The position numbers and the translations under genes are program-made. From contig CAIPEB010000573.1 in the NCBI GenBank assembly GCA_903863885.1, positions 1 through 64,000 of the forward strand: a stretch of DNA of 64,000 bases, written 5' to 3'. Source of the stretch: an uncultured Planctomycetaceae bacterium. GTDB lineage: Bacteria; Planctomycetota; Planctomycetia; Pirellulales; Pirellulaceae. Of the stretch, positions 1 through 64,000 are shown in pieces. Every line of letters starts with the position of its first letter. The stretch's first letter is position 1. The notes under the pieces are model-generated. The model saw only the letters and a list, made by a program, of their open reading frames with translations. It was not told where the DNA came from and made no database searches.

Positions 1-1963
1 CCAGTCGCGGGTGCTTGACCGGCTGTCGGAACACGAGCGTATGCGGCGTCTCGGTGCGGGTCGCCTTGTCTTCCGGCTCGGCGGCCACGTTCTTCAATAT
101 TCCCTGCCGCATGGCTTCGCGTTTTTCGTCGCGGGGGTGATCCCACACGTCCCGCATCGCCCAGCGCGGAGCGAACGCGTCGGCCCGCACGGCGATGAAA
201 TCTCCGGTGCCGCGCGCGAATAGAGGTTTGCTCATGCCGGGCCACGTTGCCGCAACCGGCCAGCCCTGTTCGTCGGTTTCGATCGTCGGCTGCGGTCCCG
301 TCGACGGCTGATCCGCGACGGAGTCTTTGACCAGCTGGTACTTGCGGATCGAATCGGGAGCGAGTCTATCGACCCAGAAACGCGCGTAGCGGTTCGCGGC
401 GTGGTCGGCAAACGTCCGGGAGACATCTTCGCGGCTCAGGTCCGCGGGGCTTGCCGGCCGCTCAAAGGGCTGCATGCCGGGCTGGAAATCGAGGGGAATC
501 TTCGCGCCGTTCTCGGTGTTGACGACCGACTTGTAATCGTCGCGCAGCGCGCTGGAGATCAGGTTGGCCCAACCGGTGAAGGTCGAGGAGGTGGGATTGG
601 CGACATAGAGTCCCTCGCTCTCCCGCACCAGTTTCGTGCGTGCCCGCTGGCCGAGCAGCCATTCCGACAGGGCCATGGGCCGCCACGCGTATCGTGCCTT
701 TTCATTGAACTGGCCCTGCGAATCGAGACCGTAGGGTTGGGCGACGCTCAGTCCCGATCCCCAGGTGTGTTCATCGAACAGGCACAGGTCCTTGGTCAGT
801 TCCACAATCCGTCCGCGGCTGGCATCGTCAAGCGGTCCCCATACGGGCGACTGCGCGGCGTTCAGGTATCGCTTGGCGAACCGGCTCGCGGCCACTTCGC
901 GCGGCGCGCTCGCGGTTCCGTTGGCCCACCAGTCGGTCCATTCGCCCTCGCGCACTGGCGCTTTCGGTCCCGCGACCCGCTCAAGGTCCTCCATGGCCTG
1001 GCCGATCGTCACCAGTCGCAGTTCGGGCTGCAGCTTGAGCTTGTTCCAGGCGGCGATGAAATCGCTGAGTGGCGGGAAGGGGGGATCGTTGTCGTATCGC
1101 CACATGTTGGTCATGGAGACGGCCAGCACCGGATATTGGTACCCGCCGGATTCCAGCTGCGCGATGCGGTTCATGCACTGGGCGTGAGCCGCGCGCAGCG
1201 AAGCTTCGTCGCATCGCAGGATATCGCCGGAACGCGGGGGCCGATAACGGGCATCGGCAGCCAGAGGCAGCGGACCGCGGCGCCACTCCGTGGTCTCGAA
1301 AAAGAAGAACCCTTCCCCGTACGTCAGGCTGAGCCACACGAACATCTTCCGCCCGTCGGGCATCTTCCACCAGAACGCGGAAGGTCTGTCGAAAGGAGCG
1401 CCGCCCGAGTCTCCGTTGATTCCGGAAAACAGGAAACGGATGTTACGATCGAGCAGCGCCATCGCGCCGGCTCGCGGGAAACCGTTCACGTCATTCTGGA
1501 CGGCCGCGCGCGGCTGCAGTTTCTGCCAGAGGTCCTCGGGCAGCCAGTGCGTCATCGTCTGCCACTGCCGGCGATCGAGGAAAGGAGTGTTGTTCAGCGG
1601 CAGTGCGCTGACTTCGATCTGTCCCGCGCGGACCGCGTCGAGAAACATGGCGCGTCGCGACTCGCTCGCGGCCTGCCACCAATCGAGCACGGCGACGGTG
1701 GTCTCGGCAGTCCAGCGGAATTTCGAGGTCTCGGGCGCGTCGCGAGTCGCCTGCGCCGCGTCGAGCGCGATGTCGAGATACCGCCGTTGCAGGTCTCGGC
1801 ACACGGCCGGATGATCGGTGAAGCCGTAATCCGTGTGGGAGAAGTGGATCAGGTCGAGCTGCTTGATGACTCGCGGCGATTTCGCTTCCTCGCAGCGGGC
1901 GAGGTTCGATGCCGAGACGACCAGCAGAATGAAGGCGGCCCAGGCGCTGTTGCGGTGTTGCAT
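1..1963 (-). CDS. GH38-like (alpha-mannosidase-type) secreted glycosidase, 3' end missing
   Basis: The frame opens at ATG 1963 and stays open to the left edge (about 654 codons), so the C-terminus lies outside the window. Residues 1-24 look like a signal peptide (Ala/Leu/Val-rich, ending near a Cys). The mature N-terminus has H40, H43 and D45 in an HFSHTDYG motif, which resembles the metal/catalytic start of GH38-type barrels. Further motifs are FRWTAE near residue 80 and LFDEHTWG around 395-402. Planctomycetes carry many such GH38-N-like (DUF5054-type) proteins, probably acting on host or algal glycans. It is the last visible gene of a minus-strand operon, 44 bases after the UlaG-like gene. 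Substrate is unknown. The family call is from motifs only. Confidence 0.72.
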   Translation of the reverse strand, partial: MQHRNSAWAAFILLVVSASNLARCEEAKSPRVIKQLDLIHFSHTDYGFTDHPAVCRDLQRRYLDIALDAAQATRDAPETSKFRWTAETTVAVLDWWQAASESRRAMFLDAVRAGQIEVSALPLNNTPFLDRRQWQTMTHWLPEDLWQKLQPRAAVQNDVNGFPRAGAMALLDRNIRFLFSGINGDSGGAPFDRPSAFWWKMPDGRKMFVWLSLTYGEGFFFFETTEWRRGPLPLAADARYRPPRSGDILRCDEASLRAAHAQCMNRIAQLESGGYQYPVLAVSMTNMWRYDNDPPFPPLSDFIAAWNKLKLQPELRLVTIGQAMEDLERVAGPKAPVREGEWTDWWANGTASAPREVAASRFAKRYLNAAQSPVWGPLDDASRGRIVELTKDLCLFDEHTWGSGLSVAQPYGLDSQGQFNEKARYAWRPMALSEWLLGQRARTKLVRESEGLYVANPTSSTFTGWANLISSALRDDYKSVVNTENGAKIPLDFQPGMQPFERPASPADLSREDVSRTFADHAANRYARFWVDRLAPDSIRKYQLVKDSVADQPSTGPQPTIETDEQGWPVAATWPGMSKPLFARGTGDFIAVRADAFAPRWAMRDVWDHPRDEKREAMRQGILKNVAAEPEDKATRTETPHTLVFRQPVKHPRL

Positions 1964-2007
1964 GATGACGCTCCCGGCGAGGACACGTGAGACAACGTTG
2001 TTGATAT

Positions 2008-2814
2008 TTACGGTGCCGGTTCGAACGTGAACGGCACGCCGTGTTCGAGTTCGCGGTAACGTTCGCCGATCCCTTCGAGCTTCATATTGGTGCGGAGCAG
2101 TTGCGGGGGCAGCGAATTGTCGCGGAACAGATCGTAATGGCAGGGGACGACGAAGCGCGCGTTCAGATCGCGTCCGAGACGCGCGGCTTCGGCGGGCGAC
2201 AGGTTGCGGAAGGCGCCGTTGATGACCGCGACGAGCACGTCGGGGTGATCGGGAGCGGCGGCGTGGGCGAGCACTTCGTGGTAGCCCGTGTCACCCGTGA
2301 AGTAGACCGAGACGCCGCCTTCCACGCCGACGACGTAGCCCACGTGCGTGAGGTCGTCGGCGCCGAGCGGGATCGCGAAGGTGGTTCGGATGCGCACGTC
2401 CCCGACGCGATGCACCTTGTTCGGCCACATCATGTGAATCTCGTCCCGGGGAACGCCCAGTTGAACGAGCCGATCAACCGTCTCCGGCGGCGCGACGTAG
2501 GGCCCTTGGCCGCCGGCGTCGCGATACCCGGCCAGCGTCTCCGGGTCGAGGTGATCGCCGTGGCTGTGCGTCATCGCATACAGATCCACGCCGGCAAGAT
2601 CCCGAGGCGCAAGCGGCGCCGGGACGAGGCGGTCCATGTCGAATCCCGCCCCGTCTCCGATGGCCTTGCACGAGTTGGTCAGATAGGGATCGACCGCGAC
2701 GATTTTCCCCTCGGGGCTCTTGAGCAGATAGCCGGCCTGCCCGAGCCACCACAGGGTGACCGAACGCGGAGGAACCCGGAAACGTCGAACATCGTCGAGC
2801 GAAATGGGCTGCAT
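2008..2814 (-). CDS. UlaG-like metallo-beta-lactamase-fold hydrolase (putative sugar-acid lactonase)
   Basis: This 268-residue protein has the metallo-beta-lactamase metal motif THSHGDH, a later FTGDTGYH segment and a PCHYDLFRDN segment. Together these resemble UlaG, the L-ascorbate-6-phosphate lactonase, more than classical lactamases or RNase Z. The N-terminal WWLGQAGYLLKS stretch is also typical of UlaG relatives. No signal peptide is seen, so it is probably cytoplasmic. It starts 9 bases after the cupin gene and precedes the GH38-like gene in the same operon. A lactone-opening step in sugar oxidation would fit the SDR genes nearby, but that is inference. The true substrate cannot be told from sequence. 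Confidence 0.85.
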   Translation of the reverse strand: MQPISLDDVRRFRVPPRSVTLWWLGQAGYLLKSPEGKIVAVDPYLTNSCKAIGDGAGFDMDRLVPAPLAPRDLAGVDLYAMTHSHGDHLDPETLAGYRDAGGQGPYVAPPETVDRLVQLGVPRDEIHMMWPNKVHRVGDVRIRTTFAIPLGADDLTHVGYVVGVEGGVSVYFTGDTGYHEVLAHAAAPDHPDVLVAVINGAFRNLSPAEAARLGRDLNARFVVPCHYDLFRDNSLPPQLLRTNMKLEGIGERYRELEHGVPFTFEPAP

Positions 2815-2823
2815 GGGCGAACC

Positions 2824-3246
2824 TCAGGGATTGGGAGGCGATGTGGCGATCAGCACGACGAGCGGCACATTGCCCGTGTTCTCGATGCCGTGAACGCACC
2901 ACGGCGGCAGGTACACGAAGTCGCCTTTGCTCACGTCCCGCTGGTAATGAGCGAACGTCATGCGCCCGCTTCCCTCGAGAATCACGTAGGTTTCTTCCGT
3001 CTCGTGCGAGCCCGGTTCGAGTATGGCGTGCGGCGGGACGTAGAACATGACCAGTCCCAGATTCCGGGACGGCGCGTTGGGATTGACCGGGTGAACGACG
3101 CGCACGCCGAGTCCGTGGCAGCCCGGATACGAGACCGGGACGCCGTCCTGGACCGTGACGATCATCGGGTCCGGCGGCACGCTCGGCTTGGGAATCTTGG
3201 GCTGTTCTTCTCCCTTGTAACCTTGGAACATCGTGATCTTGGCCAT
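2824..3246 (-). CDS. Cupin-domain protein
   Basis: A 140-residue single-domain cupin. The start is taken at ATG 3246 (MAKITMFQGY); the frame is open further upstream, but that part overlaps the SDR gene. The first cupin motif is seen around HETEETYVILEGSGRM and the second around GDFVYLPPWCVHGIEN, with His and Glu positions suited to a metal site. It sits between an SDR (11 bases) and the UlaG-like hydrolase (9 bases), so translation is probably coupled. Small cupins in sugar operons are often isomerases or lyases, or bind effectors. No specific reaction can be assigned. Confidence 0.85.
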   Translation of the reverse strand: MAKITMFQGYKGEEQPKIPKPSVPPDPMIVTVQDGVPVSYPGCHGLGVRVVHPVNPNAPSRNLGLVMFYVPPHAILEPGSHETEETYVILEGSGRMTFAHYQRDVSKGDFVYLPPWCVHGIENTGNVPLVVLIATSPPNP

Positions 3247-3257
3247 TTGATTTCCTT

Positions 3258-4040
3258 TCAGAATTCGCGAGCGTATCCAGCCAGCCAGCCGCCGTCCACC
3301 GTCAAAACGGACCCGTTGATGTAACTCGCCTGCGGCGATGCGAGGAACAGCACAGCATGTGCAACTTCTTCCGGAGTGCCGGGGCGTCCCAGCGGCACGT
3401 GAGCCAGCATCCGCTGCACGGATTCGCGGAACAGGCCGTCGTCGCCGTAGAACAGTTTCTTGGTTCCTTCGGTCAGGATCGATCCGGGTGCGATCGCGTT
3501 GACGGTAACGCCCTCGCGGCCCAGTTCCAATGCCATGGCCTTGGTCAGGTTGATGACGCCGGCCTTCGCCGCCACGAATGCGCACTGCAGACGCAGCGGG
3601 ACAAGCCCCGCGATCGACGAGATGTTGATGATCCGGCCAAATGACTGTTTGCGCATGATCGCTCCGGCCGTGCGGCTGACCAGGTACAGCCCGGTCAGAT
3701 CGACATCGACGATCCGGTCCCATTCCTCGCGGGGGAACTCGTCGATCGGCACGCGGTGATGCAGCGTGTTCACTCCGGCATTGTTGATGACGATGTCGAG
3801 TTGCCCGTGGCGGTCGGCGATGTCGGTCACGACCTGACGCACCTGGGATTCATCTCGCACGTCCATGAACGCCGAGTGGCAATTCGCGGAGCGGGCGGCG
3901 GCCGCCTTGGCTCCCTCCACATCGACGTCCGTGTAATGGACGATGGCTCCATTAGCGGCCAGCGAATCGGCGATGGCCTGGCCGATGCCGTGCGCCGCTC
4001 CGGTGACCAGCGCGACCCTGTTGGTTAGATCGACATTCAT
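3258..4040 (-). CDS. Short-chain dehydrogenase/reductase with Phe at the catalytic Tyr position
   Basis: A classical-length SDR of 260 residues starting at MNVDLTNR (ATG 4040). An earlier in-frame ATG at 4070 would overlap the upstream gene. The NAD(P) motif VTGAAHGIGQ, the NNAG motif and the ISSIAG serine are present. The usual YxxxK reads FVAAK (F155, K159), so the proton-donating Tyr is missing. The C-terminal PGSILTEGT and GSVLTVDGGW segments are normal. It lies 5 bases after the DUF6786-like gene, inside the sugar operon. A sugar dehydrogenase role would fit the context, but the Phe makes ordinary SDR catalysis uncertain. Confidence 0.85.
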   Translation of the reverse strand: MNVDLTNRVALVTGAAHGIGQAIADSLAANGAIVHYTDVDVEGAKAAAARSANCHSAFMDVRDESQVRQVVTDIADRHGQLDIVINNAGVNTLHHRVPIDEFPREEWDRIVDVDLTGLYLVSRTAGAIMRKQSFGRIINISSIAGLVPLRLQCAFVAAKAGVINLTKAMALELGREGVTVNAIAPGSILTEGTKKLFYGDDGLFRESVQRMLAHVPLGRPGTPEEVAHAVLFLASPQASYINGSVLTVDGGWLAGYAREF

Positions 4041-4045
4041 GCGAC

Positions 4046-5125
4046 TTATTGCTCCCTGATCAGCAGGCACGAGACGATTTCATCGATTTCTTCACGACTG
4101 CCGCGAAACGCCCAGGTCTGACAGACATCGGCGCAGCGGTTGCGGCCGGTTCCCGGACCCACGGCGGGAACATGATACTCCATCTCGGCGAAGGACCCCA
4201 AAGCACTGTTGACGTTGCAGATCTGGATTGCGTATCCGCGATCATCGGGTTCGGTCCACGGGACGTCTTCGTAATCGCCCGACGGATCGATGCACGCGTT
4301 GCGGATCAGCAGCGCCCATTTGCCCGAGGATGTCCGGTAGCGGTAGCCGACCCGGCCTGTTGCCGCGGCTGCTCGGACGGCGAACTTGAATTCGCCTTGG
4401 GCCCGCATGTGGAACAGGACCAGCCCGTCGCGGGTTTCGACATCGCCCGGGGGCGGCGAACCGAAGAAGAGCTTCGGTTCGCTGCGGCCGTAGGTCGGGA
4501 CGAGCAGGTCCCCGCCGTGGGGCATCTGGACCAGATTCCATAATCCGACCCGCTGCTCGCCCGAGAGCAGGTCGATCGAGCTTGTCAGCCGGTATCCGGC
4601 GTATTCGACTTTGGACAACCGCGAAAAACAGCTTTCATGTCGCAGCGGATTCGCGGCGGCACCGAGGACCCGCCTGAGTTCCATTTCGACGTCGGCTTTC
4701 GATCGCGTGAGGCGGCAGGTCAGTCGATTTACGAGGCTGACCGTTTCCGTTTCCCGCGTGAGTTGCCATTGGCCCGGATCGAGCTGGCGCGGCTGGAAAT
4801 AGACGTCGGTGCTCGGATAGTTCGGAAAGAAGAAATCGACTTCGGGTGCGAGCCAGAGCCGATCGCCGCCCGAGTTGTGCCATTCGGAACCGGCGTAGAA
4901 CTCGGCCGCGCTCGAGGTCTGTTCGAGGCACGGATGCGACCAGAAGAAATTCTCGGCGCTGCCCGGCGCGAACAGCCCCAGCACGCGGCCTCCGTGGGGC
5001 AGGATCAGCAGCTCCGAGCCGTCGCCCGTCAAGAACTCGCACGTCGGCTTTCCGGCGTCCGTCAACGTCTGGACAAGAGGGCGGTGCATGGTTGTCTCCG
5101 GACGGGTTGTCGCCGGTTCGCTCAT
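4046..5125 (-). CDS. DUF6786-like protein, sugar-operon member of unknown function
   Basis: A 359-residue protein without signal peptide or membrane segments. A second possible start, MHRPLVQ, lies 12 codons in. It is rich in aromatic residues (FFWSHP, EVDFFFPNYP, WHNSGGDRLW), as in carbohydrate-handling beta-sandwich folds such as mutarotase-like domains. I recall similar planctomycete proteins under DUF6786, but the match is tentative. It is the first gene of the tight minus-strand operon and is followed after only 5 bases by the SDR. No catalytic residues can be named. Confidence 0.7.
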   Translation of the reverse strand: MSEPATTRPETTMHRPLVQTLTDAGKPTCEFLTGDGSELLILPHGGRVLGLFAPGSAENFFWSHPCLEQTSSAAEFYAGSEWHNSGGDRLWLAPEVDFFFPNYPSTDVYFQPRQLDPGQWQLTRETETVSLVNRLTCRLTRSKADVEMELRRVLGAAANPLRHESCFSRLSKVEYAGYRLTSSIDLLSGEQRVGLWNLVQMPHGGDLLVPTYGRSEPKLFFGSPPPGDVETRDGLVLFHMRAQGEFKFAVRAAAATGRVGYRYRTSSGKWALLIRNACIDPSGDYEDVPWTEPDDRGYAIQICNVNSALGSFAEMEYHVPAVGPGTGRNRCADVCQTWAFRGSREEIDEIVSCLLIREQ

Positions 5126-5220
5126 GAATCGAGTAGTCTGCGCCGGCTCTTGATAAATCGGTGTATTAGGATTTTAGGCCGTTAGGTATATCGAAAAAAA
5201 TCCAAATTGGTCAATTCGTT

Positions 5221-5246
5221 GGTGTGCCACTGGCTCCGCCAGTGTT
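5221..5246 (+). repeat. REP-like palindromic unit, copy 1
   Basis: A 26-base unit built around cactggc-tcc-gccagtg, a 7-base stem with a 3-base loop, preceded by ggtgtgc. The reverse complement of this unit recurs at 5323-5348 with a single difference in the loop. The arrangement is that of two REP units in a BIME-type element. Transcribed, each would form a small hairpin. Confidence 0.8.
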
Positions 5247-5322
5247 CTGTGTCGTTCCTCGGACATTAGCTTGACTTGTAACGCGTCTGATTCAGGAGGT
5301 TTGGTCCGGAGTGCTGCCCGTC

Positions 5323-5348
5323 AACACTGGCAGAGCCAGTGGCACACC
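5323..5348 (-). repeat. REP-like palindromic unit, copy 2 (inverted)
   Basis: Inverted copy of the unit at 5221-5246, reading cactggc-aga-gccagtg on the plus strand and followed by gcacacc. The two copies are 76 bases apart. No RAYT (REP-associated tyrosine transposase) gene is present in the window, so mobilisation would have to act in trans. Confidence 0.8.
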
Positions 5349-5490
5349 GGCCAAGGACACGGTTAAGGAGTAGGATATGCTGGCCGTGCCGCACCGCCGG
5401 GTTTCTGTAACGCATCGGCCGCACGCCAGCATCCGCCGATTCGTTACGTTGTCTCGTCGTTTTGCCGTTAGATCTTAATAGTTAACGCTA

Positions 5491-6729
5491 TTAGCTTTTA
5501 GTAAGGGTATTTCCGAATGCCATCACGACCGCGGCGGCGACGAGGATCGCAATCGCCGCGTACATCTGGACGCGGGGCTTGCCGTGAACGCCCTTCCATT
5601 CGCCGCTGATAAATCCCAGCAGTTGAGTGCCCGTCATCTGCATCGCCTGCTGAATGCCGAAGCCGACCGAGGCGCCCAGCGCGCCGAGCAGCAGCATGCC
5701 CTCGCCCATCAGTGCGGAAGCGAGGCTGAAGTTGACGCCGATCAACACGGCCAGGAACAGTTCGCGGCCGCTCTGCACGAGCACGCCCCACGACTTGTTC
5801 TTGCGCAGCAGGTGAGCGGCGTAAGCCAGGTTCACCAGGGCGCCGCCCATCAGTCCGACGGCGAACACGCCGAAGGTCGGCGGGATCTGTCCGGTCTGCA
5901 CAAGCACGGAACCCTTGCCCGGTGCCGGCGCAGTACTCAGTTGCTGTTCGATGCGATCCGCGACTTGGCGTGCGCTGATTCCGGCAACGGGCAGCGGGTC
6001 CATTCCGGGGAGCGCCAGTATCCCTTTCTCGGACACCGCGTGCGAGCCCGACAGGTCGTCGCGCCCGTCGATCGAGACCGTGATGCTGGTGGACGGCTGG
6101 ATGATGCTCAGATTGGAGACGATCGGATCCTGGCTGTATACGAAGGCAAATGCCATGAACGACGACAGGATGCCGGCCGCGACGGTCATCAGCAGTCCGG
6201 TCAGAAATCCGCCGGAGAGCGATTCCTGCTGCTTCTTCAGTTCGCGATCCCGTCCGAATCCCGCAAGAGAGGCGATGAGCACTCCGACGAGCATCAGAGC
6301 CACGGCGGCGCAGACGGTCAGGCCGGCCGGGGAATTCAGGTCGGCCGCGCTGCGGAACAGGCCCGAACCCTTGAAGATCATCGGCGTGATCGCTCCGACG
6401 GAAACGCCGAGCCCCGCGAGAATCGCGCCCGTCAGGGCCACTCCGATCCGCACGTAGCAGAGGCCGCAGAGCACGTTAGCGATGCCCCAGCCGACCGCGA
6501 ACAGATTGCCCAGCAGGATGGCGCTGAGCGGCACGCGGCTGAGCGACTGCAGCGCATTCGGGCAGCCCAGCAGGGTGATGCCCCACGGCATGATCACGAG
6601 TCCGACCAGCATGCCGATGAACCACCAGTGTTCAAAACGGTACTGTCGCATGAGCTTGAATGGCCAGACGCCGCTGCCCATGATCAGCCCGCCCAGCGCG
6701 ACCACCAGCAGTCCCCAAGCCGCCGTCAT
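5491..6729 (-). CDS. RhaT-like sugar-proton symporter with an inserted Poly_export-like domain
   Basis: A 412-residue multi-pass membrane protein of the L-rhamnose-H+ symporter (RhaT) type within the DMT superfamily. Ten hydrophobic segments can be counted. The N-terminus GSGVWPFKLMRQYRFEHWWF and the C-terminal half resemble RhaT. E. coli RhaT is 344 residues, so this one is about 70 longer. The excess lies after TM6 at about residues 213-279: ITVSIDGRDDLSG, then GILALPGMDPLPVAG, then ISARQVADRIEQQL. That order matches the polysaccharide biosynthesis/export (Wza-like) domain. The loop before TM6 is Lys/Arg-rich and probably cytoplasmic, which puts the insert outside the membrane. It lies 29 bases after the SDR at 6759. 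Likely role: uptake of a deoxy- or related sugar. Confidence 0.82.
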   Translation of the reverse strand: MTAAWGLLVVALGGLIMGSGVWPFKLMRQYRFEHWWFIGMLVGLVIMPWGITLLGCPNALQSLSRVPLSAILLGNLFAVGWGIANVLCGLCYVRIGVALTGAILAGLGVSVGAITPMIFKGSGLFRSAADLNSPAGLTVCAAVALMLVGVLIASLAGFGRDRELKKQQESLSGGFLTGLLMTVAAGILSSFMAFAFVYSQDPIVSNLSIIQPSTSITVSIDGRDDLSGSHAVSEKGILALPGMDPLPVAGISARQVADRIEQQLSTAPAPGKGSVLVQTGQIPPTFGVFAVGLMGGALVNLAYAAHLLRKNKSWGVLVQSGRELFLAVLIGVNFSLASALMGEGMLLLGALGASVGFGIQQAMQMTGTQLLGFISGEWKGVHGKPRVQMYAAIAILVAAAVVMAFGNTLTKS

Positions 6730-6758
6730 CTTGTGCTCCTTCAGCAGTGAAGCGGATA

Positions 6759-7601
6759 TCAGACGCCGGGCACATAGCCCGTGCCGAATCGCGCGGTTGA
6801 TTCATTCCGGAAATCGGAGATCAGCGACATCAGCGCCGTCGTGCCGCCGTCGGCGACGATCGTCTGGCCGATGATGAACTCGGCGTCGTCGCTGCAGAGA
6901 AAGACAGCGAGCTTCGCGATGTCGAGGGGAGCGCCCGGACGCGCCACGGGCACCGAGGTCTTGGCCGCTTCCCTCGCGGCATCGTCCTGGAAGCCGGGAA
7001 TGGCGCGATAATAGTTATCGACCGTGACCCAACCCGGGGCGATGGCGTTCAGGCGGATTCCCTTGTGGGCCAGTTCCACCGCCAGCGCCCGGGTGTAGGC
7101 AATGATCGCACCCTTCGTGCCGGCATACAGGGAATGCTCGGGTGCTCCCTGTAATCCGTGGATCGACGTGATATTGCAGATGGTCCCGCCGCCGCGCGTC
7201 AGCATGTCCCGCACGACCCGCTGCGTCAGGAAGTACTGCGCCCGCCAATTGACGTGGAACAGCAGATCGAACTGCTCGGGGGTTACCTGCAGGAACGGCT
7301 TGTTCAGCGTGATGCCGGAGTTGTTTACCAGACAGTCCAGACCGCCGAGGAACTCGATCGCTTTCTCGGCCAACTCGACGGGCTTCTCGCAGCTGTCGAA
7401 ATCCGCGGCGAAGGCTTCCGCTTTGCGGCCCCACGAGCGGATCTCCGCGGCCGTTTCCTCCGCACCTTTTCCACTGTGGGCATAATGCAGCGCGACGTCG
7501 GCCCCCTGGCGGGCAAACTCGCGGGCAATCTCCCGGCCGATACCGGTTCCCGAGCCCGTGACGAGTACGCGTTTGCCGGCCAGTCTTGCGCCAGTGTCCA
7601 T
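6759..7601 (-). CDS. Short-chain dehydrogenase/reductase (SDR)
   Basis: A 280-residue classical SDR starting at MDTGARLAGK. A GGAGG ribosome site sits 8 bases upstream of ATG 7601, which rules out the longer open frame. Motifs visible are VTGSGTGIGRE (nucleotide binding), NNSG, an ITSIHG serine and the catalytic pair YAGTK. PGWVTVDNYY and GQTIVADGG follow. Unlike the SDR at 3258, all catalytic residues are present. It is the first gene before the RhaT-like permease (29 bases), so the pair may import and oxidise the same sugar. Cofactor and substrate are not determinable here. Confidence 0.88.
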   Translation of the reverse strand: MDTGARLAGKRVLVTGSGTGIGREIAREFARQGADVALHYAHSGKGAEETAAEIRSWGRKAEAFAADFDSCEKPVELAEKAIEFLGGLDCLVNNSGITLNKPFLQVTPEQFDLLFHVNWRAQYFLTQRVVRDMLTRGGGTICNITSIHGLQGAPEHSLYAGTKGAIIAYTRALAVELAHKGIRLNAIAPGWVTVDNYYRAIPGFQDDAAREAAKTSVPVARPGAPLDIAKLAVFLCSDDAEFIIGQTIVADGGTTALMSLISDFRNESTARFGTGYVPGV

Positions 7602-8378
7602 CGAGCTGCCTCCACGTTGTGAAACCGTTTGGGGACCACGCAAAGGGGACCCGGTGATGCCGGTGGGGTTCACCGTCAAAGTCCCTCCGATTGGAACGCA
7701 CCGCGCAGCGTTCGTCAATCAACGGCGCGGCGCGGTTTGCGCTGCGCCGCACTTCGCTCCGCACGTTTGATTTCGCCGCGAGGACGCGATGTCGAGGTTC
7801 CTGTCGATGTCGCGTTGGCGCGTCGCCTGAGGTGCGACGGAGCGTGTCGATTTGTGATGGAAAGGGGGGCGTTTCGGGGTGCCGCCGGATGTTTTACACA
7901 TGTTTTACACTGGGGGTTTGGGGGGGTGCTGGCACCGAAAATCGGTCTGCCGCAGGCCGGCGGGATGGCCGGCAACTCGCGTTTTTTGCGGCATTTCCCC
8001 GCCGGCAGCGTACAGTCCCCCGAGTCGGCACCTGCTTGCATTTCGGGATGGGCCGTTTGTTCACACGGCGGTTACGCAGGCGGCGGCGGTGAATTGCGGT
8101 GCATCGAGAAAAGCCCTACCCTGCGCCCTTGGTAAAGGGTACCTTGAAATCGTCGCGGACATGGAACTCGCCGCAGTACACGGGCCGAATCAAATTTCCT
8201 TGGGCCGAACTGCGTGTGGCATATTAAAGCAGGGTCCTGTCGGGCGACGAGGATTACTCGGTGCCATCATCCGTCACTTTGCAGGTGCATCGAAAGCCGA
8301 TGGAGATCGCAAGGAATGATTCCGACTGCGAAGGCAAAGTGATGGCCCGCCCCTTGGCGCAGAAACATCGAGGTTGGC
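7602..8378. other. Long intergenic region, no convincing gene
   Basis: These 777 bases separate the divergent SDR and nitronate monooxygenase genes. Open frames on both strands are short, Arg/Pro-rich and without ribosome sites, so I do not call any. Visible details are a direct repeat ttttacac at about 7891-7910, G-runs at about 7911-7927, and short ggccggc repeats at 7955-7973. Promoters for both flanking genes should lie here, but none could be fixed. Confidence 0.5.
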
Positions 8379-9857
8379 ATGGATATCGATAACAAAAAGC
8401 TTCCGACCATTATCCAGGGTGGCATGGGCGCGGGCGTTTCGGGCTGGAGATTGGCCAACGCCGTCGCCCGCACAGGCCAACTGGGCGTGATATCTGGTAC
8501 GGCCCTGAACCTGATCATGGCTCGTCGCCTGATGGCGGGCGACCCGGGCGGGCACGTGCGACGCGCGCTCGAACATTTCCCGTTGCGGGAAATGGCGGAT
8601 CGCATTCGCGACAAGTACTTCATCGAAGGCGGCAAGGCCGCGGACAAGCCTTTCAAGGCCGTCCCGATCCCTTCATTTCCGCTGAGCCGGGAGTTCACGG
8701 AAATGGTGGTGGTTGCCAACTTCGTCGAGGTTTATCTCGCGAAGGAGGGGCACGACGGGCAGGTTGGCGTGAACTACCTCGAGAAGATCCAACTCCCCAC
8801 GCTGCCGTCGCTCTACGGCGCGATGCTGGCCGGCATCGACTTTGTGTTGATGGGGGCCGGGATTCCCAAGTCGATTCCGGGCATGCTGGACCTGTTTGCC
8901 GAGGGCAAACCGGCTCAACTGCGGATCGACGTGAAGGACGCCAAGCGGGGCGAGGAGTTCTACACCGAGTTCGATCCGAGGGCGTTCATGGGCGGTGATC
9001 CGCCGAGTTTGAAGCGTCCGCAGTTTCTCGCGATTATTTCCTCGGCTACGCTCGGCGCGGTTCTGGCGAAGAAATCGAATGGGAAGGTGGACGGGTTTGT
9101 CGTGGAAGGGCCGACGGCCGGCGGGCACAATGCGCCTCCGCGCGGACAAATGCAATTGAACGAGATCGGCGAACCGATTTACACCGAGCGTGACGACGCC
9201 GACATTCCGGCGCTCGTAGCCTTGAAGCTGCCGTTCTGGCTGGCCGGTTCGTATGCCGAGCCGCAGCGGGTTGCCGATGCGCTGGCTTCCGGCGCGCAGG
9301 GCGTGCAGGTCGGGACCGCTTTCGCGTATTGCGAAGAATCGGATCTCGCCCCTGAACTGAAACAATCCGTGCTCGAGGCCAGTTGTCTGGACGGCGTGCA
9401 GGTGTTCACGGATCCCGTCGCCTCGCCGACCGGTTTTCCGTTCAAAGTCGTGCGTCTGTCCGGCACGCTGACCGAAGAGGACGTATACGAAGAGCGTGAG
9501 CGGATCTGCGATCTGGCGTATCTGCGCCACGCGTATCAGGACGCGGACGGTTCCGTCGGCTGGCGATGCCCGGCCGAACCCGTGGCGGATTACGTCCGCA
9601 AGGGCGGAGACGAGGAAGAGACGATCGGCCGCAAATGCCTCTGCAACGCCCTGCTGGCAAACATCGGCCTTCCGCAGGTCCGCAAGGAGATCGGCGTGGA
9701 AAAGGCGCTGGTCACGTCGGGTCTGGACGCACAGAACCTCTCGCGTTTCCTGCAGCGCAAGACGTTGTCGTACAGCGCTCGCGAGATCGTGGAATACCTG
9801 TTGAGCGGCCTGCAGATCAAGCCGGCCGTTCCCGAGGTAGCCGCAGTCGAGGTCTGA
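8379..9857 (+). CDS. Nitronate monooxygenase family FMN enzyme
   Basis: A 492-residue member of the 2-nitropropane dioxygenase / nitronate monooxygenase family. It begins with the typical LPTIIQGGMGAGVSGWRLA segment. It has GPTAGGHNAPPRG and, later, ALASGAQGVQVGTAFAYCEES, which form the FMN phosphate-binding part of the barrel. The family oxidises alkyl nitronates. Longer members, including the PfaD-like group, may act as flavin reductases in lipid metabolism. It is longer than short NMOs (about 320-380), and the extra C-terminal 120 residues are Cys-containing (CLCNALLANIG). It is monocistronic, with the beta-propeller gene following after about 110 bases. Confidence 0.85.
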   Translation: MDIDNKKLPTIIQGGMGAGVSGWRLANAVARTGQLGVISGTALNLIMARRLMAGDPGGHVRRALEHFPLREMADRIRDKYFIEGGKAADKPFKAVPIPSFPLSREFTEMVVVANFVEVYLAKEGHDGQVGVNYLEKIQLPTLPSLYGAMLAGIDFVLMGAGIPKSIPGMLDLFAEGKPAQLRIDVKDAKRGEEFYTEFDPRAFMGGDPPSLKRPQFLAIISSATLGAVLAKKSNGKVDGFVVEGPTAGGHNAPPRGQMQLNEIGEPIYTERDDADIPALVALKLPFWLAGSYAEPQRVADALASGAQGVQVGTAFAYCEESDLAPELKQSVLEASCLDGVQVFTDPVASPTGFPFKVVRLSGTLTEEDVYEERERICDLAYLRHAYQDADGSVGWRCPAEPVADYVRKGGDEEETIGRKCLCNALLANIGLPQVRKEIGVEKALVTSGLDAQNLSRFLQRKTLSYSAREIVEYLLSGLQIKPAVPEVAAVEV

Positions 9858-9971
9858 GCGGGCTTCCCGCGCTTGCCGCTGCCACATCCGCCTTATACGA
9901 TGCCGCAAGTCGGTTGCCCGGCTGTTGCGGCTTTTTTGTTGGTGATTGGCATCTTGTTGCGGGAGCAGGCT

Positions 9972-10844
9972 ATGTTCGCGGCGGTCCTTCTCATGTTGTG
10001 CGGCGCGGGCGGGCATCGATTCGCATGCCTCGATCACAATCTGGGCAAAGCAATGATCTTCTCGGCCGACGGCCAGATCGAATGGGAACATGCCGCGCCG
10101 GCCGGGGACGATCTGTGGGTGCTGCCCAACGGCAACGTGCTGCTCACGATGGGCACCGGCGTCTCCGAGTTTACCCGCCAGGGGCAGGAAGTCTTTAAAT
10201 ATCGCTCGAAGAGCGAGATCTATGCCTGCCAGCGCTTGAGCGATGGAATGACGTTCGTCGGCGAATGCAACGGGGGCCGATTACTCTGCGTCAAGCCGGA
10301 CGGGGGCATCGCCCACGAAATCCGGTTGCTGGCAGAAGGCGTCGACGGGGGACACGTCTTCATGCGCAACGCCCGGCGCCTGGCCAACGGAAACTACCTG
10401 GTCGCTCTCTATGGATCTGATGCGGTGCGCGAATATGACGCGGAAGGGAAAGTGGTGCGGGAGATTCCGGCGGCGGGCGGACCGCACAGCGTCGTCCGGC
10501 TTCCCAACGGCAACACGCTGATTTCATGCGGCGACCGGCCCGGCGGGTCGCGAGTGTTCGAGGTCGATGCGTCGGGAACGACGGTCTGGCAGGTGAAGGG
10601 CGACGAACTGCCCGGCATCAGCCTGAAGTTCATGGCCGGCGTGCATCGTCTGCCCAACGGCAACACCGTGATGTGCAACTGGCTCGGGCACGGCAACCTC
10701 GGCAAAGGGCCGCATCTGATCGAGGTGACTCCGGCCAAGGAAGTCGTCTGGACGTTTGCGGATCACAAGCGAGTGCAGACGATCTCGTGCATTCAACTGC
10801 TCGACGTGCCGGGAGATGTCCTGAAGGGCGAAGTCCTGCGATAG
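9972..10844 (+). CDS. Secreted beta-propeller protein, arylsulfotransferase/PQQ-like
   Basis: About 290 residues from ATG 9972, chosen for its gggag ribosome site and short signal peptide (MFAAVLLMLCGAGG). In-frame starts at 9900 (ATG) and 9873 (TTG) remain possible. The protein repeats LPNGN motifs (LPNGNVLLT, LANGNYLVA, LPNGNTLIS, LPNGNTVMC) about every 40-50 residues, each followed by a W/F-containing strand. This is typical of a six- or seven-bladed propeller related to arylsulfotransferase-type proteins. Its ligand is unknown. It probably acts in the periplasm. Confidence 0.8.
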   Translation: MFAAVLLMLCGAGGHRFACLDHNLGKAMIFSADGQIEWEHAAPAGDDLWVLPNGNVLLTMGTGVSEFTRQGQEVFKYRSKSEIYACQRLSDGMTFVGECNGGRLLCVKPDGGIAHEIRLLAEGVDGGHVFMRNARRLANGNYLVALYGSDAVREYDAEGKVVREIPAAGGPHSVVRLPNGNTLISCGDRPGGSRVFEVDASGTTVWQVKGDELPGISLKFMAGVHRLPNGNTVMCNWLGHGNLGKGPHLIEVTPAKEVVWTFADHKRVQTISCIQLLDVPGDVLKGEVLR

Positions 10845-10894
10845 GTCGAGCCGTGCGAAGAAGTGGATTGGATTGGCCGGCCGTCTTCAGGCCC

Positions 10895-12085
10895 TCATCC
10901 AATGTCCGATTCGAGAACTTCTCGAACGATTTGCCCGAAGATGGCTGCGCACTGCTGTTGCCTGAGCGGCAGTTCCGCCGCCGCACTTGCTTCGGCGTCA
11001 AGGTCAGGACCGGGTTCACCTGCCTGCCAGAGCTTGGCCAGTTTCTCGGCCATGTCGTGGCTGTTGCGCGGGTCGAAATAGTCTGCGCGCCGGTAACTCT
11101 GTTCGCGATGCGGCCGTATGTCTGACGCCAGCACCGGCTTGCCGAACGACCGCGCTTCATCGACGCTCAGTCCGTAGCCCTCGAACAGCGACGGGTTCAC
11201 GATGCCGATCGAACGGCGCGTGAGGGCGATCACATGTTCGCGCGGAATCACGGAGAGAAATCGGACGCGGTCTTTTATGCCCAGCGATTCGACTCGGGCG
11301 AGTACCGCGGGAACATGGGCCGGGTTGCGGTAGTCCTCCATCTTTCCGCTGAATACGGCGAAAACAGGACATCCGCCGTCACGGAGCAGCTTGATCGCCT
11401 CTATCGCGGCGAGGTGATTCTTGTGCTGCCAGAACTGATTGGGGATGTACACGAACTTGGCCGGGAGTCCGTACTGTTCAGCCGTTTTTCGAGGATCCTC
11501 GCGGCACAACTCCGGGGCCGGTGCGGCCACGATCGGCACGACCCGCGCCTTCTTTGCGGCGGCTCCGTCAAAAGCCTCGAGATCCGCCAGCACGGACTGG
11601 CTCATCACGACCAGCCGTGTGGCGTGCCGGGCGACTTCGCGAAAAGCCTCATTGCGGTCGCGGCATTCCGCCGCTGAGAAGAACGACGGAAAGTGCATGT
11701 GCTGGAAATCGGACAACCATGACAGAGTGCGGATCCGCGTGTACGGATCGCGCAAGGGCATGCCCAGCAGCACGTCGATGCGCCGGCTCAAGCGGAGTTC
11801 GCGGCCCCGCTTCCGCCATCGACGGGATGCGTTTTTCGCACCGAGCGCGGAACAGATTTCCTGCATGAGCCTGCCGGCCGTCCATCGCGGCTCGACGTCC
11901 ATGAACACATCGTCGTGCAGTTGGCGAAGCTCAGAACGTGGCGAATTGTCGCAGACGAGGACTCGCTCGATGTCCCGGGCCGGCGAAGATTTCAAACAGC
12001 ACAGGAGGTAGGAAAGCCATACCTCCGTGCTGAATTGAATTGTGCCGTGGGGAACGTAGAAACCCACGCGAACTGGTTCGTTCAC
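10895..12085 (-). CDS. GT4-type glycosyltransferase
   Basis: A 396-residue GT-B glycosyltransferase with a GTG start preceded by GGAG. The C-terminal donor-binding half has VYIPNQFWQHKNH and the key NPSLFEGYGLSVDEARSFGKPVLASD region. The Glu-containing EGYGLSVDE part is the classical GT4 EX7E signature. The N-terminal half is less conserved. It probably transfers a sugar from a nucleotide donor to a lipid or polysaccharide acceptor in the cytoplasm. No other polysaccharide genes adjoin it, and it is convergent with the propeller gene ending at 10844. Confidence 0.85.
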   Translation of the reverse strand: MNEPVRVGFYVPHGTIQFSTEVWLSYLLCCLKSSPARDIERVLVCDNSPRSELRQLHDDVFMDVEPRWTAGRLMQEICSALGAKNASRRWRKRGRELRLSRRIDVLLGMPLRDPYTRIRTLSWLSDFQHMHFPSFFSAAECRDRNEAFREVARHATRLVVMSQSVLADLEAFDGAAAKKARVVPIVAAPAPELCREDPRKTAEQYGLPAKFVYIPNQFWQHKNHLAAIEAIKLLRDGGCPVFAVFSGKMEDYRNPAHVPAVLARVESLGIKDRVRFLSVIPREHVIALTRRSIGIVNPSLFEGYGLSVDEARSFGKPVLASDIRPHREQSYRRADYFDPRNSHDMAEKLAKLWQAGEPGPDLDAEASAAAELPLRQQQCAAIFGQIVREVLESDIG

Positions 12086-12118
12086 CGCTCCACTCCGTCA
12101 GAGCAGCCCCGAGCAGCG

Positions 12119-13411
12119 CTACTGCTTGCGGACGTCGTAGCACATCAGGGTATCGCCTGCACGCAGGTAGAGTTTTCCGTCGTGGATCACCGGGTAGTTC
12201 CAGGCGGGGCCCGCGTTGACCGGTTCCTGGAACTGGCCTTTGACTTTGAGTTCCTTCGGGTTGGCTTCGATGAGCGCCGTCAGGCCGTTTTCATAGCGGA
12301 AAATGAAGTTGCCGTCGGCGAAGAGCACGGCGGCCGATTTCTTGCCGGGGGCGGTTCCTTTCCACAGGATCTTGCCGGTCATGAAGTCGAGGCACACGGG
12401 CGTTCCGTTGTTTCGGCCGCTGCCGCCGTAGAGGTTGTCGCCGATCAGCACAACGCCGCCGTGGTGGTTTTCGAACTTGTCGGGACCGTTGAACCAGATT
12501 TCCTCGGCCTTCATCTTGTTGCCGTCGCGCGTCACCTTCAGCAGCGCGCTACCCGTTTCGTAGCTGGTCGTGACGAACACATGGTTGCCGCGCACGATGG
12601 GGGTCGGAATGTTGGCGACTTTGTTGGCGATCTTGTTGTAACCCCACAGGAACCGGCCGTCGTCGGCCGCCACGCCGACCGCGCCCCGGCCGAGGATCTG
12701 GATGTACTGGCGCACGCCGTCGATATCGGCGGCAATCATCGAGGAATAGCCGGCGCCGTCTTTGCCGCGGTCGCCGATTTCGGGGACAGCGCATTTCCAG
12801 ATCACGTCGCCCGTCTTCTTGTTGAGCGCCACGATCGTGGCATTACGGCCTCCGGGGGTGCAGAGCACCTTGTCGCCGTCGATCAGCGGAGATTCGCTGA
12901 ACTTCCAGACCGACATCATGACTCCGCCAAAATCCTTCTGGAAATCTTTCGTCCAGCGGACCTTGCCGGTCGCCGTTTCGAGGCAGGCGATCTGGCCGTC
13001 GGTGGAGACCACGTAGGTCAGTTCGCCATCGACTGTCGGCGTGCAGCGGGGGCCGCCGTCGCCGTGCGGCTGGCCGACGCGGGTGGACCAGAGCAGCTTG
13101 CGGTCCGCCAGATTGAAACAGAGGGCATACTGCGCTTCGCCCGATCCCTGGTCCAGATCTCCCATGGTGAACATGCGGCCGTCGACGATCGAAATGGTCG
13201 AGTATCCGCGGCCGAGGCCCTTGAGCTGCCACAGCAGCTTCGGTCCGCCCTCCGGCCACGATTGCAGCAGGTCTTTTTCCGGCGAAATACCGTCAACATT
13301 CGGTCCTCGGAAACGGGGCCAATCGGCCGGGGCGGCAGCGAACGTCGAGGCCGCGACACCCAGGACGGCAAGGCACGTCCACACAAACAGCAAGTGACGT
13401 CGAACAGTCAT
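12119..13411 (-). CDS. Secreted PQQ-binding-like beta-propeller (BamB-like) protein
   Basis: 430 residues with a clear signal peptide (MTVRRHLLFVWTCLAVLGVA, cut near FAA-AP), then DWPRFRGPNVDGIS, the usual opening of planctomycete PQQ-repeat proteins. Blades carry the pattern ATGKVRW, LNKKTGDVIW, DFMTGKILW and similar, each ending in a Trp. Such proteins resemble BamB or quinoprotein dehydrogenase propellers, but most in this phylum have no known substrate and lack an evident PQQ active site. An AGGA ribosome site precedes ATG 13411. It follows the GT4 gene convergently in genome order but is on the same strand, 33 bases upstream of its start. Confidence 0.88.
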   Translation of the reverse strand: MTVRRHLLFVWTCLAVLGVAASTFAAAPADWPRFRGPNVDGISPEKDLLQSWPEGGPKLLWQLKGLGRGYSTISIVDGRMFTMGDLDQGSGEAQYALCFNLADRKLLWSTRVGQPHGDGGPRCTPTVDGELTYVVSTDGQIACLETATGKVRWTKDFQKDFGGVMMSVWKFSESPLIDGDKVLCTPGGRNATIVALNKKTGDVIWKCAVPEIGDRGKDGAGYSSMIAADIDGVRQYIQILGRGAVGVAADDGRFLWGYNKIANKVANIPTPIVRGNHVFVTTSYETGSALLKVTRDGNKMKAEEIWFNGPDKFENHHGGVVLIGDNLYGGSGRNNGTPVCLDFMTGKILWKGTAPGKKSAAVLFADGNFIFRYENGLTALIEANPKELKVKGQFQEPVNAGPAWNYPVIHDGKLYLRAGDTLMCYDVRKQ

Positions 13412-13800
13412 GGCTTCCTCTCAACTTTTCAAAATCAGATTTCTCGAAGACAGCTTTCCAAAGACAGCTACTTCACGACAAAGCACGAGTTTCAGAGAAC
13501 AGGAATTTTAGCGACACCCGGGGAGGCCGAAAGAGCCCGTATTGCCTGCGTGGCAAATCGTGCGGTCCTTATCCGCATCGGATGCCGTGCGTTTGACTCT
13601 CGGCCGACGGGGCCACCCACCGGCCCCGGCAGTTCGTTCTGCTTGACCCGCCCTCCTCGGGAAGGATACGCTTTGAGCCGCGGGCTCGGCGAGTCGTCGC
13701 ACGGGCGGCTTGCCGCCCGCTCGATTTGTCGGGCAGTGTGTTGCGAACGACAGTTTGCGGAAATCCGCCGAAAGACAAACGCTCTTCACAGGAGTCGGAA
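13412..13800. other. Intergenic region with a GC-rich hairpin
   Basis: 389 bases between divergent genes, without a supported coding frame. A palindrome at 13702-13719 (cgggcggc-tt-gccgcccg) could form a short hairpin. Promoters for both flanking genes are expected here but were not identified. Confidence 0.5.
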
Positions 13801-14205
13801 ATGTCCGAGGACAACAAGAATCTGGTCCGAAACTACTACCAGGCCGTGTTGAGCGATCTTTCGAAGATCGAGGCCATCGTCGCGCCGGATTTTGTGGACC
13901 ACCATTTTCCGCCGCAGATGCCGGCGGGTCCCCAGGGCGTGCGCGAGTTCTTCGGGAACGTGCTTCCGAGCATCTTCAGCGAAATGAAGATTGAGATCGG
14001 TTTTCTGCTGGCCGAGGGGGACAAGGTCGATTGCCACTTCGTGCTGCTGGCCAAGCATACGGGCGAGTTCGCGGGCATTCCGGCACGCGGGCTGGCGATC
14101 CGCTGTCCCGCAATCAGCACCTTTCGCATTGCGGGCGGGGTGCTGGCCGAAGCGTGGGAGATTTTCGACAGCGGAGATCTTCTGCGGCAGATGCGGGGCG
14201 AATAA
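13801..14205 (+). CDS. SnoaL-like / NTF2-fold small protein
   Basis: 134 residues from ATG 13801, which has an AGGAG ribosome site 6 bases upstream. The open frame continues upstream without conservation. The sequence has the SnoaL-type opening (LVRNYYQAVLSDLSKIEAIVAPDFVDHH) and FFGNVLPSIFSEMKIEI, and ends with ISTFRIAGGVLAEAWEIFD, like the polyketide cyclase/ester-hydrolase NTF2 fold. Members bind small hydrophobic ligands or act as isomerases. No partner genes indicate a specific pathway. Confidence 0.85.
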   Translation: MSEDNKNLVRNYYQAVLSDLSKIEAIVAPDFVDHHFPPQMPAGPQGVREFFGNVLPSIFSEMKIEIGFLLAEGDKVDCHFVLLAKHTGEFAGIPARGLAIRCPAISTFRIAGGVLAEAWEIFDSGDLLRQMRGE

Positions 14206-14370
14206 CGGACGGGCGAAGCGGCCCTTCCCCGGAAAGCCCGAAGACACTCTCCCGCCCCCCGGTGCCGGCCCTTGAACGCAGGTCCGCGGCTGCGATACTG
14301 TAGCCCGCCGCGCGGTTATCGGTTGTTTCCGCCGGCCGTTCTGCTGCACTTGCGGAGCCACAAGCCACTC

Positions 14371-15228
14371 ATGCCGCCCATCAACGCAAAGACCGGAGTC
14401 TGTGCCGTGATCGGTCACCCGATCGGTCACTCGATGTCGCCCCAGCTGCACAATGCCGCGTTTGATTTTCTGGGGCTTCCGATGGTCTACGTCGCGCACG
14501 ACGTGAACCCGGGCGAAGTTGCCCGGGCGCTCGACGGCATCCGGGTGCTTGGCTATCGCGGGCTGTCGGTCACGATTCCCCACAAGGTCGAGGCGATGCA
14601 TGCCGTTGACGAAGTCGACGAGACGGCCCGGGGGATCGGCTGCATCAACACGGTCGTAAATGAATCCGGCCGCCTGCTGGGATACAACTCCGACGGACGC
14701 GGCGCACTGAATGCGCTGCGGGAAGCCGGCGCGGATCCGGCAGGCCGTCGCGTGCTGCTGCTCGGTTCGGGGGGAGCGGCGCGTGCGATCGGAATCACGC
14801 TGGTCCGCGAGGCGCCGCCGGCCGAGTTGACGATTCTCGGCGTGGTTCCCGAGGAGCTTGCGCGATTGGTTCAGGACGCACGGGATCGCGGCAAGTCGCC
14901 CGTCCGCGGCGAGCCACTGTCTGATGCTGCGTTGTCCGGGGCGATGTCGGATGCGGACATCGTTCTGCACTGCACTCCGCTGGGCATGCATCCGAACGAA
15001 GATAATACGATTGTTCCCGCCTCGTTGTGGAAGCCCGGCACGACGGTGTTCGACGCGGTCTACAATCCGCGGCGCACGCGTCTGTTGAAGGAGGCCGAGG
15101 CCGCGGGGTGCCGGATCGTGGAAGGGATCGAGATGTTTCTCGGCCAGGCCTACGTGCAATTTGAACTGTGGACGGGGCAGCCTGCGCCGAGGGACGTGAT
15201 GCGACGGGTGCTGGAGGAGCGGCTATGA
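14371..15228 (+). CDS. aroE: Shikimate 5-dehydrogenase
   Basis: A 285-residue AroE, which makes shikimate from 3-dehydroshikimate with NADPH in the aromatic amino-acid pathway. The shikimate-binding motif GHPIGHSMSPQLHNAAF is at the N-terminus, SVTIPHK carries the catalytic Lys, and the nucleotide motif LGSGGAARAI is central. The C-terminus has GIEMFLGQAYVQFELW. The start is set at ATG 14371 (MPPINAKTG), since the longer upstream frame has no conserved sequence. Its stop overlaps the aroK start in an ATGA, so the two are translationally coupled. Confidence 0.95.
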   Translation: MPPINAKTGVCAVIGHPIGHSMSPQLHNAAFDFLGLPMVYVAHDVNPGEVARALDGIRVLGYRGLSVTIPHKVEAMHAVDEVDETARGIGCINTVVNESGRLLGYNSDGRGALNALREAGADPAGRRVLLLGSGGAARAIGITLVREAPPAELTILGVVPEELARLVQDARDRGKSPVRGEPLSDAALSGAMSDADIVLHCTPLGMHPNEDNTIVPASLWKPGTTVFDAVYNPRRTRLLKEAEAAGCRIVEGIEMFLGQAYVQFELWTGQPAPRDVMRRVLEERL

Positions 15229-15731
15229 ACGTCGTGCTGGTCGGATACCGGGGAACCGGCAAGAGCGCATGCGGCCGTCTGCTGGCCGAGCGATTGGGGC
15301 TTCGCGTCGTATCGCTGGATGCCGAGATCCAGCGCAAAGCCGGCCAGCCCATCCCGGACATCGTGGCCGCGCGGGGCTGGCCCGGGTTCCGTGATCTTGA
15401 GGAGGAAGTCGTGCGCGACGCGGCGGCGGGAGATGGCCAGGTGATCGACTGCGGCGGCGGCGTCGTGGAACGCGAGGCGAACTTCGAGGTGCTGCGCTCG
15501 GCCGGTCCCGTTATCTGGCTGAAGGCAACGCCCGCCACGATTGTCTCGCGGATTCAAGGAGACACGCAGCGACCGTCGCTCACGGGCAACAAGAGCTTCA
15601 CCGACGAAGTGACCGAGGTGCTGCAGAGGCGCGAACCGCTCTATCGGCGACTGGCGCAGCACGAAATCGACACCGACAGCCTTGCTCCCGCGGAGATTGC
15701 GAGTCAGATCGTCGTGTGGCTCGGCAAGTGA
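15225..15731 (+). CDS. aroK: Shikimate kinase
   Basis: 168 residues, a normal AroK length. It phosphorylates shikimate at the 3-hydroxyl with ATP. The Walker A motif GYRGTGKSACGR is at residues 7-18, the shikimate-contact Asp is in SLDAEIQ, FRDLEEEVV follows, and CGGGVV is the second substrate loop. The lid region has QRPSLTG. The start overlaps the aroE stop by 4 bases (ATGA), so they form one operon for consecutive steps of the shikimate route. Confidence 0.95.
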   Translation: MNVVLVGYRGTGKSACGRLLAERLGLRVVSLDAEIQRKAGQPIPDIVAARGWPGFRDLEEEVVRDAAAGDGQVIDCGGGVVEREANFEVLRSAGPVIWLKATPATIVSRIQGDTQRPSLTGNKSFTDEVTEVLQRREPLYRRLAQHEIDTDSLAPAEIASQIVVWLGK

Positions 15732-15749
15732 CAGGCGGCACAGTCGCCT

Positions 15750-17297
15750 TCAGGCGCACCAGGACCGCTTGCGGTCGAGTTTGCTTTTCAGCACGGACGT
15801 GACGAGGTTCGAATTCTCGACGACCTGGAAGTCGTACATCCCTACGCAGATGAAGTCGGCGCCGTGCCGGAACGCGTAATGGAATCCGTCCTTGGGGTGG
15901 ATCGATCCGGCGGCCAGGACCTTGAAGGCGATCCATGGCTGCGGCAGCTTCTCCATGCAGGCAATCGTCTCCTGCGGGCTGTCGCAGAAGACGTTGTCGT
16001 GCTCCTCGGCCGCCTTGGCCGACCAGTAATCGTGATGGTGCAGGGTCTTCATCCAGAAATCCGGTTTGAAGCCCTGATCGACACAGGCCGAAATCGTCTT
16101 GAGGTAATGGCCGCCGATGCCGGCCGGGATGCCGTTCTTGCGAATCAGTTCGAGCGCGCTGGCGATCCAGTCGAATTTTCCCTGCGCCACGTATTCGTCC
16201 GCGGCAGCGCCCTGGACGTACGCCGCGCACGCGCCCTGGTCGATGGAATACCGGATCGTGTCCAGGAGTTCCTTTTCGGTTTTTGCCTTGCATTGGGCCA
16301 GGAATTTGATCTTTCCCATGCCCCGATTCCAGTACGCCGAGATCATCGGGGCCAGGATCGGGTTGGTGATGATCGCGTTGATGCCGCAGGCCTCGGCCAG
16401 GCGGAAGGTCTCAAAAATCTTGCCGTCCTGGTGATAGGCCTTGATCAGTTTGGAAACGTAGATCAGGTCGCGCGCGTGGGCGAAGCCGTTCATCAGGTTC
16501 CCGCCGAGCATCATGCGGCTCAGGTCCAGCTCGCCGAGTTTCGCCGAGGGGACTTTGCTCTTGAGGTCGTCCAGCGTCTCGAAGCTGAAGGCCTTCATCG
16601 ACGGCGAAGAGACGGCGTCGATCCGCCCGTTCAGCTGTTTCTCTTCATGGCTGCGGTAGCCGTGTTTCTTGAGGACGGCCCAAGTGAAACCTCCGATGAC
16701 GGGCAGGCCCGCCAGGCTGGCGATCACCTGACGGCGGCTCAGCGCCGAGTCCATGGTCTCGCCCCGGTCCGCCGGCCCGGATCGCCCGCGCCGCGCCGAG
16801 CGCCATCGTTCGACGATCCACCGGATGATGCAGTCGATTCCGCAACTTCGCGGAGCGACGACAATAAAGGCCAGAGCGAGCAGCTCGACAATATTCTTGT
16901 TGACGATCAGGTAGCTGCCCTCGGCGTTGGGTGCGCTCGGGCCGAAGAGGGCGGGGTGGGCGAGATAGTACAGACCGAGCAGCAGCACGCCGAACGAGGC
17001 GGACAGCCGGGTGAGAATCCCCGCCATCAGCGCGATACCGATCAGCAGCAGTCCCCACGCGTTCAGTTTGTCGACGATGTAAAGCAGCTTGGGGTTGGCG
17101 GCCAGCGAGTGGAACAGGTCCGCGGCTACCCAGTTTGCGCTTTGAAGATAGCCGGCCGCGCTCCACTGCGGATTCAGCAGCTTTGCGACCCCCTCATAAG
17201 CAAAGTGCCAGCCGACACCGATTCTCAGCAGCGTCAGCAGGATCAGCGGAAGGCTCCCGTGGGGAGACGCAGTCAAGTTGCCGGATCTCTGGCTCAT
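15750..17297 (-). CDS. DoxX-family membrane domain fused to a Tat-signal-like barrel protein
   Basis: A continuous 515-codon frame from ATG 17297, starting 2 bases after the lysA stop. Residues 1 to about 160 form a DoxX/SURF4-like four-helix membrane domain (LLRIGVGWHFAYEGVAKLL, GLLLIGIALMAGILTRLSASFGVLLLGLYYLAHP). Near residue 182 begins MDSALSRRQVIASLAGLPV, which looks like a twin-arginine-type signal, although it is internal. The remaining 330 residues have no family I recognise with certainty: ARDLIYVSKLIKAY, then ACGINAIITNPILAP and GIGGHYLKTISACV, with a TIM-barrel aldolase/reductase character. Internal ATG 16754 could give a separate protein, but there is no stop between the parts. 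Confidence 0.75.
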   Translation of the reverse strand: MSQRSGNLTASPHGSLPLILLTLLRIGVGWHFAYEGVAKLLNPQWSAAGYLQSANWVAADLFHSLAANPKLLYIVDKLNAWGLLLIGIALMAGILTRLSASFGVLLLGLYYLAHPALFGPSAPNAEGSYLIVNKNIVELLALAFIVVAPRSCGIDCIIRWIVERWRSARRGRSGPADRGETMDSALSRRQVIASLAGLPVIGGFTWAVLKKHGYRSHEEKQLNGRIDAVSSPSMKAFSFETLDDLKSKVPSAKLGELDLSRMMLGGNLMNGFAHARDLIYVSKLIKAYHQDGKIFETFRLAEACGINAIITNPILAPMISAYWNRGMGKIKFLAQCKAKTEKELLDTIRYSIDQGACAAYVQGAAADEYVAQGKFDWIASALELIRKNGIPAGIGGHYLKTISACVDQGFKPDFWMKTLHHHDYWSAKAAEEHDNVFCDSPQETIACMEKLPQPWIAFKVLAAGSIHPKDGFHYAFRHGADFICVGMYDFQVVENSNLVTSVLKSKLDRKRSWCA

Positions 17298-17299
17298 AA

Positions 17300-18565
17300 T
17301 CAAACGGGAATGACTTCCCCGCGCACAAGGTCCTCGTCGGTCTGTCGGGCACGCACGAGATGCGGTTTTCCGTCGCGGATCAGGACTTCTGCGGCCAGGG
17401 GCTTGGAGTTGTAGTTCGAGCCCATGACGAAGCCGTAAGCGCCGGCAATGCCGATGACCAGGAAATCGCCGACGCCGGCGGCAGGCAAGGACCGCTTGCA
17501 GACAAACCCGCCTTCGAGCTGGGTGAAGATATCGCCCGATTCGCACAGCGGGCCGCCCACGACGACCTCCTGGAGCGGGCGATCGCGGTCGCTTTCGGCG
17601 GCGATCGCCATCGGATGGTATGAGCCGTAGAGAACCGGACGCGCGAGATTATTGAAACCGGCATCCAGCAGATAGAACAGGTTCTGTCCCATCCGTTTGA
17701 CGGCACGGATCTCGGTGATCAGAAATCCGCTTTCCGCAACGAGGTACCGGCCGGGTTCGATTTCAAGGTGGATCTTGTGTCCGAACGCGGACTCAAGACG
17801 CTTGCGTGTTTCGTCCCACAGCCGGAAGTACTGCGGCAGGTCCACGTAGGAATCTTCCTGCTTGTACGGCACGGGGAGTCCGCCGCCGGCGCTGATCGAC
17901 CGGATGCTGCGGCCCACGCGAAGGGCTGCTTTCTCCATGGCACCGCAGACTTCGGCCAGGTGTTCCAGGTCGGTTCCCGAGCCGATGTGCATGTGCAGGC
18001 CGGTGACAGCGAGACCTCGGAAGTCGCTCCGCCTCAGGCACTCGTCCAATTGCTCGTGCCAGATGCCGTGCTTGGATTGATCGCCGCCCGTATTGGTCTT
18101 CTGGCTGTGACCGTGTCCGAAACCGGGATTGATTCGCAGCGTGATCTCGCGACCCGGCGCTGCTTCGCCCAGTTGTTCGATCATGTCCGGCGAACCGCAG
18201 TTCACGTGGATGCCGTGCTCGACGACCGTGGCGAGCGATTTGCGGTCGAAGATATCCGCGGTATAGACGATCTGCGGCGGATCTCCGCCCGGCTTGTACC
18301 CTGCCGATATGGCACGGTGGATCTCGCCCGCGCTGACCGCATCCACCAGAGCGCCGTGCCGCCTCACGCAGTCGAGCACCGCCAGGTTCGAGTTCGCTTT
18401 CTGGGCGAAGCGAACCACATCGAACGCCTTCAGATCGGCGATGCGCTCAGCGATCTTCGCGGCGTCGTACACGAAAGTGGGAGTGCCGAACTGGCCTGCC
18501 AAATCCGCGACCGGGATCCCGGCGATCTTGTTCTGAAGCACAGGGAAGGAGCCAACCGTGGGCAT
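17300..18565 (-). CDS. lysA: Diaminopimelate decarboxylase
   Basis: 421 residues. A PLP enzyme of the alanine-racemase-like barrel fold that makes L-lysine from meso-diaminopimelate. PLP Lys is K56 in VVRFAQKANSN. HMHIGSGTD and ISAGGGLPVPY form the phosphate-binding region, EPGRYLVAESG is conserved, and GPLCESGDIF supplies the catalytic Cys/Glu of the second subunit. SYHPMAIAAE and YGFVMGSNYNSKP follow. The gene is first in a two-gene operon with the DoxX-barrel fusion, with 2 bases between stop and start. Confidence 0.95.
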   Translation of the reverse strand: MPTVGSFPVLQNKIAGIPVADLAGQFGTPTFVYDAAKIAERIADLKAFDVVRFAQKANSNLAVLDCVRRHGALVDAVSAGEIHRAISAGYKPGGDPPQIVYTADIFDRKSLATVVEHGIHVNCGSPDMIEQLGEAAPGREITLRINPGFGHGHSQKTNTGGDQSKHGIWHEQLDECLRRSDFRGLAVTGLHMHIGSGTDLEHLAEVCGAMEKAALRVGRSIRSISAGGGLPVPYKQEDSYVDLPQYFRLWDETRKRLESAFGHKIHLEIEPGRYLVAESGFLITEIRAVKRMGQNLFYLLDAGFNNLARPVLYGSYHPMAIAAESDRDRPLQEVVVGGPLCESGDIFTQLEGGFVCKRSLPAAGVGDFLVIGIAGAYGFVMGSNYNSKPLAAEVLIRDGKPHLVRARQTDEDLVRGEVIPV

Positions 18566-18684
18566 GGCGATCTACCTCGATGAAACTGCGGGAAACAAGG
18601 CGCAACTGAAAGAACGGTATCTCATTCCCGGGAAAAACTGAAGTGGTGATGTGAAAAAGGAACGACGCGCGAACCGAGCGAGAC

Positions 18685-18713
18685 AAAAAAGGGGAACACG
18701 GATGTTCCCCTTT
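18685..18713 (-). terminator. Rho-independent terminator of the secreted-protein gene
   Basis: Read on the minus strand, a stem aaaggggaac/gttccccttt with loop atccgt is followed by a continuing T-run. It lies 50 bases after the stop of the gene at 18763, in the correct orientation. Confidence 0.85.
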
Positions 18714-18762
18714 CTCGCGTATTGACGTTCACTGCGACGAGCATCGCGGCGACGATGCGCGA

Positions 18763-20424
18763 TCAGTTCTCGCCGCTATTGGCGCCCTGCATCTTGGCTG
18801 CTTCACCGATCAGGCTCAACACGCCCTCTTCGATCTCGAGGCGATAGGTCACACTGCGTTCCGCAGCCTTGGCTACGATCAGGATGTGATCCTTGCCGCT
18901 GGTCTTGCCGGAGGCCTTCGCCAGTTTCTCGAGGTTCGGATCCGGGTTCATGGCTCCCGCGAACGTGAGGATCGGCGTCAGCGCGACTTTGACTGCGAAA
19001 GGCGAAGCCCCGCCCGCCGAGGGCTGGGCATCAAGAGCTTTCTTCAGCAATTCGACCGCGTTTCCTCCCAGCGCGATGTAAGCACGGTCGGGTGACGTTC
19101 CGAGTGCGACATCCACCTGGGAGCCGAAAATCTTGGTGGCGTTTGCGTCGCTCGACGGAACCGGCACCGACAGCGTATGCAACGCGACGTTTTGATGATT
19201 CTGGGCGGCGAACTTGATCGCCGGGAATTCGGGGACGTCTTTCATCGCCCCCGCGACTCCGCGCAGGGCTTTCTCGACCTTCGCGCCGTCCGCCACTGTG
19301 CCGCCGACCGCGACCTGCAGTGCGCCTGGCACCAGTTTTACGGCTACCGCGCCCTGAAGCTGGCCCTGCTGGCATGTGGCAGCGAGGACGTCGATCAGCA
19401 GGTTGGCAGCCTCCTTGATCGCCGTGCGGGTCGAGGCATCCGGGATATTCGGATTGTCGTCGATTGCCTTCACGGCCTTGGCACGCAGGTTGTCCGTGGA
19501 TTTCACCAGCATCGCCGCCATGGCCGGGGGAACCGATATGTTGTACAGCAGGCTGAATGCAGATTCGGGCAGCGGGAAGGGAGCAATGCGAGAACGCTGC
19601 TTGCTGTTGAGGCTCAGATGTTCGGCCAGTTTCGTGGCGGCCTTCGCAGTGAGCGTGAATTCCAGAGCGGTCTTGTTCGCGGCACGATCCGTACCCCAAC
19701 CGAGCGTCACCTGATCCGTGTCCTGGATCAGCGAACCGAGTACTTCGAGCCCCTGCTGTGCGGAGAGTTCCGCCTGGCGGCGATCGTCGTCGGACTTGCC
19801 CTCAAGCTCGCGCTCGAGTCGTTGCTGCGCGTTCTTCTTCAGTTCTTCCAGCGCCGCCGCCTTCAGTTCCTGGGGGATGGCGTCCGCATTGACCTGCACC
19901 GCTACGGTGTAGGGGCCATTCAGGCTTGCGAGGTATCGCGTCGGGTCCGCCGGGACATTGCTGAGGTTCGCGGCCTTGTCGGAGACGTACAGCCAGTTTC
20001 CCGTGTGCTTGATGAAGAAATCCCGCTGCAGGGACAGTTTCAGCACTCCGTCGCCGAGATCCTCGGCCTTGCCGAACTGTTCTTCGAGTTTCTTCATGAC
20101 GCTGTCGAAGTTCTTGACGCCGATGAACGCTGCGCCGGAGGGTTCGCCGCCGTTCAGGCTCACGAACATGCCGCCCGGACTCTTGGCATCCAGGTCCTGC
20201 GTATAAGGACTGGTCAACAGCATCACGAGTCCGCCGATCTGCGGCCAGCCCGCGGTGCGAGTCAAAGCTCCGATGTCGCCGAGCAGCCGGTCAACACTGG
20301 AAACCGACACGACAACGGCCGGACGAGCGTCGGAACCTGGCTGAGCGCTCACGCGCAACGCGGAAGTGCCGATCAACAACAGGGACAAGATGCACGCGAT
20401 GGTGCGACTGCCGAATCTCTTCAC
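18763..20424 (-). CDS. Large secreted protein of unknown function
   Basis: I set the start at GTG 20424 (VKRFGSRTIACILSLLLIG), because an AGGAGG ribosome site lies 8 bases before it and a signal peptide ending near RVSA follows directly. The open frame extends 38 codons upstream without support. The mature protein of about 530 residues is Ala/Lys-rich with few aromatics and has no membrane segment. It contains repeated-looking halves: VSVSSVDRLLGDIGAL early, and sub-domains with KKLEEQFGKAEDLGDG, then LRGVAGAMKDVPEFPAI. A helical stretch at about residues 210-250 (ELKKNAQQRLERELEGKSDDD) looks like a coiled coil. I recognise no named family. Its own terminator follows. Confidence 0.8.
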   Translation of the reverse strand: MKRFGSRTIACILSLLLIGTSALRVSAQPGSDARPAVVVSVSSVDRLLGDIGALTRTAGWPQIGGLVMLLTSPYTQDLDAKSPGGMFVSLNGGEPSGAAFIGVKNFDSVMKKLEEQFGKAEDLGDGVLKLSLQRDFFIKHTGNWLYVSDKAANLSNVPADPTRYLASLNGPYTVAVQVNADAIPQELKAAALEELKKNAQQRLERELEGKSDDDRRQAELSAQQGLEVLGSLIQDTDQVTLGWGTDRAANKTALEFTLTAKAATKLAEHLSLNSKQRSRIAPFPLPESAFSLLYNISVPPAMAAMLVKSTDNLRAKAVKAIDDNPNIPDASTRTAIKEAANLLIDVLAATCQQGQLQGAVAVKLVPGALQVAVGGTVADGAKVEKALRGVAGAMKDVPEFPAIKFAAQNHQNVALHTLSVPVPSSDANATKIFGSQVDVALGTSPDRAYIALGGNAVELLKKALDAQPSAGGASPFAVKVALTPILTFAGAMNPDPNLEKLAKASGKTSGKDHILIVAKAAERSVTYRLEIEEGVLSLIGEAAKMQGANSGEN

Positions 20425-20476
20425 GAAAAAGCCTCCTGGTTCACGAGTGGTTGTCTGCGGATTCACGACCGGTCGA

Positions 20477-20953
20477 TTATGAGTTGCTGTTTCCGAGTTC
20501 ATAGGCAAAGGTCCGGCCCTCGAACCGTTCCATGGCACTCTTGATTTCCGGAGTGACTCGCCGGGGCCGCTGGGCGATGTAGTCGAAGAAGACGATCACG
20601 GCGCTCCCCTCGACGGACACTTCCCTGCGGCTCTTATTGTAGGCGACCTGCTCCATCAGGATGCTGCTGCGCCGCATGCTAGCAACGCGGATGCCGATCA
20701 GCATGCGGTCGGGGAACTTGACCTGTCGCCGGTAGTGGCAGGTCAGCGAGGCGACGATCGGCGACAGTTCGCCGCCGCCCATGACGTGTCCCAGGCCGCT
20801 TTGGTCCAGATAGCTCACCCGCGCGGATTCGAACCATCGCAGCGGGATGGTGTTATTGACGTGGCCGAACGCATCCTGGTCGCCCCAGTGTACCGGGATC
20901 TCCACGACGAGCGGGAACATCTGGAGTTCGGGAGGTTTCTCCATCTCGGCCAT
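20477..20953 (-). CDS. Hotdog-fold acyl-CoA thioesterase (YbgC/FadM-like)
   Basis: 158 residues with the 4-hydroxybenzoyl-CoA-thioesterase signature VHWGDQDAFGHVNNTIPLRWF, where the Asp in GDQDAFGHVNN is the catalytic residue of this group. It continues with YLDQSG and a strand pattern ending VFFDYIAQRPRRV. Such enzymes hydrolyse acyl-CoA, for instance in fatty-acid turnover. It is divergent from the DNA methyltransferase and lies just upstream of the large secreted-protein gene on the same strand. Confidence 0.9.
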   Translation of the reverse strand: MAEMEKPPELQMFPLVVEIPVHWGDQDAFGHVNNTIPLRWFESARVSYLDQSGLGHVMGGGELSPIVASLTCHYRRQVKFPDRMLIGIRVASMRRSSILMEQVAYNKSRREVSVEGSAVIVFFDYIAQRPRRVTPEIKSAMERFEGRTFAYELGNSNS

Positions 20954-21020
20954 GACTGCTGGTTTTTGCTCCGTGGCGGCGGCAGGTCAACGGGACAGTT
21001 GTGCGATGTGCCGGAATAAT

Positions 21021-22583
21021 ATGTGTATGTGTGGTTCGACGCCCAGGCTTTATAATGCCGATCCGGATCCGGCGAAAGGGTCTGGCACGGACGACGGTTG
21101 CGCGGCGAGGTGGATTGCATCGGTGGCATCGAACGAGAGGACCGAGTTCGGTGATTTTCAGACGCCGCCTTCCTTGGCCCGCCTGGTGTGCGGGCTGTTG
21201 GGAAGGTCGGGCGTGTCGGCTCGCAGCGTGCTGGAGCCGTCCTGCGGCGAGGGCGTTTTTCTGGAAGAAGCCGCGCGCGCCTTTCCCGAAGTCGTTCGCT
21301 TTCTGGGGTTTGACATCCAGCCGCACTATGTGGAAGCATCGCGGCACCGCATGGCCTCGCTGGGCCGGCCCGTATCGGCCGAGGTGCGGCTGCAGGATTT
21401 TTTCCGGGTGGATTGCACGGAGTTGCTGCGGCAACTTGACGAACCGCTGCTGGTCATCGGCAATCCGCCCTGGGTGACAAATTCGCATTTGTCCCGGCTG
21501 GGCAGCCGGAACGTGCCGGAGAAAGCGAATCGCGATCGCCTGCGCGGCATCGACGCGGTGACGGGCAAGAGCAACTTCGACGTTTCGCAGTGGATGATCG
21601 ACCGGCTCCTGGAATCCATGCGCGGGCGTTGCGGCACTCTGGCCGTGCTCTGCAAGACTCGTGTGGCGCGGGCGGCGCTGACGCGTGCGTGGCGCGACGG
21701 GGGGCCGGCGGAGGCCGCGATCTATCGGGTCGACGCGATGCTGCACTTCGGAGCCGCCGTGGACGCGTGCCTGCTCGTATGCCGCTTTCAGTCCGGAGCA
21801 AAGTCGACTCGCCGCTGTGCACTTTACTCCGATTTGAACGCAGTCGATCCGACCGGGGAATTGGGGTACGAGGCGGGCAGGTTGGTCCAGGACCCCGACC
21901 GGTATTGCCGCGTGGAGCATCTGGCCGGCGGCGGACCGCATCGCTGGCGATCGGGCATCAAGCACGATTGTGCGCGAGTCCTCGAGTTGCGGCGCGACGG
22001 GACAAGTTATTGGAACGGCCTTGGCCAGCGCGTCGAGGTCGAGGACGAGTCGCTGTTTCCGCTGTTGAAGGGCTCCCGCTTGGCGCGGGGACTGACGGAG
22101 CCGGATCGGTGGCTGGTGGTGCCCCAACTGTCGGTCGGCGCGGACACGTCGCGGCTGCGCGACGAGCGGCCGAGGACGTGGAATTATCTCGAATCGCATG
22201 CGGAACGATTCGATCGGCGTGCGAGCACGATTTACCGCGGGCGGAGCCGCTTTTCGATATTCGGCGTGGGCGAATACTCGTTTTCCGCGTGGAAAATCGC
22301 CATTGCCGGCTTCGCGAAATCGCTGCGTTTTCACAAATTAGGTCTTTGCGAAAACCGGCCGATCGTGTTGGATGATACGTGCTATTTTCTGCCCTGTTCC
22401 GGGGAGAAGGAGGCGGAACTCCGGCTGTCGCTGTTGAATCATCCGATGGCGGTGAGTTTCTTTTCGTGTTTCGTGTTCTGGGACATGAAGCGGCCGGTAA
22501 CCGCGGAGATCCTGCATCAACTGGATCTCGAGCGGTTGGGACGGGAGGTGAGGGATGCGTCTCGTCAATGTGTGGTGGGCTAG
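21021..22583 (+). CDS. N6-adenine DNA methyltransferase, no nuclease domain
   Basis: About 520 residues. Conserved sequence begins at TEFGDFQTPPSLARLV, then the SAM motif LEPSCGEGVFLEEA and the catalytic NPPW (VIGNPPWVTNSHLSRLG). A C-terminal recognition-like half follows: FSIFGVGEYSFSAWKIAIAG, VLDDTCYFLPC and WDMKRPVTAEIL. This is the architecture of Eco57I/type IIG-related methyltransferases but without an N-terminal nuclease. The exact start is unclear: ATG 21021, ATG 21027 and GTG 21122 are all possible. Its end overlaps the next gene by 29 bases. It may be a solitary regulatory methylase or part of a defence-type pair. Confidence 0.85.
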   Translation: MCMCGSTPRLYNADPDPAKGSGTDDGCAARWIASVASNERTEFGDFQTPPSLARLVCGLLGRSGVSARSVLEPSCGEGVFLEEAARAFPEVVRFLGFDIQPHYVEASRHRMASLGRPVSAEVRLQDFFRVDCTELLRQLDEPLLVIGNPPWVTNSHLSRLGSRNVPEKANRDRLRGIDAVTGKSNFDVSQWMIDRLLESMRGRCGTLAVLCKTRVARAALTRAWRDGGPAEAAIYRVDAMLHFGAAVDACLLVCRFQSGAKSTRRCALYSDLNAVDPTGELGYEAGRLVQDPDRYCRVEHLAGGGPHRWRSGIKHDCARVLELRRDGTSYWNGLGQRVEVEDESLFPLLKGSRLARGLTEPDRWLVVPQLSVGADTSRLRDERPRTWNYLESHAERFDRRASTIYRGRSRFSIFGVGEYSFSAWKIAIAGFAKSLRFHKLGLCENRPIVLDDTCYFLPCSGEKEAELRLSLLNHPMAVSFFSCFVFWDMKRPVTAEILHQLDLERLGREVRDASRQCVVG

Positions 22584-25350
22584 GCCCCGCGTGGCTCTGG
22601 CTGTCCCGAACGTGGCCGGAGCCGCGGGACAGTCGGGCCATTCGACGGGCCGGAGCGAAGAACCGTCCGATCCGTCGGGGAAATCGTCCGGCCGGGCGCC
22701 GGCGCATCAGAGACTGTCGACGGCCATGGACCTGGGGCTGCGCTATCTCTTCCTCACGCGTTATTCGTGGATTCTGGGGATCGCGCTGATCGCTCCGGCG
22801 CCCGTGGCCCTGGTCGTGCTGCCGGGCATGCTGGCGAATTTCTTCGTGCTCGATTCGCCCCAGCAGATCTATCACGTGTCGTGGATCACCTTGTGGTGTG
22901 CGGCGGCCGTCCTGGAGACGATGCGTGTAACGACCTTGAACGCGCAGTTTCGCTTCGATGATTACCGCACCTCCGTGCGCCGTTTTCGGAAGGCATGGGA
23001 CCGTTCGTCGGGGGAGCGTTCGTCAGACGAATCGTCGGACGAATGGTATCGCCGCATCGACGGCTGGATCCTGCTCGGTTTTGCGCTGATCGCGGTCATG
23101 GCGACGTGGTACGTGGTTGTCGATGCGTGCATCGCGCGGACGGCCGCGGATCCGGCACCGACCTGGGCCCCGTACGTGGGTTCTCCCGTGACGCCCGAAG
23201 CCGTGATTCGGCGCGGCTGGAACGAGGCCTGGCAAGGGCTGTTCACGACGATCGTCATTCTGAGTGCCGTCAACGGACTGGTGATACTCGGCGGCGAGTG
23301 GTCGCGGCATCGCGGCAGTCGAACGAGCATTCTCTTCGACGGGTTTTCAGCGGCCGCCAGCACCCGATCGGTCCGGCACAAGGTTCCGGCAAGCGATTGG
23401 CTGCAGGCGGCGGTGAAGCTCCTGCATCGTCTCGTCGGTCCCGGCTATTTCATTCCGTACGAAGACGAAGACGGACAGCCCGACGGCCGGTTGCGGCTCG
23501 CGCCCGGACACGTGGGCCTGATGGTCTACACCGTGGCCTTTATCGTCGGGTATGCGTTGAATTACCGTTCGACGACCGGCGCCGACCTGATGCCGACCGA
23601 GACCTCGCCGACTTCCGCGCTGTTTTATGCGCTGATGGCCCTGCTGCTGGTCACCTATCTGCTTCCCGGAATCGCGTTCTTCCTTGATCGGTATCGCTGG
23701 CCGGTGGTATTGGTGGCCGGAGTCGGGACGCTGGTGCTTTACGGGTCATTCGGCACGGATCATTTCTATGAGCTGAATCCTTCGCCCCCGCGGCTGGCGG
23801 CGACCGCGATGCCGACACTGACGCAGGTCTACGACCGCTGGCAGCTGCCGGTGGCGCCGGACGGGCGGCGCACACTGGTTGTGATTCACGCTTCCGGAGG
23901 CGGCATTCAAGCATCGGCTTGGGCGGCTCAGGTGCTCACCGGTCTGCATGAACGCTACGGCGACGGCTTCTCGCGTTCACTCGGGCTGATCAGTTCGGTG
24001 TCCGGCGGAAGCGTGGGGACGATGTACTATCTGCTGAACCGCCGCGATCTGAGCGAACCGTTTGCCAAGACCGATTCGCCGGTGGAAGTTCTCGACAGCC
24101 AATCGATCGCGACGATCCGCGAGCTGTCGCGGAGTTCCGCGCTGGAGGCGACGGCGTGGGGGCTCGCGTATCCGGACACGATGCGGCTGCTGTTTCCGCC
24201 GGCCATTTCCGCCGAGTTCGATCGGGGGTGGGCGATCGAGCGGGTCTGGAGGCAGCGGTTGAACGACGGGGTGCGCGGGGATTTGGATCTTGGCGACCTC
24301 CGGATCACCGATCTGTCCGCGCAGTGTCTCAACAACCAGTTCCCCGTGGTCGCCTTCAATGCGACCGTGGTGGAAACCGGACAGCGAGTCGTTATCTCTC
24401 CCGTGAGGGCGCCGGAGAACCTGGCGGGGGAAGAGGAAGCCGCCGTGGAACTCATGCGGCAGTTTCCCGACGCCCATCCGCGGGTTTCGACGGCTGCGAG
24501 GCTGTCGGCGACCTTTCCCTACGTGACGCCGGCCGCGCGGGCGGATTATGAGGCGGAGCAGGGCACCGATGCCGAACGCATCGCGAATTACCACATCGTC
24601 GACGGAGGGTACAGCGACAACGAGGGAGCGATGACCTCCGTGGACTGGATCAATCGTCTCCTCACTCACTACAGTCGCGACGACACGATTCTCGAACGTC
24701 CTTTCGATCGGGTGCTGTTGATCCGCATTCAGGCGTTTCCCAAGAGGCGGGCCGCTTCGCCGTACAAGCCGAATCAACTGGCCGGCTGGACTTCGGCGCT
24801 GCTCGGGCCGCTGACCGCCATGCTCAACGTGCGCGGCACGTCGCAGATGGAGCGGGGAGATCTCGAGGTCGGACTGCTCACGCAGGCGACGCGTGCGAGC
24901 ATCATGGCCTCGAAAGAGCGGTTCGAGTCGGAGTTCCGCACATCGCAGGCGTGGGCCGACTCGGTCGAGCAGGAGGTTGAATCCCTGGAGAGCTACCTGC
25001 GCGAATTGGTCAACGAAGGGAAGCTCAATGATTCCGACATTGCGCGTTGGTCCAGCGCCAGCCGCGACCGGCTCTCCGCGGCCCGCGGCATGGTGGAGCA
25101 GATCGCCCGCAAGCGGGAGCGATTGGCGCAGCTCAGCGTCGCCGCGGTCACCTTTGAGTTCCAGCCGCCGCAGAACGACTGGATTCCCTTTTCCTGGAAG
25201 CTGACGGAGAGCCAGAAACGCAACATCGACGAGGCTTGGCGGCGATTGATTGAAAAAGCCGACGGGGACGATGCGTTTTCGCTGCTCGACGAGTCGTTCA
25301 CGCCCCGGCCGGCTACTGCAGCCGCCCCCGCGCCTCAAGCGGCCAGATAA
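22555..25350 (+). CDS. Membrane-anchored patatin-like phospholipase
   Basis: 931 residues, translation-coupled to the methyltransferase by a 29-base overlap and a strong GGGAGGTGAGGG ribosome site before ATG 22555. Hydrophobic segments lie at about 70-98, 110-122, 170-193, 228-246, 318-337 and 355-400. From about residue 440 a patatin-like alpha/beta hydrolase domain is seen: oxyanion loop ASGGGIQASAW, nucleophile Ser in SVSGGSVG (S483), and Asp of the dyad in IVDGGYSDNEG (D683). The usual GxSxG reads SVSGG. A coiled-coil-like stretch at about 800-840 follows. It probably acts on membrane phospholipids. The C-terminus overlaps the convergent gene at 25313. Confidence 0.83.
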   Translation: MRLVNVWWARPRVALAVPNVAGAAGQSGHSTGRSEEPSDPSGKSSGRAPAHQRLSTAMDLGLRYLFLTRYSWILGIALIAPAPVALVVLPGMLANFFVLDSPQQIYHVSWITLWCAAAVLETMRVTTLNAQFRFDDYRTSVRRFRKAWDRSSGERSSDESSDEWYRRIDGWILLGFALIAVMATWYVVVDACIARTAADPAPTWAPYVGSPVTPEAVIRRGWNEAWQGLFTTIVILSAVNGLVILGGEWSRHRGSRTSILFDGFSAAASTRSVRHKVPASDWLQAAVKLLHRLVGPGYFIPYEDEDGQPDGRLRLAPGHVGLMVYTVAFIVGYALNYRSTTGADLMPTETSPTSALFYALMALLLVTYLLPGIAFFLDRYRWPVVLVAGVGTLVLYGSFGTDHFYELNPSPPRLAATAMPTLTQVYDRWQLPVAPDGRRTLVVIHASGGGIQASAWAAQVLTGLHERYGDGFSRSLGLISSVSGGSVGTMYYLLNRRDLSEPFAKTDSPVEVLDSQSIATIRELSRSSALEATAWGLAYPDTMRLLFPPAISAEFDRGWAIERVWRQRLNDGVRGDLDLGDLRITDLSAQCLNNQFPVVAFNATVVETGQRVVISPVRAPENLAGEEEAAVELMRQFPDAHPRVSTAARLSATFPYVTPAARADYEAEQGTDAERIANYHIVDGGYSDNEGAMTSVDWINRLLTHYSRDDTILERPFDRVLLIRIQAFPKRRAASPYKPNQLAGWTSALLGPLTAMLNVRGTSQMERGDLEVGLLTQATRASIMASKERFESEFRTSQAWADSVEQEVESLESYLRELVNEGKLNDSDIARWSSASRDRLSAARGMVEQIARKRERLAQLSVAAVTFEFQPPQNDWIPFSWKLTESQKRNIDEAWRRLIEKADGDDAFSLLDESFTPRPATAAAPAPQAAR

Positions 25351-26419
25351 CCTCCAGCCGATTGCCGCGGAATCCGTACATGTGGTCGTGCAGCACGCAC
25401 GTAAGGTCGCTGTATCCAGGCACGATCTCCAGGCGGTGGCCGATCGGCAGATCCCGGGCGCTCGGGGCCAGTCGCAGCGATCCGTGCTCGGCCGAAAGGC
25501 TCTCGACGAGGATGTCGTTCCGCCCCGCGACCAGCGCGGGATGAACGTCCACGTTCATGGTCTTGCGGCCCGCATCAATGACCGCGCGCTCGGCGGTCGG
25601 GCGGCTCACCACCGTGGCCAGCACGGTCAGCGCGAAGTTTCCCTGATCGACGTGGCAGCCCTCGCGATAGAACGCGTCCATGAAGATACCGCCGCCGGCC
25701 TGCAACTCCGTGATCCCGGGCTGCCGGACCGCCTGGGCGAACGATCCGGTTCCGCCGCAGGAGACAACGGGGCAGGGGAGGCCCGATCGCAGCAACAGCT
25801 CTTTTGTCTCGACCAGCCAGCCCAGCGTTTCGCGGATGCGGGATTCTTTTTCCTGCGGATCGGACAGCATCAGCAGATGTCCCTCGTAGCCCATGACTCC
25901 GGCCAGTTGCAGCCCCGGCAGCTGATCGACGGCCCTGGCCAGCCGCAGTGCCGCATCCCCGGGAGCAACGCCGACTCGGTTCATGCCGAGGTCGACCTCC
26001 ACGAGCACACGCAGCTTCAGGCCTGCGGCACGCATGACTGCGTCGAACGCCTCGGCCTGAACAGGATGGTCGACGCACACCAGAAGATCCGTCTGCCGGC
26101 GCAGATCGACCAGCCTGGCGAGCTTTTTCGGGCCGACGATCATGTTGGCGACGAGCAGTTCCCCGATGCCCGCGGCCGACATGACTTCGGCTTCGCCAAG
26201 CTTGGCGCAAGTCACGCCCATAGCGCCGGCGTCGAGCAGTTTGCGGGCGATAAGGGGCGACTTGTGGCACTTGATGTGAGGGCGCCAGCCGAGGGAATGC
26301 CGGCGGCACTGTTCGGACATCGCGAGGATGTTCGCCTCCATCACGTCCAGGTCCACGCACAGAATTGGCGTGTCGATTTCGTTCTTGTCGCAGCCGAGGG
26401 AAGGTAAACTGATGGCCAT
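25313..26419 (-). CDS. D-threonine aldolase / D-serine deaminase-like PLP enzyme
   Basis: 368 residues from ATG 26419 (MAISLPSLGCD); the open frame extends far upstream without meaning. It is a fold-type III PLP enzyme: Lys in RPHIKCHKSP (K50), then GAMGVTCAKLGEAEV, the central EVDLGMNRVGV and CGGTGSF, and C-terminal metal-site residues in PGYSDLTCVLHDHMYG. Such enzymes cleave beta-hydroxy-D-amino acids or deaminate D-serine with PLP and a divalent metal. It overlaps the 3' end of the patatin gene by 38 bases and is divergent from the amidohydrolase. Confidence 0.88.
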   Translation of the reverse strand: MAISLPSLGCDKNEIDTPILCVDLDVMEANILAMSEQCRRHSLGWRPHIKCHKSPLIARKLLDAGAMGVTCAKLGEAEVMSAAGIGELLVANMIVGPKKLARLVDLRRQTDLLVCVDHPVQAEAFDAVMRAAGLKLRVLVEVDLGMNRVGVAPGDAALRLARAVDQLPGLQLAGVMGYEGHLLMLSDPQEKESRIRETLGWLVETKELLLRSGLPCPVVSCGGTGSFAQAVRQPGITELQAGGGIFMDAFYREGCHVDQGNFALTVLATVVSRPTAERAVIDAGRKTMNVDVHPALVAGRNDILVESLSAEHGSLRLAPSARDLPIGHRLEIVPGYSDLTCVLHDHMYGFRGNRLEVIWPLEARGRLQ

Positions 26420-26503
26420 GATTTCGCGGCTCTGAGGAATTTCGTCCGGCACAACCTGTGGTTGCTGCGCAGCGGAATGGCAATGATTATCGGAGATCCG
26501 GTC

Positions 26504-27523
26504 ATGCAAGTCACGCGTCGACGGTTCGTGATGGATTCGCTCGCGGCGAGCGCGGCTCTTGCCGCCGGGGCCCGTATGGCTCCGGCCGCTGAACCGCAGG
26601 GCAAGAGGGACGAGGCGACTTCCGCCCCGACGCTGCCCATCATCGATACGCACCAGCACCTCTGGGACGTCCAGCGGATCAAGCCGCCATGGCTGGATGG
26701 CTCCCCCGACATCCTGCGGCGCAGTTACGTCACGAGCGATTACCTGGAGGCGACTCGCGGCCTGAATGTGGTCAAAGCCGTATATATGGAAATCGACGCG
26801 GCGCCGCAACAGCAGGTCGAAGAGGCCGAGTACCTGATCGAGATCTGCCGCAGCGGCAAGCATCCGACGGTCGCAGCGGTGATCTCCGGACGTCCCGCCC
26901 TGCCGGGATTCCGCGAGTACATTCTGCGGTATCGCGACAACAAGTACATCAAGGGCGTTCGGCAGGTGCTGCACGGCGCCACGACCCCCGCGGGCTACTG
27001 CCTGCAGGATCCGTTCGTGGCCTCGATACGACTGCTCGGCGAGATCGGCATGAGCTACGACATCTGTCTGCGGCCCGGCGAACTGGCCGACGGCGTCAAG
27101 CTGGTGGACAAGTGCCCCGGCACGCGCTTCATCGTGGACCATTGCGGGAACGCGGATGTGAACGTGTTCCTTCCGGCCTCGCAGAGATCCGCCGAACCGC
27201 CGTCGCACGATCCCGAGCAGTGGCGGCGCGACATGAGCGAGCTCGCCAAAAGGTCCCACGTCATCTGCAAGATCTCCGGCATCGTTGCCCGGGCGCCGCA
27301 GGGGAACTGGAAATCCGAGATTCTCGCTCCGGTCATCAACCACTGCCTCGATGTCTTCGGTCCGGATCGAGTCGTGTTCGGGGGCGACTGGCCGGTGTGC
27401 CTGCGCGGCGCGACCTATCGCCGCTGGGTCGAGGCGCTGCGCGAAGTGGTGCACAACCGCAGCGAAGAACAGCAGCGGAAACTGTTCCACGACAACGCGT
27501 CGAAGTTTTACGGACTGGGATAA
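26504..27523 (+). CDS. Tat-exported TIM-barrel amidohydrolase
   Basis: 339 residues from ATG 26504, preceded by GGAG. The N-terminus MQVTRRRFVMDSLAASAAL is a twin-arginine signal. The barrel begins IIDTHQHLWDV, carrying the metal HxH of amidohydrolase_2 proteins. FIVDHCGN and VVFGGDWPVCL supply the later His and Asp. The family includes lactonases and decarboxylases. L-fucono- or L-rhamnono-lactonases are close relatives, but nothing here decides the substrate. Exported amidohydrolases of this kind are common in planctomycetes. Confidence 0.88.
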   Translation: MQVTRRRFVMDSLAASAALAAGARMAPAAEPQGKRDEATSAPTLPIIDTHQHLWDVQRIKPPWLDGSPDILRRSYVTSDYLEATRGLNVVKAVYMEIDAAPQQQVEEAEYLIEICRSGKHPTVAAVISGRPALPGFREYILRYRDNKYIKGVRQVLHGATTPAGYCLQDPFVASIRLLGEIGMSYDICLRPGELADGVKLVDKCPGTRFIVDHCGNADVNVFLPASQRSAEPPSHDPEQWRRDMSELAKRSHVICKISGIVARAPQGNWKSEILAPVINHCLDVFGPDRVVFGGDWPVCLRGATYRRWVEALREVVHNRSEEQQRKLFHDNASKFYGLG

Positions 27524-27526
27524 CGC

Positions 27527-29866
27527 CTACTGCTGCAACGCATACAGAATGATGTTCGTGCCGATCTTCGCGGCGTCCTCCTTGACGTAGCCTTTGCACT
27601 GCAGCGAAGTGCCGCTTTCCAGGGCGCAGCTGATGTCGTAGGGCGAGAACACGACGGAGTATCGTCCGTCGATCTCGATTCCCTCGAGCAGCGGCGTGAT
27701 CGAGACCAGGGTGGCCTTCAGCGGGTCGTCTTTGGCCCGCGTCTGAGGGTCGCGCAGGGTCACCGCGCGCAGATCGAACCCGCGGAACTGCCGCGTAAAG
27801 ATCGGGTGGTTGGGCGGAATCCGGTTCAGCGGTTTGCCGGGCAGAATCGCTTCGATCTCGCGGCGGAACGAGTTCGCGAACTCGGGACTTGCGCAGATCG
27901 CATCGGCAAAGAGCACGCCTCCGCGCTGCAAGTATGTACCCAGCGCCTTGCGTTCGGCCGCATTGAAGCGGAAGTTCCGCCGTCCGTGCATGAACAATAC
28001 GGGATACTCGAACAGCCCGGGATCGTCGGCCCCGATCAGCCGGTTCTCGATGTCGACCCGCATGATGCCTTGATTGCCTACCGAGGTGAGGAGACGCGGC
28101 AGCGCGTTAGGCGCATCGTCGCCGCCCCCGCTATGGCGCAATTTCGGAACCCGCAAAGTTCCTCGCGTGGACGGTTCGCCTGTGCCCCGGTCAGGGGTTA
28201 GCTGAGGCCGGTCGAGTTTGTTCTTCAACTCGCGGTTCGTCGCATACGTGACGACGTTTTCGCCGATGCGCAGGCAGGCTTCGATCTCCTCCTGGATGGG
28301 CTTGGGATAATCGACGGGCCGGGTTCCCGGGCTCAGTTCCCAGTAACAGGCGAGGTTTTGCGGGCAGTAGACGACGCTCGTCCGGCAGCACGCGTCGATG
28401 CCGTAGAGCGGCCTGATGTACTTCGGGTCCGCCTGCTCTTCGGCCCACCAAACGGGATGGTCGGGCGGCAGCAGTCTGAGCGGGCTGTCGGGAAACAGTT
28501 CTTTGGCCAGCGCGCGGAAGTCGCGATCGAAGTCGTCGCCTTCGCAGCATGACTCGACGAACAGGAAGCCGCCCTGATCCACGTATCGCCGCAGGTTCTC
28601 CTTTTGTGCCGCCGCGAGGCTGAGACCCGATCGGCCGCTGATAAAGAGCACGGGCGCTTCGAGCAGGTTTTCGACCGTCGCCGCGCGTGCGTCGATGGTC
28701 TGCCACGACAGGTCGCGCCGCCAGCGCCGTTCGACGCGCCGCGTCAGATTGCCGATCGCGCTGCGGTGCAGGTCCCACTCGTTGCCCTCGCCGTACTTGA
28801 GTTTTCCAATGACGACGGGGCGCCGTCCCTTGGAGAGAAACAGCAGCGCGAAGGACGTCGCGACGAGCGGATTGGAGTCTGTGATGCCGCCGCCGACCCA
28901 CAGGTTGCGCAGCGCGTCCTGCTGGCTGACCAGGACCTCGGCCCCTTCGCGGTACCAGTCGTGGCGGCCCAGAAACCGGTTGCCCGACATCCGCCCGACG
29001 CGCTCAATGCCGTACATGTAGTAGTAATAGTACGAACTGGCCATCATGCCGGGGCTCGGATTGCGGACCGGCGAGAACTTGTTGCCGAGCCACTGCAGGC
29101 CGCGTTCGATGTTGCCGGTGTTGGTTTGTTCGCTGCAGCATTGAACGGCGCCGTTCACGACTTTCGCGTCGCCGGGCGAGATCCGTCCCGCGCAGATGAT
29201 CAGCGACGCGATGCCCGCGCACGTCATGCTGCCGGTCGAACCGTCGGAGTCCCGTTCGGTGTAGCCCCAGGATCCGTCGTCTCTCTGGCATCGCACCCAG
29301 TAATCCCACGCGTTCTGCCAGACGGTATCCGGTACGCTGACGCCGACTCGCTCGGCTTCGTGCAATGCCAGCAGGGCGAACTGGGCGTTGGAATTGTCGC
29401 CGTCGCCGCGGGCGCCCGCGTATCCCCAGCCCCCTTTTCTCACTCCGTCCTTCAGCTGGATGCTCTGGATCCAATCGGCATTGCGGCGGATGAGCGCCGC
29501 GTCCTTGTCGGGTTCGGCGGTGCAGAAGACCAGCGTCTGCAGGGCGGCCGTGTAGATCATGCTTGGGGCTTCCATGCCGCGCAGGTAGCTCAATGCCAGC
29601 TGGATTTTGGGGTTCGTGACTTCCCGGCCGGAGTTCAGCAGGGCGAGCGTGCACAGCGCGCTGGTGCCTCCCGGGAATCCGGTGTAATCCCGCCAGCTGC
29701 CGTCGGCACGCTGCTGGCTTTCGAGGTAGGCCGAGGCGCGTTCGATTGATTCGCGAACCTGCCGGTCGGTGATCTCGCCCCTCGCAGTCTGCGCAATCGT
29801 CAAAATCAGAAGGCCGGCCAGGAGATGACGGCCGGAAACCCACCTCCCCAGCGAAGACCGCTCCAT
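27527..29866 (-). CDS. Squalene-cyclase-like repeat protein with two DUF4159 domains
   Basis: About 779 residues. Start at ATG 29866 (MERSSLGRW), with GGAGG 7 bases before; another ATG lies two codons upstream. After a signal/anchor (HLLAGLLILTIAQTARG) comes a prenyltransferase/squalene-oxidase-like region (about 35-340) with the repeated ADGSWRDY, DDGSWGYTE and KGGWGYAG motifs. Then come two DUF4159 units, one opening IGKLKYGEGNEWDLHR and one opening VPKLRHSGGGDDAP. Each contains a glycine-rich GGFLFVES or GGVLFADA stretch. It is divergent from the MoxR-DUF58-BatA-VWA genes, a neighbourhood common in planctomycetes, and is probably part of the same envelope-stress complex. Confidence 0.85.
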   Translation of the reverse strand: MERSSLGRWVSGRHLLAGLLILTIAQTARGEITDRQVRESIERASAYLESQQRADGSWRDYTGFPGGTSALCTLALLNSGREVTNPKIQLALSYLRGMEAPSMIYTAALQTLVFCTAEPDKDAALIRRNADWIQSIQLKDGVRKGGWGYAGARGDGDNSNAQFALLALHEAERVGVSVPDTVWQNAWDYWVRCQRDDGSWGYTERDSDGSTGSMTCAGIASLIICAGRISPGDAKVVNGAVQCCSEQTNTGNIERGLQWLGNKFSPVRNPSPGMMASSYYYYYMYGIERVGRMSGNRFLGRHDWYREGAEVLVSQQDALRNLWVGGGITDSNPLVATSFALLFLSKGRRPVVIGKLKYGEGNEWDLHRSAIGNLTRRVERRWRRDLSWQTIDARAATVENLLEAPVLFISGRSGLSLAAAQKENLRRYVDQGGFLFVESCCEGDDFDRDFRALAKELFPDSPLRLLPPDHPVWWAEEQADPKYIRPLYGIDACCRTSVVYCPQNLACYWELSPGTRPVDYPKPIQEEIEACLRIGENVVTYATNRELKNKLDRPQLTPDRGTGEPSTRGTLRVPKLRHSGGGDDAPNALPRLLTSVGNQGIMRVDIENRLIGADDPGLFEYPVLFMHGRRNFRFNAAERKALGTYLQRGGVLFADAICASPEFANSFRREIEAILPGKPLNRIPPNHPIFTRQFRGFDLRAVTLRDPQTRAKDDPLKATLVSITPLLEGIEIDGRYSVVFSPYDISCALESGTSLQCKGYVKEDAAKIGTNIILYALQQ

Positions 29867-30068
29867 CCCCATCCCTCCATGCTTCCGAATAACTATGAGT
29901 TACAGGCTGCCGCCGGTGATCGGCCGTCGTCCATAAAAGGGTGATCGGTCCATTCGGGCCACAGCGGCGTGCCTTAAAACTTCGAGAAGGAATACAATCA
30001 ACCGAGCGGCTTGTTGGAGCCGCTCATTCGGACTTTCCGTTTCTATCGCCCATCTTCGCAAGTCGGCC

Positions 30069-31106
30069 ATGAGCACGAAACAACGCAGCCTCGGTGATGT
30101 TCTGCAGGAGTTCGCGCAGCATCGGCAGGTGATGCAGCAGGAACTTCAGAAGATCATCGTGGGTCAGGACACGGTCATCGAGCAACTGTTCGCCGCCATT
30201 TTTACCAGAGGTCATTGCCTGCTCGAAGGCGTGCCCGGACTGGCCAAGACGCTGATGGTCAGCAGCCTGGCCAAGATCCTCGACGTCGGCTTCAAGCGCA
30301 TCCAGTTCACTCCCGACCTCATGCCGTCCGACATCACGGGGACCAACGTGCTGGAGGAGGACGAGGCCGGTCGCCGCGAGTTCCGTTTCGTCGAGGGGCC
30401 GGTCTTCACGAACATCCTGCTCGCCGACGAAATCAACCGCACGCCTCCCAAGACGCAGGCCGCATTGCTGCAGGCCATGCAGGAACGCCAGGTCACCGTC
30501 GGCCGCACCACATACGATCTGCCCGATCCGTTCTTCACGATCGCCACTCAGAACCCGATCGAACAGGAAGGCACCTACCCGCTGCCCGAAGCGCAACTCG
30601 ACCGCTTCATGTTCAACATCAAGGTAGGTTATCCGACGGCGGACGAGGAAGAGAAGATCCTGTCGGTCACGACCCGCAACGAAAAGGTGGAAGTCCACAA
30701 GGTCTTCTCGGGCCGGTCGATCGTCAATCTGCAGAAACTCGTCAGTTCGGTCGCGGTCAGCGAGTACATCGTCAAGTACGTTTCCCGGCTCGTCCGATCG
30801 ACGCGTCCGGTGGACGCATCCGCGCCGCAGTACGTCAAGGAACTGGTGGATTGGGGCGCAGGGCCCCGCGCCGGACAGTTTCTGATCAACGGCGGCAAGG
30901 CTCTGGCCGCGATGGATGGCCGGTTTTCCGTGAGTACCGACGACATTCGCAAGATCGCCGTGCCCGTGCTGCGGCATCGCATCAGCACCAACTTCCAGGC
31001 TCAGGCCGAGGGGATGTCAACCGAGGACCTGATCGCCAGGCTGCTCAGCGACACGCCGGAGCCCGAGGTCCCCAAGTTCGCCGGCAAGACACCCCCGAAG
31101 ATCTGA
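30069..31106 (+). CDS. MoxR-family AAA+ ATPase
   Basis: 345 residues. Walker A GVPGLAKT at 54-61, Walker [25 protein letters not shown], sensor region [28 protein letters not shown] and lid VLRHRIS. MoxR ATPases act as chaperones with VWA partners to mature metal centres or complexes. Here DUF58, BatA-type and VWA genes follow at once, all on plus, with 57, 70 and minus 1 bases between. The 202-base region before it separates it from the divergent DUF4159 gene and should hold both promoters. Confidence 0.93.
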
Positions 31107-31163
31107 TCGCCCGAGAGACTGGTCAGCGCCGCAATCAGGACGCGCTGCATCGCGCTGTCGCCC

Positions 31164-32060
31164 ATGCCAACTGTCGAACAATACCTGAAGCCGGAAGTGG
31201 TCAATCAGATCAAGCGGCTGGATCTGCGCGCCCAGTTCGTGGTGCGCGGGTTCCTGCAGGGCCTGCACGCCAGCCCGTTTCACGGCTTTTCGGTGGAGTT
31301 CAGCGAGCATCGCAGATACTCGCACGGCGATGATCCCAAGGACATCGACTGGCTCGTCTTCGCCAAGACCGACAAGTTCTACGTCAAGAAGTTCGAGGCC
31401 GAGACCAATATCACCGGCTACCTGGTGATGGATCTCAGCCAATCGATGGGCTACACGTACCGTCAGGAGTTGACCAAGTTCGACTACGCGATCTGTCTGG
31501 CCGCGTCGCTTTGCTACCTGATGATCTACCAGCACGATCCGGTCGGGCTGATCACGTTCGACGAGCGGATCCGCCACTGCCTCGCGCCGCGTTCGAAACG
31601 CACTCAGCTCGGCAACGTGCTCTCGCATCTTTCGCGATTGAAGCCGCAGGGGCCGACCGACCTGTCCAAGAGCCTGACGCAGATCGCCGCCATGCTGCGG
31701 CACCGCAGTCTCGTGATGGTGTTCTCGGATCTGCTGACCGAGACGGAGCCGGTGCTGCAGGCGTTGCGTCGTTTGCGGCATCGGGGGCACGACGTGATTG
31801 TTTTCCACGTGATGGACGAGGCGGAGGTCACTTTTCCCTTCAGCGGACTGGTGGAATTCGAGGAGCCGGAAAGCGACCAGCGAATGCAGGTCGATGCGGA
31901 CCACTGCGGCGAGGATTATCGCGAGAGTGTCCGGAACTTCCGGGAAACCTATCGGCAGGAGTGTTTTCACAGCGGCATCGACTACGTGCCGCTCGATACG
32001 TCGATGCAGTTCGACAAAGCGTTGTTGGAGTACTTGTTGAGCCGCAGGGCGCGGTTCTGA
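31164..32060 (+). CDS. DUF58 protein
   Basis: 298 residues with the DUF58 core motif SEHRRYSHGDDPKDIDW and then the VWA-like part YLVMDLSQSMGYTY (a DxSxS metal-site motif) and FDYAICLAASLCYL. DUF58 proteins are standard MoxR partners and are thought to recruit substrates or scaffold the VWA complex at the membrane. Residues around 185-205 read SLVMVFSDLLTE. It lies second in the operon after the MoxR gene and before the BatA-type gene. Confidence 0.92.
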   Translation: MPTVEQYLKPEVVNQIKRLDLRAQFVVRGFLQGLHASPFHGFSVEFSEHRRYSHGDDPKDIDWLVFAKTDKFYVKKFEAETNITGYLVMDLSQSMGYTYRQELTKFDYAICLAASLCYLMIYQHDPVGLITFDERIRHCLAPRSKRTQLGNVLSHLSRLKPQGPTDLSKSLTQIAAMLRHRSLVMVFSDLLTETEPVLQALRRLRHRGHDVIVFHVMDEAEVTFPFSGLVEFEEPESDQRMQVDADHCGEDYRESVRNFRETYRQECFHSGIDYVPLDTSMQFDKALLEYLLSRRARF

Positions 32061-32130
32061 CGGGCGGTTCGCGTCCGCGAGCCGGACGCGGGACTCGAAT
32101 CCAGAAGCGGGCAGTTGCCGGTTGGGCGCC

Positions 32131-34545
32131 ATGGCATTCGCGAATCTCTCCCTGTTGCTCGGACTTGCCCTCGTGGCGGTGCCGATCGTTCTGCACCTTG
32201 TGCTCCGGCAGCAACCCAAGCAGCTGATTTTTCCGGCGCTGCAGTTCCTCAAGCAGCGGCGGGAAGCCAACCGCCGCCGCCTGCAGTTGCGGCACTGGCT
32301 GCTGCTCGCGTTGCGCGCCGCCGCGATCGGCGCTCTGGCGCTGGCGCTGGCGAGGCCAAGCGTCAATTCCGCGGCGGTCGGGAACTGGGCGGCTATCGCT
32401 GCGATCGGCCTTGCGCTGGTGGTGATCGCCGCGCTGCTGGCGGTTGTCCTGGTGCAGCGGCGCGGCAAGGCGATTGCTGCGGCATTGATCGTCGGCGAGG
32501 TTCTGCTCTTGATTCCTTTGTTGCTGCTGCTCGTCGGCACGCTGCGGAAGGACTCGGGCATCCGGCTTGGAAATCGCGAAGCGCCCGTGTCGGCGGTGCT
32601 GGTCTTCGATACGTCGCCCCGCATGCTCTACCGGTACCACAATGAGACGAGGCTCAAGGCGGCGCAGAACATCGGATTGTGGCTGCTGCAGCAGTTCCCG
32701 GCCGACAGCGAGGTCGCCGTCGTGGACTCGCACCCCGGACCGGCCGTGTTCGCGGTCGATACGGCGGCCGCCCGCAAAGCGATCGAACGGTTGCAGACCA
32801 CGGCCGTCGCGCAGCCCATACCCGAAACACTCGAGTCGGCATGGCGCCTGGTTTCCACCGGAAAGAACCCCCGCAAAGAAGTCTACGTGTTGACCGACCT
32901 GACCGCTTCGGCCTGGCGCGCCGGTTCGGCCGGCGACTTGCGAGGAGAGCTTGCCGCCAAACGGGACATCGCCCTGTACGTGCTCGATGTGGGCGCGGAC
33001 AAGCCGCGAAACCTGAGCCTGGCCGAACTGGCGCTGTCGTCGCAGACTCTGGCCCGCAACGGCGAGCTGGAGATTTCCACTTCCGTGCGCGCGATGGGGA
33101 CCGGCGGCACCTTTTCGGTGGAATTGCGGGTGGAGCAGCCGGACGCGGACCGGCCCGTCATCGTGAACGGGCGGCCGCAATTACCCGAATCGCGAGTTCG
33201 AGACCGCCGCGAAGTGCGGGTGGCCGACAATGGGGCCGAGTCCGTTTCGTTCAAGGTCGGCGGCCTGCCTGCGGGCGTGCATCAGGGTTCGGTGGTCCTG
33301 TCGAGCGGCGATGGTCTGTCGGCCGACGATGTGCGTTATTTTGCCGTCGAAGTCGCGGACGCCGCGCCGGTGCTGGTCGCGGCTCCCGCCACGGTGAACA
33401 CATCGCTCTTCACCGAAGCGATCGCGCCTTACCAGTTCCGCCAGTCGAAACGTGCTCGTTTCGACTGCACGGTGATCGAGCAGGAGGAACTGGCAAATCG
33501 GACGCTGGACGGATTTGCGGTGATTGCATTGCTGGATCCCCGGCCGCTGCCGCCCGTCGTGTGGGAGAAGCTGCGGACGTACGTCACGCGGGGCGGATCG
33601 CTCGCCGTGTTTCTCGGGCATTTCGCGGAGCCGAAACAGCTTCAATCCGAAACGGCGAAACTGCTGCTCGGCGGCAAACTCGCCCGCACATGGCGTTCGC
33701 CTGACCGCCGCGTGGTTCTGTCGCCGCTGAGCTATGACCATCCGATCCTGGCTCCCTTTCGACAACGGTCCACCAGCGTGCCGTGGAATCAGTCGCCCGT
33801 ATTCCGGCATTGGGTGTTCGACGAACTCGCCCCCGGCACTCAGGTGTTGATTCCGCTGAGCAACGGGAGGCCGGTGCTGCTTGAGCACGCGGTCGAAAAA
33901 GGACGCGTGCTCGTGATGACCACGCCCGCCACGGATCCGGCTCGCCCGGCGGGACGAGAAGCCTGGAACGAGTTGCCGACCAGCGAAGACGCCTGGCCGT
34001 ATTTCGTGCTGATCAACGAGATGATGAGCTACCTGGCCGGCGCGGGGCAGCGCCAGTTGAACTATTTCACCGGCGAAACAGCCGTACTGGCCAACGATCC
34101 CGACACGGAACCGTCGCGGTATCAGCTGTTCACGCCTTCGGATGAGCCTCAGGAAATCTCGGCCGGCGACGGAGAGGTGGTGGTGAGCTTTACCGAAAGG
34201 CCCGGCGCCTACCGGTTGAGAGGGAATCGAGGCGGCCCGCTGACTCGCGGGTTCGCGGTCAACATCCGTGAGGATGCGACCGACCTGGCGCGGACGGATC
34301 AAGCCGCGCTGGAGGGCATCCTGGGCAAGGAACGGTTCCAACTCGCCCGCAACCGGGAAGAGATCAAGCGCGAAGTGGGCAACATGCGGATCGGGCGGGA
34401 GTTCTATCCGTATCTGATTGCGCTGCTGGCCCTGGTTTTGTCGCTTGAGTATTTGTTCGCGAATCGTTTTTATCAGCAGTCCGCCTCGGCGGATTCGGGC
34501 AGCGTGTCTGCGGCCGTGATACGGCAGGGCACTGCCGGCGCCTGA
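32131..34545 (+). CDS. BatA-like membrane protein (aerotolerance N-terminal domain, VWA)
   Basis: About 804 residues from ATG 32131; a TTG three codons upstream is possible. The N-terminus MAFANLSLLLGLALVAVPIV and FPALQFLKQRREANRRRLQLRHW is the BatA signature, followed by several membrane helices. A VWA-like domain begins AVLVFDTSPRMLYRY; the metal-site motif is reduced to DTS. A long periplasmic-looking part and a GATase-like segment follow (RTYVTRGGSLAVFLG), ending in a C-terminal helix LIALLALVLSLEYLF. The stop TGA shares its A with the next start (TGATG), so translation is coupled. Confidence 0.88.
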   Translation: MAFANLSLLLGLALVAVPIVLHLVLRQQPKQLIFPALQFLKQRREANRRRLQLRHWLLLALRAAAIGALALALARPSVNSAAVGNWAAIAAIGLALVVIAALLAVVLVQRRGKAIAAALIVGEVLLLIPLLLLLVGTLRKDSGIRLGNREAPVSAVLVFDTSPRMLYRYHNETRLKAAQNIGLWLLQQFPADSEVAVVDSHPGPAVFAVDTAAARKAIERLQTTAVAQPIPETLESAWRLVSTGKNPRKEVYVLTDLTASAWRAGSAGDLRGELAAKRDIALYVLDVGADKPRNLSLAELALSSQTLARNGELEISTSVRAMGTGGTFSVELRVEQPDADRPVIVNGRPQLPESRVRDRREVRVADNGAESVSFKVGGLPAGVHQGSVVLSSGDGLSADDVRYFAVEVADAAPVLVAAPATVNTSLFTEAIAPYQFRQSKRARFDCTVIEQEELANRTLDGFAVIALLDPRPLPPVVWEKLRTYVTRGGSLAVFLGHFAEPKQLQSETAKLLLGGKLARTWRSPDRRVVLSPLSYDHPILAPFRQRSTSVPWNQSPVFRHWVFDELAPGTQVLIPLSNGRPVLLEHAVEKGRVLVMTTPATDPARPAGREAWNELPTSEDAWPYFVLINEMMSYLAGAGQRQLNYFTGETAVLANDPDTEPSRYQLFTPSDEPQEISAGDGEVVVSFTERPGAYRLRGNRGGPLTRGFAVNIREDATDLARTDQAALEGILGKERFQLARNREEIKREVGNMRIGREFYPYLIALLALVLSLEYLFANRFYQQSASADSGSVSAAVIRQGTAGA

Positions 34546-36857
34546 TGGGTTTGCGCGTGGAAGCGCGTGTTGAGTTGCGCATTGAGTACTGCATGACGCA
34601 CTGGTCGTTCGAGCCTGTTTTTGAAAGCTACGCGGCAGTCGCCGTCATCCTGGCGGCGATGGCCATACCGCTGTTTCTCGCGCCGACGTATCGCCGTTTG
34701 TCGTCGCGGCGGCGAGCGGGGCTGATCGGGATTCGCGTCGCCGTGCTTCTGCTGGTGCTGCTGGCCATGCTCAGGCCGACCTGCACGAGCACCACGGTCC
34801 GTCCGCAGGCGGCCGCGCTGCTGGTGCTGTTCGACCAGAGCCGGAGCATGCAGTTCCCCCACGTGGCGGCCGGAAAATCCCGCTGGCAGGCTCAGGTCGA
34901 ATCGCTGCGCCGCGCCGAAGCGGAACTGGGAAAACTGCCCGCCGAGATGCAGCTGAAAATCTACGGCTACGATCGCGAGTTGCATGCGGTCCGTTTCGCC
35001 GAAGGACGCATGACGCTGCCCAAGGGAGCCGTCGGGCAGCAGACCGATATCGGCTCGTCGCTCGATGACGCAGTGCAGCAGGAACTGGGCAAACGAATCG
35101 CGGGAGTCATCCTGCTCGGCGATGGCGCCCAGACGGCCTCGGCTCCGCGCGTCGAAGTGCTGCAGGCCGGCCGAACTCTCGCGCGTCTTGAGTCGCCGCT
35201 CTACACGGTCGGGTTCGGACCGCCGGGCAACGTTGCCGAGTCGCGGGATCTGGCCGTGGAGAACCTGCCGGAACAGTACACCGTCTTTGTCAAGAACGAG
35301 TTGCTCGTGCGCGGAACCGTCCGCGTGCGCGGATTCGTGAACCAGGACATGCCGGTCGAACTGGTGGCCGAGGATCCGGCCGGCAAGAAGTCGTCGGTGG
35401 GAACCGTCCAGGTGCGGGCCAGCGAAGACGGCCAGCAGATCCCCGTCGATCTGCCGTTTGTGCCCACGCAGCCCGGCCAGTACAAACTGACTCTGCGCGT
35501 GAAGGAGCAGGCCGGCGAACTGGTCACGAGCAACAACCAACTGAGCGCATTCGTGACCGTGCTGACCGGCGGCCTGCGGGTGCTCTATCTCTACGGCGAC
35601 CTGCTGGGCGAACAACGCATGCTGCGGCGTTCCATCGACGCTTCGCCGGATATTCAACTCGACGATGCGTTCGTCGATCCGCGCAACCGGGACCGCTGGC
35701 CGATCGATCTGAGCCGCGTGCTGGCCACGCCGTTTGATGCGATCATTCTCGAGAGTGTCGACGCGAGCGCGCTGGGGCCTGCGAATCTGAAGGCAATTGC
35801 CGAGGCCACGGAGCGAGGAAAGGGGCTGCTGATGATCGGCGGATTCAGCAGCTTCGGCGCGGGCGGGTACGCCGGCACGCCGCTGGCCGATGTGCTGCCC
35901 GTCGAGATCGGACGACTTGAGCGGCAGGATGTTGACCCGACCAAGCCGATCAGCCGCGACCTCCATCTGTGGGGCGACCTGCCGATGCAGCCGGCACGCC
36001 CGCATCCGGTCGTGCGACTGGCAGCGGACGAACAGAACATGGCCGCCTGGAAATCGCTCCCGCCTCTGAACGGCGCCAATCGCCTGGGGGCCGAAAAGCC
36101 GCGAGCGCTGGTCCTTGTGGAAACGCCCTCGCACAAGGCGATTCTCGTGGCCGGGGATTATGGCAAAGGCCGCATCCTCGCGTTTGCGGGAAACAGCACG
36201 TACCGCTGGTGGCAATACGGACGAATGAGCGAGCACCGTCGCTTCTGGCGGCAGGTGATTCTGTGGCTCGCCCAGCGCGAGGATGCGTCGCAGAACGAGG
36301 TCTGGATCAAGTTGGCGCAGCGGCGATACGATCCGCACTCGCGGATTTCTTTTTCGGCCGGCGCCCGTTCGCCGGCGGGCGACGCGATTCCCGACGCGAC
36401 GTTCACCGCACAACTCACACTGCCCGACGGAAAGAAGCAGAATGTCCGCTTGGCCGCCGACCAGGGACAGGTGACCGGCACACTCGACGAACTGCCGCAA
36501 CCGGGCGACTATCTCATCGAACTTCAGGCCGCGAAGGGGACCGAGTCGCTCGGCAAGGCGAGAGCCCAGTTCCAGATCCTGGATCGAGATGCCGAATTGA
36601 GCAACCCGGCGGCCAATTACGATCTCTTGTCCCGATTGTCGGGTCTCACCAAGGCGTCGGGCGGCCGCGCGGTTGCGCCCGAACAGCTGCCGCAACTGAT
36701 CCGCGAGATTCGCGAGCGCCGATCCGACAGCCAGGTCGAAGTCCAGTCCCGATGGCAATTGGCCGACACGGCCCTCGATGCCTGGCTGCTGCTGCTGGTT
36801 GTGGTGGGACTGCTCGTGATCGAGTGGGTCCTCCGCAAACGCTGGGGGCTGGTCTGA
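34545..36857 (+). CDS. VWA / glutamine-amidotransferase-like membrane protein
   Basis: 770 residues from ATG 34545, which forms TGATG with the previous stop. An alternative start is ATG 34593. Two N-terminal membrane helices (VAVILAAMAIPLFLAP; IRVAVLLLVLLAML) are followed by a VWA-type domain: LLVLFDQSRSM has the intact DxSxS motif. A CARDB-like beta domain and then a class I glutamine-amidotransferase-like domain follow (LLMIGGFSSFGAGGYAGTPLADVLP) without an obvious catalytic Cys. It ends with a membrane helix LLLLVVVGLLVIEWVL. It closes the MoxR operon and is probably an envelope scaffold working with the ATPase. Confidence 0.87.
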   Translation: MGLRVEARVELRIEYCMTHWSFEPVFESYAAVAVILAAMAIPLFLAPTYRRLSSRRRAGLIGIRVAVLLLVLLAMLRPTCTSTTVRPQAAALLVLFDQSRSMQFPHVAAGKSRWQAQVESLRRAEAELGKLPAEMQLKIYGYDRELHAVRFAEGRMTLPKGAVGQQTDIGSSLDDAVQQELGKRIAGVILLGDGAQTASAPRVEVLQAGRTLARLESPLYTVGFGPPGNVAESRDLAVENLPEQYTVFVKNELLVRGTVRVRGFVNQDMPVELVAEDPAGKKSSVGTVQVRASEDGQQIPVDLPFVPTQPGQYKLTLRVKEQAGELVTSNNQLSAFVTVLTGGLRVLYLYGDLLGEQRMLRRSIDASPDIQLDDAFVDPRNRDRWPIDLSRVLATPFDAIILESVDASALGPANLKAIAEATERGKGLLMIGGFSSFGAGGYAGTPLADVLPVEIGRLERQDVDPTKPISRDLHLWGDLPMQPARPHPVVRLAADEQNMAAWKSLPPLNGANRLGAEKPRALVLVETPSHKAILVAGDYGKGRILAFAGNSTYRWWQYGRMSEHRRFWRQVILWLAQREDASQNEVWIKLAQRRYDPHSRISFSAGARSPAGDAIPDATFTAQLTLPDGKKQNVRLAADQGQVTGTLDELPQPGDYLIELQAAKGTESLGKARAQFQILDRDAELSNPAANYDLLSRLSGLTKASGGRAVAPEQLPQLIREIRERRSDSQVEVQSRWQLADTALDAWLLLLVVVGLLVIEWVLRKRWGLV

Positions 36858-36866
36858 GCCCGGCGA

Positions 36867-38432
36867 TCACGGATTCACGACTTCCCGGCCGAGCGCCCAG
36901 AAGACGGAATTCACGAGCAGCCGTCGGAACTGCTCGTTCGCAAAGTCGTCTTCGTGTCCGAGCGTCGTGTAGAAGATGCGGCCTCCGTGATAGGCGGTCG
37001 TCCAGGCCACCGGCTCCTCGGGTTGGCTCGGGATCCGGCCGATCAGCAGCGGATGCGTGGTCGGAGCCAGCGGACTGACCCGGTAGAGCGAGCCGTTGCT
37101 GACAAACGAATCGGCGACAAAGCCCCGCAGGATCGGATCGCCCCCGGCCCCCTCGGCGACTTTCAGAGCAACCTTCTCGCCCACGCCATGATGTCCCTGG
37201 TAGTTGCCGCCCAGCACCTCCGGATCGAATGACTGCCACTCGTCGTGTCCGTCGTCGTGTTTGCCTTTTGTGTGAAATGCGTGGCACGCCGTGCGGATGC
37301 CGACCAGCGGCTTGCCGGCGTTGAGATAGTCGCGAACCAGCTGCAACTGGTCCGCAGGCAATGCACGCCGGCGCACGCTGAGGATCAGCAGGTCCGCGGT
37401 CTTCAATGCGTTCAGCCCGGGGAAAGTGTCCGGTTGCTGCGGGTCGCCCATGACCACCGTGCACCGCAATCCGCGGGGTTCGAGTTCTGTCTTCGCGAAG
37501 GCCGGCAGGGTGACGTCCGTGTGATATTCAGGTTCGCTGATCATCAGCACGACGTGGGGCTTTCCGTCTTCCGAGAATCGAAAGGCCGGCTTGCCGGTGA
37601 AATCGGTCGAGGCAATCGTCGGGCACCAGTATTTCTCGATGTGCTCGACAATGAGGTCGGTGCCGCGGACGTGGGGCACGAAGGGCCGCATCCGCGAGTT
37701 GTACATCGTATCGGTCATGTCACGCACCAGGACCACATGCTGGCCCTGGTTGACCATCTGGCGGATCGAAAACGGACGCCCGAGCACGCACATGTTGGCG
37801 TGCACGCCCATGACGATCACGTTTTCAATGCCGCGCTGTTTCATCAGGTAGAACGCCTCGGCGCTGTCCGTCACGGCGTCGGCAGGGCAAATCTCGATCG
37901 TGGCGATCTGCTTCTTCCAGGGAGAGCCCTGAGGGCATTGGGGCCAGCAGTCGCAACCGCCGTCGGAATCGTCGATGGGCAACGGTGCTTCGCGTTTCGG
38001 ATCGAGGCGGCACCATCCCTGCAGCGGCACGGCCGTTTCGACGCGGGGAGCCGACATCGCGGCCGCTCGCATCGGCGTGTCCTTGTATGCGTCCATGCAG
38101 CTGCTCGGGCAGTGGATGACAAGCACGCCGCGCTGGCGAGCCGCACTGACCAGTTCGTTCATCACCGGCGCCATTTCGGCGACGCGGGACGTTGCTCCGC
38201 GGCACCAGTGCTGGTCCCACATGTCGCAGATGACGATCGCCGTCTTTTGCGGGTCCCACGAAAGATCCCGTTCAACCGCCTGATACTCGCCGCTGCCGGG
38301 TTTCGTCTCGGTTCTCGAGCGGGCATGCAGCACGAGCTTCGAATCGCCTTCGGCCCCTGCCCGCATCGTGAAGGATGCCGCAATGACAATCAGCCCGAGA
38401 GTCGCGCGAAAGAAGTCCAAGCGGCCGATCAT
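36867..38432 (-). CDS. Isochorismatase-like hydrolase fused to a ThuA-like domain
   Basis: 521 residues from ATG 38432, preceded by GAGGGG. A signal peptide (FFRATLGLIVIAASFTMRAGA) is followed by a cysteine-hydrolase domain with catalytic D70 (AIVICDMWDQHW) and C215 (VMGVHANMCVLG). From about residue 290 a ThuA-type domain begins: SVRRRALPADQLQLVRDYLNAGKPLVGIRTACHAF, ending YHGGRIFYTTLGHEDDFANEQF. Each half is known separately, the second from trehalose-utilisation proteins. The combination suggests a secreted enzyme of carbohydrate or amide breakdown. No partner genes are near. Confidence 0.88.
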   Translation of the reverse strand: MIGRLDFFRATLGLIVIAASFTMRAGAEGDSKLVLHARSRTETKPGSGEYQAVERDLSWDPQKTAIVICDMWDQHWCRGATSRVAEMAPVMNELVSAARQRGVLVIHCPSSCMDAYKDTPMRAAAMSAPRVETAVPLQGWCRLDPKREAPLPIDDSDGGCDCWPQCPQGSPWKKQIATIEICPADAVTDSAEAFYLMKQRGIENVIVMGVHANMCVLGRPFSIRQMVNQGQHVVLVRDMTDTMYNSRMRPFVPHVRGTDLIVEHIEKYWCPTIASTDFTGKPAFRFSEDGKPHVVLMISEPEYHTDVTLPAFAKTELEPRGLRCTVVMGDPQQPDTFPGLNALKTADLLILSVRRRALPADQLQLVRDYLNAGKPLVGIRTACHAFHTKGKHDDGHDEWQSFDPEVLGGNYQGHHGVGEKVALKVAEGAGGDPILRGFVADSFVSNGSLYRVSPLAPTTHPLLIGRIPSQPEEPVAWTTAYHGGRIFYTTLGHEDDFANEQFRRLLVNSVFWALGREVVNP

Positions 38433-38516
38433 GGAAGTTTCCCCTCGCTGTTCCGCCCAAGTCTCCACAGACGCGACGTCGAGTTTAGCCCGCCGCAACG
38501 GGCAATTCCACCTCGT

Positions 38517-38846
38517 TCAGGGCAGTGCGGTGTTCGGACAACCGTGCGCGCAGCCGCGATAGGGATTCAGCGAGTACCGATAAGAAATATCGGGACTGTC
38601 GTTCTCCGTAACCACCGATCGAGAGTCGTCGAGATAATACTCCGTGCGCACCGACGAACGAGTCTGGAGGTAGTCGTCGTCGAGGTCGGCCAGCTGAAGG
38701 TCCAGCGATATCCGCTCAAAACGATTCGACGGACGAATTCGCGCGCCCCGCCCCTTGATGGTCGGCAGGTCGCTCGCCGAGCCTGAGGAGTCGGACGGGG
38801 ATCCCGATTCGGGCGGATTCTGTGACGGCTCGAATGGCTCTTTCAT
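38517..38846 (-). pseudogene. Truncated PA0069-type radical SAM gene
   Basis: 109 residues starting at [10 protein letters not shown]. Residues about 30-100 match the N-terminal part of the PA0069/SplB-like radical SAM family: [17 protein letters not shown], then [30 protein letters not shown] and AHGC. In intact relatives the Fe-S motif continues as CxxxCxxC (GCxHGCxYCYAR). Here the third Cys and the whole SAM barrel are gone: after AHGC the frame reads PNTALP and stops. A deletion is the simplest explanation. The next 85 bases hold no continuation in any frame I can see before the ThuA fusion gene starts. Full-length relatives are about 350-380 residues. Confidence 0.72.
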
Positions 38847-39243
38847 GTTTGTTCGCAATGTACTTGATAGCAATGCCAGGCTAGCACCCGAGTTGGGAAA
38901 AGGACGATAGCAGCGCGGAAATTTGCGGGTCGCGCGAGCTGCGCAAACGACTGGGCCAAAGTTTCGGCCGACACAAACCGATCTTTGGAACCAACAGAAT
39001 TGCGACAACGTTGCAGGGCGGATGCCGGATGCCAGCATCTGGTGAGGTTTTTTGCGACTCCAGACTCCGGACTCCGGACTCCAGACTCCAGACTTTCTCT
39101 CTGTGACCGCGTGTGGATTCCACGTAAAATCCTGAGCCGCGCCAACAGGTTCGGCTCTTGAGTCTGGCTCTGCCTGACTGGGACACGGAGGTACAGCGAC
39201 AGTGCGACAGCGCGAAAAAACGAATTTAGAGCACGAGGCCGAT
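38847..39243. other. Intergenic region with heptamer satellite
   Basis: 397 bases without a supported gene, between the radical SAM remnant and the AsmA-like gene. It contains the 18-base copy at 39018-39035 and the tandem heptamers at 39057-39094, listed separately. The AsmA-like promoter should lie at about 39100-39240. Confidence 0.6.
39018..39094 (+). repeat. Composite repeat A: 18-mer plus tandem heptamers
   Basis: An 18-base block (gcggatgccggatgccag, 39018-39035) is followed by about five tandem 7-base units (actccag/actccgg, 39057-39094). A related element in inverted orientation occurs at 43776-43852. Confidence 0.85.
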
Positions 39244-42200
39244 ATGTCTCGAAGTCATGCAGTAACGCAGGATCAAACCAAGCCTCGACGCCGTCGGTTT
39301 CCCGTTATCTTGATCCTTTTCGCCGGCATGCTCATGGTCGCGATCGGCTTGGCTTGGTTCGCGCCGGAGATCGTCGCGCGGACATCGTTTGTGCAGCGCA
39401 TGGTTGCTCAGAACACGAGCGATCTTGCCGGTAGCGTTTCGATCGGCCGGGTGTCGCTGGGCTGGATGTCGCCGGTCGAAGTCCGCGACGTGGCGGTTCA
39501 GGATGCGCAGGGCCAGCCTCTGGCTCAGATCGAGTCGGTTCGAACCGAGAAGACGCTGTTTTCGTTGGCAATGGACACGCACAATCTGGGCACGCTGATT
39601 CTCGAGAAGCCGCGGCTTCAATTGCTGCTCAAGCCCGATGGCAGCAATCTCGAGGACGCGATCCGGCCTTTGCTTTCCAAAGAGGGGCAACCTGCCGACA
39701 TTGGCTGCGCGGTGGAAGTCCGAGACGGCGCGGTCGAGATTCTCGATCAGACGACGGGCAGTCGCTGGCTGGCCGAAGGTGCGACTGCCGCGGTGCAGTT
39801 GCCGCGCGACCGCGCGCAGCCGTTGACGATCGGGGCTCAATTCGGGATTCACGCGATCAACGAACCGCCGGCGCCGTGCAAGGTTGACCTGCAGGTACAG
39901 CGGGGCGCGTCGGAGGCAGCCGGGGGCGGAACGGTTGCTGTTCAAACGGGCTCGCTTCCGCTGAGGCTGGTGGGCGCCGTGGCGCAGCGATTCTCGCGAG
40001 AGTTCCGGCTCGATGGAAATCTGGTCGGCGGTGCACAGGCACGCTGGCAGGCGGGCCGCATTCAGGCAAGCTGCGACGGGCTGCGGGTCGAGCGGTTTGC
40101 CATGGCCAATCCCGCCTGGTTGGGCACCGACGTGTTGCGGCTCAATCGTGTGGAACTGCAGGGCGAGTTCACTCAGGAGAATCAGACCTGGACCGCACGC
40201 AACGCGAAGCTGGTTTCGGACGTTGCGACCGTGGAACTGAGCGGATCCGGCGAACTGCCGATTGCGGGCGGAGCGCAGGGCAGCGGGACCTGGCTGCAGG
40301 CGCTGATGGGAGCCCAAGCCCGGTTGAATGCGGATGCCGATCTGGCGAGGCTCGCCAATCTGTTGCCTGCGACGTTTCGCGTGCGCGAATCGACGGAAAT
40401 CTCATCGGGGCGAGCGACTGCCGAGTTGATCAGCGGGTCGGGCAAAGACGGTCACACCTGGAAGGGCAGGCTGTTGGTGAGCAACCTCGGCGCGGTCCAT
40501 GAAGGCCGGAGGATCGCGTTGGACAAGCCGGTCGAGGTCGTCGCGACCGCGACTCAACAGGGCTCGCAGTGGAATGTCGAGCAGCTGACCTGCCAGTCGA
40601 GCTTTCTGAAACTGGCTGCTCGCGGCAGCCTGGCCGAGGGCACCGCGCAGTGCGACGGTGATCTTGGCAAATTCGTGCAGGAAGTCAGCCAGTTCGTGGA
40701 CCTCGGGCCGCTGCGTCTGTCGGGCAGGCTGACGGCCGACGCAAGTTGGCGGAGCGGGGCAGACGGACAGATTGCCATGGAAGGCCATGGCGTGGCGAAG
40801 TCACTGAATGTGGTTGTGCCGGACTGCCGGCCGCTTCAGGAGCAGGATCTTCAGCTGCAGGTCATTGCCAGCGGGCGGCTCGCGGCCGGGCGGCTTGAGC
40901 AGCTCGACGCGGGAAGCTTCGAGTTGATCTCGGCGGGCGATCGGCTGACCGCGGAGCTGAAGGAGCCCGTTGCGATCAGTGCCCGGAGTGTCTGGCCGTT
41001 GAAGATGCACGCCGAGGGGCAGCTTCAGAGCTGGCTGCCGCGGGTCCAGTCGGTTGTGCGGCTCGAGGGCTGGGAGGTGAGCGGCGCGGCCAATCTCGAC
41101 ATTGAGGGACGACTCGGCCAGGACGCCGTGGACCTGGCTCTGGTGAAGCTCGACTTGCGGGAGCTTGCGACCAGCGTGAATGGCGTCGTGATTCGCGAGC
41201 CGGCGGTGCAGGTCGACGCGTCGGCGTCCTGGGACCGACTTGCGGGCGAGATTCGATCCAGTTCGATGACGATTGCCAGTACGGTCGTCGCGCTGAGGGC
41301 GACGGACATCCGCGCCCGGATCATAGAGGGCCAGACGTCGGTTTCGGGCGACGCGACTTATCGCGCGGAGCTGGGGCGAATCATGGCATGGCTGGCCAGT
41401 GCCCAGCAGAAACCGCTGCCTTTCCAGTTGGCCGGCGAGGCCACGGGACGAGTACAGTTGACGAGCACGGGCAATGTGACGACGGGCAAGTGCACGGCCG
41501 AGATCGCGAACTTCGCGTATTCGGCGAGCCGTCCGGCTGCCGTGGCCAGTGCTGCTTCCGGCGCCGCGCCGTCCGGCGGACAGCCGCTCTGGAACGAGCC
41601 GCGGCTTACCCTGGTTGCCCAGGGTGCCTTTGATGCGGGGAAGAACTCGCTGGAACTCGGCGAATTTCAAGTTGCGGGAGAGGCGCTGGCCGCGGGTGCT
41701 TCGGGGAGCATTCGAGAACCGGGCGGGCGTTGCTTCCTGGACTTGCAGGGGAATCTGGCGTACGACCTGCAGAAGCTGGTGCCTCGGTTGAGTCCGGCCG
41801 TGGCTGCCCAGATGCAGATGGCTGGCCGCGAGACCAAGCCGTTCCGGATCGAGGGGCCGCTGTTCGCCGCCACGCTGAAGACGCCGTCCGTGCCGGTCCG
41901 CCCGGTGAGCGCCAGCGCCAGCGTTAACGCTTCTTCGCTGGCGATCCAGGAATTGAAAGCGCAGGCCAGCGTCGGCTGGGAAACCGTCAGCGTGGCCGGC
42001 TTGACGCTCGGTCCCGCGTCGGTGGACACGCAGCTTGCCGACGGCGTGGTCTCGGTTGCGCCGCTCGATCTGCCGTTGAGCGAAGGCAAGGTCCACCTCG
42101 CGCCGAAAATCGATCTGACGAAGGACTCGGCAGTCGTAATCCAACCGGCGGGACCGCTGGTGGAAAAGGTCCGATTGACTCCGGAAATGTGCCGCAGCTG

Positions 42201-42855
42201 GCTGAAATTCGTGGCGCCGCTGATCGCGGATGCCACGTCCGCCGAAGGCCTCTTCTCGGTCAATCTCGAGGGAGCGGCCATTCCTTTGTCGAATCCCGGA
42301 ATGGGCGAAGTGAAGGGAGTGCTTGATGTCCATGCGGCCAGCATCGGGCCGGGGCCTCTGTCGCAGCAGTTGCTTACCGTGGCAGAACAGGTCAGGGCGC
42401 TGATTCAGAAAAAGGCCCCGTCGACGAGTCCGAACGGCAATAACTACTCGCTCAATGTGCCCGCGCAGCAGGTTGGTTTCCAGATGATTGACGGACGCGT
42501 GTACCATGAAGGCCTGCAGGTGAAGATCGGCGACGTCGTGGTGCGCACCAAGGGCTCGGTGGGAATCGACGAATCGCTGAACCTGGTGGCCGAGGTTCCG
42601 GTGCGTGACGAATGGGTGGCGAATGACCGGTATCTGTCATCGCTCCGCGGCCAGGTGCTCCAGCTGCCCGTCGAAGGCACGCTGAAGCGGCCTCGCGTTG
42701 ATGCGAGAGCATTGGCCGGTCTGACGCGCCAGGCGGCGACCGGCGCGGCTTCGCAACTGCTGCAGCAGGAAATCGGAAAAGGATTCGGGCGGCTGTTCGG
42801 CAACCAGGGCCAGCAGCAGACACCGCAGACTCAGCAGCCGCAACAGACTCCGTGA
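39244..42855 (+). CDS. AsmA/TamB-like giant membrane-anchored protein
   Basis: About 1,203 residues from ATG 39244 ([11 protein letters not shown]), with GAGG a few bases upstream; a GTG 14 codons earlier is possible. One N-terminal helix ([21 protein letters not shown]) is followed by a long periplasmic beta-rich body. Its start, [25 protein letters not shown] and [14 protein letters not shown], resembles AsmA-family/TamB-like lipid-transport proteins. Repeated strand patterns of the type [10 protein letters not shown] and NLDIEGRLG continue to the end, and the tail is Gln/Pro-rich ([14 protein letters not shown]). The family bridges inner and outer membranes for lipid transport or outer-membrane assembly. 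Confidence 0.8.
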
Positions 42856-43036
42856 GTCTTCAGTCGATGATGCGACCGGGGCCGGCCCGGGCTCATGGCC
42901 GGTCAGGGCGATCGTGCCGCGGGCGGACCGGCATGACACGAAAACCGCCAAGGGCAGGTTCCTGTCGACCGTCGAATGTCTACGATGGTGGGAAGCCGTT
43001 CCGTGTCGGACGGGCTTTCGACGTGAGGTCAAACCC

Positions 43037-43777
43037 GTGAAACTGCTTCTGCTGGGCACCGCAGGGTACTATCCAAGCGAGGGTCGCCATACCCACTGCA
43101 TGATGCTCCCCGAACTGGGCGTGCTGCTCGACGCGGGCACGGGGATGTTTCGCGTGCGCCGGCATCTCGTGACTCCCACGCTGGATGTGTTTCTCACGCA
43201 CGCCCATCTGGATCACATCGTTGGGCTGACTTATCTGTTCGGCGTGCTGCACGAGCGAAACGTGGAGGCGGTGCGGGTGCATGCCGACGCGGCGAAGTTG
43301 TCGGCGATTCGCGAGCACCTCTTCCATCCGACTTTGTTCCCGGCGATGCCGCCCATTACCTGGGTGCCGCTTTCGGGACCGGTGAACGTGGGACGGGGAG
43401 CGACGGTGCGGAATTTTGTCGTGGACCATCCGGGCGGCGCTGTGGCGTATCGAATCGATCACGCCGGCGGATCGCTTGCGTATGTCACGGACACATCGGC
43501 TCGGGTGGATGCACCGTACGTGCGGCACATTCGCGGAGTGGATGTTCTGATCCATGAGTGCTATTTCCCGGACGGAAGCGAAGACGCGGCTGCCTTCACG
43601 GGACACAGCTGCCTGACGCCCGTGCTGGAAGTGGCGGCGGAGGCCGGAGCCGGCCAGTTGATTCTCGTCCACATCAACCCGCTGTCGGAGCAGGATCCGC
43701 CTCTCGATCTGGCGCGGGCACGCACTCTTTTTCCCCGCACTCGCATCGGCTTCGACGGCATGGAGATTGAATTCTAG
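43037..43777 (+). CDS. Metallo-beta-lactamase-fold hydrolase (PhnP/RNase Z-like)
   Basis: 246 residues from GTG 43037, with GAGG 8 bases before it (VKLLLLGTAGYYPSE); the longer frame is unsupported. The motif THAHLDHIVGL carries the HxHxDH metal site, VDHPGGAVAYRIDH the next His, AYVTDTSA the Asp, and ILVHINPL the last His. The layout suggests a phosphodiesterase or RNase-Z-like member, not a lactamase. No signal peptide is seen. It follows the AsmA-like gene by 180 bases and is followed by the inverted composite repeat. Confidence 0.87.
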   Translation: MKLLLLGTAGYYPSEGRHTHCMMLPELGVLLDAGTGMFRVRRHLVTPTLDVFLTHAHLDHIVGLTYLFGVLHERNVEAVRVHADAAKLSAIREHLFHPTLFPAMPPITWVPLSGPVNVGRGATVRNFVVDHPGGAVAYRIDHAGGSLAYVTDTSARVDAPYVRHIRGVDVLIHECYFPDGSEDAAAFTGHSCLTPVLEVAAEAGAGQLILVHINPLSEQDPPLDLARARTLFPRTRIGFDGMEIEF

Positions 43778-43852
43778 TCTGGAGTCTGGAGTCGGGAGTC
43801 GGGAGGCTGGAGGCTGGAGGCAAACAACCCCCATCTGGCATCCGGCATCCGC
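43776..43852 (-). repeat. Composite repeat B, inverted relative to repeat A
   Basis: Reverse-oriented heptamers (agtctgg/agtcggg/aggctgg) at 43776-43820 and the exact reverse complement of the 18-mer at 43835-43852. The arrangement mirrors repeat A at 39018-39094, so the two bracket the AsmA-like and metallo-beta-lactamase genes. It fills the gap between two convergent stops. Confidence 0.85.
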
Positions 43853-43865
43853 GCCAGCATCCGGC

Positions 43866-44234
43866 TCATGCGCCGTGCACCATGCGCCAGATATAGACGC
43901 ACCCCCAGACGATTCCGGCCACGGCCCCGATCGTATACAGAATTGAAGCCGCGATCATCGCGAGCTTGACTCGAGTCGAGTAGCGGGTGTGCCAGTACAG
44001 CGGGATGCCGAGGAAGCCGACGTGCAGCATGGTCAGCACGATCACCCACGGGCGATCGATCAGGCTCTGCGCGGGAGCCGGTTCGCACGAGGCGGCTGTG
44101 GTCGGGCGACCGCAGTGCGTGCAATGGTTTAGGTGCGCATCGAGCACTGCGTGGCAGTGGGGGCAGAGGATCTCGACGACGAGATCCGCAGGTCGGTTCG
44201 AGGACGCCCCCGGTCGGTTGGATGGAGATCGCAT
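43866..44234 (-). CDS. Zinc-ribbon membrane protein
   Basis: 122 residues: an N-terminal zinc ribbon with paired Cys (CPHCHAVLDAHLNHCTHCG) and two or three hydrophobic segments, VIVLTMLHVGFLGIPLYW and LAMIAASILYTIGAVAGIVWGCVYIW. Proteins of this plan are common in planctomycetes but have no known function. The ribbon probably faces the cytoplasm. Confidence 0.82.
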   Translation of the reverse strand: MRSPSNRPGASSNRPADLVVEILCPHCHAVLDAHLNHCTHCGRPTTAASCEPAPAQSLIDRPWVIVLTMLHVGFLGIPLYWHTRYSTRVKLAMIAASILYTIGAVAGIVWGCVYIWRMVHGA

Positions 44235-44317
44235 GACTGCCGCGTGGTGAAACGAAGTATGCCTGGGCGCACGAACGCTCGCCGGGGATGCCGATCGTTT
44301 CCGGTGAAGCGGCGCGG

Positions 44318-45427
44318 CTAGGCCACGTTACGGCGACGTCCGTCCGCGTACTGCGTCGTCTCGCTGCTGTTCTCCACCGCCGTGCCGCTGCCGGAGCGAT
44401 TCCGCTGGCGGCCTCTCGGCCGCGGCGTTTTTTCGGAGAAAGCAGGCATTGTCTTCGACTGGCGCCGGCGCGACACCATGCCGTACATGCGGCCGAACAG
44501 ATAGCCGAGCATCGACGGTCGGACTACGGTCTGCAGCACTTCGCCCGTGACAACCATCGCATGGGCGCAGAGCGAGAGCAGCAAACCGCTGTCTCCGGCG
44601 TGTTTCCAGAACAACTGTTCGTGGTTTGCCCCGGTGCTGAATTGCCGGAGCATCGCCGGCGGGACTGCTTCGGTAAAGACGCGGCTCTCCGGTTCGCAGA
44701 CAGATTCCAGTCCGGCGGATTTCAGGGAGATCGCCGCATCCACGTCGGCCAGTTCTTCTCCGACGCGAGCGTCCATTCCCCCGATCCGACGCAGGGAAGC
44801 GCAGCGATAGAAGGCTGCCTGCAGCGACGGACCGAGAATGCGCGGAGCGCGTTTGGCGGCTCGGTCGGGCCGGATACGGCAGATCTGTTTCGTCCCGCCT
44901 CGGCCGTATCGAACTCCGGCGACGGCCTGACGGTCGGTGGCCTGACGCGGGATCAGCAGGGGAGCGACGCAGCCCACCGATGCACGGGAAAATCGTTTCA
45001 GCGCCGCGTCCGCCCAGCCTTCCTCGACTTCGACGCCGCAGCCCAGCAGGTTCACGACCTCCGACTGCGACTGATCAATACCGACGTTGATCAGGTCCAG
45101 CAGCGATGCGCCGGGCGACACTTCGAGGAAACGCACCTCGTCGCCCAGTTCGTAGGGATCTTCGTATGCCCCGGAGAAAACAGCGATCACTTCGCTTTCC
45201 TGGGGCCGGTTCTGCAACACGGACGCGAGAGTATTCTCGAATCGCTCGTCGCAGGTCTGGCACGGTATGACGATCGATAATCGCGGCACGGTGGGAATCC
45301 TTGCGTACCGTTCGAGGAGTTGATGGATTCCTGCGAGGCAAAGTCTTCCAATCCGGGTCGACGTGTCCCAGAGTCGGAAGCTGGCGTGGGATACCCCCAC
45401 CATTGCCCTGCAATGGTCATGAATCAA
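44318..45427 (-). CDS. GT2-like glycosyltransferase
   Basis: 369 residues. The GT-A start LSIVIPCQTCDERFENTLASVLQ is clear. A DVDAAISLKSAG segment with an acidic pair follows later. The usual DxD is hard to fix, and the N-terminus (about 45 residues before the GT core) and the Arg-rich C-terminal tail are extra. It may transfer sugars to envelope polysaccharide, but no partner genes exist nearby. The start could be later than 45427. Confidence 0.75.
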   Translation of the reverse strand: MIHDHCRAMVGVSHASFRLWDTSTRIGRLCLAGIHQLLERYARIPTVPRLSIVIPCQTCDERFENTLASVLQNRPQESEVIAVFSGAYEDPYELGDEVRFLEVSPGASLLDLINVGIDQSQSEVVNLLGCGVEVEEGWADAALKRFSRASVGCVAPLLIPRQATDRQAVAGVRYGRGGTKQICRIRPDRAAKRAPRILGPSLQAAFYRCASLRRIGGMDARVGEELADVDAAISLKSAGLESVCEPESRVFTEAVPPAMLRQFSTGANHEQLFWKHAGDSGLLLSLCAHAMVVTGEVLQTVVRPSMLGYLFGRMYGMVSRRRQSKTMPAFSEKTPRPRGRQRNRSGSGTAVENSSETTQYADGRRRNVA

Positions 45428-45659
45428 AGGTCAAGCGGTTCCTCCTGTGACTCGCCTGGCCAAACCGAGAACTCAGACTTCTCACTTATTTCGGCCAACC
45501 TGGGTTGCCAAGTTTATCCGGATACTCGCGTTATTCCGCTTATTCGGGACGCGGCCGAATCAACAGAAACCCAAACCGAAGGCGCCTACGAGTTTAGCAG
45601 GACAATCGACGCAGAAGAAGCAATTCCGCTGTGACGACTCCGGAAAAACTGCGGCAGGG

Positions 45660-46901
45660 TTACCCGTCCGACTCGGCCCATATCTTTAGAAGTTCTATCA
45701 GCATTTCGGCCGCCTGCATCATCTCGTCGAGACAGACCCACTCCAATGGCGAGTGCGGAGTGTGCTGGCCGGTCGACAGGTTGGGGGTCGGCAGTCCGCG
45801 CTCCGTCAACTGGCTTCCGTCAGTGCCTCCGCGAACGATGCTCAGTTCGGGCGTGCGTCCGAGCCTTCGCAGGGCCTGCTGTGCGAATTCAGCCGCGCGC
45901 GGGTCCTTCTTCAATCCGTCGCGCATGTTGCGGTACTGGGCCTGCGTTTCGACCTCCAGCGATGCGCCGGGAAATCTCGCTGCGACATCCGCAGCGATCT
46001 TCTTGAGCAACAGTCCCTGCTCGTCGAGACGATCGGTCTCGAAATCTCGCAGCAGAATCCGGATCCGGACCTCGCCGACTCCGCCCTCGATCAGGTAAGG
46101 ATGCATGAATCCGTCACGGCCGTCGGTTCGTTCGGGGCACAGGCGATCCTGCGGCAGGCCTGCGATGAAGGCCGAAGCGGCGCGGAGCGCGTTCACCATC
46201 CGGTTCTTGCCGATCGAAGGATGGATATTGATGCCGCGCACCGTCACGGTCGCGAGATTGGCGGAGAACGTCTCGACATCGATCTGATTCGCGCCGTGTC
46301 CGTCGAGCGTGTATGCCGCGATCGCGCCGAGCTTTTGAAGATCGACATGATCCACGCCGTGTCCGATTTCCTCGTCGCACGTGAACAGCAGTCGCACGGG
46401 GGCGTGCCGGAGCTGCGGATTCTCGCGCAAATGGGCTGCGACCTCCATGATCACCGCCACGCCGGCCTTGTCGTCTCCGCCGAGCAGCGTGGTGCCGTCG
46501 GTCGTGATCAGCGTGCGGCCGTGCAGTTGCTCGAGGTCGGGATTGTCGGCGACTCGTATGATCCTCGAGGGATCGCCGGGCAGGTGCAGATCGCCGCCGG
46601 CATAGTTGCGGATCACCTGCGGTTTAACGCCGCGTCCCGTGGTTTCCGGGGATGTGTCCAGATGCGCGTTGAGCGCGATGACGGGGGCGCTTGCCCCGTT
46701 GGTTCCCGGAACGGTTGCCCACACCAGACCATGGTCGTCCTGATGTGCGTCCTCGATGCCCGCGGTTTTCAATTCGGCGACGAGCATCGCTCCCAGCTTC
46801 AGTTGCCCCTCGCAACTCGGGTAACCGTGCGCCGAGCTGTCTGCCGTCGTATCGACCTGCACATAGCGCAGAAATCGCTCCAGCAAACGTTGTTCGTTCA
46901 T
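45660..46901 (-). CDS. pepT: Peptidase T (tripeptidase)
   Basis: 413 residues from ATG 46901 (MNEQRLLERFLRYVQVDT), which lines up with E. coli PepT; earlier ATGs at 46910 and 46931 are possible. This M20-family zinc enzyme removes N-terminal residues from tripeptides. Motifs: ALNAHLDTSPE (His and Asp), LLGGDDKAGVAVI (bridging Asp), TCDEEIGHGVDH (Glu pair), and RGGTDGSQLTERGLPTPN with the C-terminal His in HTPHSPLEWV. The divergent lipoate-ligase-like gene starts close by. Confidence 0.93.
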   Translation of the reverse strand: MNEQRLLERFLRYVQVDTTADSSAHGYPSCEGQLKLGAMLVAELKTAGIEDAHQDDHGLVWATVPGTNGASAPVIALNAHLDTSPETTGRGVKPQVIRNYAGGDLHLPGDPSRIIRVADNPDLEQLHGRTLITTDGTTLLGGDDKAGVAVIMEVAAHLRENPQLRHAPVRLLFTCDEEIGHGVDHVDLQKLGAIAAYTLDGHGANQIDVETFSANLATVTVRGINIHPSIGKNRMVNALRAASAFIAGLPQDRLCPERTDGRDGFMHPYLIEGGVGEVRIRILLRDFETDRLDEQGLLLKKIAADVAARFPGASLEVETQAQYRNMRDGLKKDPRAAEFAQQALRRLGRTPELSIVRGGTDGSQLTERGLPTPNLSTGQHTPHSPLEWVCLDEMMQAAEMLIELLKIWAESDG

Positions 46902-47031
46902 GTTGGACATCAGGTTGGCGGTGTGGAGCATCGCGGCCTTGACTGCCGCGCGGCGCAGCCTTTATGAAACACGCTTTCGCGATTCTATGTCACATGCGAG
47001 CAACTCGCCAGCACGCGACTGCGGGGCCAAC

Positions 47032-47757
47032 ATGCGTCTTCTTGATCTCACGCTCGATACCGCCGCAAGGAACCTCGCGCTGGACGAAGCGCTGCTGGAC
47101 GAGGCGGAGGAAAACGCAGCTCCGCGCGAAGTGCTGCGGCTCTGGGAGTCTCCGGAGTTCGCCGTGATTGTCGGCCGCTCGTCGAGCGTCTCGCAGGAAG
47201 TCGACGCGGAATACTGCGCGAAGAAAGGAATGCCGATCCTGCGCCGCTGCAGCGGAGGCGCAAGCGTCCTGGTCGGGCCCGGATGCCTGATGTACTCGCT
47301 GGTGTTGAGCTACGAGTTGCGTCCCGCGCTGCGCATGATCGAAGAGACTCACGCATTCGTGCTCGAACGCCTGGCAAAATGTCTCGATCCGCTCTGCCCC
47401 GGCCAGATCTCGCATCGAGGCATCAGCGATCTGACGCTGCGCGATCGCAAGGTCTCGGGCAACAGTCTCCGCTGCAAGCGCGGGCACCTGTTGTACCACG
47501 GAACGTTGCTTTACGACTTTCCGCTCGAGCTCATCGGAAGCTGCCTCCGCACGCCGCCGCGACAGCCGGATTACCGCGCGGGAAGAAATCATCTGAATTT
47601 CGTGGCGAATTTGCCCGCGTCGTCTGTGCAGCTGCGCGCGATGCTCGAACAGGGATGGAATGTCGAGCGGACGGAAGAGGATTGGCCGCGGGAAAACACG
47701 CTTTTTCTAGCTCAGCAGCGATACGAACAATCCTCGTGGAATCTGCGCCGCGATTGA
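47032..47757 (+). CDS. Lipoate-protein ligase-like protein
   Basis: 241 residues from ATG 47032 (MRLLDLTLD); upstream in-frame starts lack conserved sequence. The biotin/lipoate ligase (BPL/LplA) fold is seen in FAVIVGRSSS, then ILRRCSGGASVLVGPGCLMYSL (ligand-binding loop) and DLTLRDRKVSGNSLRCKRGHLLYHGTLLYDF, which carries the catalytic-type Lys. Such enzymes attach lipoate or octanoate to 2-oxoacid dehydrogenases or GcvH. GlyA lies about 5 kb away, not in the same unit. Confidence 0.85.
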   Translation: MRLLDLTLDTAARNLALDEALLDEAEENAAPREVLRLWESPEFAVIVGRSSSVSQEVDAEYCAKKGMPILRRCSGGASVLVGPGCLMYSLVLSYELRPALRMIEETHAFVLERLAKCLDPLCPGQISHRGISDLTLRDRKVSGNSLRCKRGHLLYHGTLLYDFPLELIGSCLRTPPRQPDYRAGRNHLNFVANLPASSVQLRAMLEQGWNVERTEEDWPRENTLFLAQQRYEQSSWNLRRD

Positions 47758-47908
47758 ATCGCGGATGAAGAAGAACGGGTCGTCGTGATCAAACATCGAT
47801 GCTCGCTTTGCCATCACTTCACTGATTTCGCCTTGACGAAAATCTGGCAGTTCGGTTCAATGCGCGAAGTTGGGCGGATCAGATAGGTGGCCGATGACGG
47901 TCGGCCGC

Positions 47909-47941
47909 GCAAGTTGACTGAGCAAGTTAGCCCCGCAAGTT
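47909..47941 (+). repeat. Three GCAAGTT repeats at 13-base spacing
   Basis: gcaagtt occurs at 47909-47915, 47922-47928 and 47935-47941. The intervening bases are only partly alike (gactga, agcccc). The regular period could mark a binding site upstream of the small basic protein gene, but two helical turns are not matched exactly. Confidence 0.6.
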
Positions 47942-47999
47942 GACCGTCGTGAATGGATTCGCCTGACGGGCGTCAATCGACGAATGACATTTTTTTACA

Positions 48000-48041
48000 G
48001 AACTTCGCCAAAGCTTGTCTCGCGAAGTTCACTGCCTTTTT
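48000..48041 (+). terminator. Possible terminator: hairpin followed by a T-run
   Basis: A perfect 9-base inverted repeat (gaacttcgc / gcgaagttc, 13-base spacer) is followed within a few bases by tttttt. It lies 240 bases after the lipoate-ligase-like stop and just before the small basic gene, so it may instead be a leader structure. Confidence 0.4.
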
Positions 48042-48101
48042 TCGGGCGGGCGTCGAAGAAGGGCTACAACTCGGATTTCTGCCCGATCAGGAGCCATGGA
48101 A

Positions 48102-48224
48102 ATGGCAAAAGCAAAGAGTGCGGCAGCGAAAGCACCGGCCAAGAAGGCACCAGCAGCGAAGAAGGCGGCCAAGCCTGCTGCGAAACCGAAGGCCTGTGGC
48201 ACCAAGGGCTGCAAGTCGAAGTAG
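48102..48224 (+). CDS. Tiny Lys/Ala/Pro-rich protein with a Cys-pair tail
   Basis: 40 residues from ATG 48102, which lies 8 bases after AGGAG (the alternative ATG 48096 is only 2 bases away). The body is AKAKSAAAKAPAKKAPAAKK and similar repeats, as in histone H1-type tails, and it ends ACGTKGCKSK with two Cys four residues apart. It is strongly basic and probably binds DNA or RNA. It has a good ribosome site and is followed by a large hairpin, which supports a real gene. I know of no named family. Confidence 0.72.
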   Translation: MAKAKSAAAKAPAKKAPAAKKAAKPAAKPKACGTKGCKSK

Positions 48225-48536
48225 TGTTCTCGCACGAGACGCTAACACAACAGGCCGGTGTTTCTGCCGTCTGGCAGTCGCACCGGCCTGAATCGTGCGC
48301 GGACCGTGAGTTGAGACTTCCCGTGCCGCGATGCGACGAACGACGGCGGGCGATTCAGGCTCGCGCAGCTCAGGAATGACCGCGGGGAACTCCGGGGAAC
48401 CCCGGGCCGCATGCGAGCCCCGAGGCCGGACTGAGTCGCGATGTGCGGTTCAGGTTTGGTCGGTTCACTGGAGTTTCGGTACGGCCTGATGTTAGAATTG
48501 CTGAAGTGAAGATTTGCGGAACGTTCGATTGGAGAT
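48225..48536. other. Intergenic region with a nested hairpin
   Basis: 312 bases without a supported gene, before the DEAD-box helicase. Apart from the nested hairpin at 48251-48290, I see nothing structured. Confidence 0.55.
48251..48290 (+). terminator. Nested hairpin after the small basic gene (possible terminator)
   Basis: The outer stem caggccggtg / caccggcctg is 10 bases and perfect. Inside lies a second hairpin ctgcc-gtct-ggcag. It sits 26 bases after the small gene's stop. There is no T-run, so it may end transcription by another route or stabilise a short mRNA. Confidence 0.55.
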
Positions 48537-49805
48537 TTGGAGCAACTCTTGAAGGCAGATTCCACGCCATCCCCAGCGCGATTCGAGGACATGGGGCTGA
48601 CGGCCACCATGTTGAAGGCGCTGCACCGCGCCGGCTATTCGGAACCGACACCCGTGCAGTCCGGAGTGATTCCACAAGCGCTGGAGGGATGGGACATCAT
48701 TGCTCAGGCGCAAACGGGCACCGGCAAGACCGCATCGTTTCTTATTCCCATGCTGGAGCAGCTCGAGCCGCGCACGGCGCGTGACCTCCCGCAGGCGCTG
48801 ATCCTCGTTCCCACAAGGGAACTGGCGGTGCAGGTCCGGGACGAACTCGTGAAGCTGGCGGCGGGACGAAAGGTCTCGTGCGTTGCGATCTATGGCGGCA
48901 AGCCGATCCGCGGCCAGATCGAGAAGCTCCGCGACGGAGCCCAGATTGTCGTGGGGACTCCCGGTCGCATACTCGACCACATCGCCCGCAAGACGCTGCT
49001 GCTCGAGAACCTCTGGTGCGTGGTCCTGGATGAAGCCGACCGCATGCTCGACATCGGCTTTCGCCCCGATATCGAAAAAATCCTGCGGCGATGTCCGTCG
49101 GATCGCCAGACGCTGTTGCTCAGCGCCACGGTGCCCCCGCCCATCCAGCGGTTGGCGCAGCGGTACATGCAGGAGCCCCGCAGTCTGAACTTCTCTTCGT
49201 CCGATCTGGCTGTCGAGACCATCGATCAGTTTTATTTCACGGTGGAAGAGGAGCGGAAGTTCGATCTGCTGGTTGCGCTGCTGAAGCGCGAGGAGCCGAA
49301 GCAGGCGATCATCTTCTGCCGGACAAAACGCGGAGTGGATCATCTGGTCTCTTCCCTGCGGAAGAAGTTCCGCGACGTCGAAGCCATGCACGGCGATCTT
49401 CAGCAGAGGTCGCGCGACGACGTGATGGGCCGGTTCCGGCAGGGCAAGTTCTGTCTGCTGGTCGCCACCGACGTGGTTGGGCGCGGAATCGACGTCAGCA
49501 GCATTTCGCACATCATTAATTTCGACATCCCGCAGTTCTCGGACGATTACGTCCACCGCGTCGGCCGCACCGGCCGCATGGGCCGTGAAGGTGTCGCGTA
49601 CACGCTGGTCTCCACGGAGCAAGGGCCCGAACTGACGCGGATCGAGCAGCGTATCAATCGACTGCTCGTCCGGGACGAGATCGAAGGCTGTTCGTCGACC
49701 GCGCCGCTCGTTTCCGCGGCCGAGGAACCCGAACCGCAAGAAGCAAAGCCGCTTCCTCAGGACGTGCTGCGGCGGCGTCCGAAGCGGTACCGCCGGGCGC
49801 TGTAG
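48537..49805 (+). CDS. DEAD-box RNA helicase (RhlE-like)
   Basis: 422 residues with a TTG start chosen because it precedes the conserved Q-motif (FEDMGL, then GYSEPTPVQ) and has GGAG just upstream. Helicase motifs in order: AQTGTGKT (I), PTRELAVQ (Ia), GTPGR (Ib), DEAD (II), SAT (III), IIFCRTKRGV (IV), DVVGRGID (V) and HRVGRTGR (VI). The C-terminal tail is short and ends in RRRPKRYRRAL. Such enzymes unwind RNA in ribosome assembly or cold response. It is monocistronic. Confidence 0.93.
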   Translation: MEQLLKADSTPSPARFEDMGLTATMLKALHRAGYSEPTPVQSGVIPQALEGWDIIAQAQTGTGKTASFLIPMLEQLEPRTARDLPQALILVPTRELAVQVRDELVKLAAGRKVSCVAIYGGKPIRGQIEKLRDGAQIVVGTPGRILDHIARKTLLLENLWCVVLDEADRMLDIGFRPDIEKILRRCPSDRQTLLLSATVPPPIQRLAQRYMQEPRSLNFSSSDLAVETIDQFYFTVEEERKFDLLVALLKREEPKQAIIFCRTKRGVDHLVSSLRKKFRDVEAMHGDLQQRSRDDVMGRFRQGKFCLLVATDVVGRGIDVSSISHIINFDIPQFSDDYVHRVGRTGRMGREGVAYTLVSTEQGPELTRIEQRINRLLVRDEIEGCSSTAPLVSAAEEPEPQEAKPLPQDVLRRRPKRYRRAL

Positions 49806-49838
49806 ACGCCGCGGCCGCGGCGTGGATGCGAGGGTCTG

Positions 49839-50942
49839 TCAATTCCCGGTGGCGAACCGGTCGCGCAGCAGCGGCCACGCCTTTTCCCACGCGTCGGCGG
49901 CTGCCGCAAAGTCGACCTGCATCCACTTCACCTGCCGGCCCGCCAGGACCCGTGAACTCGTCTTCACCTGCGAATTGAGCGGGATCTGCGCACTGCCGCT
50001 TTCCGCAAGCTGCTGCTCGACCTCCGGCGAAAGCAGGAAATCGACCAGCTGTTCGGCCTGCATTTCGTGCCTGCTTCCGCGAACGATGGCAACCGTGTTG
50101 GGAATGAAGAGGGTGCCGCATCCGGTGGAGCCCTGGTCGGGAAAGACGATCTCGACCGGTTGACCCTGCTCCAATTCAACCATTGCATCGTCGGTATCGG
50201 TCAGGCCGAATGCGAGTTGTCCTCGTCCGACCGCCGTGGCGACCCGCTTGTTGCCCGACATGACGATCGCGTTGCTCTTGATGCGGTCGAAAAAACCCAG
50301 GGCGCGCGTCTCGCCCCAGGCTGCAAACAGCACGGCGGCGTGAGTTGCCGTGGTACCGAAGAGCGGTTTTGCGATCCCGACCCGTCCTTTCCATTTCGGG
50401 TCGGCCAGATCCTCGACCGATTTCGGGTAATCCGCCGCGGAAACCGCTTTCCGGTTTACCAGGAGCACGCGGGCCCGTGCGGCCAAACCGAACCAGTTGC
50501 CGCCGGCTGAGCGGAATTCGGCAGGAAAATCTCCGGCCCGCGGAAAGGCGTAAGACTTCAGCAGTCCGAGCTTCTCGAGCCGCACGGTGTGCAGGATCTC
50601 GTTGTTCCAGAAGACATCGCAACCCGGACGGTTCTTCTCCTGCATGATGCGCGTCACCAGTCCGAGCGTCTTCGTGGATTCCACATCGTACTTGGCCCGG
50701 ATCGCGATGTCCGTGTGACGCTCGAATTGACGAAGCACCGGCTCCGAAAACTCGCGGTCCAACGCCGAGTAAACAACCACTTCGCTGTCCCGGGGGGACC
50801 AGCACCCGGCGAAGAGAATGAGGGGCAGCGCCAGTTGCGCCCAACCAGGGACGCGCCCGTGACAAATGAAACCACGGCGTGACCGGGGGAGGCGACTGTC
50901 GTGCCTCGTTTTCGTTCCGCGAAGGCAGGTCCGGATGTGCAT
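49839..50942 (-). CDS. Extracellular solute-binding lipoprotein (iron-type ABC transport)
   Basis: 367 residues from ATG 50942. After a long basic n-region comes the lipobox LILFAGC, giving an acylated Cys at about position 47. The body opens SEVVVYSALDREFSEPVLRQFERHT and has KYDVESTKTLGL, then GCDVFWNNEILHT and LADPKWKGRVGIAKPLFGTTATH, all typical of the iron(III)-binding periplasmic protein group (bacterial extracellular solute-binding proteins). No permease or ATPase gene is next to it. Confidence 0.87.
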   Translation of the reverse strand: MHIRTCLRGTKTRHDSRLPRSRRGFICHGRVPGWAQLALPLILFAGCWSPRDSEVVVYSALDREFSEPVLRQFERHTDIAIRAKYDVESTKTLGLVTRIMQEKNRPGCDVFWNNEILHTVRLEKLGLLKSYAFPRAGDFPAEFRSAGGNWFGLAARARVLLVNRKAVSAADYPKSVEDLADPKWKGRVGIAKPLFGTTATHAAVLFAAWGETRALGFFDRIKSNAIVMSGNKRVATAVGRGQLAFGLTDTDDAMVELEQGQPVEIVFPDQGSTGCGTLFIPNTVAIVRGSRHEMQAEQLVDFLLSPEVEQQLAESGSAQIPLNSQVKTSSRVLAGRQVKWMQVDFAAAADAWEKAWPLLRDRFATGN

Positions 50943-51132
50943 GGTGCTGAGGCTCCCTGACTGTTCTTTGCTGGAGTCTGCATAACCGGTAATTCGGCCG
51001 CTGGCAATCCGACGGCGGGAGGGCGAGTGCGATTGGCGTGACGCATACCGGCCGCGGCGCAGTAGAATTGCGGAGCGGGTCAGGGAATTCCCGGCCACGG
51101 GACACGAGCGTCTGGTTCAGGGGCCTGTTCAT

Positions 51133-52521
51133 ATGCGGATGCGGTGTGCGTTCTTGGTGCTGTGCGGGTTCTTCGCGGGACCTGGCGCAGTCTTCGCGGG
51201 TCCATTTCCTCAGCAGAATGCGGGAAGACAGGATGCGGGGCCGGGCGACGGCCGGTCGCAGTCGCATTATTCGCCGCCGAAATGGCCGCTTCCGAAAATC
51301 GACGATGCCCGAGTCGGATCGCTGGGCATTCGCAGCGTCGCCGGTCGGCACCTGACGCTGTACACCGATCTGCCGGAGAGCCAAGCCGTTGACGAACTGC
51401 CGAAAGTGTTTGACGCGGCAGTCCCGCAATGGTGCGACTACTTTCGGATTCCGCTCCGGTCGGCCGAGGATTGGCGTCTTGTCGGGTACGTGATCGGCGA
51501 CAAGGACCGGTTTCGCAAGAGCGGACTGTTGCCCGAAAACCTGCCGCCTTTTCTGCATGGATATCAGCGGTTCGCGGAGATCTGGGCTTACGAGCAGCCC
51601 TCCGACTATTACCGGCGCCATCTCGTGCTGCACGAGGGAACGCATGCGTTCATGCATTGGGCTCTCGGCGGTGCCGGTCCGCCCTGGTACATGGAAGGCA
51701 TGGCCGAACTTCTGGCAACGCACGAATGGTCCGGAGGCGAATTGCGGCTGGGTGTCTTTCCGGTCAGCAAGCAGCAGACGCCTCAATGGGGACGCATCAA
51801 GATCATTCAAGACGATGTGGCGGCCAATCGCGGCAAGACGATCAAACAGGTGACACAATACGACGTGCACGCACACCTGCAGGTCGAGCCCTATGCATGG
51901 TGCTGGGCGACCGCCGCGTTCTTTCAGGGACAGGCGGCGTACCGGCCGTCGTTCCAGAGACTCTCTCTGAACGTCCGCTCCCGCGACGACGATTTCACAC
52001 GGCGGTTCGCCGAGGGCCTGCGTGGAGGATGGGGAGTGACCAACCGCCAGTGGGAATTGTTCGTGCGCGAAATCGACTACGGCTACGACCTGGAGCGGGA
52101 GGCGATCGAGACGCGGCCATCGAAGCCGTTTCCGGGGGGCTCGCTGAAGTTCGAACTGGCCGCGGACCGCGGCTGGCAGTCCACTGGATTGCAGTTGGCA
52201 GGGGGGCGGCGATATCGGGTCGAGGCGTCGGGGCGATTTCAGTTGGACGACCAGCCGGTTGTCTGGTGGTCCGAAGCCAACGGTGTCACGATCCATTACG
52301 TCCGCGGTTTTCCTCTGGGAATGCTGCTCGGGGCCGTGGTTGACGAGCAGGCCCCTTCGGCCGGCGTCGAGTCGCTGCTGCACCCCGAGCCGATCGGGAC
52401 GAGAACCGATCTGCAGCCTGCTCACGGCGGCACTCTCTACCTGCGAATCAACGACCGTCCGTCATCGCTGCGCAATAATGCGGGACGACTGGACGTCGCC
52501 GTTCAAGAGCTCCCCGATTGA
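51133..52521 (+). CDS. Secreted zinc metallopeptidase-like protein (HEGTH)
   Basis: 462 residues with a signal peptide (MRMRCAFLVLCGFFAGPGAVFA). Around residue 167 the motif LHEGTHAFMHW gives HExxH (H167, H171), and 17 residues later YMEGMAELLATH supplies Glu E188 as a likely third ligand, so a gluzincin-type site is complete. The C-terminal about 130 residues are beta-rich (SLKFELAADRGWQ, RYRVEASGRFQL) and could bind carbohydrate or act as a prodomain. I do not recognise a named family; it is close to DUF1570-like peptidases. It is divergent from the binding lipoprotein. Confidence 0.78.
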   Translation: MRMRCAFLVLCGFFAGPGAVFAGPFPQQNAGRQDAGPGDGRSQSHYSPPKWPLPKIDDARVGSLGIRSVAGRHLTLYTDLPESQAVDELPKVFDAAVPQWCDYFRIPLRSAEDWRLVGYVIGDKDRFRKSGLLPENLPPFLHGYQRFAEIWAYEQPSDYYRRHLVLHEGTHAFMHWALGGAGPPWYMEGMAELLATHEWSGGELRLGVFPVSKQQTPQWGRIKIIQDDVAANRGKTIKQVTQYDVHAHLQVEPYAWCWATAAFFQGQAAYRPSFQRLSLNVRSRDDDFTRRFAEGLRGGWGVTNRQWELFVREIDYGYDLEREAIETRPSKPFPGGSLKFELAADRGWQSTGLQLAGGRRYRVEASGRFQLDDQPVVWWSEANGVTIHYVRGFPLGMLLGAVVDEQAPSAGVESLLHPEPIGTRTDLQPAHGGTLYLRINDRPSSLRNNAGRLDVAVQELPD

Positions 52522-52662
52522 CGAATCGGGAGTCAATCCCAACAATGCCAAAACGCCAGGGGGGAAATGGCGATACGCCGTAGACTTCCGCTGCAGATTT
52601 TTGCCGTACATTTTTGATTGCGGCGGATGCGGGTTCTTTCGTCTTGTCAAAACGGGTCGATC

Positions 52663-53913
52663 ATGAAGCAATTCATCAGCCAGGATGCGGAACTTTGGCC
52701 CCTCATTCAGGCGGAGGAGCAGCGGCAGCGCGACGGTCTGGAGATGATCGCCAGCGAGAATTACACGAGTCGGGCCGTGATGCAGGCCGTCGGCAGCGTG
52801 CTGACCAACAAGTACGCGGAAGGATATCCGGGCCGCCGCTACTACGGCGGTTGCGAATTCGTGGACGCCGTCGAGGAACTGGCGATCGAACGCGCCAAGA
52901 AGCTGTTCGGCGCGGAACACGCCAACGTCCAGCCGCATTCCGGGTCCCAGGCCAACATGGCCGTTTACCTGACCCTGCTGCAGCCGGGCGATGCCGTGCT
53001 CGGGCTCGACTTGGCCCACGGCGGACATCTGACGCACGGCATGAAGCTGAACATCTCGGGCATCCTCTACCGGTTCTTCAGCTACGGCGTTACGCGGGAC
53101 ACTCATCGGATTGATTTCGACCAGGTTGCCAGCCTGGCCCGCGAACACAAACCGAAGCTGATCGTGGCGGGGGCCAGTGCCTATCCTCGCGAGATCCCTC
53201 ACGACCGTTTCGCGGAGATCGCCCGGGAAGTCGGAGCGAAGCTCTTTATCGACATGGCTCATTACGCGGGGCTGGTCGCAGCCGGGCTGCACAACAACCC
53301 TGTGCCGTACGCCGACTTCGTCACCACCACGACGCACAAGACGCTGCGGGGTCCCAGGGCCGGCCTTGTCCTCTGCCGGTCGGAATACGCAAAGGATCTG
53401 AACCGCAGCGTGTTCCCCGGGCTGCAGGGCGGACCGCTGATGCACGTGGTCGCCGGAAAGGCCGTCTGCTTCGGCGAGGCGCTGCAGGACGACTTCAAGG
53501 TCTACGCCCGCTCGATCATCGAGAACGCCCGGGTGCTGGCCGAAACGCTCGCCTCCGGCGGTCTGCGGCTCGTCAGCGGCGGGACCGACAATCACCTGAT
53601 GCTTGTAGATGTCACGGCACTCGGCCTCGGAGGCAAGCTGGCCGAAGCAGCGCTCGGGCGATGTGGAATTACGGTCAACAAGAACCTGATTCCCTTTGAC
53701 GAGCGCAAGCCGATGGATCCGTCGGGCATCCGCATCGGCACTCCGGCGCTGACGACCCGGGGCATGAAGACCGACGAAATGCGCCGAATCGGACAGTGGA
53801 TGCTCGAGGCGCTCCGGCATCCGGACGACGAAGGACTGTTGCTCAAGATCCGCGAGGAAGTGCGGCAGATGTGCACGCAATTTCCCGTACCCGCGGATGC
53901 CGTGGCCCAATGA
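52663..53913 (+). CDS. glyA: Serine hydroxymethyltransferase
   Basis: 416 residues from ATG 52663 ([11 protein letters not shown]). Converts serine and tetrahydrofolate to glycine and methylene-THF with PLP. Motifs: [40 protein letters not shown], and the PLP Lys K226 in [14 protein letters not shown]. The C-terminus has [17 protein letters not shown] and [12 protein letters not shown]. The ribosome site is weak. Imperfect repeats begin at its stop codon. Confidence 0.96.
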
Positions 53914-53966
53914 CCAAGGCCCGGTGATCGTGGCCCAAGGACCGAGGCCCAGTGACTGAGGCTGGC
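53903..53966 (+). repeat. Imperfect ~14-base tandem repeats at the glyA stop
   Basis: About four units built on ggccca(a/r)tgacca / ggcccggtgatcgt run across the glyA stop codon toward the receiver gene. They are degenerate and look like a decayed minisatellite. Confidence 0.55.
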
Positions 53967-53997
53967 CGGCTCGGTGGAAATGCTCGAGGATGGACGG

Positions 53998-54456
53998 ATG
54001 GCTTCACCAAACAGCAAGATTCTGATCGCTGACGATAATCAGGCGAATTGCGAATTGATCGAGGCTTACCTGGCGGAAGTCGATTGCGATACCGAAATCG
54101 CGGTCGACGGTCAGGATACGCTGAGCAAAGTCGCTTCGTTCCAACCGGATCTGATCCTGCTGGACGTCATGATGCCCAAGTTGAGCGGCTTTGAAGTCTG
54201 CGAACAGCTCAAGGCCGATCCGGAAACCCGGCGCATCATGATCCTGATGGTCACGGCGCTGAACGAGCTTGGCGATATCGAACGGGCTGTCGCCGCAGGC
54301 ACCGACGACTTTCTCTCGAAGCCCGTGAACAAGATCGAGTTGCTGAAGCGCGTCGAGAACATGCTGCGGCTGAAGGACGTGCACGACGAGAACGAGCGTT
54401 TGCGGCGGTACATCCAGGAAATGGATGAAGATCGCCGCAGCCGCGGCGGGAATTAA
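53998..54456 (+). CDS. Response regulator receiver with coiled-coil tail
   Basis: 152 residues from ATG 53998, with GAGG about 9 bases before. A complete CheY-type receiver: acidic pair D12/D13 in ILIADDNQ, phospho-acceptor D56 in DLILLDVMMP, T86 in VTALNE and K108 in DFLSKP. The last 40 residues (KRVENMLRLKDVHDENERLRRYIQEMDED) form a coiled coil instead of a DNA-binding domain. It therefore probably works through protein contacts. It is convergent with another receiver, 22 bases away. Confidence 0.9.
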   Translation: MASPNSKILIADDNQANCELIEAYLAEVDCDTEIAVDGQDTLSKVASFQPDLILLDVMMPKLSGFEVCEQLKADPETRRIMILMVTALNELGDIERAVAAGTDDFLSKPVNKIELLKRVENMLRLKDVHDENERLRRYIQEMDEDRRSRGGN

Positions 54457-54478
54457 GGCACCTGTCCCGCACGCATCG

Positions 54479-54850
54479 TCAGCCCAGGAACCGCTGCAGC
54501 TTCTCCACCGTGGCCGGTTCATCCAGTTCTGCTTTTCCGAAGCCCGGTTCTGCGCCGATCTCGACTGCCTTGGTCTGGAAGTCGGGGAAATTGCTGATCA
54601 GCATGCAGGGCACCGCGGCCAGATGCTCGTCGGACTTGATCTGCCGGATGATTTCCAGTCCGTCGCCGTGATCGCGGTCCAGGCGGCGGTTGACGAGCAC
54701 CAGGTCGATCCTGCCGGCCTGCAATTCGGCCGACGCATCGCGCCATCCGTGAGCCCGCACGACTTCCGCGCCGAAATTCGACTGGATCAGGCCGCGGATG
54801 GCCGCATGGTCCGGACTGCAGTTGCCGATATCGAGAACTCGCTTCGCCAT
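54479..54850 (-). CDS. Pseudo-receiver domain protein
   Basis: 123 residues from ATG 54850 (MAKRVLDIGN). The fold pattern follows CheY: DLVLVNRRLD at the third strand, CMLISNF at the fourth and PGFGKAEL at the fifth. The phospho-acceptor Asp is Asn (N54) and the acidic pair is replaced by Gly/Asn (DIGN). K106 is kept. It should not be phosphorylated in the usual way and may act as a constitutive or partner-binding domain. It ends 22 bases from the receiver on the other strand. Confidence 0.78.
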   Translation of the reverse strand: MAKRVLDIGNCSPDHAAIRGLIQSNFGAEVVRAHGWRDASAELQAGRIDLVLVNRRLDRDHGDGLEIIRQIKSDEHLAAVPCMLISNFPDFQTKAVEIGAEPGFGKAELDEPATVEKLQRFLG

Positions 54851-54995
54851 AGCGCGATATTCCTTGACACGGGTGGCGGGAAGCACGTACGGGTGACCGA
54901 AACAAAAGCAGCCCGGGACGAGGCCTTCATCCCGAGGCTGCGCCGATGCAGACGGCTGAGACGCTTTCGAGGCCGCCCTTGGCGACAGGCGGTGC

Positions 54996-57065
54996 TCACG
55001 GACTCGGCTTGGCGCCAGCGGCAATCGAAAACAGGCGGTCCTTCGTCGAGATGAACAGGGCTCCGTTGGCAATCACAGGCGTGCTGTAGACCGAGTTGCC
55101 CATGTTGGGGATCTCGCCGTTCTCGTTCGCATTGATCGGCACGAGTTCGTCGTTCACCTTCTTCATCGCAACGTTCGGGTCCGCGGACAGGTTGAATACC
55201 GAGATATCCCCGTCTTCGTCGCCGATATAGACGTGATCCTCGACGATCAGCGGAGAGCCCCAGCTTGCCGCGAGCATGTCGTGCGTCCAATGAAGTTTGC
55301 CGGTCTTGGCATCGAGGCAATGGAACAGCCCGCTGAAATCGGCCAGGAACAGCAGGTCATTCTTGATGGCCACGGTGCCGATCGTGCGGTGCATGGTCTC
55401 ATCGAAATCGAGTTTTCCATCACCGTTGCGATCAAAGGCCGTGAACTCCCAGACGAGAGCCGAGTTCGGGTTGTCTACCGCAACCTCGCCCTGCTCGGGG
55501 ACGACTGCCTGAAGTCGCCGGTGGGGAATCGGAACTCGCTTGTTGCCTTCGATTCGCATGGCCAGTTCCGTGCTGACGTCGCCGCGCCGAGTCGGGTCGA
55601 TGCACCACAGATGTCCGATGCCTTCGCCGTGTTCGGGATCCTGGCCGACTGCGATGTAGACGAGTCCGTCATAAATCACCGGGGTCGCAATGATGTCGTT
55701 GCGGGTTCCGGCGCCGCCGAGCACCCATTTGGACGTCTTGGGGTTGCAGTCGAATTTCCAGAGAAGTTCCGGTTTGCCGTCCTTGCCCTTGTCCGCGCGG
55801 AAGCTGTAAAGGTAGCCGTCGCCGCCGCCGAACAGCACCTGCGCCACTCCGCCCAGTGTCGCTACGGCGGGGGATGACCATTGGCCGTGCACGATGTTGA
55901 TGCCCGGCGAATTGTCGGTCCAGTAGACCTCGCCCGTGATCTTGTTCATGACCATGAAGCTCGGCGCGTTGGGCGACGGAATGTTCACGTGCGACTCGTC
56001 CACGCCGTTGGACGTGATCACGAACAGCAGGTCTCCCAGAGTGGTGACTGAGCAGGAACACATGTTGTGCTGCGATACCTGCTGCAGCTTCATCATGTCG
56101 TAGCTCCAGACGGTATCCGCCTCGTCGACGTCCGCCGGAGTGATGATCTTGAACGCCGAGAGCTTCGGTCCGGCGAGCGTGAACACGAAATCTCGGGCCG
56201 CCGCACCGACCGTGGCCTTGGCTGACCACTTCTTGCCGGCATCGACGGTCTGCACCGCGACTTGTGCCGGCAGCTGAACGCCGTGTCCGGCGAACTGCTT
56301 CCGCAGGCCTTCGGTCAACTCGCCCTTGTTCAAGGCCGCGATGCTTGGAGCCAGTTCGTCTTTGGCGGGATCGTCGTTGCGGTTGATATCGAAGAGCCGT
56401 CCGAGTTCGTTCTTGACGGGACCATCGTCCTCGCCGTCGCGGAAACCTTGCTTGTCGAGGCAGAGCACCAGCCCGCGGCTTGATACGAACCACAGTCGAT
56501 CACCCTCGACGAGCGGCGTGCAGCAGATGCCCTGCAGCGGCCAGTCATGGACGCGGCCGGTCGGGAGCTTTTCGCTGGAGTGCTGCCAGACGAACTTGCC
56601 GGTGGCTTCTTCGAAGCAGAGCAGAACGCCGAGGTCCACTTCCGCGGGATAACGCTTGAGGTAGCCCGCGCTGTTGTTCGAGCCTACAAAGACCTGCCCG
56701 TCGGCAATCACCGGGTTGCCGTAGCTCTGGCTGCCCAGCTGGGCGACCCATTTCACGTTCTCGGCTTCGTCGCGAATCCACGCGCCCGTCTTGCGGTCAA
56801 ACGAACCGACGTTCCAGTGGATGGGAATGTTCGATGCGATCGGTGTGTTGTTGCGATAGCTGGTGCCTCCCCACTGCGTCCAATCGCCGGCCTTCACCGG
56901 AGCGTTGGCCTTCTTGTCGATCGCCGGCTTGGACACCGCCGGCGAGGCTTTGGGCCGTTCGGCTTCGGCCGCAGGGCAAAGCGTTGTCATCGATGCCAGA
57001 AGTGCGATCGCCCACGCCGCATGTTTTCCGCGCCCGAACGGCGCCGGGAATGCCGTCGTTCTCAT
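54996..57065 (-). CDS. Secreted PQQ-binding-like beta-propeller with an EF-hand-type loop
   Basis: 689 residues from ATG 57065 (MRTTAFPAPFG), with GGAG about 10 bases before. A signal peptide ends near CPAAEA. The blade pattern is long: DWTQWGGTSYRNN first, then ATGKFVW, LFVITSNGVDESH, FGGGDGYLYSF, KTGKLHW. Near residue 560 the sequence DRNGDGKLDFDE forms an EF-hand-like Ca2+ loop inside the propeller. Such proteins are common in planctomycetes and probably act in the periplasm. Another PQQ propeller gene lies upstream on the same strand. Confidence 0.87.
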   Translation of the reverse strand: MRTTAFPAPFGRGKHAAWAIALLASMTTLCPAAEAERPKASPAVSKPAIDKKANAPVKAGDWTQWGGTSYRNNTPIASNIPIHWNVGSFDRKTGAWIRDEAENVKWVAQLGSQSYGNPVIADGQVFVGSNNSAGYLKRYPAEVDLGVLLCFEEATGKFVWQHSSEKLPTGRVHDWPLQGICCTPLVEGDRLWFVSSRGLVLCLDKQGFRDGEDDGPVKNELGRLFDINRNDDPAKDELAPSIAALNKGELTEGLRKQFAGHGVQLPAQVAVQTVDAGKKWSAKATVGAAARDFVFTLAGPKLSAFKIITPADVDEADTVWSYDMMKLQQVSQHNMCSCSVTTLGDLLFVITSNGVDESHVNIPSPNAPSFMVMNKITGEVYWTDNSPGINIVHGQWSSPAVATLGGVAQVLFGGGDGYLYSFRADKGKDGKPELLWKFDCNPKTSKWVLGGAGTRNDIIATPVIYDGLVYIAVGQDPEHGEGIGHLWCIDPTRRGDVSTELAMRIEGNKRVPIPHRRLQAVVPEQGEVAVDNPNSALVWEFTAFDRNGDGKLDFDETMHRTIGTVAIKNDLLFLADFSGLFHCLDAKTGKLHWTHDMLAASWGSPLIVEDHVYIGDEDGDISVFNLSADPNVAMKKVNDELVPINANENGEIPNMGNSVYSTPVIANGALFISTKDRLFSIAAGAKPSP

Positions 57066-57205
57066 ATGGTGATAATCTCCGTTAGTTCGTGGGGAATGGT
57101 CTGGAGGCCGGAGGCAATCAAGCATGAATCCGATTACCGACTGCCGGCCTCCGTTTCCTTCAATTCAATTCCGTTTGTGATGCGTTGCCGCGAGAGTTCA
57201 TTCGC

Positions 57206-59470
57206 TCAATTCGGCTTTACGCTGATGTTGTCCAGGATGATCTCGGCATTCGTGGAATTGCCGAATAAACCGGGGCTGCCCGACGCGTTCGGCGCTTCGT
57301 CCGCCGCTTCGATCGTCCACTTTTCAGGTTCCGGATCCTGCTTCAGCCAGACTTTGCCCCGAGTCAGGGCTTTGCCGTTCTCGAGCCGGACCTGGAACTT
57401 CATTGTGTACCATTTGTTGGGCGACCAGGGGAAGTCAATTGTCGTGCCCATGCGGGGCAATTGCGAGTCCCACATGCGGATTTGCAGCTTCTGGCTTTCG
57501 CCCTGCAGGTCGAGCGTATAGCCCTGGGCGATCAGCCCGATATCCGGCATCTTCTTGTCCTGGATGCCTCCCTGCACATCGGCCTGGATCGTGTAGTCGT
57601 GAAGGTCCGAGGGGCCGAACCACGTGCGGCTGCGGGTGCCTTTGGGGATCGTCGTGATCTTGACCATCGCATCGTTGCTGTCCACCTTCCGCACCACATG
57701 GCGGTAGCGGGCCCCTACCCAGGTCACGGGCGGTTCGGTAAGTCCCGTGAAGTCGAACGACCATGGCAGGTCGGGAACGATCCGCACTCGGGCAATGCCC
57801 TCGAGCTGGCCCACTTTGGCGCGGATAACGGCGGCGGCCGGTTTCGCATCTGCGGGAGCCGCATAGACGCCGCCGTCCGACACCGTGCCGGCACCGTCCA
57901 CGTTGAACGAGGCCTTGGATTCACTGAGCAGCTGGCCATGCGAGTTGAAGAGCCGCACCGTCAGAGGCAGTTGCCCGCCCGGCTTCAGCAAGGCCTCGGC
58001 CGGCAGGACCTGCACATGTGCCGGACCGGAGTCCTTGGCCGCCTCGGTCTCCTTGGCTGCAGGCTCCACGTCAGGCATGCCGGGCTGCTTTTTGGGGTCA
58101 GCCAGGCAGTACATTGCGCCGGTGGTCTGAAGGTAGATCCGGCCGTGCGAACAGATCGGCGATGCCAGGCATTCGTCGCCATCCGGCATCTGGCCTTTGC
58201 TGAGCACTTTGATGCCCCGGCGCTCGTCGGGCTGAAGGATGTACCAGCGGCCGGCTTCCGTGATCGCGTACAGTTTTCCATCGGCAAACAGGGGGCTGGA
58301 TTCCATCGACGTGCCCAGCGGAAACCGCTTGGCGATCGCCTTGCCGGTGGCCGCGTCGAGCACGTGGAGTTTCGCGAGGTCGTCGATGCAGTAGAGTCGC
58401 CCGTCCACCATCACCGGCGAACTCTTGCCTACCATGAGCTCATCCGCGCGCCAGATGGCGCCGTCCTTGGTGACGTCGCCGCGGCCCGTGCCGCGAACGG
58501 CCGCGACGCTGCCCATGGCCGTGCCGGTCAGGTTTTCCTCGCTGTGGCCCATGTAGACGGTGTCTCCCGCGACGACCGGCGACACATTCAAGCCGCGGCG
58601 CGAGAAAGCGAAATGCCACAGTTCGACTCCCGTACCGGGCTGGAACGCCCACAGCGTCCCGTCGCCCGCTCCGACCACCATGGCCTTTTGTCCTCCGAGC
58701 GTCGCGATTGCCGGCGAACTGTACGTCGTGTCTTCCGGAAGCGGGCGAGTTCCGCTGAGCCATCGCACCTGACCGGTCCGCTTGTCGAATCCGATGAACC
58801 GATGCGCGGGACGAGCCATGTCGCCCCAGCCGGTTGTCACCCCGCTGATGATCACCAGATCGTCGCAGACCACGGGAAAGTTGGTGCGACCGCCGTAGGT
58901 GCTGAGCAGCCCGAAGAACTCGTGCAGGGGCAGGCTCCAGAGACGTTTGCCGCTGGCCCCGTCGAGGCATTGGAAGAAACCGTTCACTCCGAGGGCATAA
59001 ACGAAACCGGTTTCCGGATCGCCCACCACGGATGACCAGCCGACTCGCGTGTCCGGGACGTCGGACAGGGAAACGTTGTAGCGGTTTTCCCAAAGGTCCT
59101 TGCCCGTTTCCGCATCGACGCACACGATGCGTTCCTGTTCCCGCGTCGTCTCCGGCTCGGCGCGCAGAATCGTATATAGTCGGCCCCGCAGCACGATCGG
59201 AGTGCTGCGTCCCCCCAGGTCGGGTCTTTTCCAGGCCACGTTGCTGCCTTCACCGCCGGCCGGGTTGAAATCGTCCACAAGCCCCGTTTCGCGGGAGACG
59301 CTGTTGTATTCGGGGCCTCGCCAGTAAGGCCAGTCCCGCGGGTCGGGGCCGGCATCGGCCGCCGGGGTTGTTCCCGCCGCCAGCACGCTCAGCAGTCCGG
59401 CAATGATTCCCGGCAGTGCGAAACTGCGCGGTGTCCAGTCCCAACGGTCCAACGTCTTTGGCTTCATCAT
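57206..59470 (-). CDS. Secreted PQQ-like beta-propeller with C-terminal beta-sandwich domain
   Basis: 754 residues from ATG 59470, preceded by GGAG. The signal peptide is SFALPGIIAGLLSVLAAG. Propeller blades: DWPYWRGPEYNSV, ETGKDLW, ASGKRLW, RTGQVRW, GTGVELWHF. From about residue 470 the propeller gives way to an Ig-like part (VRLFNSHGQLLSESKASF) and a laminin-G/concanavalin-type domain (YTIQADVQGG, MKFQVRLENGKALTRGKVWL) ending in ILDNISVKPN. That may bind polysaccharide. It is probably in one unit with the next propeller gene (140-base gap). Confidence 0.86.
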   Translation of the reverse strand: MMKPKTLDRWDWTPRSFALPGIIAGLLSVLAAGTTPAADAGPDPRDWPYWRGPEYNSVSRETGLVDDFNPAGGEGSNVAWKRPDLGGRSTPIVLRGRLYTILRAEPETTREQERIVCVDAETGKDLWENRYNVSLSDVPDTRVGWSSVVGDPETGFVYALGVNGFFQCLDGASGKRLWSLPLHEFFGLLSTYGGRTNFPVVCDDLVIISGVTTGWGDMARPAHRFIGFDKRTGQVRWLSGTRPLPEDTTYSSPAIATLGGQKAMVVGAGDGTLWAFQPGTGVELWHFAFSRRGLNVSPVVAGDTVYMGHSEENLTGTAMGSVAAVRGTGRGDVTKDGAIWRADELMVGKSSPVMVDGRLYCIDDLAKLHVLDAATGKAIAKRFPLGTSMESSPLFADGKLYAITEAGRWYILQPDERRGIKVLSKGQMPDGDECLASPICSHGRIYLQTTGAMYCLADPKKQPGMPDVEPAAKETEAAKDSGPAHVQVLPAEALLKPGGQLPLTVRLFNSHGQLLSESKASFNVDGAGTVSDGGVYAAPADAKPAAAVIRAKVGQLEGIARVRIVPDLPWSFDFTGLTEPPVTWVGARYRHVVRKVDSNDAMVKITTIPKGTRSRTWFGPSDLHDYTIQADVQGGIQDKKMPDIGLIAQGYTLDLQGESQKLQIRMWDSQLPRMGTTIDFPWSPNKWYTMKFQVRLENGKALTRGKVWLKQDPEPEKWTIEAADEAPNASGSPGLFGNSTNAEIILDNISVKPN

Positions 59471-59617
59471 TGCCTTGCTCCAACGTGATGATTTTCCAAG
59501 GGGAGAAGTTCGGTGACAGCGTTCGGCAAACCAGCGATTCAGGCAGTTCGGCGGCCCGTCGTGCGAGATCAAGCTAGCGCTGCCGCCTGCAGCGATCGGA
59601 TTGTCCGTCCGTCCACT

Positions 59618-59986
59618 TCATCCGTCGAACCATTCATCCTGCGGGTCGAATTTCGGAAGAACCGTGATAAGGACCCGCATGTTCCCAACGGCCCGATGAC
59701 GGGTGCCGGGGCGGATCAGGATGCACATGTGGGGATGGACGGCAATCGACTCGCCGTCAAGTTCCATGGCTGCGTCCGGACCGCACTCCAGAATGAAATA
59801 GACCTCGGTCAGCCGCTGGTGGTAGTGAACGCGGGCGTCGACCGAGATGTCGGTAATATGGATTGTGGCAGGAAAGTCCTCGACTTCCGTAAAAGCCCTC
59901 CGCGCACTGCCGCACGGGCAGGGGATGCCCGGCAAACTGGCAAAATCCACCACTTCGTAACGGTTATGGCGCTTGGCCTGCGGCAT
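59618..59986 (-). CDS. Cupin-domain protein
   Basis: 122 residues from ATG 59986 (MPQAKRHNRYE); a TTG five codons earlier is possible. Cupin motifs are VHYHQRLTEVYFIL (two His, Glu) and later VHPHMCILIRPGTRHRAVG (second motif His). It is monocistronic, and its substrate is unknown. The residue pattern suits a metal-dependent isomerase or oxidase, or a sensor. Confidence 0.8.
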   Translation of the reverse strand: MPQAKRHNRYEVVDFASLPGIPCPCGSARRAFTEVEDFPATIHITDISVDARVHYHQRLTEVYFILECGPDAAMELDGESIAVHPHMCILIRPGTRHRAVGNMRVLITVLPKFDPQDEWFDG

Positions 59987-60535
59987 GGGGTAAATGGGCA
60001 AAACGTAAGAGGGCTGCTCGAGGGATTCGTACCCCTCGCTGAGACATCATAGGAGCCAGACAACCCCGGTAAAGGGACTCCGGATGGGTGGAAAACCGCG
60101 GCGGAGTGTCCTACAGCCGTTACAACCCATCCACCTTGCGAGCACGTCAAGGTCAGCAGTTCTGTCGCTGTAAACCACTTACGGAAAATTAGTTCCGAAC
60201 GCTCAAGCCCTTCAAACGGCTTCGCCGATACGGTAGGTGTCAGTCGATGCGGCGCGCGGCGGAAGGCCGAGCGAAGCATCGACGAACCGGATCGGATGAT
60301 CGAGTTAAGGAATGACTCGACCGGTTCTGCCGCATGTTCCCGCCTGCAGGTTGCGACCCAGCCTGCCTGCAACTGGCCCACCTAGAGACACCGAGAGACT
60401 GAACTTTTTGGCTCGCTAGTTTAAATCGGTGCGGATGCCCTGGCGTCCTGTAACTTGCCAAGGGCACCTGTTGCTGATGGGGCCGCAGGGAAAATGCGAC
60501 AGCTCGATGGTTCCATGTTAAGGAGACGTGGCTCG
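59987..60535. other. Intergenic region with one 8-base inverted repeat
   Basis: 549 bases without a supported gene, between divergent genes. A ggatgggt / acccatcc pair (60082-60089, 60125-60132) could form a structured leader for the minus-strand cupin. Promoters for both flanks should lie here. Confidence 0.5.
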
Positions 60536-61213
60536 ATGAAGTGGAACGTAATATTCAGTGCGTTGGTGCTGACTGTCGGCCTGAGCGCAAACAGCTTCGG
60601 TTTCGAATTGCTTGACCGTATGCTCGGCGCCGGTGGCAAAGGCGCGACTTGCGCTCAGAAGGACATTTGTGATCCGAAGTGCGGCGTGGATCCGAAATGC
60701 GGCGTCGACCCCAAGTGTGGTGTCGACCCGAAATGCGGTCCGTGCCAGAAGGACGGTTTGAAGAACTGCGCGTCGAAGATCGGACAGCGCGGCCACCTGC
60801 TTGACGGCCTGTTCTCGGGCGCAAAGTGCGAGGGCAAGGGCTGTGCGGGCAAGGGTTGCGATCCGAAGTGCGGCGTCGACCCGAAGTGCGGCGTCGACCC
60901 GAAAGATCCCTGCGATGGCAAGGGTTGCGATCCGAAGTGCGGCGTTGCCCAGAAGGGCGGCAAAGGCCTGAGCTTCGACCGTCACCCGCTTGAGGGACTG
61001 CGCAACTGCAAGAAGAACGCGGCTTGCGGCAAGGGCGGCAAGGGATGCGATGATCCCGGTTGCTGCGACAACGCCAAGGGCGAAGGCAAGGGCGGCGAAG
61101 GCAAGGCCAAGGCTGAAAAGGACAAGGACGCTCCGGTTCCTCCGGCTCCCGTCGTTGATCCCTCGGCTTTCCTGAACAACCGCACTGTGGTCCCCGCCAG
61201 CAACGTTCGCTGA
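60536..61213 (+). CDS. Secreted Cys-rich DPKCGV-repeat protein
   Basis: 225 residues from ATG 60536, with AAGGAG 10 bases upstream. The signal peptide ends near NSFG. The mature part holds two blocks of DPKCGV hexapeptides (about 46-69 with four units, 109-123, and one at 132-137), GKGC units and a CC pair, giving more than 20 Cys in all. A Gly/Lys-rich and Pro/Val tail follows. Such proteins could cross-link in the envelope or bind metal. I know of no family with this repeat. It is followed by a strong terminator, so it is monocistronic. Confidence 0.82.
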   Translation: MKWNVIFSALVLTVGLSANSFGFELLDRMLGAGGKGATCAQKDICDPKCGVDPKCGVDPKCGVDPKCGPCQKDGLKNCASKIGQRGHLLDGLFSGAKCEGKGCAGKGCDPKCGVDPKCGVDPKDPCDGKGCDPKCGVAQKGGKGLSFDRHPLEGLRNCKKNAACGKGGKGCDDPGCCDNAKGEGKGGEGKAKAEKDKDAPVPPAPVVDPSAFLNNRTVVPASNVR

Positions 61214-61238
61214 GCAGTTCAGACCTGAGTGATTAACG

Positions 61239-61280
61239 AAACGGCCGACTCGATTTTTCGAGCCGGCCGTTTCTGCTTTT
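61239..61280 (+). terminator. Terminator of the Cys-rich gene
   Basis: The stem aaacggccg / cggccgttt plus inner ctcg/cgag, with loop attttt, is followed by ctgctttt. It lies 26 bases after the stop. Confidence 0.85.
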
Positions 61281-61510
61281 CCGGGTCGTCAATCGCGCAG
61301 AACGACCGGTCATCCCGCACGTCCCGTTGATCCGGTTCATTTGTCGGTGTCCGGGAGTGCGATTGCCTTAGTTTCGATTTTTCCGTTTGCTCCGCCTGTC
61401 GCATAGGCTACGTTTTCTCGAAGAACCGGATTCTGTTCGCCCCTCGCGCCGCGCCCGGGCCGGACCGAACCGGGCGCCGGAAGGAGCACGAGTACTGAAA
61501 GGAGCACTGC

Positions 61511-62401
61511 ATGGCCATCGAAGTCGCTGTTGTACCCGTAGCGGGGCGGGGGACCCGGCTCCTGCCGCTCACCAAGAGCCAGCCGAAGGAAATGCTGCCC
61601 GTGGGACAGAAGCCCGTCGTGCAGTACGTCGCCGAGGAATTGCTGCTGTCGGGGGTCCGCCGTCTGCTGTTCGTGACTGGACCCGGCAAGACGGCCATCG
61701 AGAACCATTTCGATATCAACGAAGGCCTGATTCAGAATCTGCGGGAGAACGGCCAGGAAGATCTGCTCGAGACGCTGGACTACGAACGCGAAGAAGTGGA
61801 CTACTTCTATACGCGTCAGCGCCGCCAGCTGGGGCTCGGGCACGCCGTGCTGTGCGCCCGTCCCGTCGTCGCCCACCAGCCATTTGTGGTGGCTCTTGGT
61901 GATTCGATTATCGGGCTCCATGCCCAGTCCCAGATCGTGCGGCGAATGACCGGCATTTTCGAGCGCGAGAAAGCCGATGCGGTGATCGCGTTCGAGCGAG
62001 TTCTGCCCGAAGATGTCGTGCACTACGGGATCGCGGAAGTGCGGAACGAAGAAGACGATTTCTTCGAGCTGGCGAGCCTGGTCGAGAAGCCGGCCGTCAC
62101 CGAAGCGCCCAGCTGTCTGGCTGTCGCGGCTCGCTACGTGTTTCAGCCGCGCATCTTCGACTACCTGGAACGGACTGCGGCGGGCAAAGGGAACGAGATC
62201 CAGCTCACGGACGCCATCGGCAGCCTGATTGCCGACGGAGGACGAGTGCTGGGAGTCACTCTTTCCGCTGCGGAACGGCGTTTCGACATTGGCAATTTCC
62301 CCAGCTATTTCCAGGCGTTTTTCGAGTTCGCGATGGAGGACCCTCAGTACGGCGAGGAACTGCGCGGCTTTGCGAAAAAAATCCTGGAGCGAGGCAGGTA
62401 G
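61511..62401 (+). CDS. galU: UTP-glucose-1-phosphate uridylyltransferase (GalU-like)
   Basis: 296 residues with an AGGAG-type ribosome site. It makes UDP-glucose, the donor for envelope sugars. The nucleotide motif VVPVAGRGTRLLPLTKSQPKEMLP, GLGHAVLCARPVV, VVALGDSII and LVEKPAVTEAP are standard GalU. It is followed after 4 bases by the glucuronokinase-like gene, so the pair may also serve UDP-glucuronate. The nucleotide specificity cannot be fixed from sequence alone. Confidence 0.9.
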   Translation: MAIEVAVVPVAGRGTRLLPLTKSQPKEMLPVGQKPVVQYVAEELLLSGVRRLLFVTGPGKTAIENHFDINEGLIQNLRENGQEDLLETLDYEREEVDYFYTRQRRQLGLGHAVLCARPVVAHQPFVVALGDSIIGLHAQSQIVRRMTGIFEREKADAVIAFERVLPEDVVHYGIAEVRNEEDDFFELASLVEKPAVTEAPSCLAVAARYVFQPRIFDYLERTAAGKGNEIQLTDAIGSLIADGGRVLGVTLSAAERRFDIGNFPSYFQAFFEFAMEDPQYGEELRGFAKKILERGR

Positions 62402-62405
62402 AACG

Positions 62406-63455
62406 ATGCGGATCATCCGGCATACGGCCTATGCACGCGCGGGACTGATCGGCAATCCGTCGGACGGTTACGGCGGAAAGACGATTTCGTTCACGTTCAA
62501 GAATTTTGCGGCCCAGGTAGTGATCTATCCCTGGGAACAGCTCGAGATCCTCGGGAGCGCCCAGGACAAAAGCCGCTTCGGATCGCTCGACGAACTGGTC
62601 GAGGACGTGGAACTGAACGGCTACTACGGCGGCGTCCGCCTTGTTAAAGCGACGGTGAAACGGTTTGCCGAACACTGCCGGCAGATGAACATTCCCCTGC
62701 GCGGCGAGCCCTTCTCCATCCGGTACCAGACCGGGATTCCTCGGGGAGTGGGACTGTCCGGCTCGAGTGCGATCGTTGTCGCGACCCTCCGCTGCCTGAT
62801 GGACTACTACGGGGTGCAGTTACCGCAGCGGGTGCAGCCCTCGCTCGCCCGGGCGGTGGAGAATGATGATCTGGGGATCGCGTGCGGGTATCAGGATCGA
62901 GTCGTCCAGGTCTATGGCGGCCTCGTTTACATGGACTTCTCCTGCATGGAAATGCAGGACGGATATGCGTGCGGACGGTACGAGCCTCTTGATCCGGCGC
63001 TGCTGCCTCCGATCTATCTGGCCTACGACGTGTCCGCCTCCAAGACGTCGCAATCGGTTCACGGCCCGCTGCGAACCCGCGTGCAGGACAACGAACAACT
63101 GCGCGCCAAAATCCTGCGGATTGCCGACCTTGTTCCGCTGGTGAGAGTGGCTCTGGAGACGCATGACCGCGAGGCTTTGCACCAGCTGATGAACCGGAAC
63201 TTCGATCTGAGAGCTTCGCTCTACGAGATTCGCCCGGCCCATCGCCTGATGATCGACACGGCGCGCAGTGTCGGCGCATCAGCGAAATTCGCGGGATCGG
63301 GCGGTTCGATAATCGGCACGTTCGCCGACGAAGCCACGTTCGATCGGCTGCGGGACACGCTCAGCGCCGTCAACAGCAACTGGCGCGTGATCCGCCCCTG
63401 CCTGGCAGACGCCGGCCCGAACAGCGAGTCACCCGCTGCTGAGTCAGTCCGGTAA
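62406..63455 (+). CDS. GHMP kinase resembling plant glucuronokinase
   Basis: 349 residues from ATG 62406. The N-terminus YARAGLIGNPSDGYGGKTIS matches the plant glucuronokinase pattern (RxYARxGLxGNPSDxYGG), and the GHMP loop is IPRGVGLSGSSAIVVATLRC. FAGSGGSIIGTF is the third motif. Plant GlcAK makes D-glucuronate-1-phosphate, which a pyrophosphorylase turns into UDP-glucuronate. GalU lies directly upstream, so the same two-step salvage is plausible here. A related sugar kinase remains possible. Confidence 0.82.
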   Translation: MRIIRHTAYARAGLIGNPSDGYGGKTISFTFKNFAAQVVIYPWEQLEILGSAQDKSRFGSLDELVEDVELNGYYGGVRLVKATVKRFAEHCRQMNIPLRGEPFSIRYQTGIPRGVGLSGSSAIVVATLRCLMDYYGVQLPQRVQPSLARAVENDDLGIACGYQDRVVQVYGGLVYMDFSCMEMQDGYACGRYEPLDPALLPPIYLAYDVSASKTSQSVHGPLRTRVQDNEQLRAKILRIADLVPLVRVALETHDREALHQLMNRNFDLRASLYEIRPAHRLMIDTARSVGASAKFAGSGGSIIGTFADEATFDRLRDTLSAVNSNWRVIRPCLADAGPNSESPAAESVR

Positions 63456-63461
63456 ACAGAA

Positions 63462-64000
63462 TGGCTGCCCGAACCGCACGAGATGCGAAGACGGATCGCA
63501 ACGCGAAACGCGAGTGCGGCGTGGATGCTGCGCTGCGAGATCCCGCTCGGCGCGATCGCGCAGGCCCGGGCGAATTGCTGCTGCTGGTCGTCGTGGTCGG
63601 GGCTGGCCTGGTTCTGCGGACCGCGTTCCTGTCCCGTGCGGCGGTGGAGCATTTTGACGAGGGCGTTTATGCGTCGAGTGTTTGGTTCGACGAGACGTAC
63701 GCCCATCAGTATCCGCGGCTGCACCTGTACGGTCCGCCGTTGATTCCGTGGCTGGCGAAAGCCGCGCTGGTGTGCGAGTACATGCTGCGGGAAGGCAGCG
63801 GAGCTGCACCCGCGAGTTGGACTCCGATTCTGCCCCCGCTTGCCGCGGCTTGCCTGATGCCGCTGGCTGTCTGGTGGATTGCTCGCGGATGGTTCGGAAT
63901 TGCGCCGGCGATGGGGGCTGCCGTTCTCTGCGCGTTCAGCGATTTGCACGCGGCATACAGTCGAGCGGTCCTGACCGATGCGCTGATGGCGCTGTTATTT
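63462..64000 (+). CDS. GT39/ArnT-like membrane glycosyltransferase, 3' end missing
   Basis: The frame opens at ATG 63462, 6 bases after the GHMP kinase stop, and runs off the right edge. After a basic N-terminus come LLLLVVVVGAGLVLRTAFLSR (membrane helix) and HFDEGVYASSVWF, with the FDE motif typical of dolichyl-phosphate-mannose and ArnT-type transferases. SRAVLTDALMALLF is the second conserved site. It would use a lipid-linked sugar at the outer face of the membrane. Placement after galU and the kinase suggests a shared envelope-sugar unit. Confidence 0.78.

Follow-up and report, generated by a model that had tools for sequence, protein, structure and literature searches.

A Poly_export domain between two membrane helices of a RhaT-family permease in Planctomycetota

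The Poly_export domain (PF02563) is the shared mark of OPX proteins such as Wza and the class-3 protein WzaB, and the accessible portions of two surveys describe its use to find them (PMC9603273, PMC9601211). According to the part of the first survey available, OPX proteins share a Poly_export domain followed by at least one SLBB domain, with Poly_export at the N-terminus of a secreted protein or lipoprotein (PMC9603273); the available part of the second also names polysaccharide biosynthesis genes nearby as a criterion (PMC9601211). In the Wza-Wzc complex the forearm of Wzc contacts domain D1 of Wza, and deletion of D1 loses the co-localisation pattern, as far as the accessible text of that study goes (PMC12881504). 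We found no published account of a protein combining RhaT with Poly_export in the PMC open-licence full text.

Here we describe such a protein from an uncultured Planctomycetaceae bacterium. The window, by which we mean the whole stretch of DNA analysed, comprises 64,000 nucleotides of contig CAIPEB010000573.1 and encodes on its minus strand a permease of 412 residues (5491-6729), defined by its open reading frame, Pfam matches, AlphaFold2 model and structural alignment. The protein is a RhaT-family transporter with a DMT fold. Residues 21-197 match the RhaT family PF06379 at 60.6 bits (gathering cut-off 27 bits), and the same family was matched in all 17 members of our alignment at E up to 1. 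The NCBIfam equivalogs for the L-rhamnose/proton symporter RhaT have cut-offs of 369-523 bits, and the best of the four matched reached 136.4 bits against a cut-off of 369; with scores so far below the cut-offs, the substrate of the window permease need not be rhamnose. By sequence, the whole permease has no relative in the PDB at E up to 1. In its AlphaFold2 model, built on the 17-sequence alignment (pLDDT 84.0, pTM 0.79), the membrane part superposes on LicB (Z 23.8 over 249 residues, rmsd 2.9) and YddG (Z 19.6), which gives the predicted structure the fold of the DMT superfamily. The count of ten helices is our own reading, TM8 and TM9 forming one run (residues 321-374) in the model. According to the predicted secondary structure, TM6 (residues 175-207; 6109-6207, minus strand) is broken at residue 190 and passes straight into the first strand of the insert described below, and TM7 (residues 283-310; 5800-5883, minus strand) is broken at residue 293.

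Alignment with relatives places the insert at residues 203-283 (5881-6123, minus strand), where it replaces a TM6-TM7 loop of 14 residues. In the whole protein PF02563 matches residues 209-266 at 27.7 bits (E 3.1e-6), which is 0.3 bits below the gathering cut-off of 28 bits; the insert by itself scores 32.2 bits (E 1.3e-7), above that cut-off, and belongs to the family. Whole-protein scans of nine insert-bearing proteins, L133 being left out, gave PF02563 at E 7.1e-5 or better in eight, and at more than 28 bits in five, all five among the eight other than the window protein. The best score, 45.3 bits (E 1e-11), is that of L036, and the insert of L035 has no Pfam match to PF02563. Comparison with OPX domains native to these genomes points the same way: a profile of nine inserts aligned to a profile of 13 such domains with probability 97.1 (E 7.8e-11), and an HMM of the 13 domains scored eight of the nine inserts at 18.1-36.2 bits, while the best of 1800 shuffles, 1747 of which were reported, reached 9.2. 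With the same HMM the L035 insert scored 5.3 bits, below that shuffle maximum. It has drifted past detection by PF02563, which could reflect decay in that protein. In the reverse direction, an HMM of the inserts run on a small set of open reading frames recovered the OPX-type proteins L018 (E 1.3e-12), which has the ordinary architecture of Poly_export plus SLBB, and L019 (E 1.1e-10). A match to SLBB is seen in L018 and in the OPX protein L001; Pfam reports neither SLBB, searched at E up to 10, nor Wza_C in the window permease.

The predicted structure agrees with the sequence profiles. An AlphaFold2 model of the insert alone, built from nine sequences (pLDDT 74.9, pTM 0.59), has the Poly_export (PES/D1) fold, that is, the fold of Wza D1. 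Foldseek ranked WzaB and Wza entries first to tenth for this model (best E 1.0e-4, TM 0.80 by query), the next row having E 1.7. Against the PDB, a structural aligner superposed it on class-3 OPX WzaB over 74 residues (Z 12.6, rmsd 1.8) and on residues 84-169 of Wza (Z 10.3), the first unrelated row having Z 3.9. Within the model of the whole permease, residues 208-279 (5893-6108, minus strand) match WzaB with Z 12.2, and we take these residues as the PES domain, as delimited by Pfam, the AlphaFold2 model, Foldseek and the structural aligner. Thus, the TM6-TM7 insert is a complete and genuine Poly_export domain.

The first-pass annotation of this sequence had proposed that about 67 residues with the order of the Poly_export family were gained after TM6, at 5893-6093, between membrane segments that stay RhaT-like. 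All of this is borne out. The insert is 81 residues long where seven of eight insert-less relatives have a loop of 14, a net gain of exactly 67; the proposed interval falls within the structurally matched domain; and the flanking segments are RhaT-like by Pfam, by alignment and by the DMT fold of the whole model. Neither of the two outcomes it had named as refuting came about: PF02563 matches, with a whole-protein score just under the curated threshold, and the objection that ordinary RhaT proteins might carry the same loop fails on the short loop of those seven close relatives.

Relatives were collected by a scan of GTDB genome contigs that yielded 16 loci; the scan needs exact short peptides, and relatives can be missed. 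Eight of the 16 loci carry the insert (L035-L041 and L048), seven have the 14-residue loop (L042, L043, L045, L046, L047, L049 and L050), and the insert-less L044 has a different loop of 41 residues. Duplicate contigs filed under other handles (L006, L051, L056, L067, L068 and others) were not recounted. A further insert-bearing protein, L133, comes from a genome related to those of L036 and L038 and shares 409 of 424 residues with L038. Including the window, the count is ten insert-bearing proteins from nine genomes, as L039 and L048 belong to the same genome. The reading frame is open in all ten, and the nine aligned inserts are 78-87 residues long. A third copy may be present in genome G868, where a contig end cuts the gene before the loop.

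All named insert-bearing records are metagenome-assembled genomes of Planctomycetota. Of 392 genomes sampled from the phylum, 2 yielded an insert-bearing protein, as did 4 of 396 sampled from the order; a subset of the candidates in each genome was scored, which makes both counts lower bounds. The named records among the insert-less relatives with the short loop (the seven above and L135) belong to Armatimonadota, Verrucomicrobiota and Planctomycetota; L135 also has a 14-residue loop and is 65-71% identical to the window protein. As far as we have searched, the RhaT plus PES architecture joins two known parts in a new way, is rare and is confined to Planctomycetota.

Other long insertions occur in RhaT-like proteins of the same order. 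Three of these proteins have long inserts between TM6 and TM7, at residues of about 245-375 (L081), 253-327 (L082) and 206-320 (L083), and two RhaT-family proteins (L093 and L095) have gained about 130-140 residues between TM2 and TM3. Ten proteins scanned for such inserts gave no Pfam family above cut-off except RhaT, and the other long inserts gave no match to the HMM of the PES inserts at E up to 10. In these bacteria, the loops of RhaT may be hot spots of insertion.

Next, we considered how the insert arose and how it evolves. In a tree of 37 proteins computed with the insert removed and L010 left out, eight of the ten insert-bearing rows form one supported clade (100/96), whose neighbour is the insert-less L135 (92/94), and L040 and L041 form a separate pair outside it. 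The distribution of the insert on this tree needs two changes; one change suffices in 10% of 200 bootstrap trees, and a single insert-bearing clade is not rejected (p-AU 0.195). The PES domain was probably inserted once or possibly twice. The tree by itself cannot tell gain from loss, but the loop of L135 resembles the loops of distant insert-less proteins, which speaks against a loss in L135.

Among the nine aligned insert-bearing proteins the membrane part is on average 64.8% identical (55-78%) and the insert 34.9% (25-55%). Between insert-bearing and insert-lacking proteins, L044 left out, the membrane part is 58.5% identical on average. For the close pair L038 and L133, the only pair for which omega was estimated, it is 0.47 in the insert, with a wide bootstrap range (0.15-1.63), against 0.054 (0.014-0.12) outside it. 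Four columns (I1, V30, G34 and A51) are invariant in the nine inserts. Column identity averages 0.64 and 0.42 for the two linkers, compared with 0.31 for the PES domain. The conserved hydrophobic columns follow the alternation expected of strands and a helix, and most other positions vary; the apparent core was judged from this sequence pattern. On this evidence, the insert keeps its fold while evolving fast.

The permease lies in a conserved operon, all genes of which are on the minus strand. Its upstream neighbour is the short-chain dehydrogenase gene SDR1 (6759-7601; start chosen by similarity to relatives). On the other side lies a DUF6786-type gene (4046-5125), whose product is 54% identical to the L038 protein matching DUF6786 and itself has no Pfam match at 1e-5. 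Operon comparison identified the genes that follow as a second short-chain dehydrogenase, SDR2 (3258-4070), a cupin protein of 140 residues (2824-3246) and a metallo-beta-lactamase-fold protein (2008-2814). Positions 2-1963, downstream of the operon, encode a protein whose N-terminus is signal-like and which weakly matches the glycosyl hydrolase 38 N-terminal domain (26.2 bits against a cut-off of 25). An inverted repeat (5221-5246 and 5323-5348) with 26-nt arms that are 96% complementary lies between the permease and the DUF6786-type gene. The 11-Mb genome contains 51 copies of its core pattern, 26 of them forward and 25 reverse (control 0), including seven facing pairs with starts exactly 100 bases apart, which indicates a dispersed, MITE-like element.

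The five neighbouring genes are all present at the window, L035, L038 and L137 (the locus of L133), every one of them insert-bearing. L036 and L048 lack only the lactamase-fold gene within the stretch examined, and L037 has SDR1 only, on a 6.9-kb contig. Accordingly, seven of the ten insert-bearing proteins have at least SDR1 of this layout. Much of the layout is also found around proteins without the insert: SDR1 and DUF6786-type genes flank the permease in L043, L044 and L045, as they do in L046 (with SDR2 and lactamase-fold genes), L142 (genome G991; with SDR2) and L144 (genome G895; with SDR2 and cupin genes), and they occur in a different order in L042, L047 and L143 (genome G728). Relatives of both genes lie near six of the eight insert-less proteins with the short loop, the exceptions being L049, which like the insert-bearing L039, L040 and L041 has none of these operon neighbours, and L050, which has only distant matches to operon genes. 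L039, L040 and L041 are instead found near sugar kinases, a melibiase-type hydrolase or a zinc dehydrogenase. The operon of two dehydrogenases, RhaT-like permease, DUF6786-type, cupin and lactamase-fold genes (window 2008-7601; whole or in part at L035, L036, L038, L043-L046, L048, L137, L142 and L144) is conserved in Planctomycetota, and parts of it also occur in Armatimonadota, Abditibacteriota and Verrucomicrobiota. We considered gene context as a pointer to a partner of the insert and rejected it, as no neighbour tracks the insert across loci with and without it. Since the operon is common to both kinds of protein, the PES domain most likely entered a functioning transporter with an existing role in this pathway.

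We then asked on which side of the membrane the insert would lie. Over 17 sequences, lysine and arginine sum (as means per protein) to 13.8 in the odd loops (1-2, 3-4, 5-6, 7-8 and 9-10) and to 3.8 in the termini and loops 2-3, 4-5 and 8-9, the TM6-TM7 loop being left out. This concentration of positive charge in the odd loops, the one basis for the orientation, suggests by the positive-inside rule that the TM6-TM7 loop, and with it the insert, is periplasmic, which supports the outward-facing placement expected by the first-pass annotation. YddG and LicB have their N-terminus inside, and the orientation proposed for the window permease is the opposite. We found no measured topology of RhaT in the PMC open-licence full text.

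Taken together, we propose that a RhaT-family inner-membrane importer of Planctomycetota acquired a complete PES domain in what would be its periplasmic TM6-TM7 loop. The DMT core would still import a sugar for the catabolic operon. As TM6 ends at residue 207 and TM7 starts at residue 283, the domain is tightly held at both ends, and it may form a small rigid cap gripped by the two helices at their outer ends. Such a cap could act on the transporter itself, by affecting its stability or self-association or by shielding the outward mouth. Because the domain retains its fold although most positions outside the apparent core are variable, we hold, with slightly better than even confidence, that the PES domain is an accessory periplasmic cap acting on the transporter and does not dock to one conserved partner.

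Several other explanations have to be weighed against this one. That the insert is a chimeric assembly or a chance similarity might be suspected from the window protein's PF02563 score just under the gathering cut-off, from a window genome split into 789 contigs and from the metagenomic origin of all the named records; we reject this, and give it practically no credence, given the same junction in ten proteins from nine independent genomes and the profile, fold and shuffle results. A near-neutral passenger, a domain that landed in a tolerant loop, folds harmlessly and drifts, would fit an omega about nine times as high in the insert as in the membrane part, an L035 insert without recognisable similarity and a loop that tolerates other long additions in L081, L082 and L083. 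A pure passenger should decay or be deleted, though, and here the frame stays open in ten proteins, length stays near constant and V30, G34 and A51 invariant across the nine inserts in the alignment, and family membership can still be recognised in eight of nine at 25-55% mutual identity; we regard this explanation as unlikely.

Docking would give the domain a more active part: it could recruit the importer to a periplasmic or envelope-spanning assembly and couple uptake to sugar delivery, with an OPX/beta-barrel complex, a Wzc-like helical-arm protein or a surface glycan-degrading system as candidates. The first-pass annotation had gone in this direction with a link from uptake to an envelope channel, a claim that the data do not support: SLBB is not matched in the permease, few positions are conserved outside the apparent core and the linkers, and no sign of a dedicated channel partner appears, with the insert weakly constrained and the operon the same with or without it for seven of ten proteins. 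The single fact in favour of such a link, from the portions of the two studies available, is that the same domain of Wza, D1, in which the PES motif lies (PMC9601211), touches the inner-membrane protein Wzc at its helical-arm forearm (PMC12881504). As for docking in general, the accessible text describes short OPX proteins as pairing with a beta-barrel of the outer membrane (PMC9601211). All seven insert-bearing genomes searched for further PF02563 matches have at least one apart from the permease, and the window's genome has three, an observation that is not specific and covers insert-bearing genomes only. A fast-changing surface co-evolving with a partner would also give the picture that we see in the nine aligned inserts. 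Against docking stand the low identity of the insert, the variability of most positions outside its apparent core, neighbours held in common with insert-less relatives and, among the scanned neighbour proteins (part of the flanking genes), the lack of any OPX, Wzc or barrel family. We consider docking improbable, and still more doubtful the stronger proposal that PES is a portable envelope-docking module that couples import to a periplasm-spanning assembly, as a mirror image of its role in Wza.

Here the Poly_export domain lies inside an inner-membrane importer in the absence of SLBB, so that it can persist as a stand-alone periplasmic module. A survey by PF02563 alone could miscount such importers as export proteins. 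If PES does dock, it would offer planctomycetes a route to tie sugar import to the envelope machinery. Insert-less relatives this close, encoded in the same operon, offer natural controls.

Compared with the OPX proteins Wza and class-3 WzaB, the insert is alike in PES/Poly_export sequence and fold, and the architecture around it differs. SLBB follows Poly_export in OPX proteins, whereas the window permease has no SLBB or Wza_C match; and in place of the N-terminal position in a secreted protein or lipoprotein described in the available part of PMC9603273, its domain is internal, between TM6 and TM7 of an inner-membrane permease. The families among the scanned neighbours, again part of the flanking genes, are SDR, DUF6786, cupin, lactamase-fold and GH38-like. 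Without an SLBB match and with its domain in an internal position, the window permease is not an OPX protein. With RhaT it shares the Pfam match, the DMT fold and an operon with dehydrogenases, and it differs from RhaT in its sub-cut-off equivalog scores and its PES insert. The membrane part of its insert-less RhaT relatives is 46-66% identical to that of the insert-bearing proteins (nine against the first seven), and the difference lies in the TM6-TM7 loop, which has 14 residues and no PES domain in the relatives and holds a complete one in the window permease.
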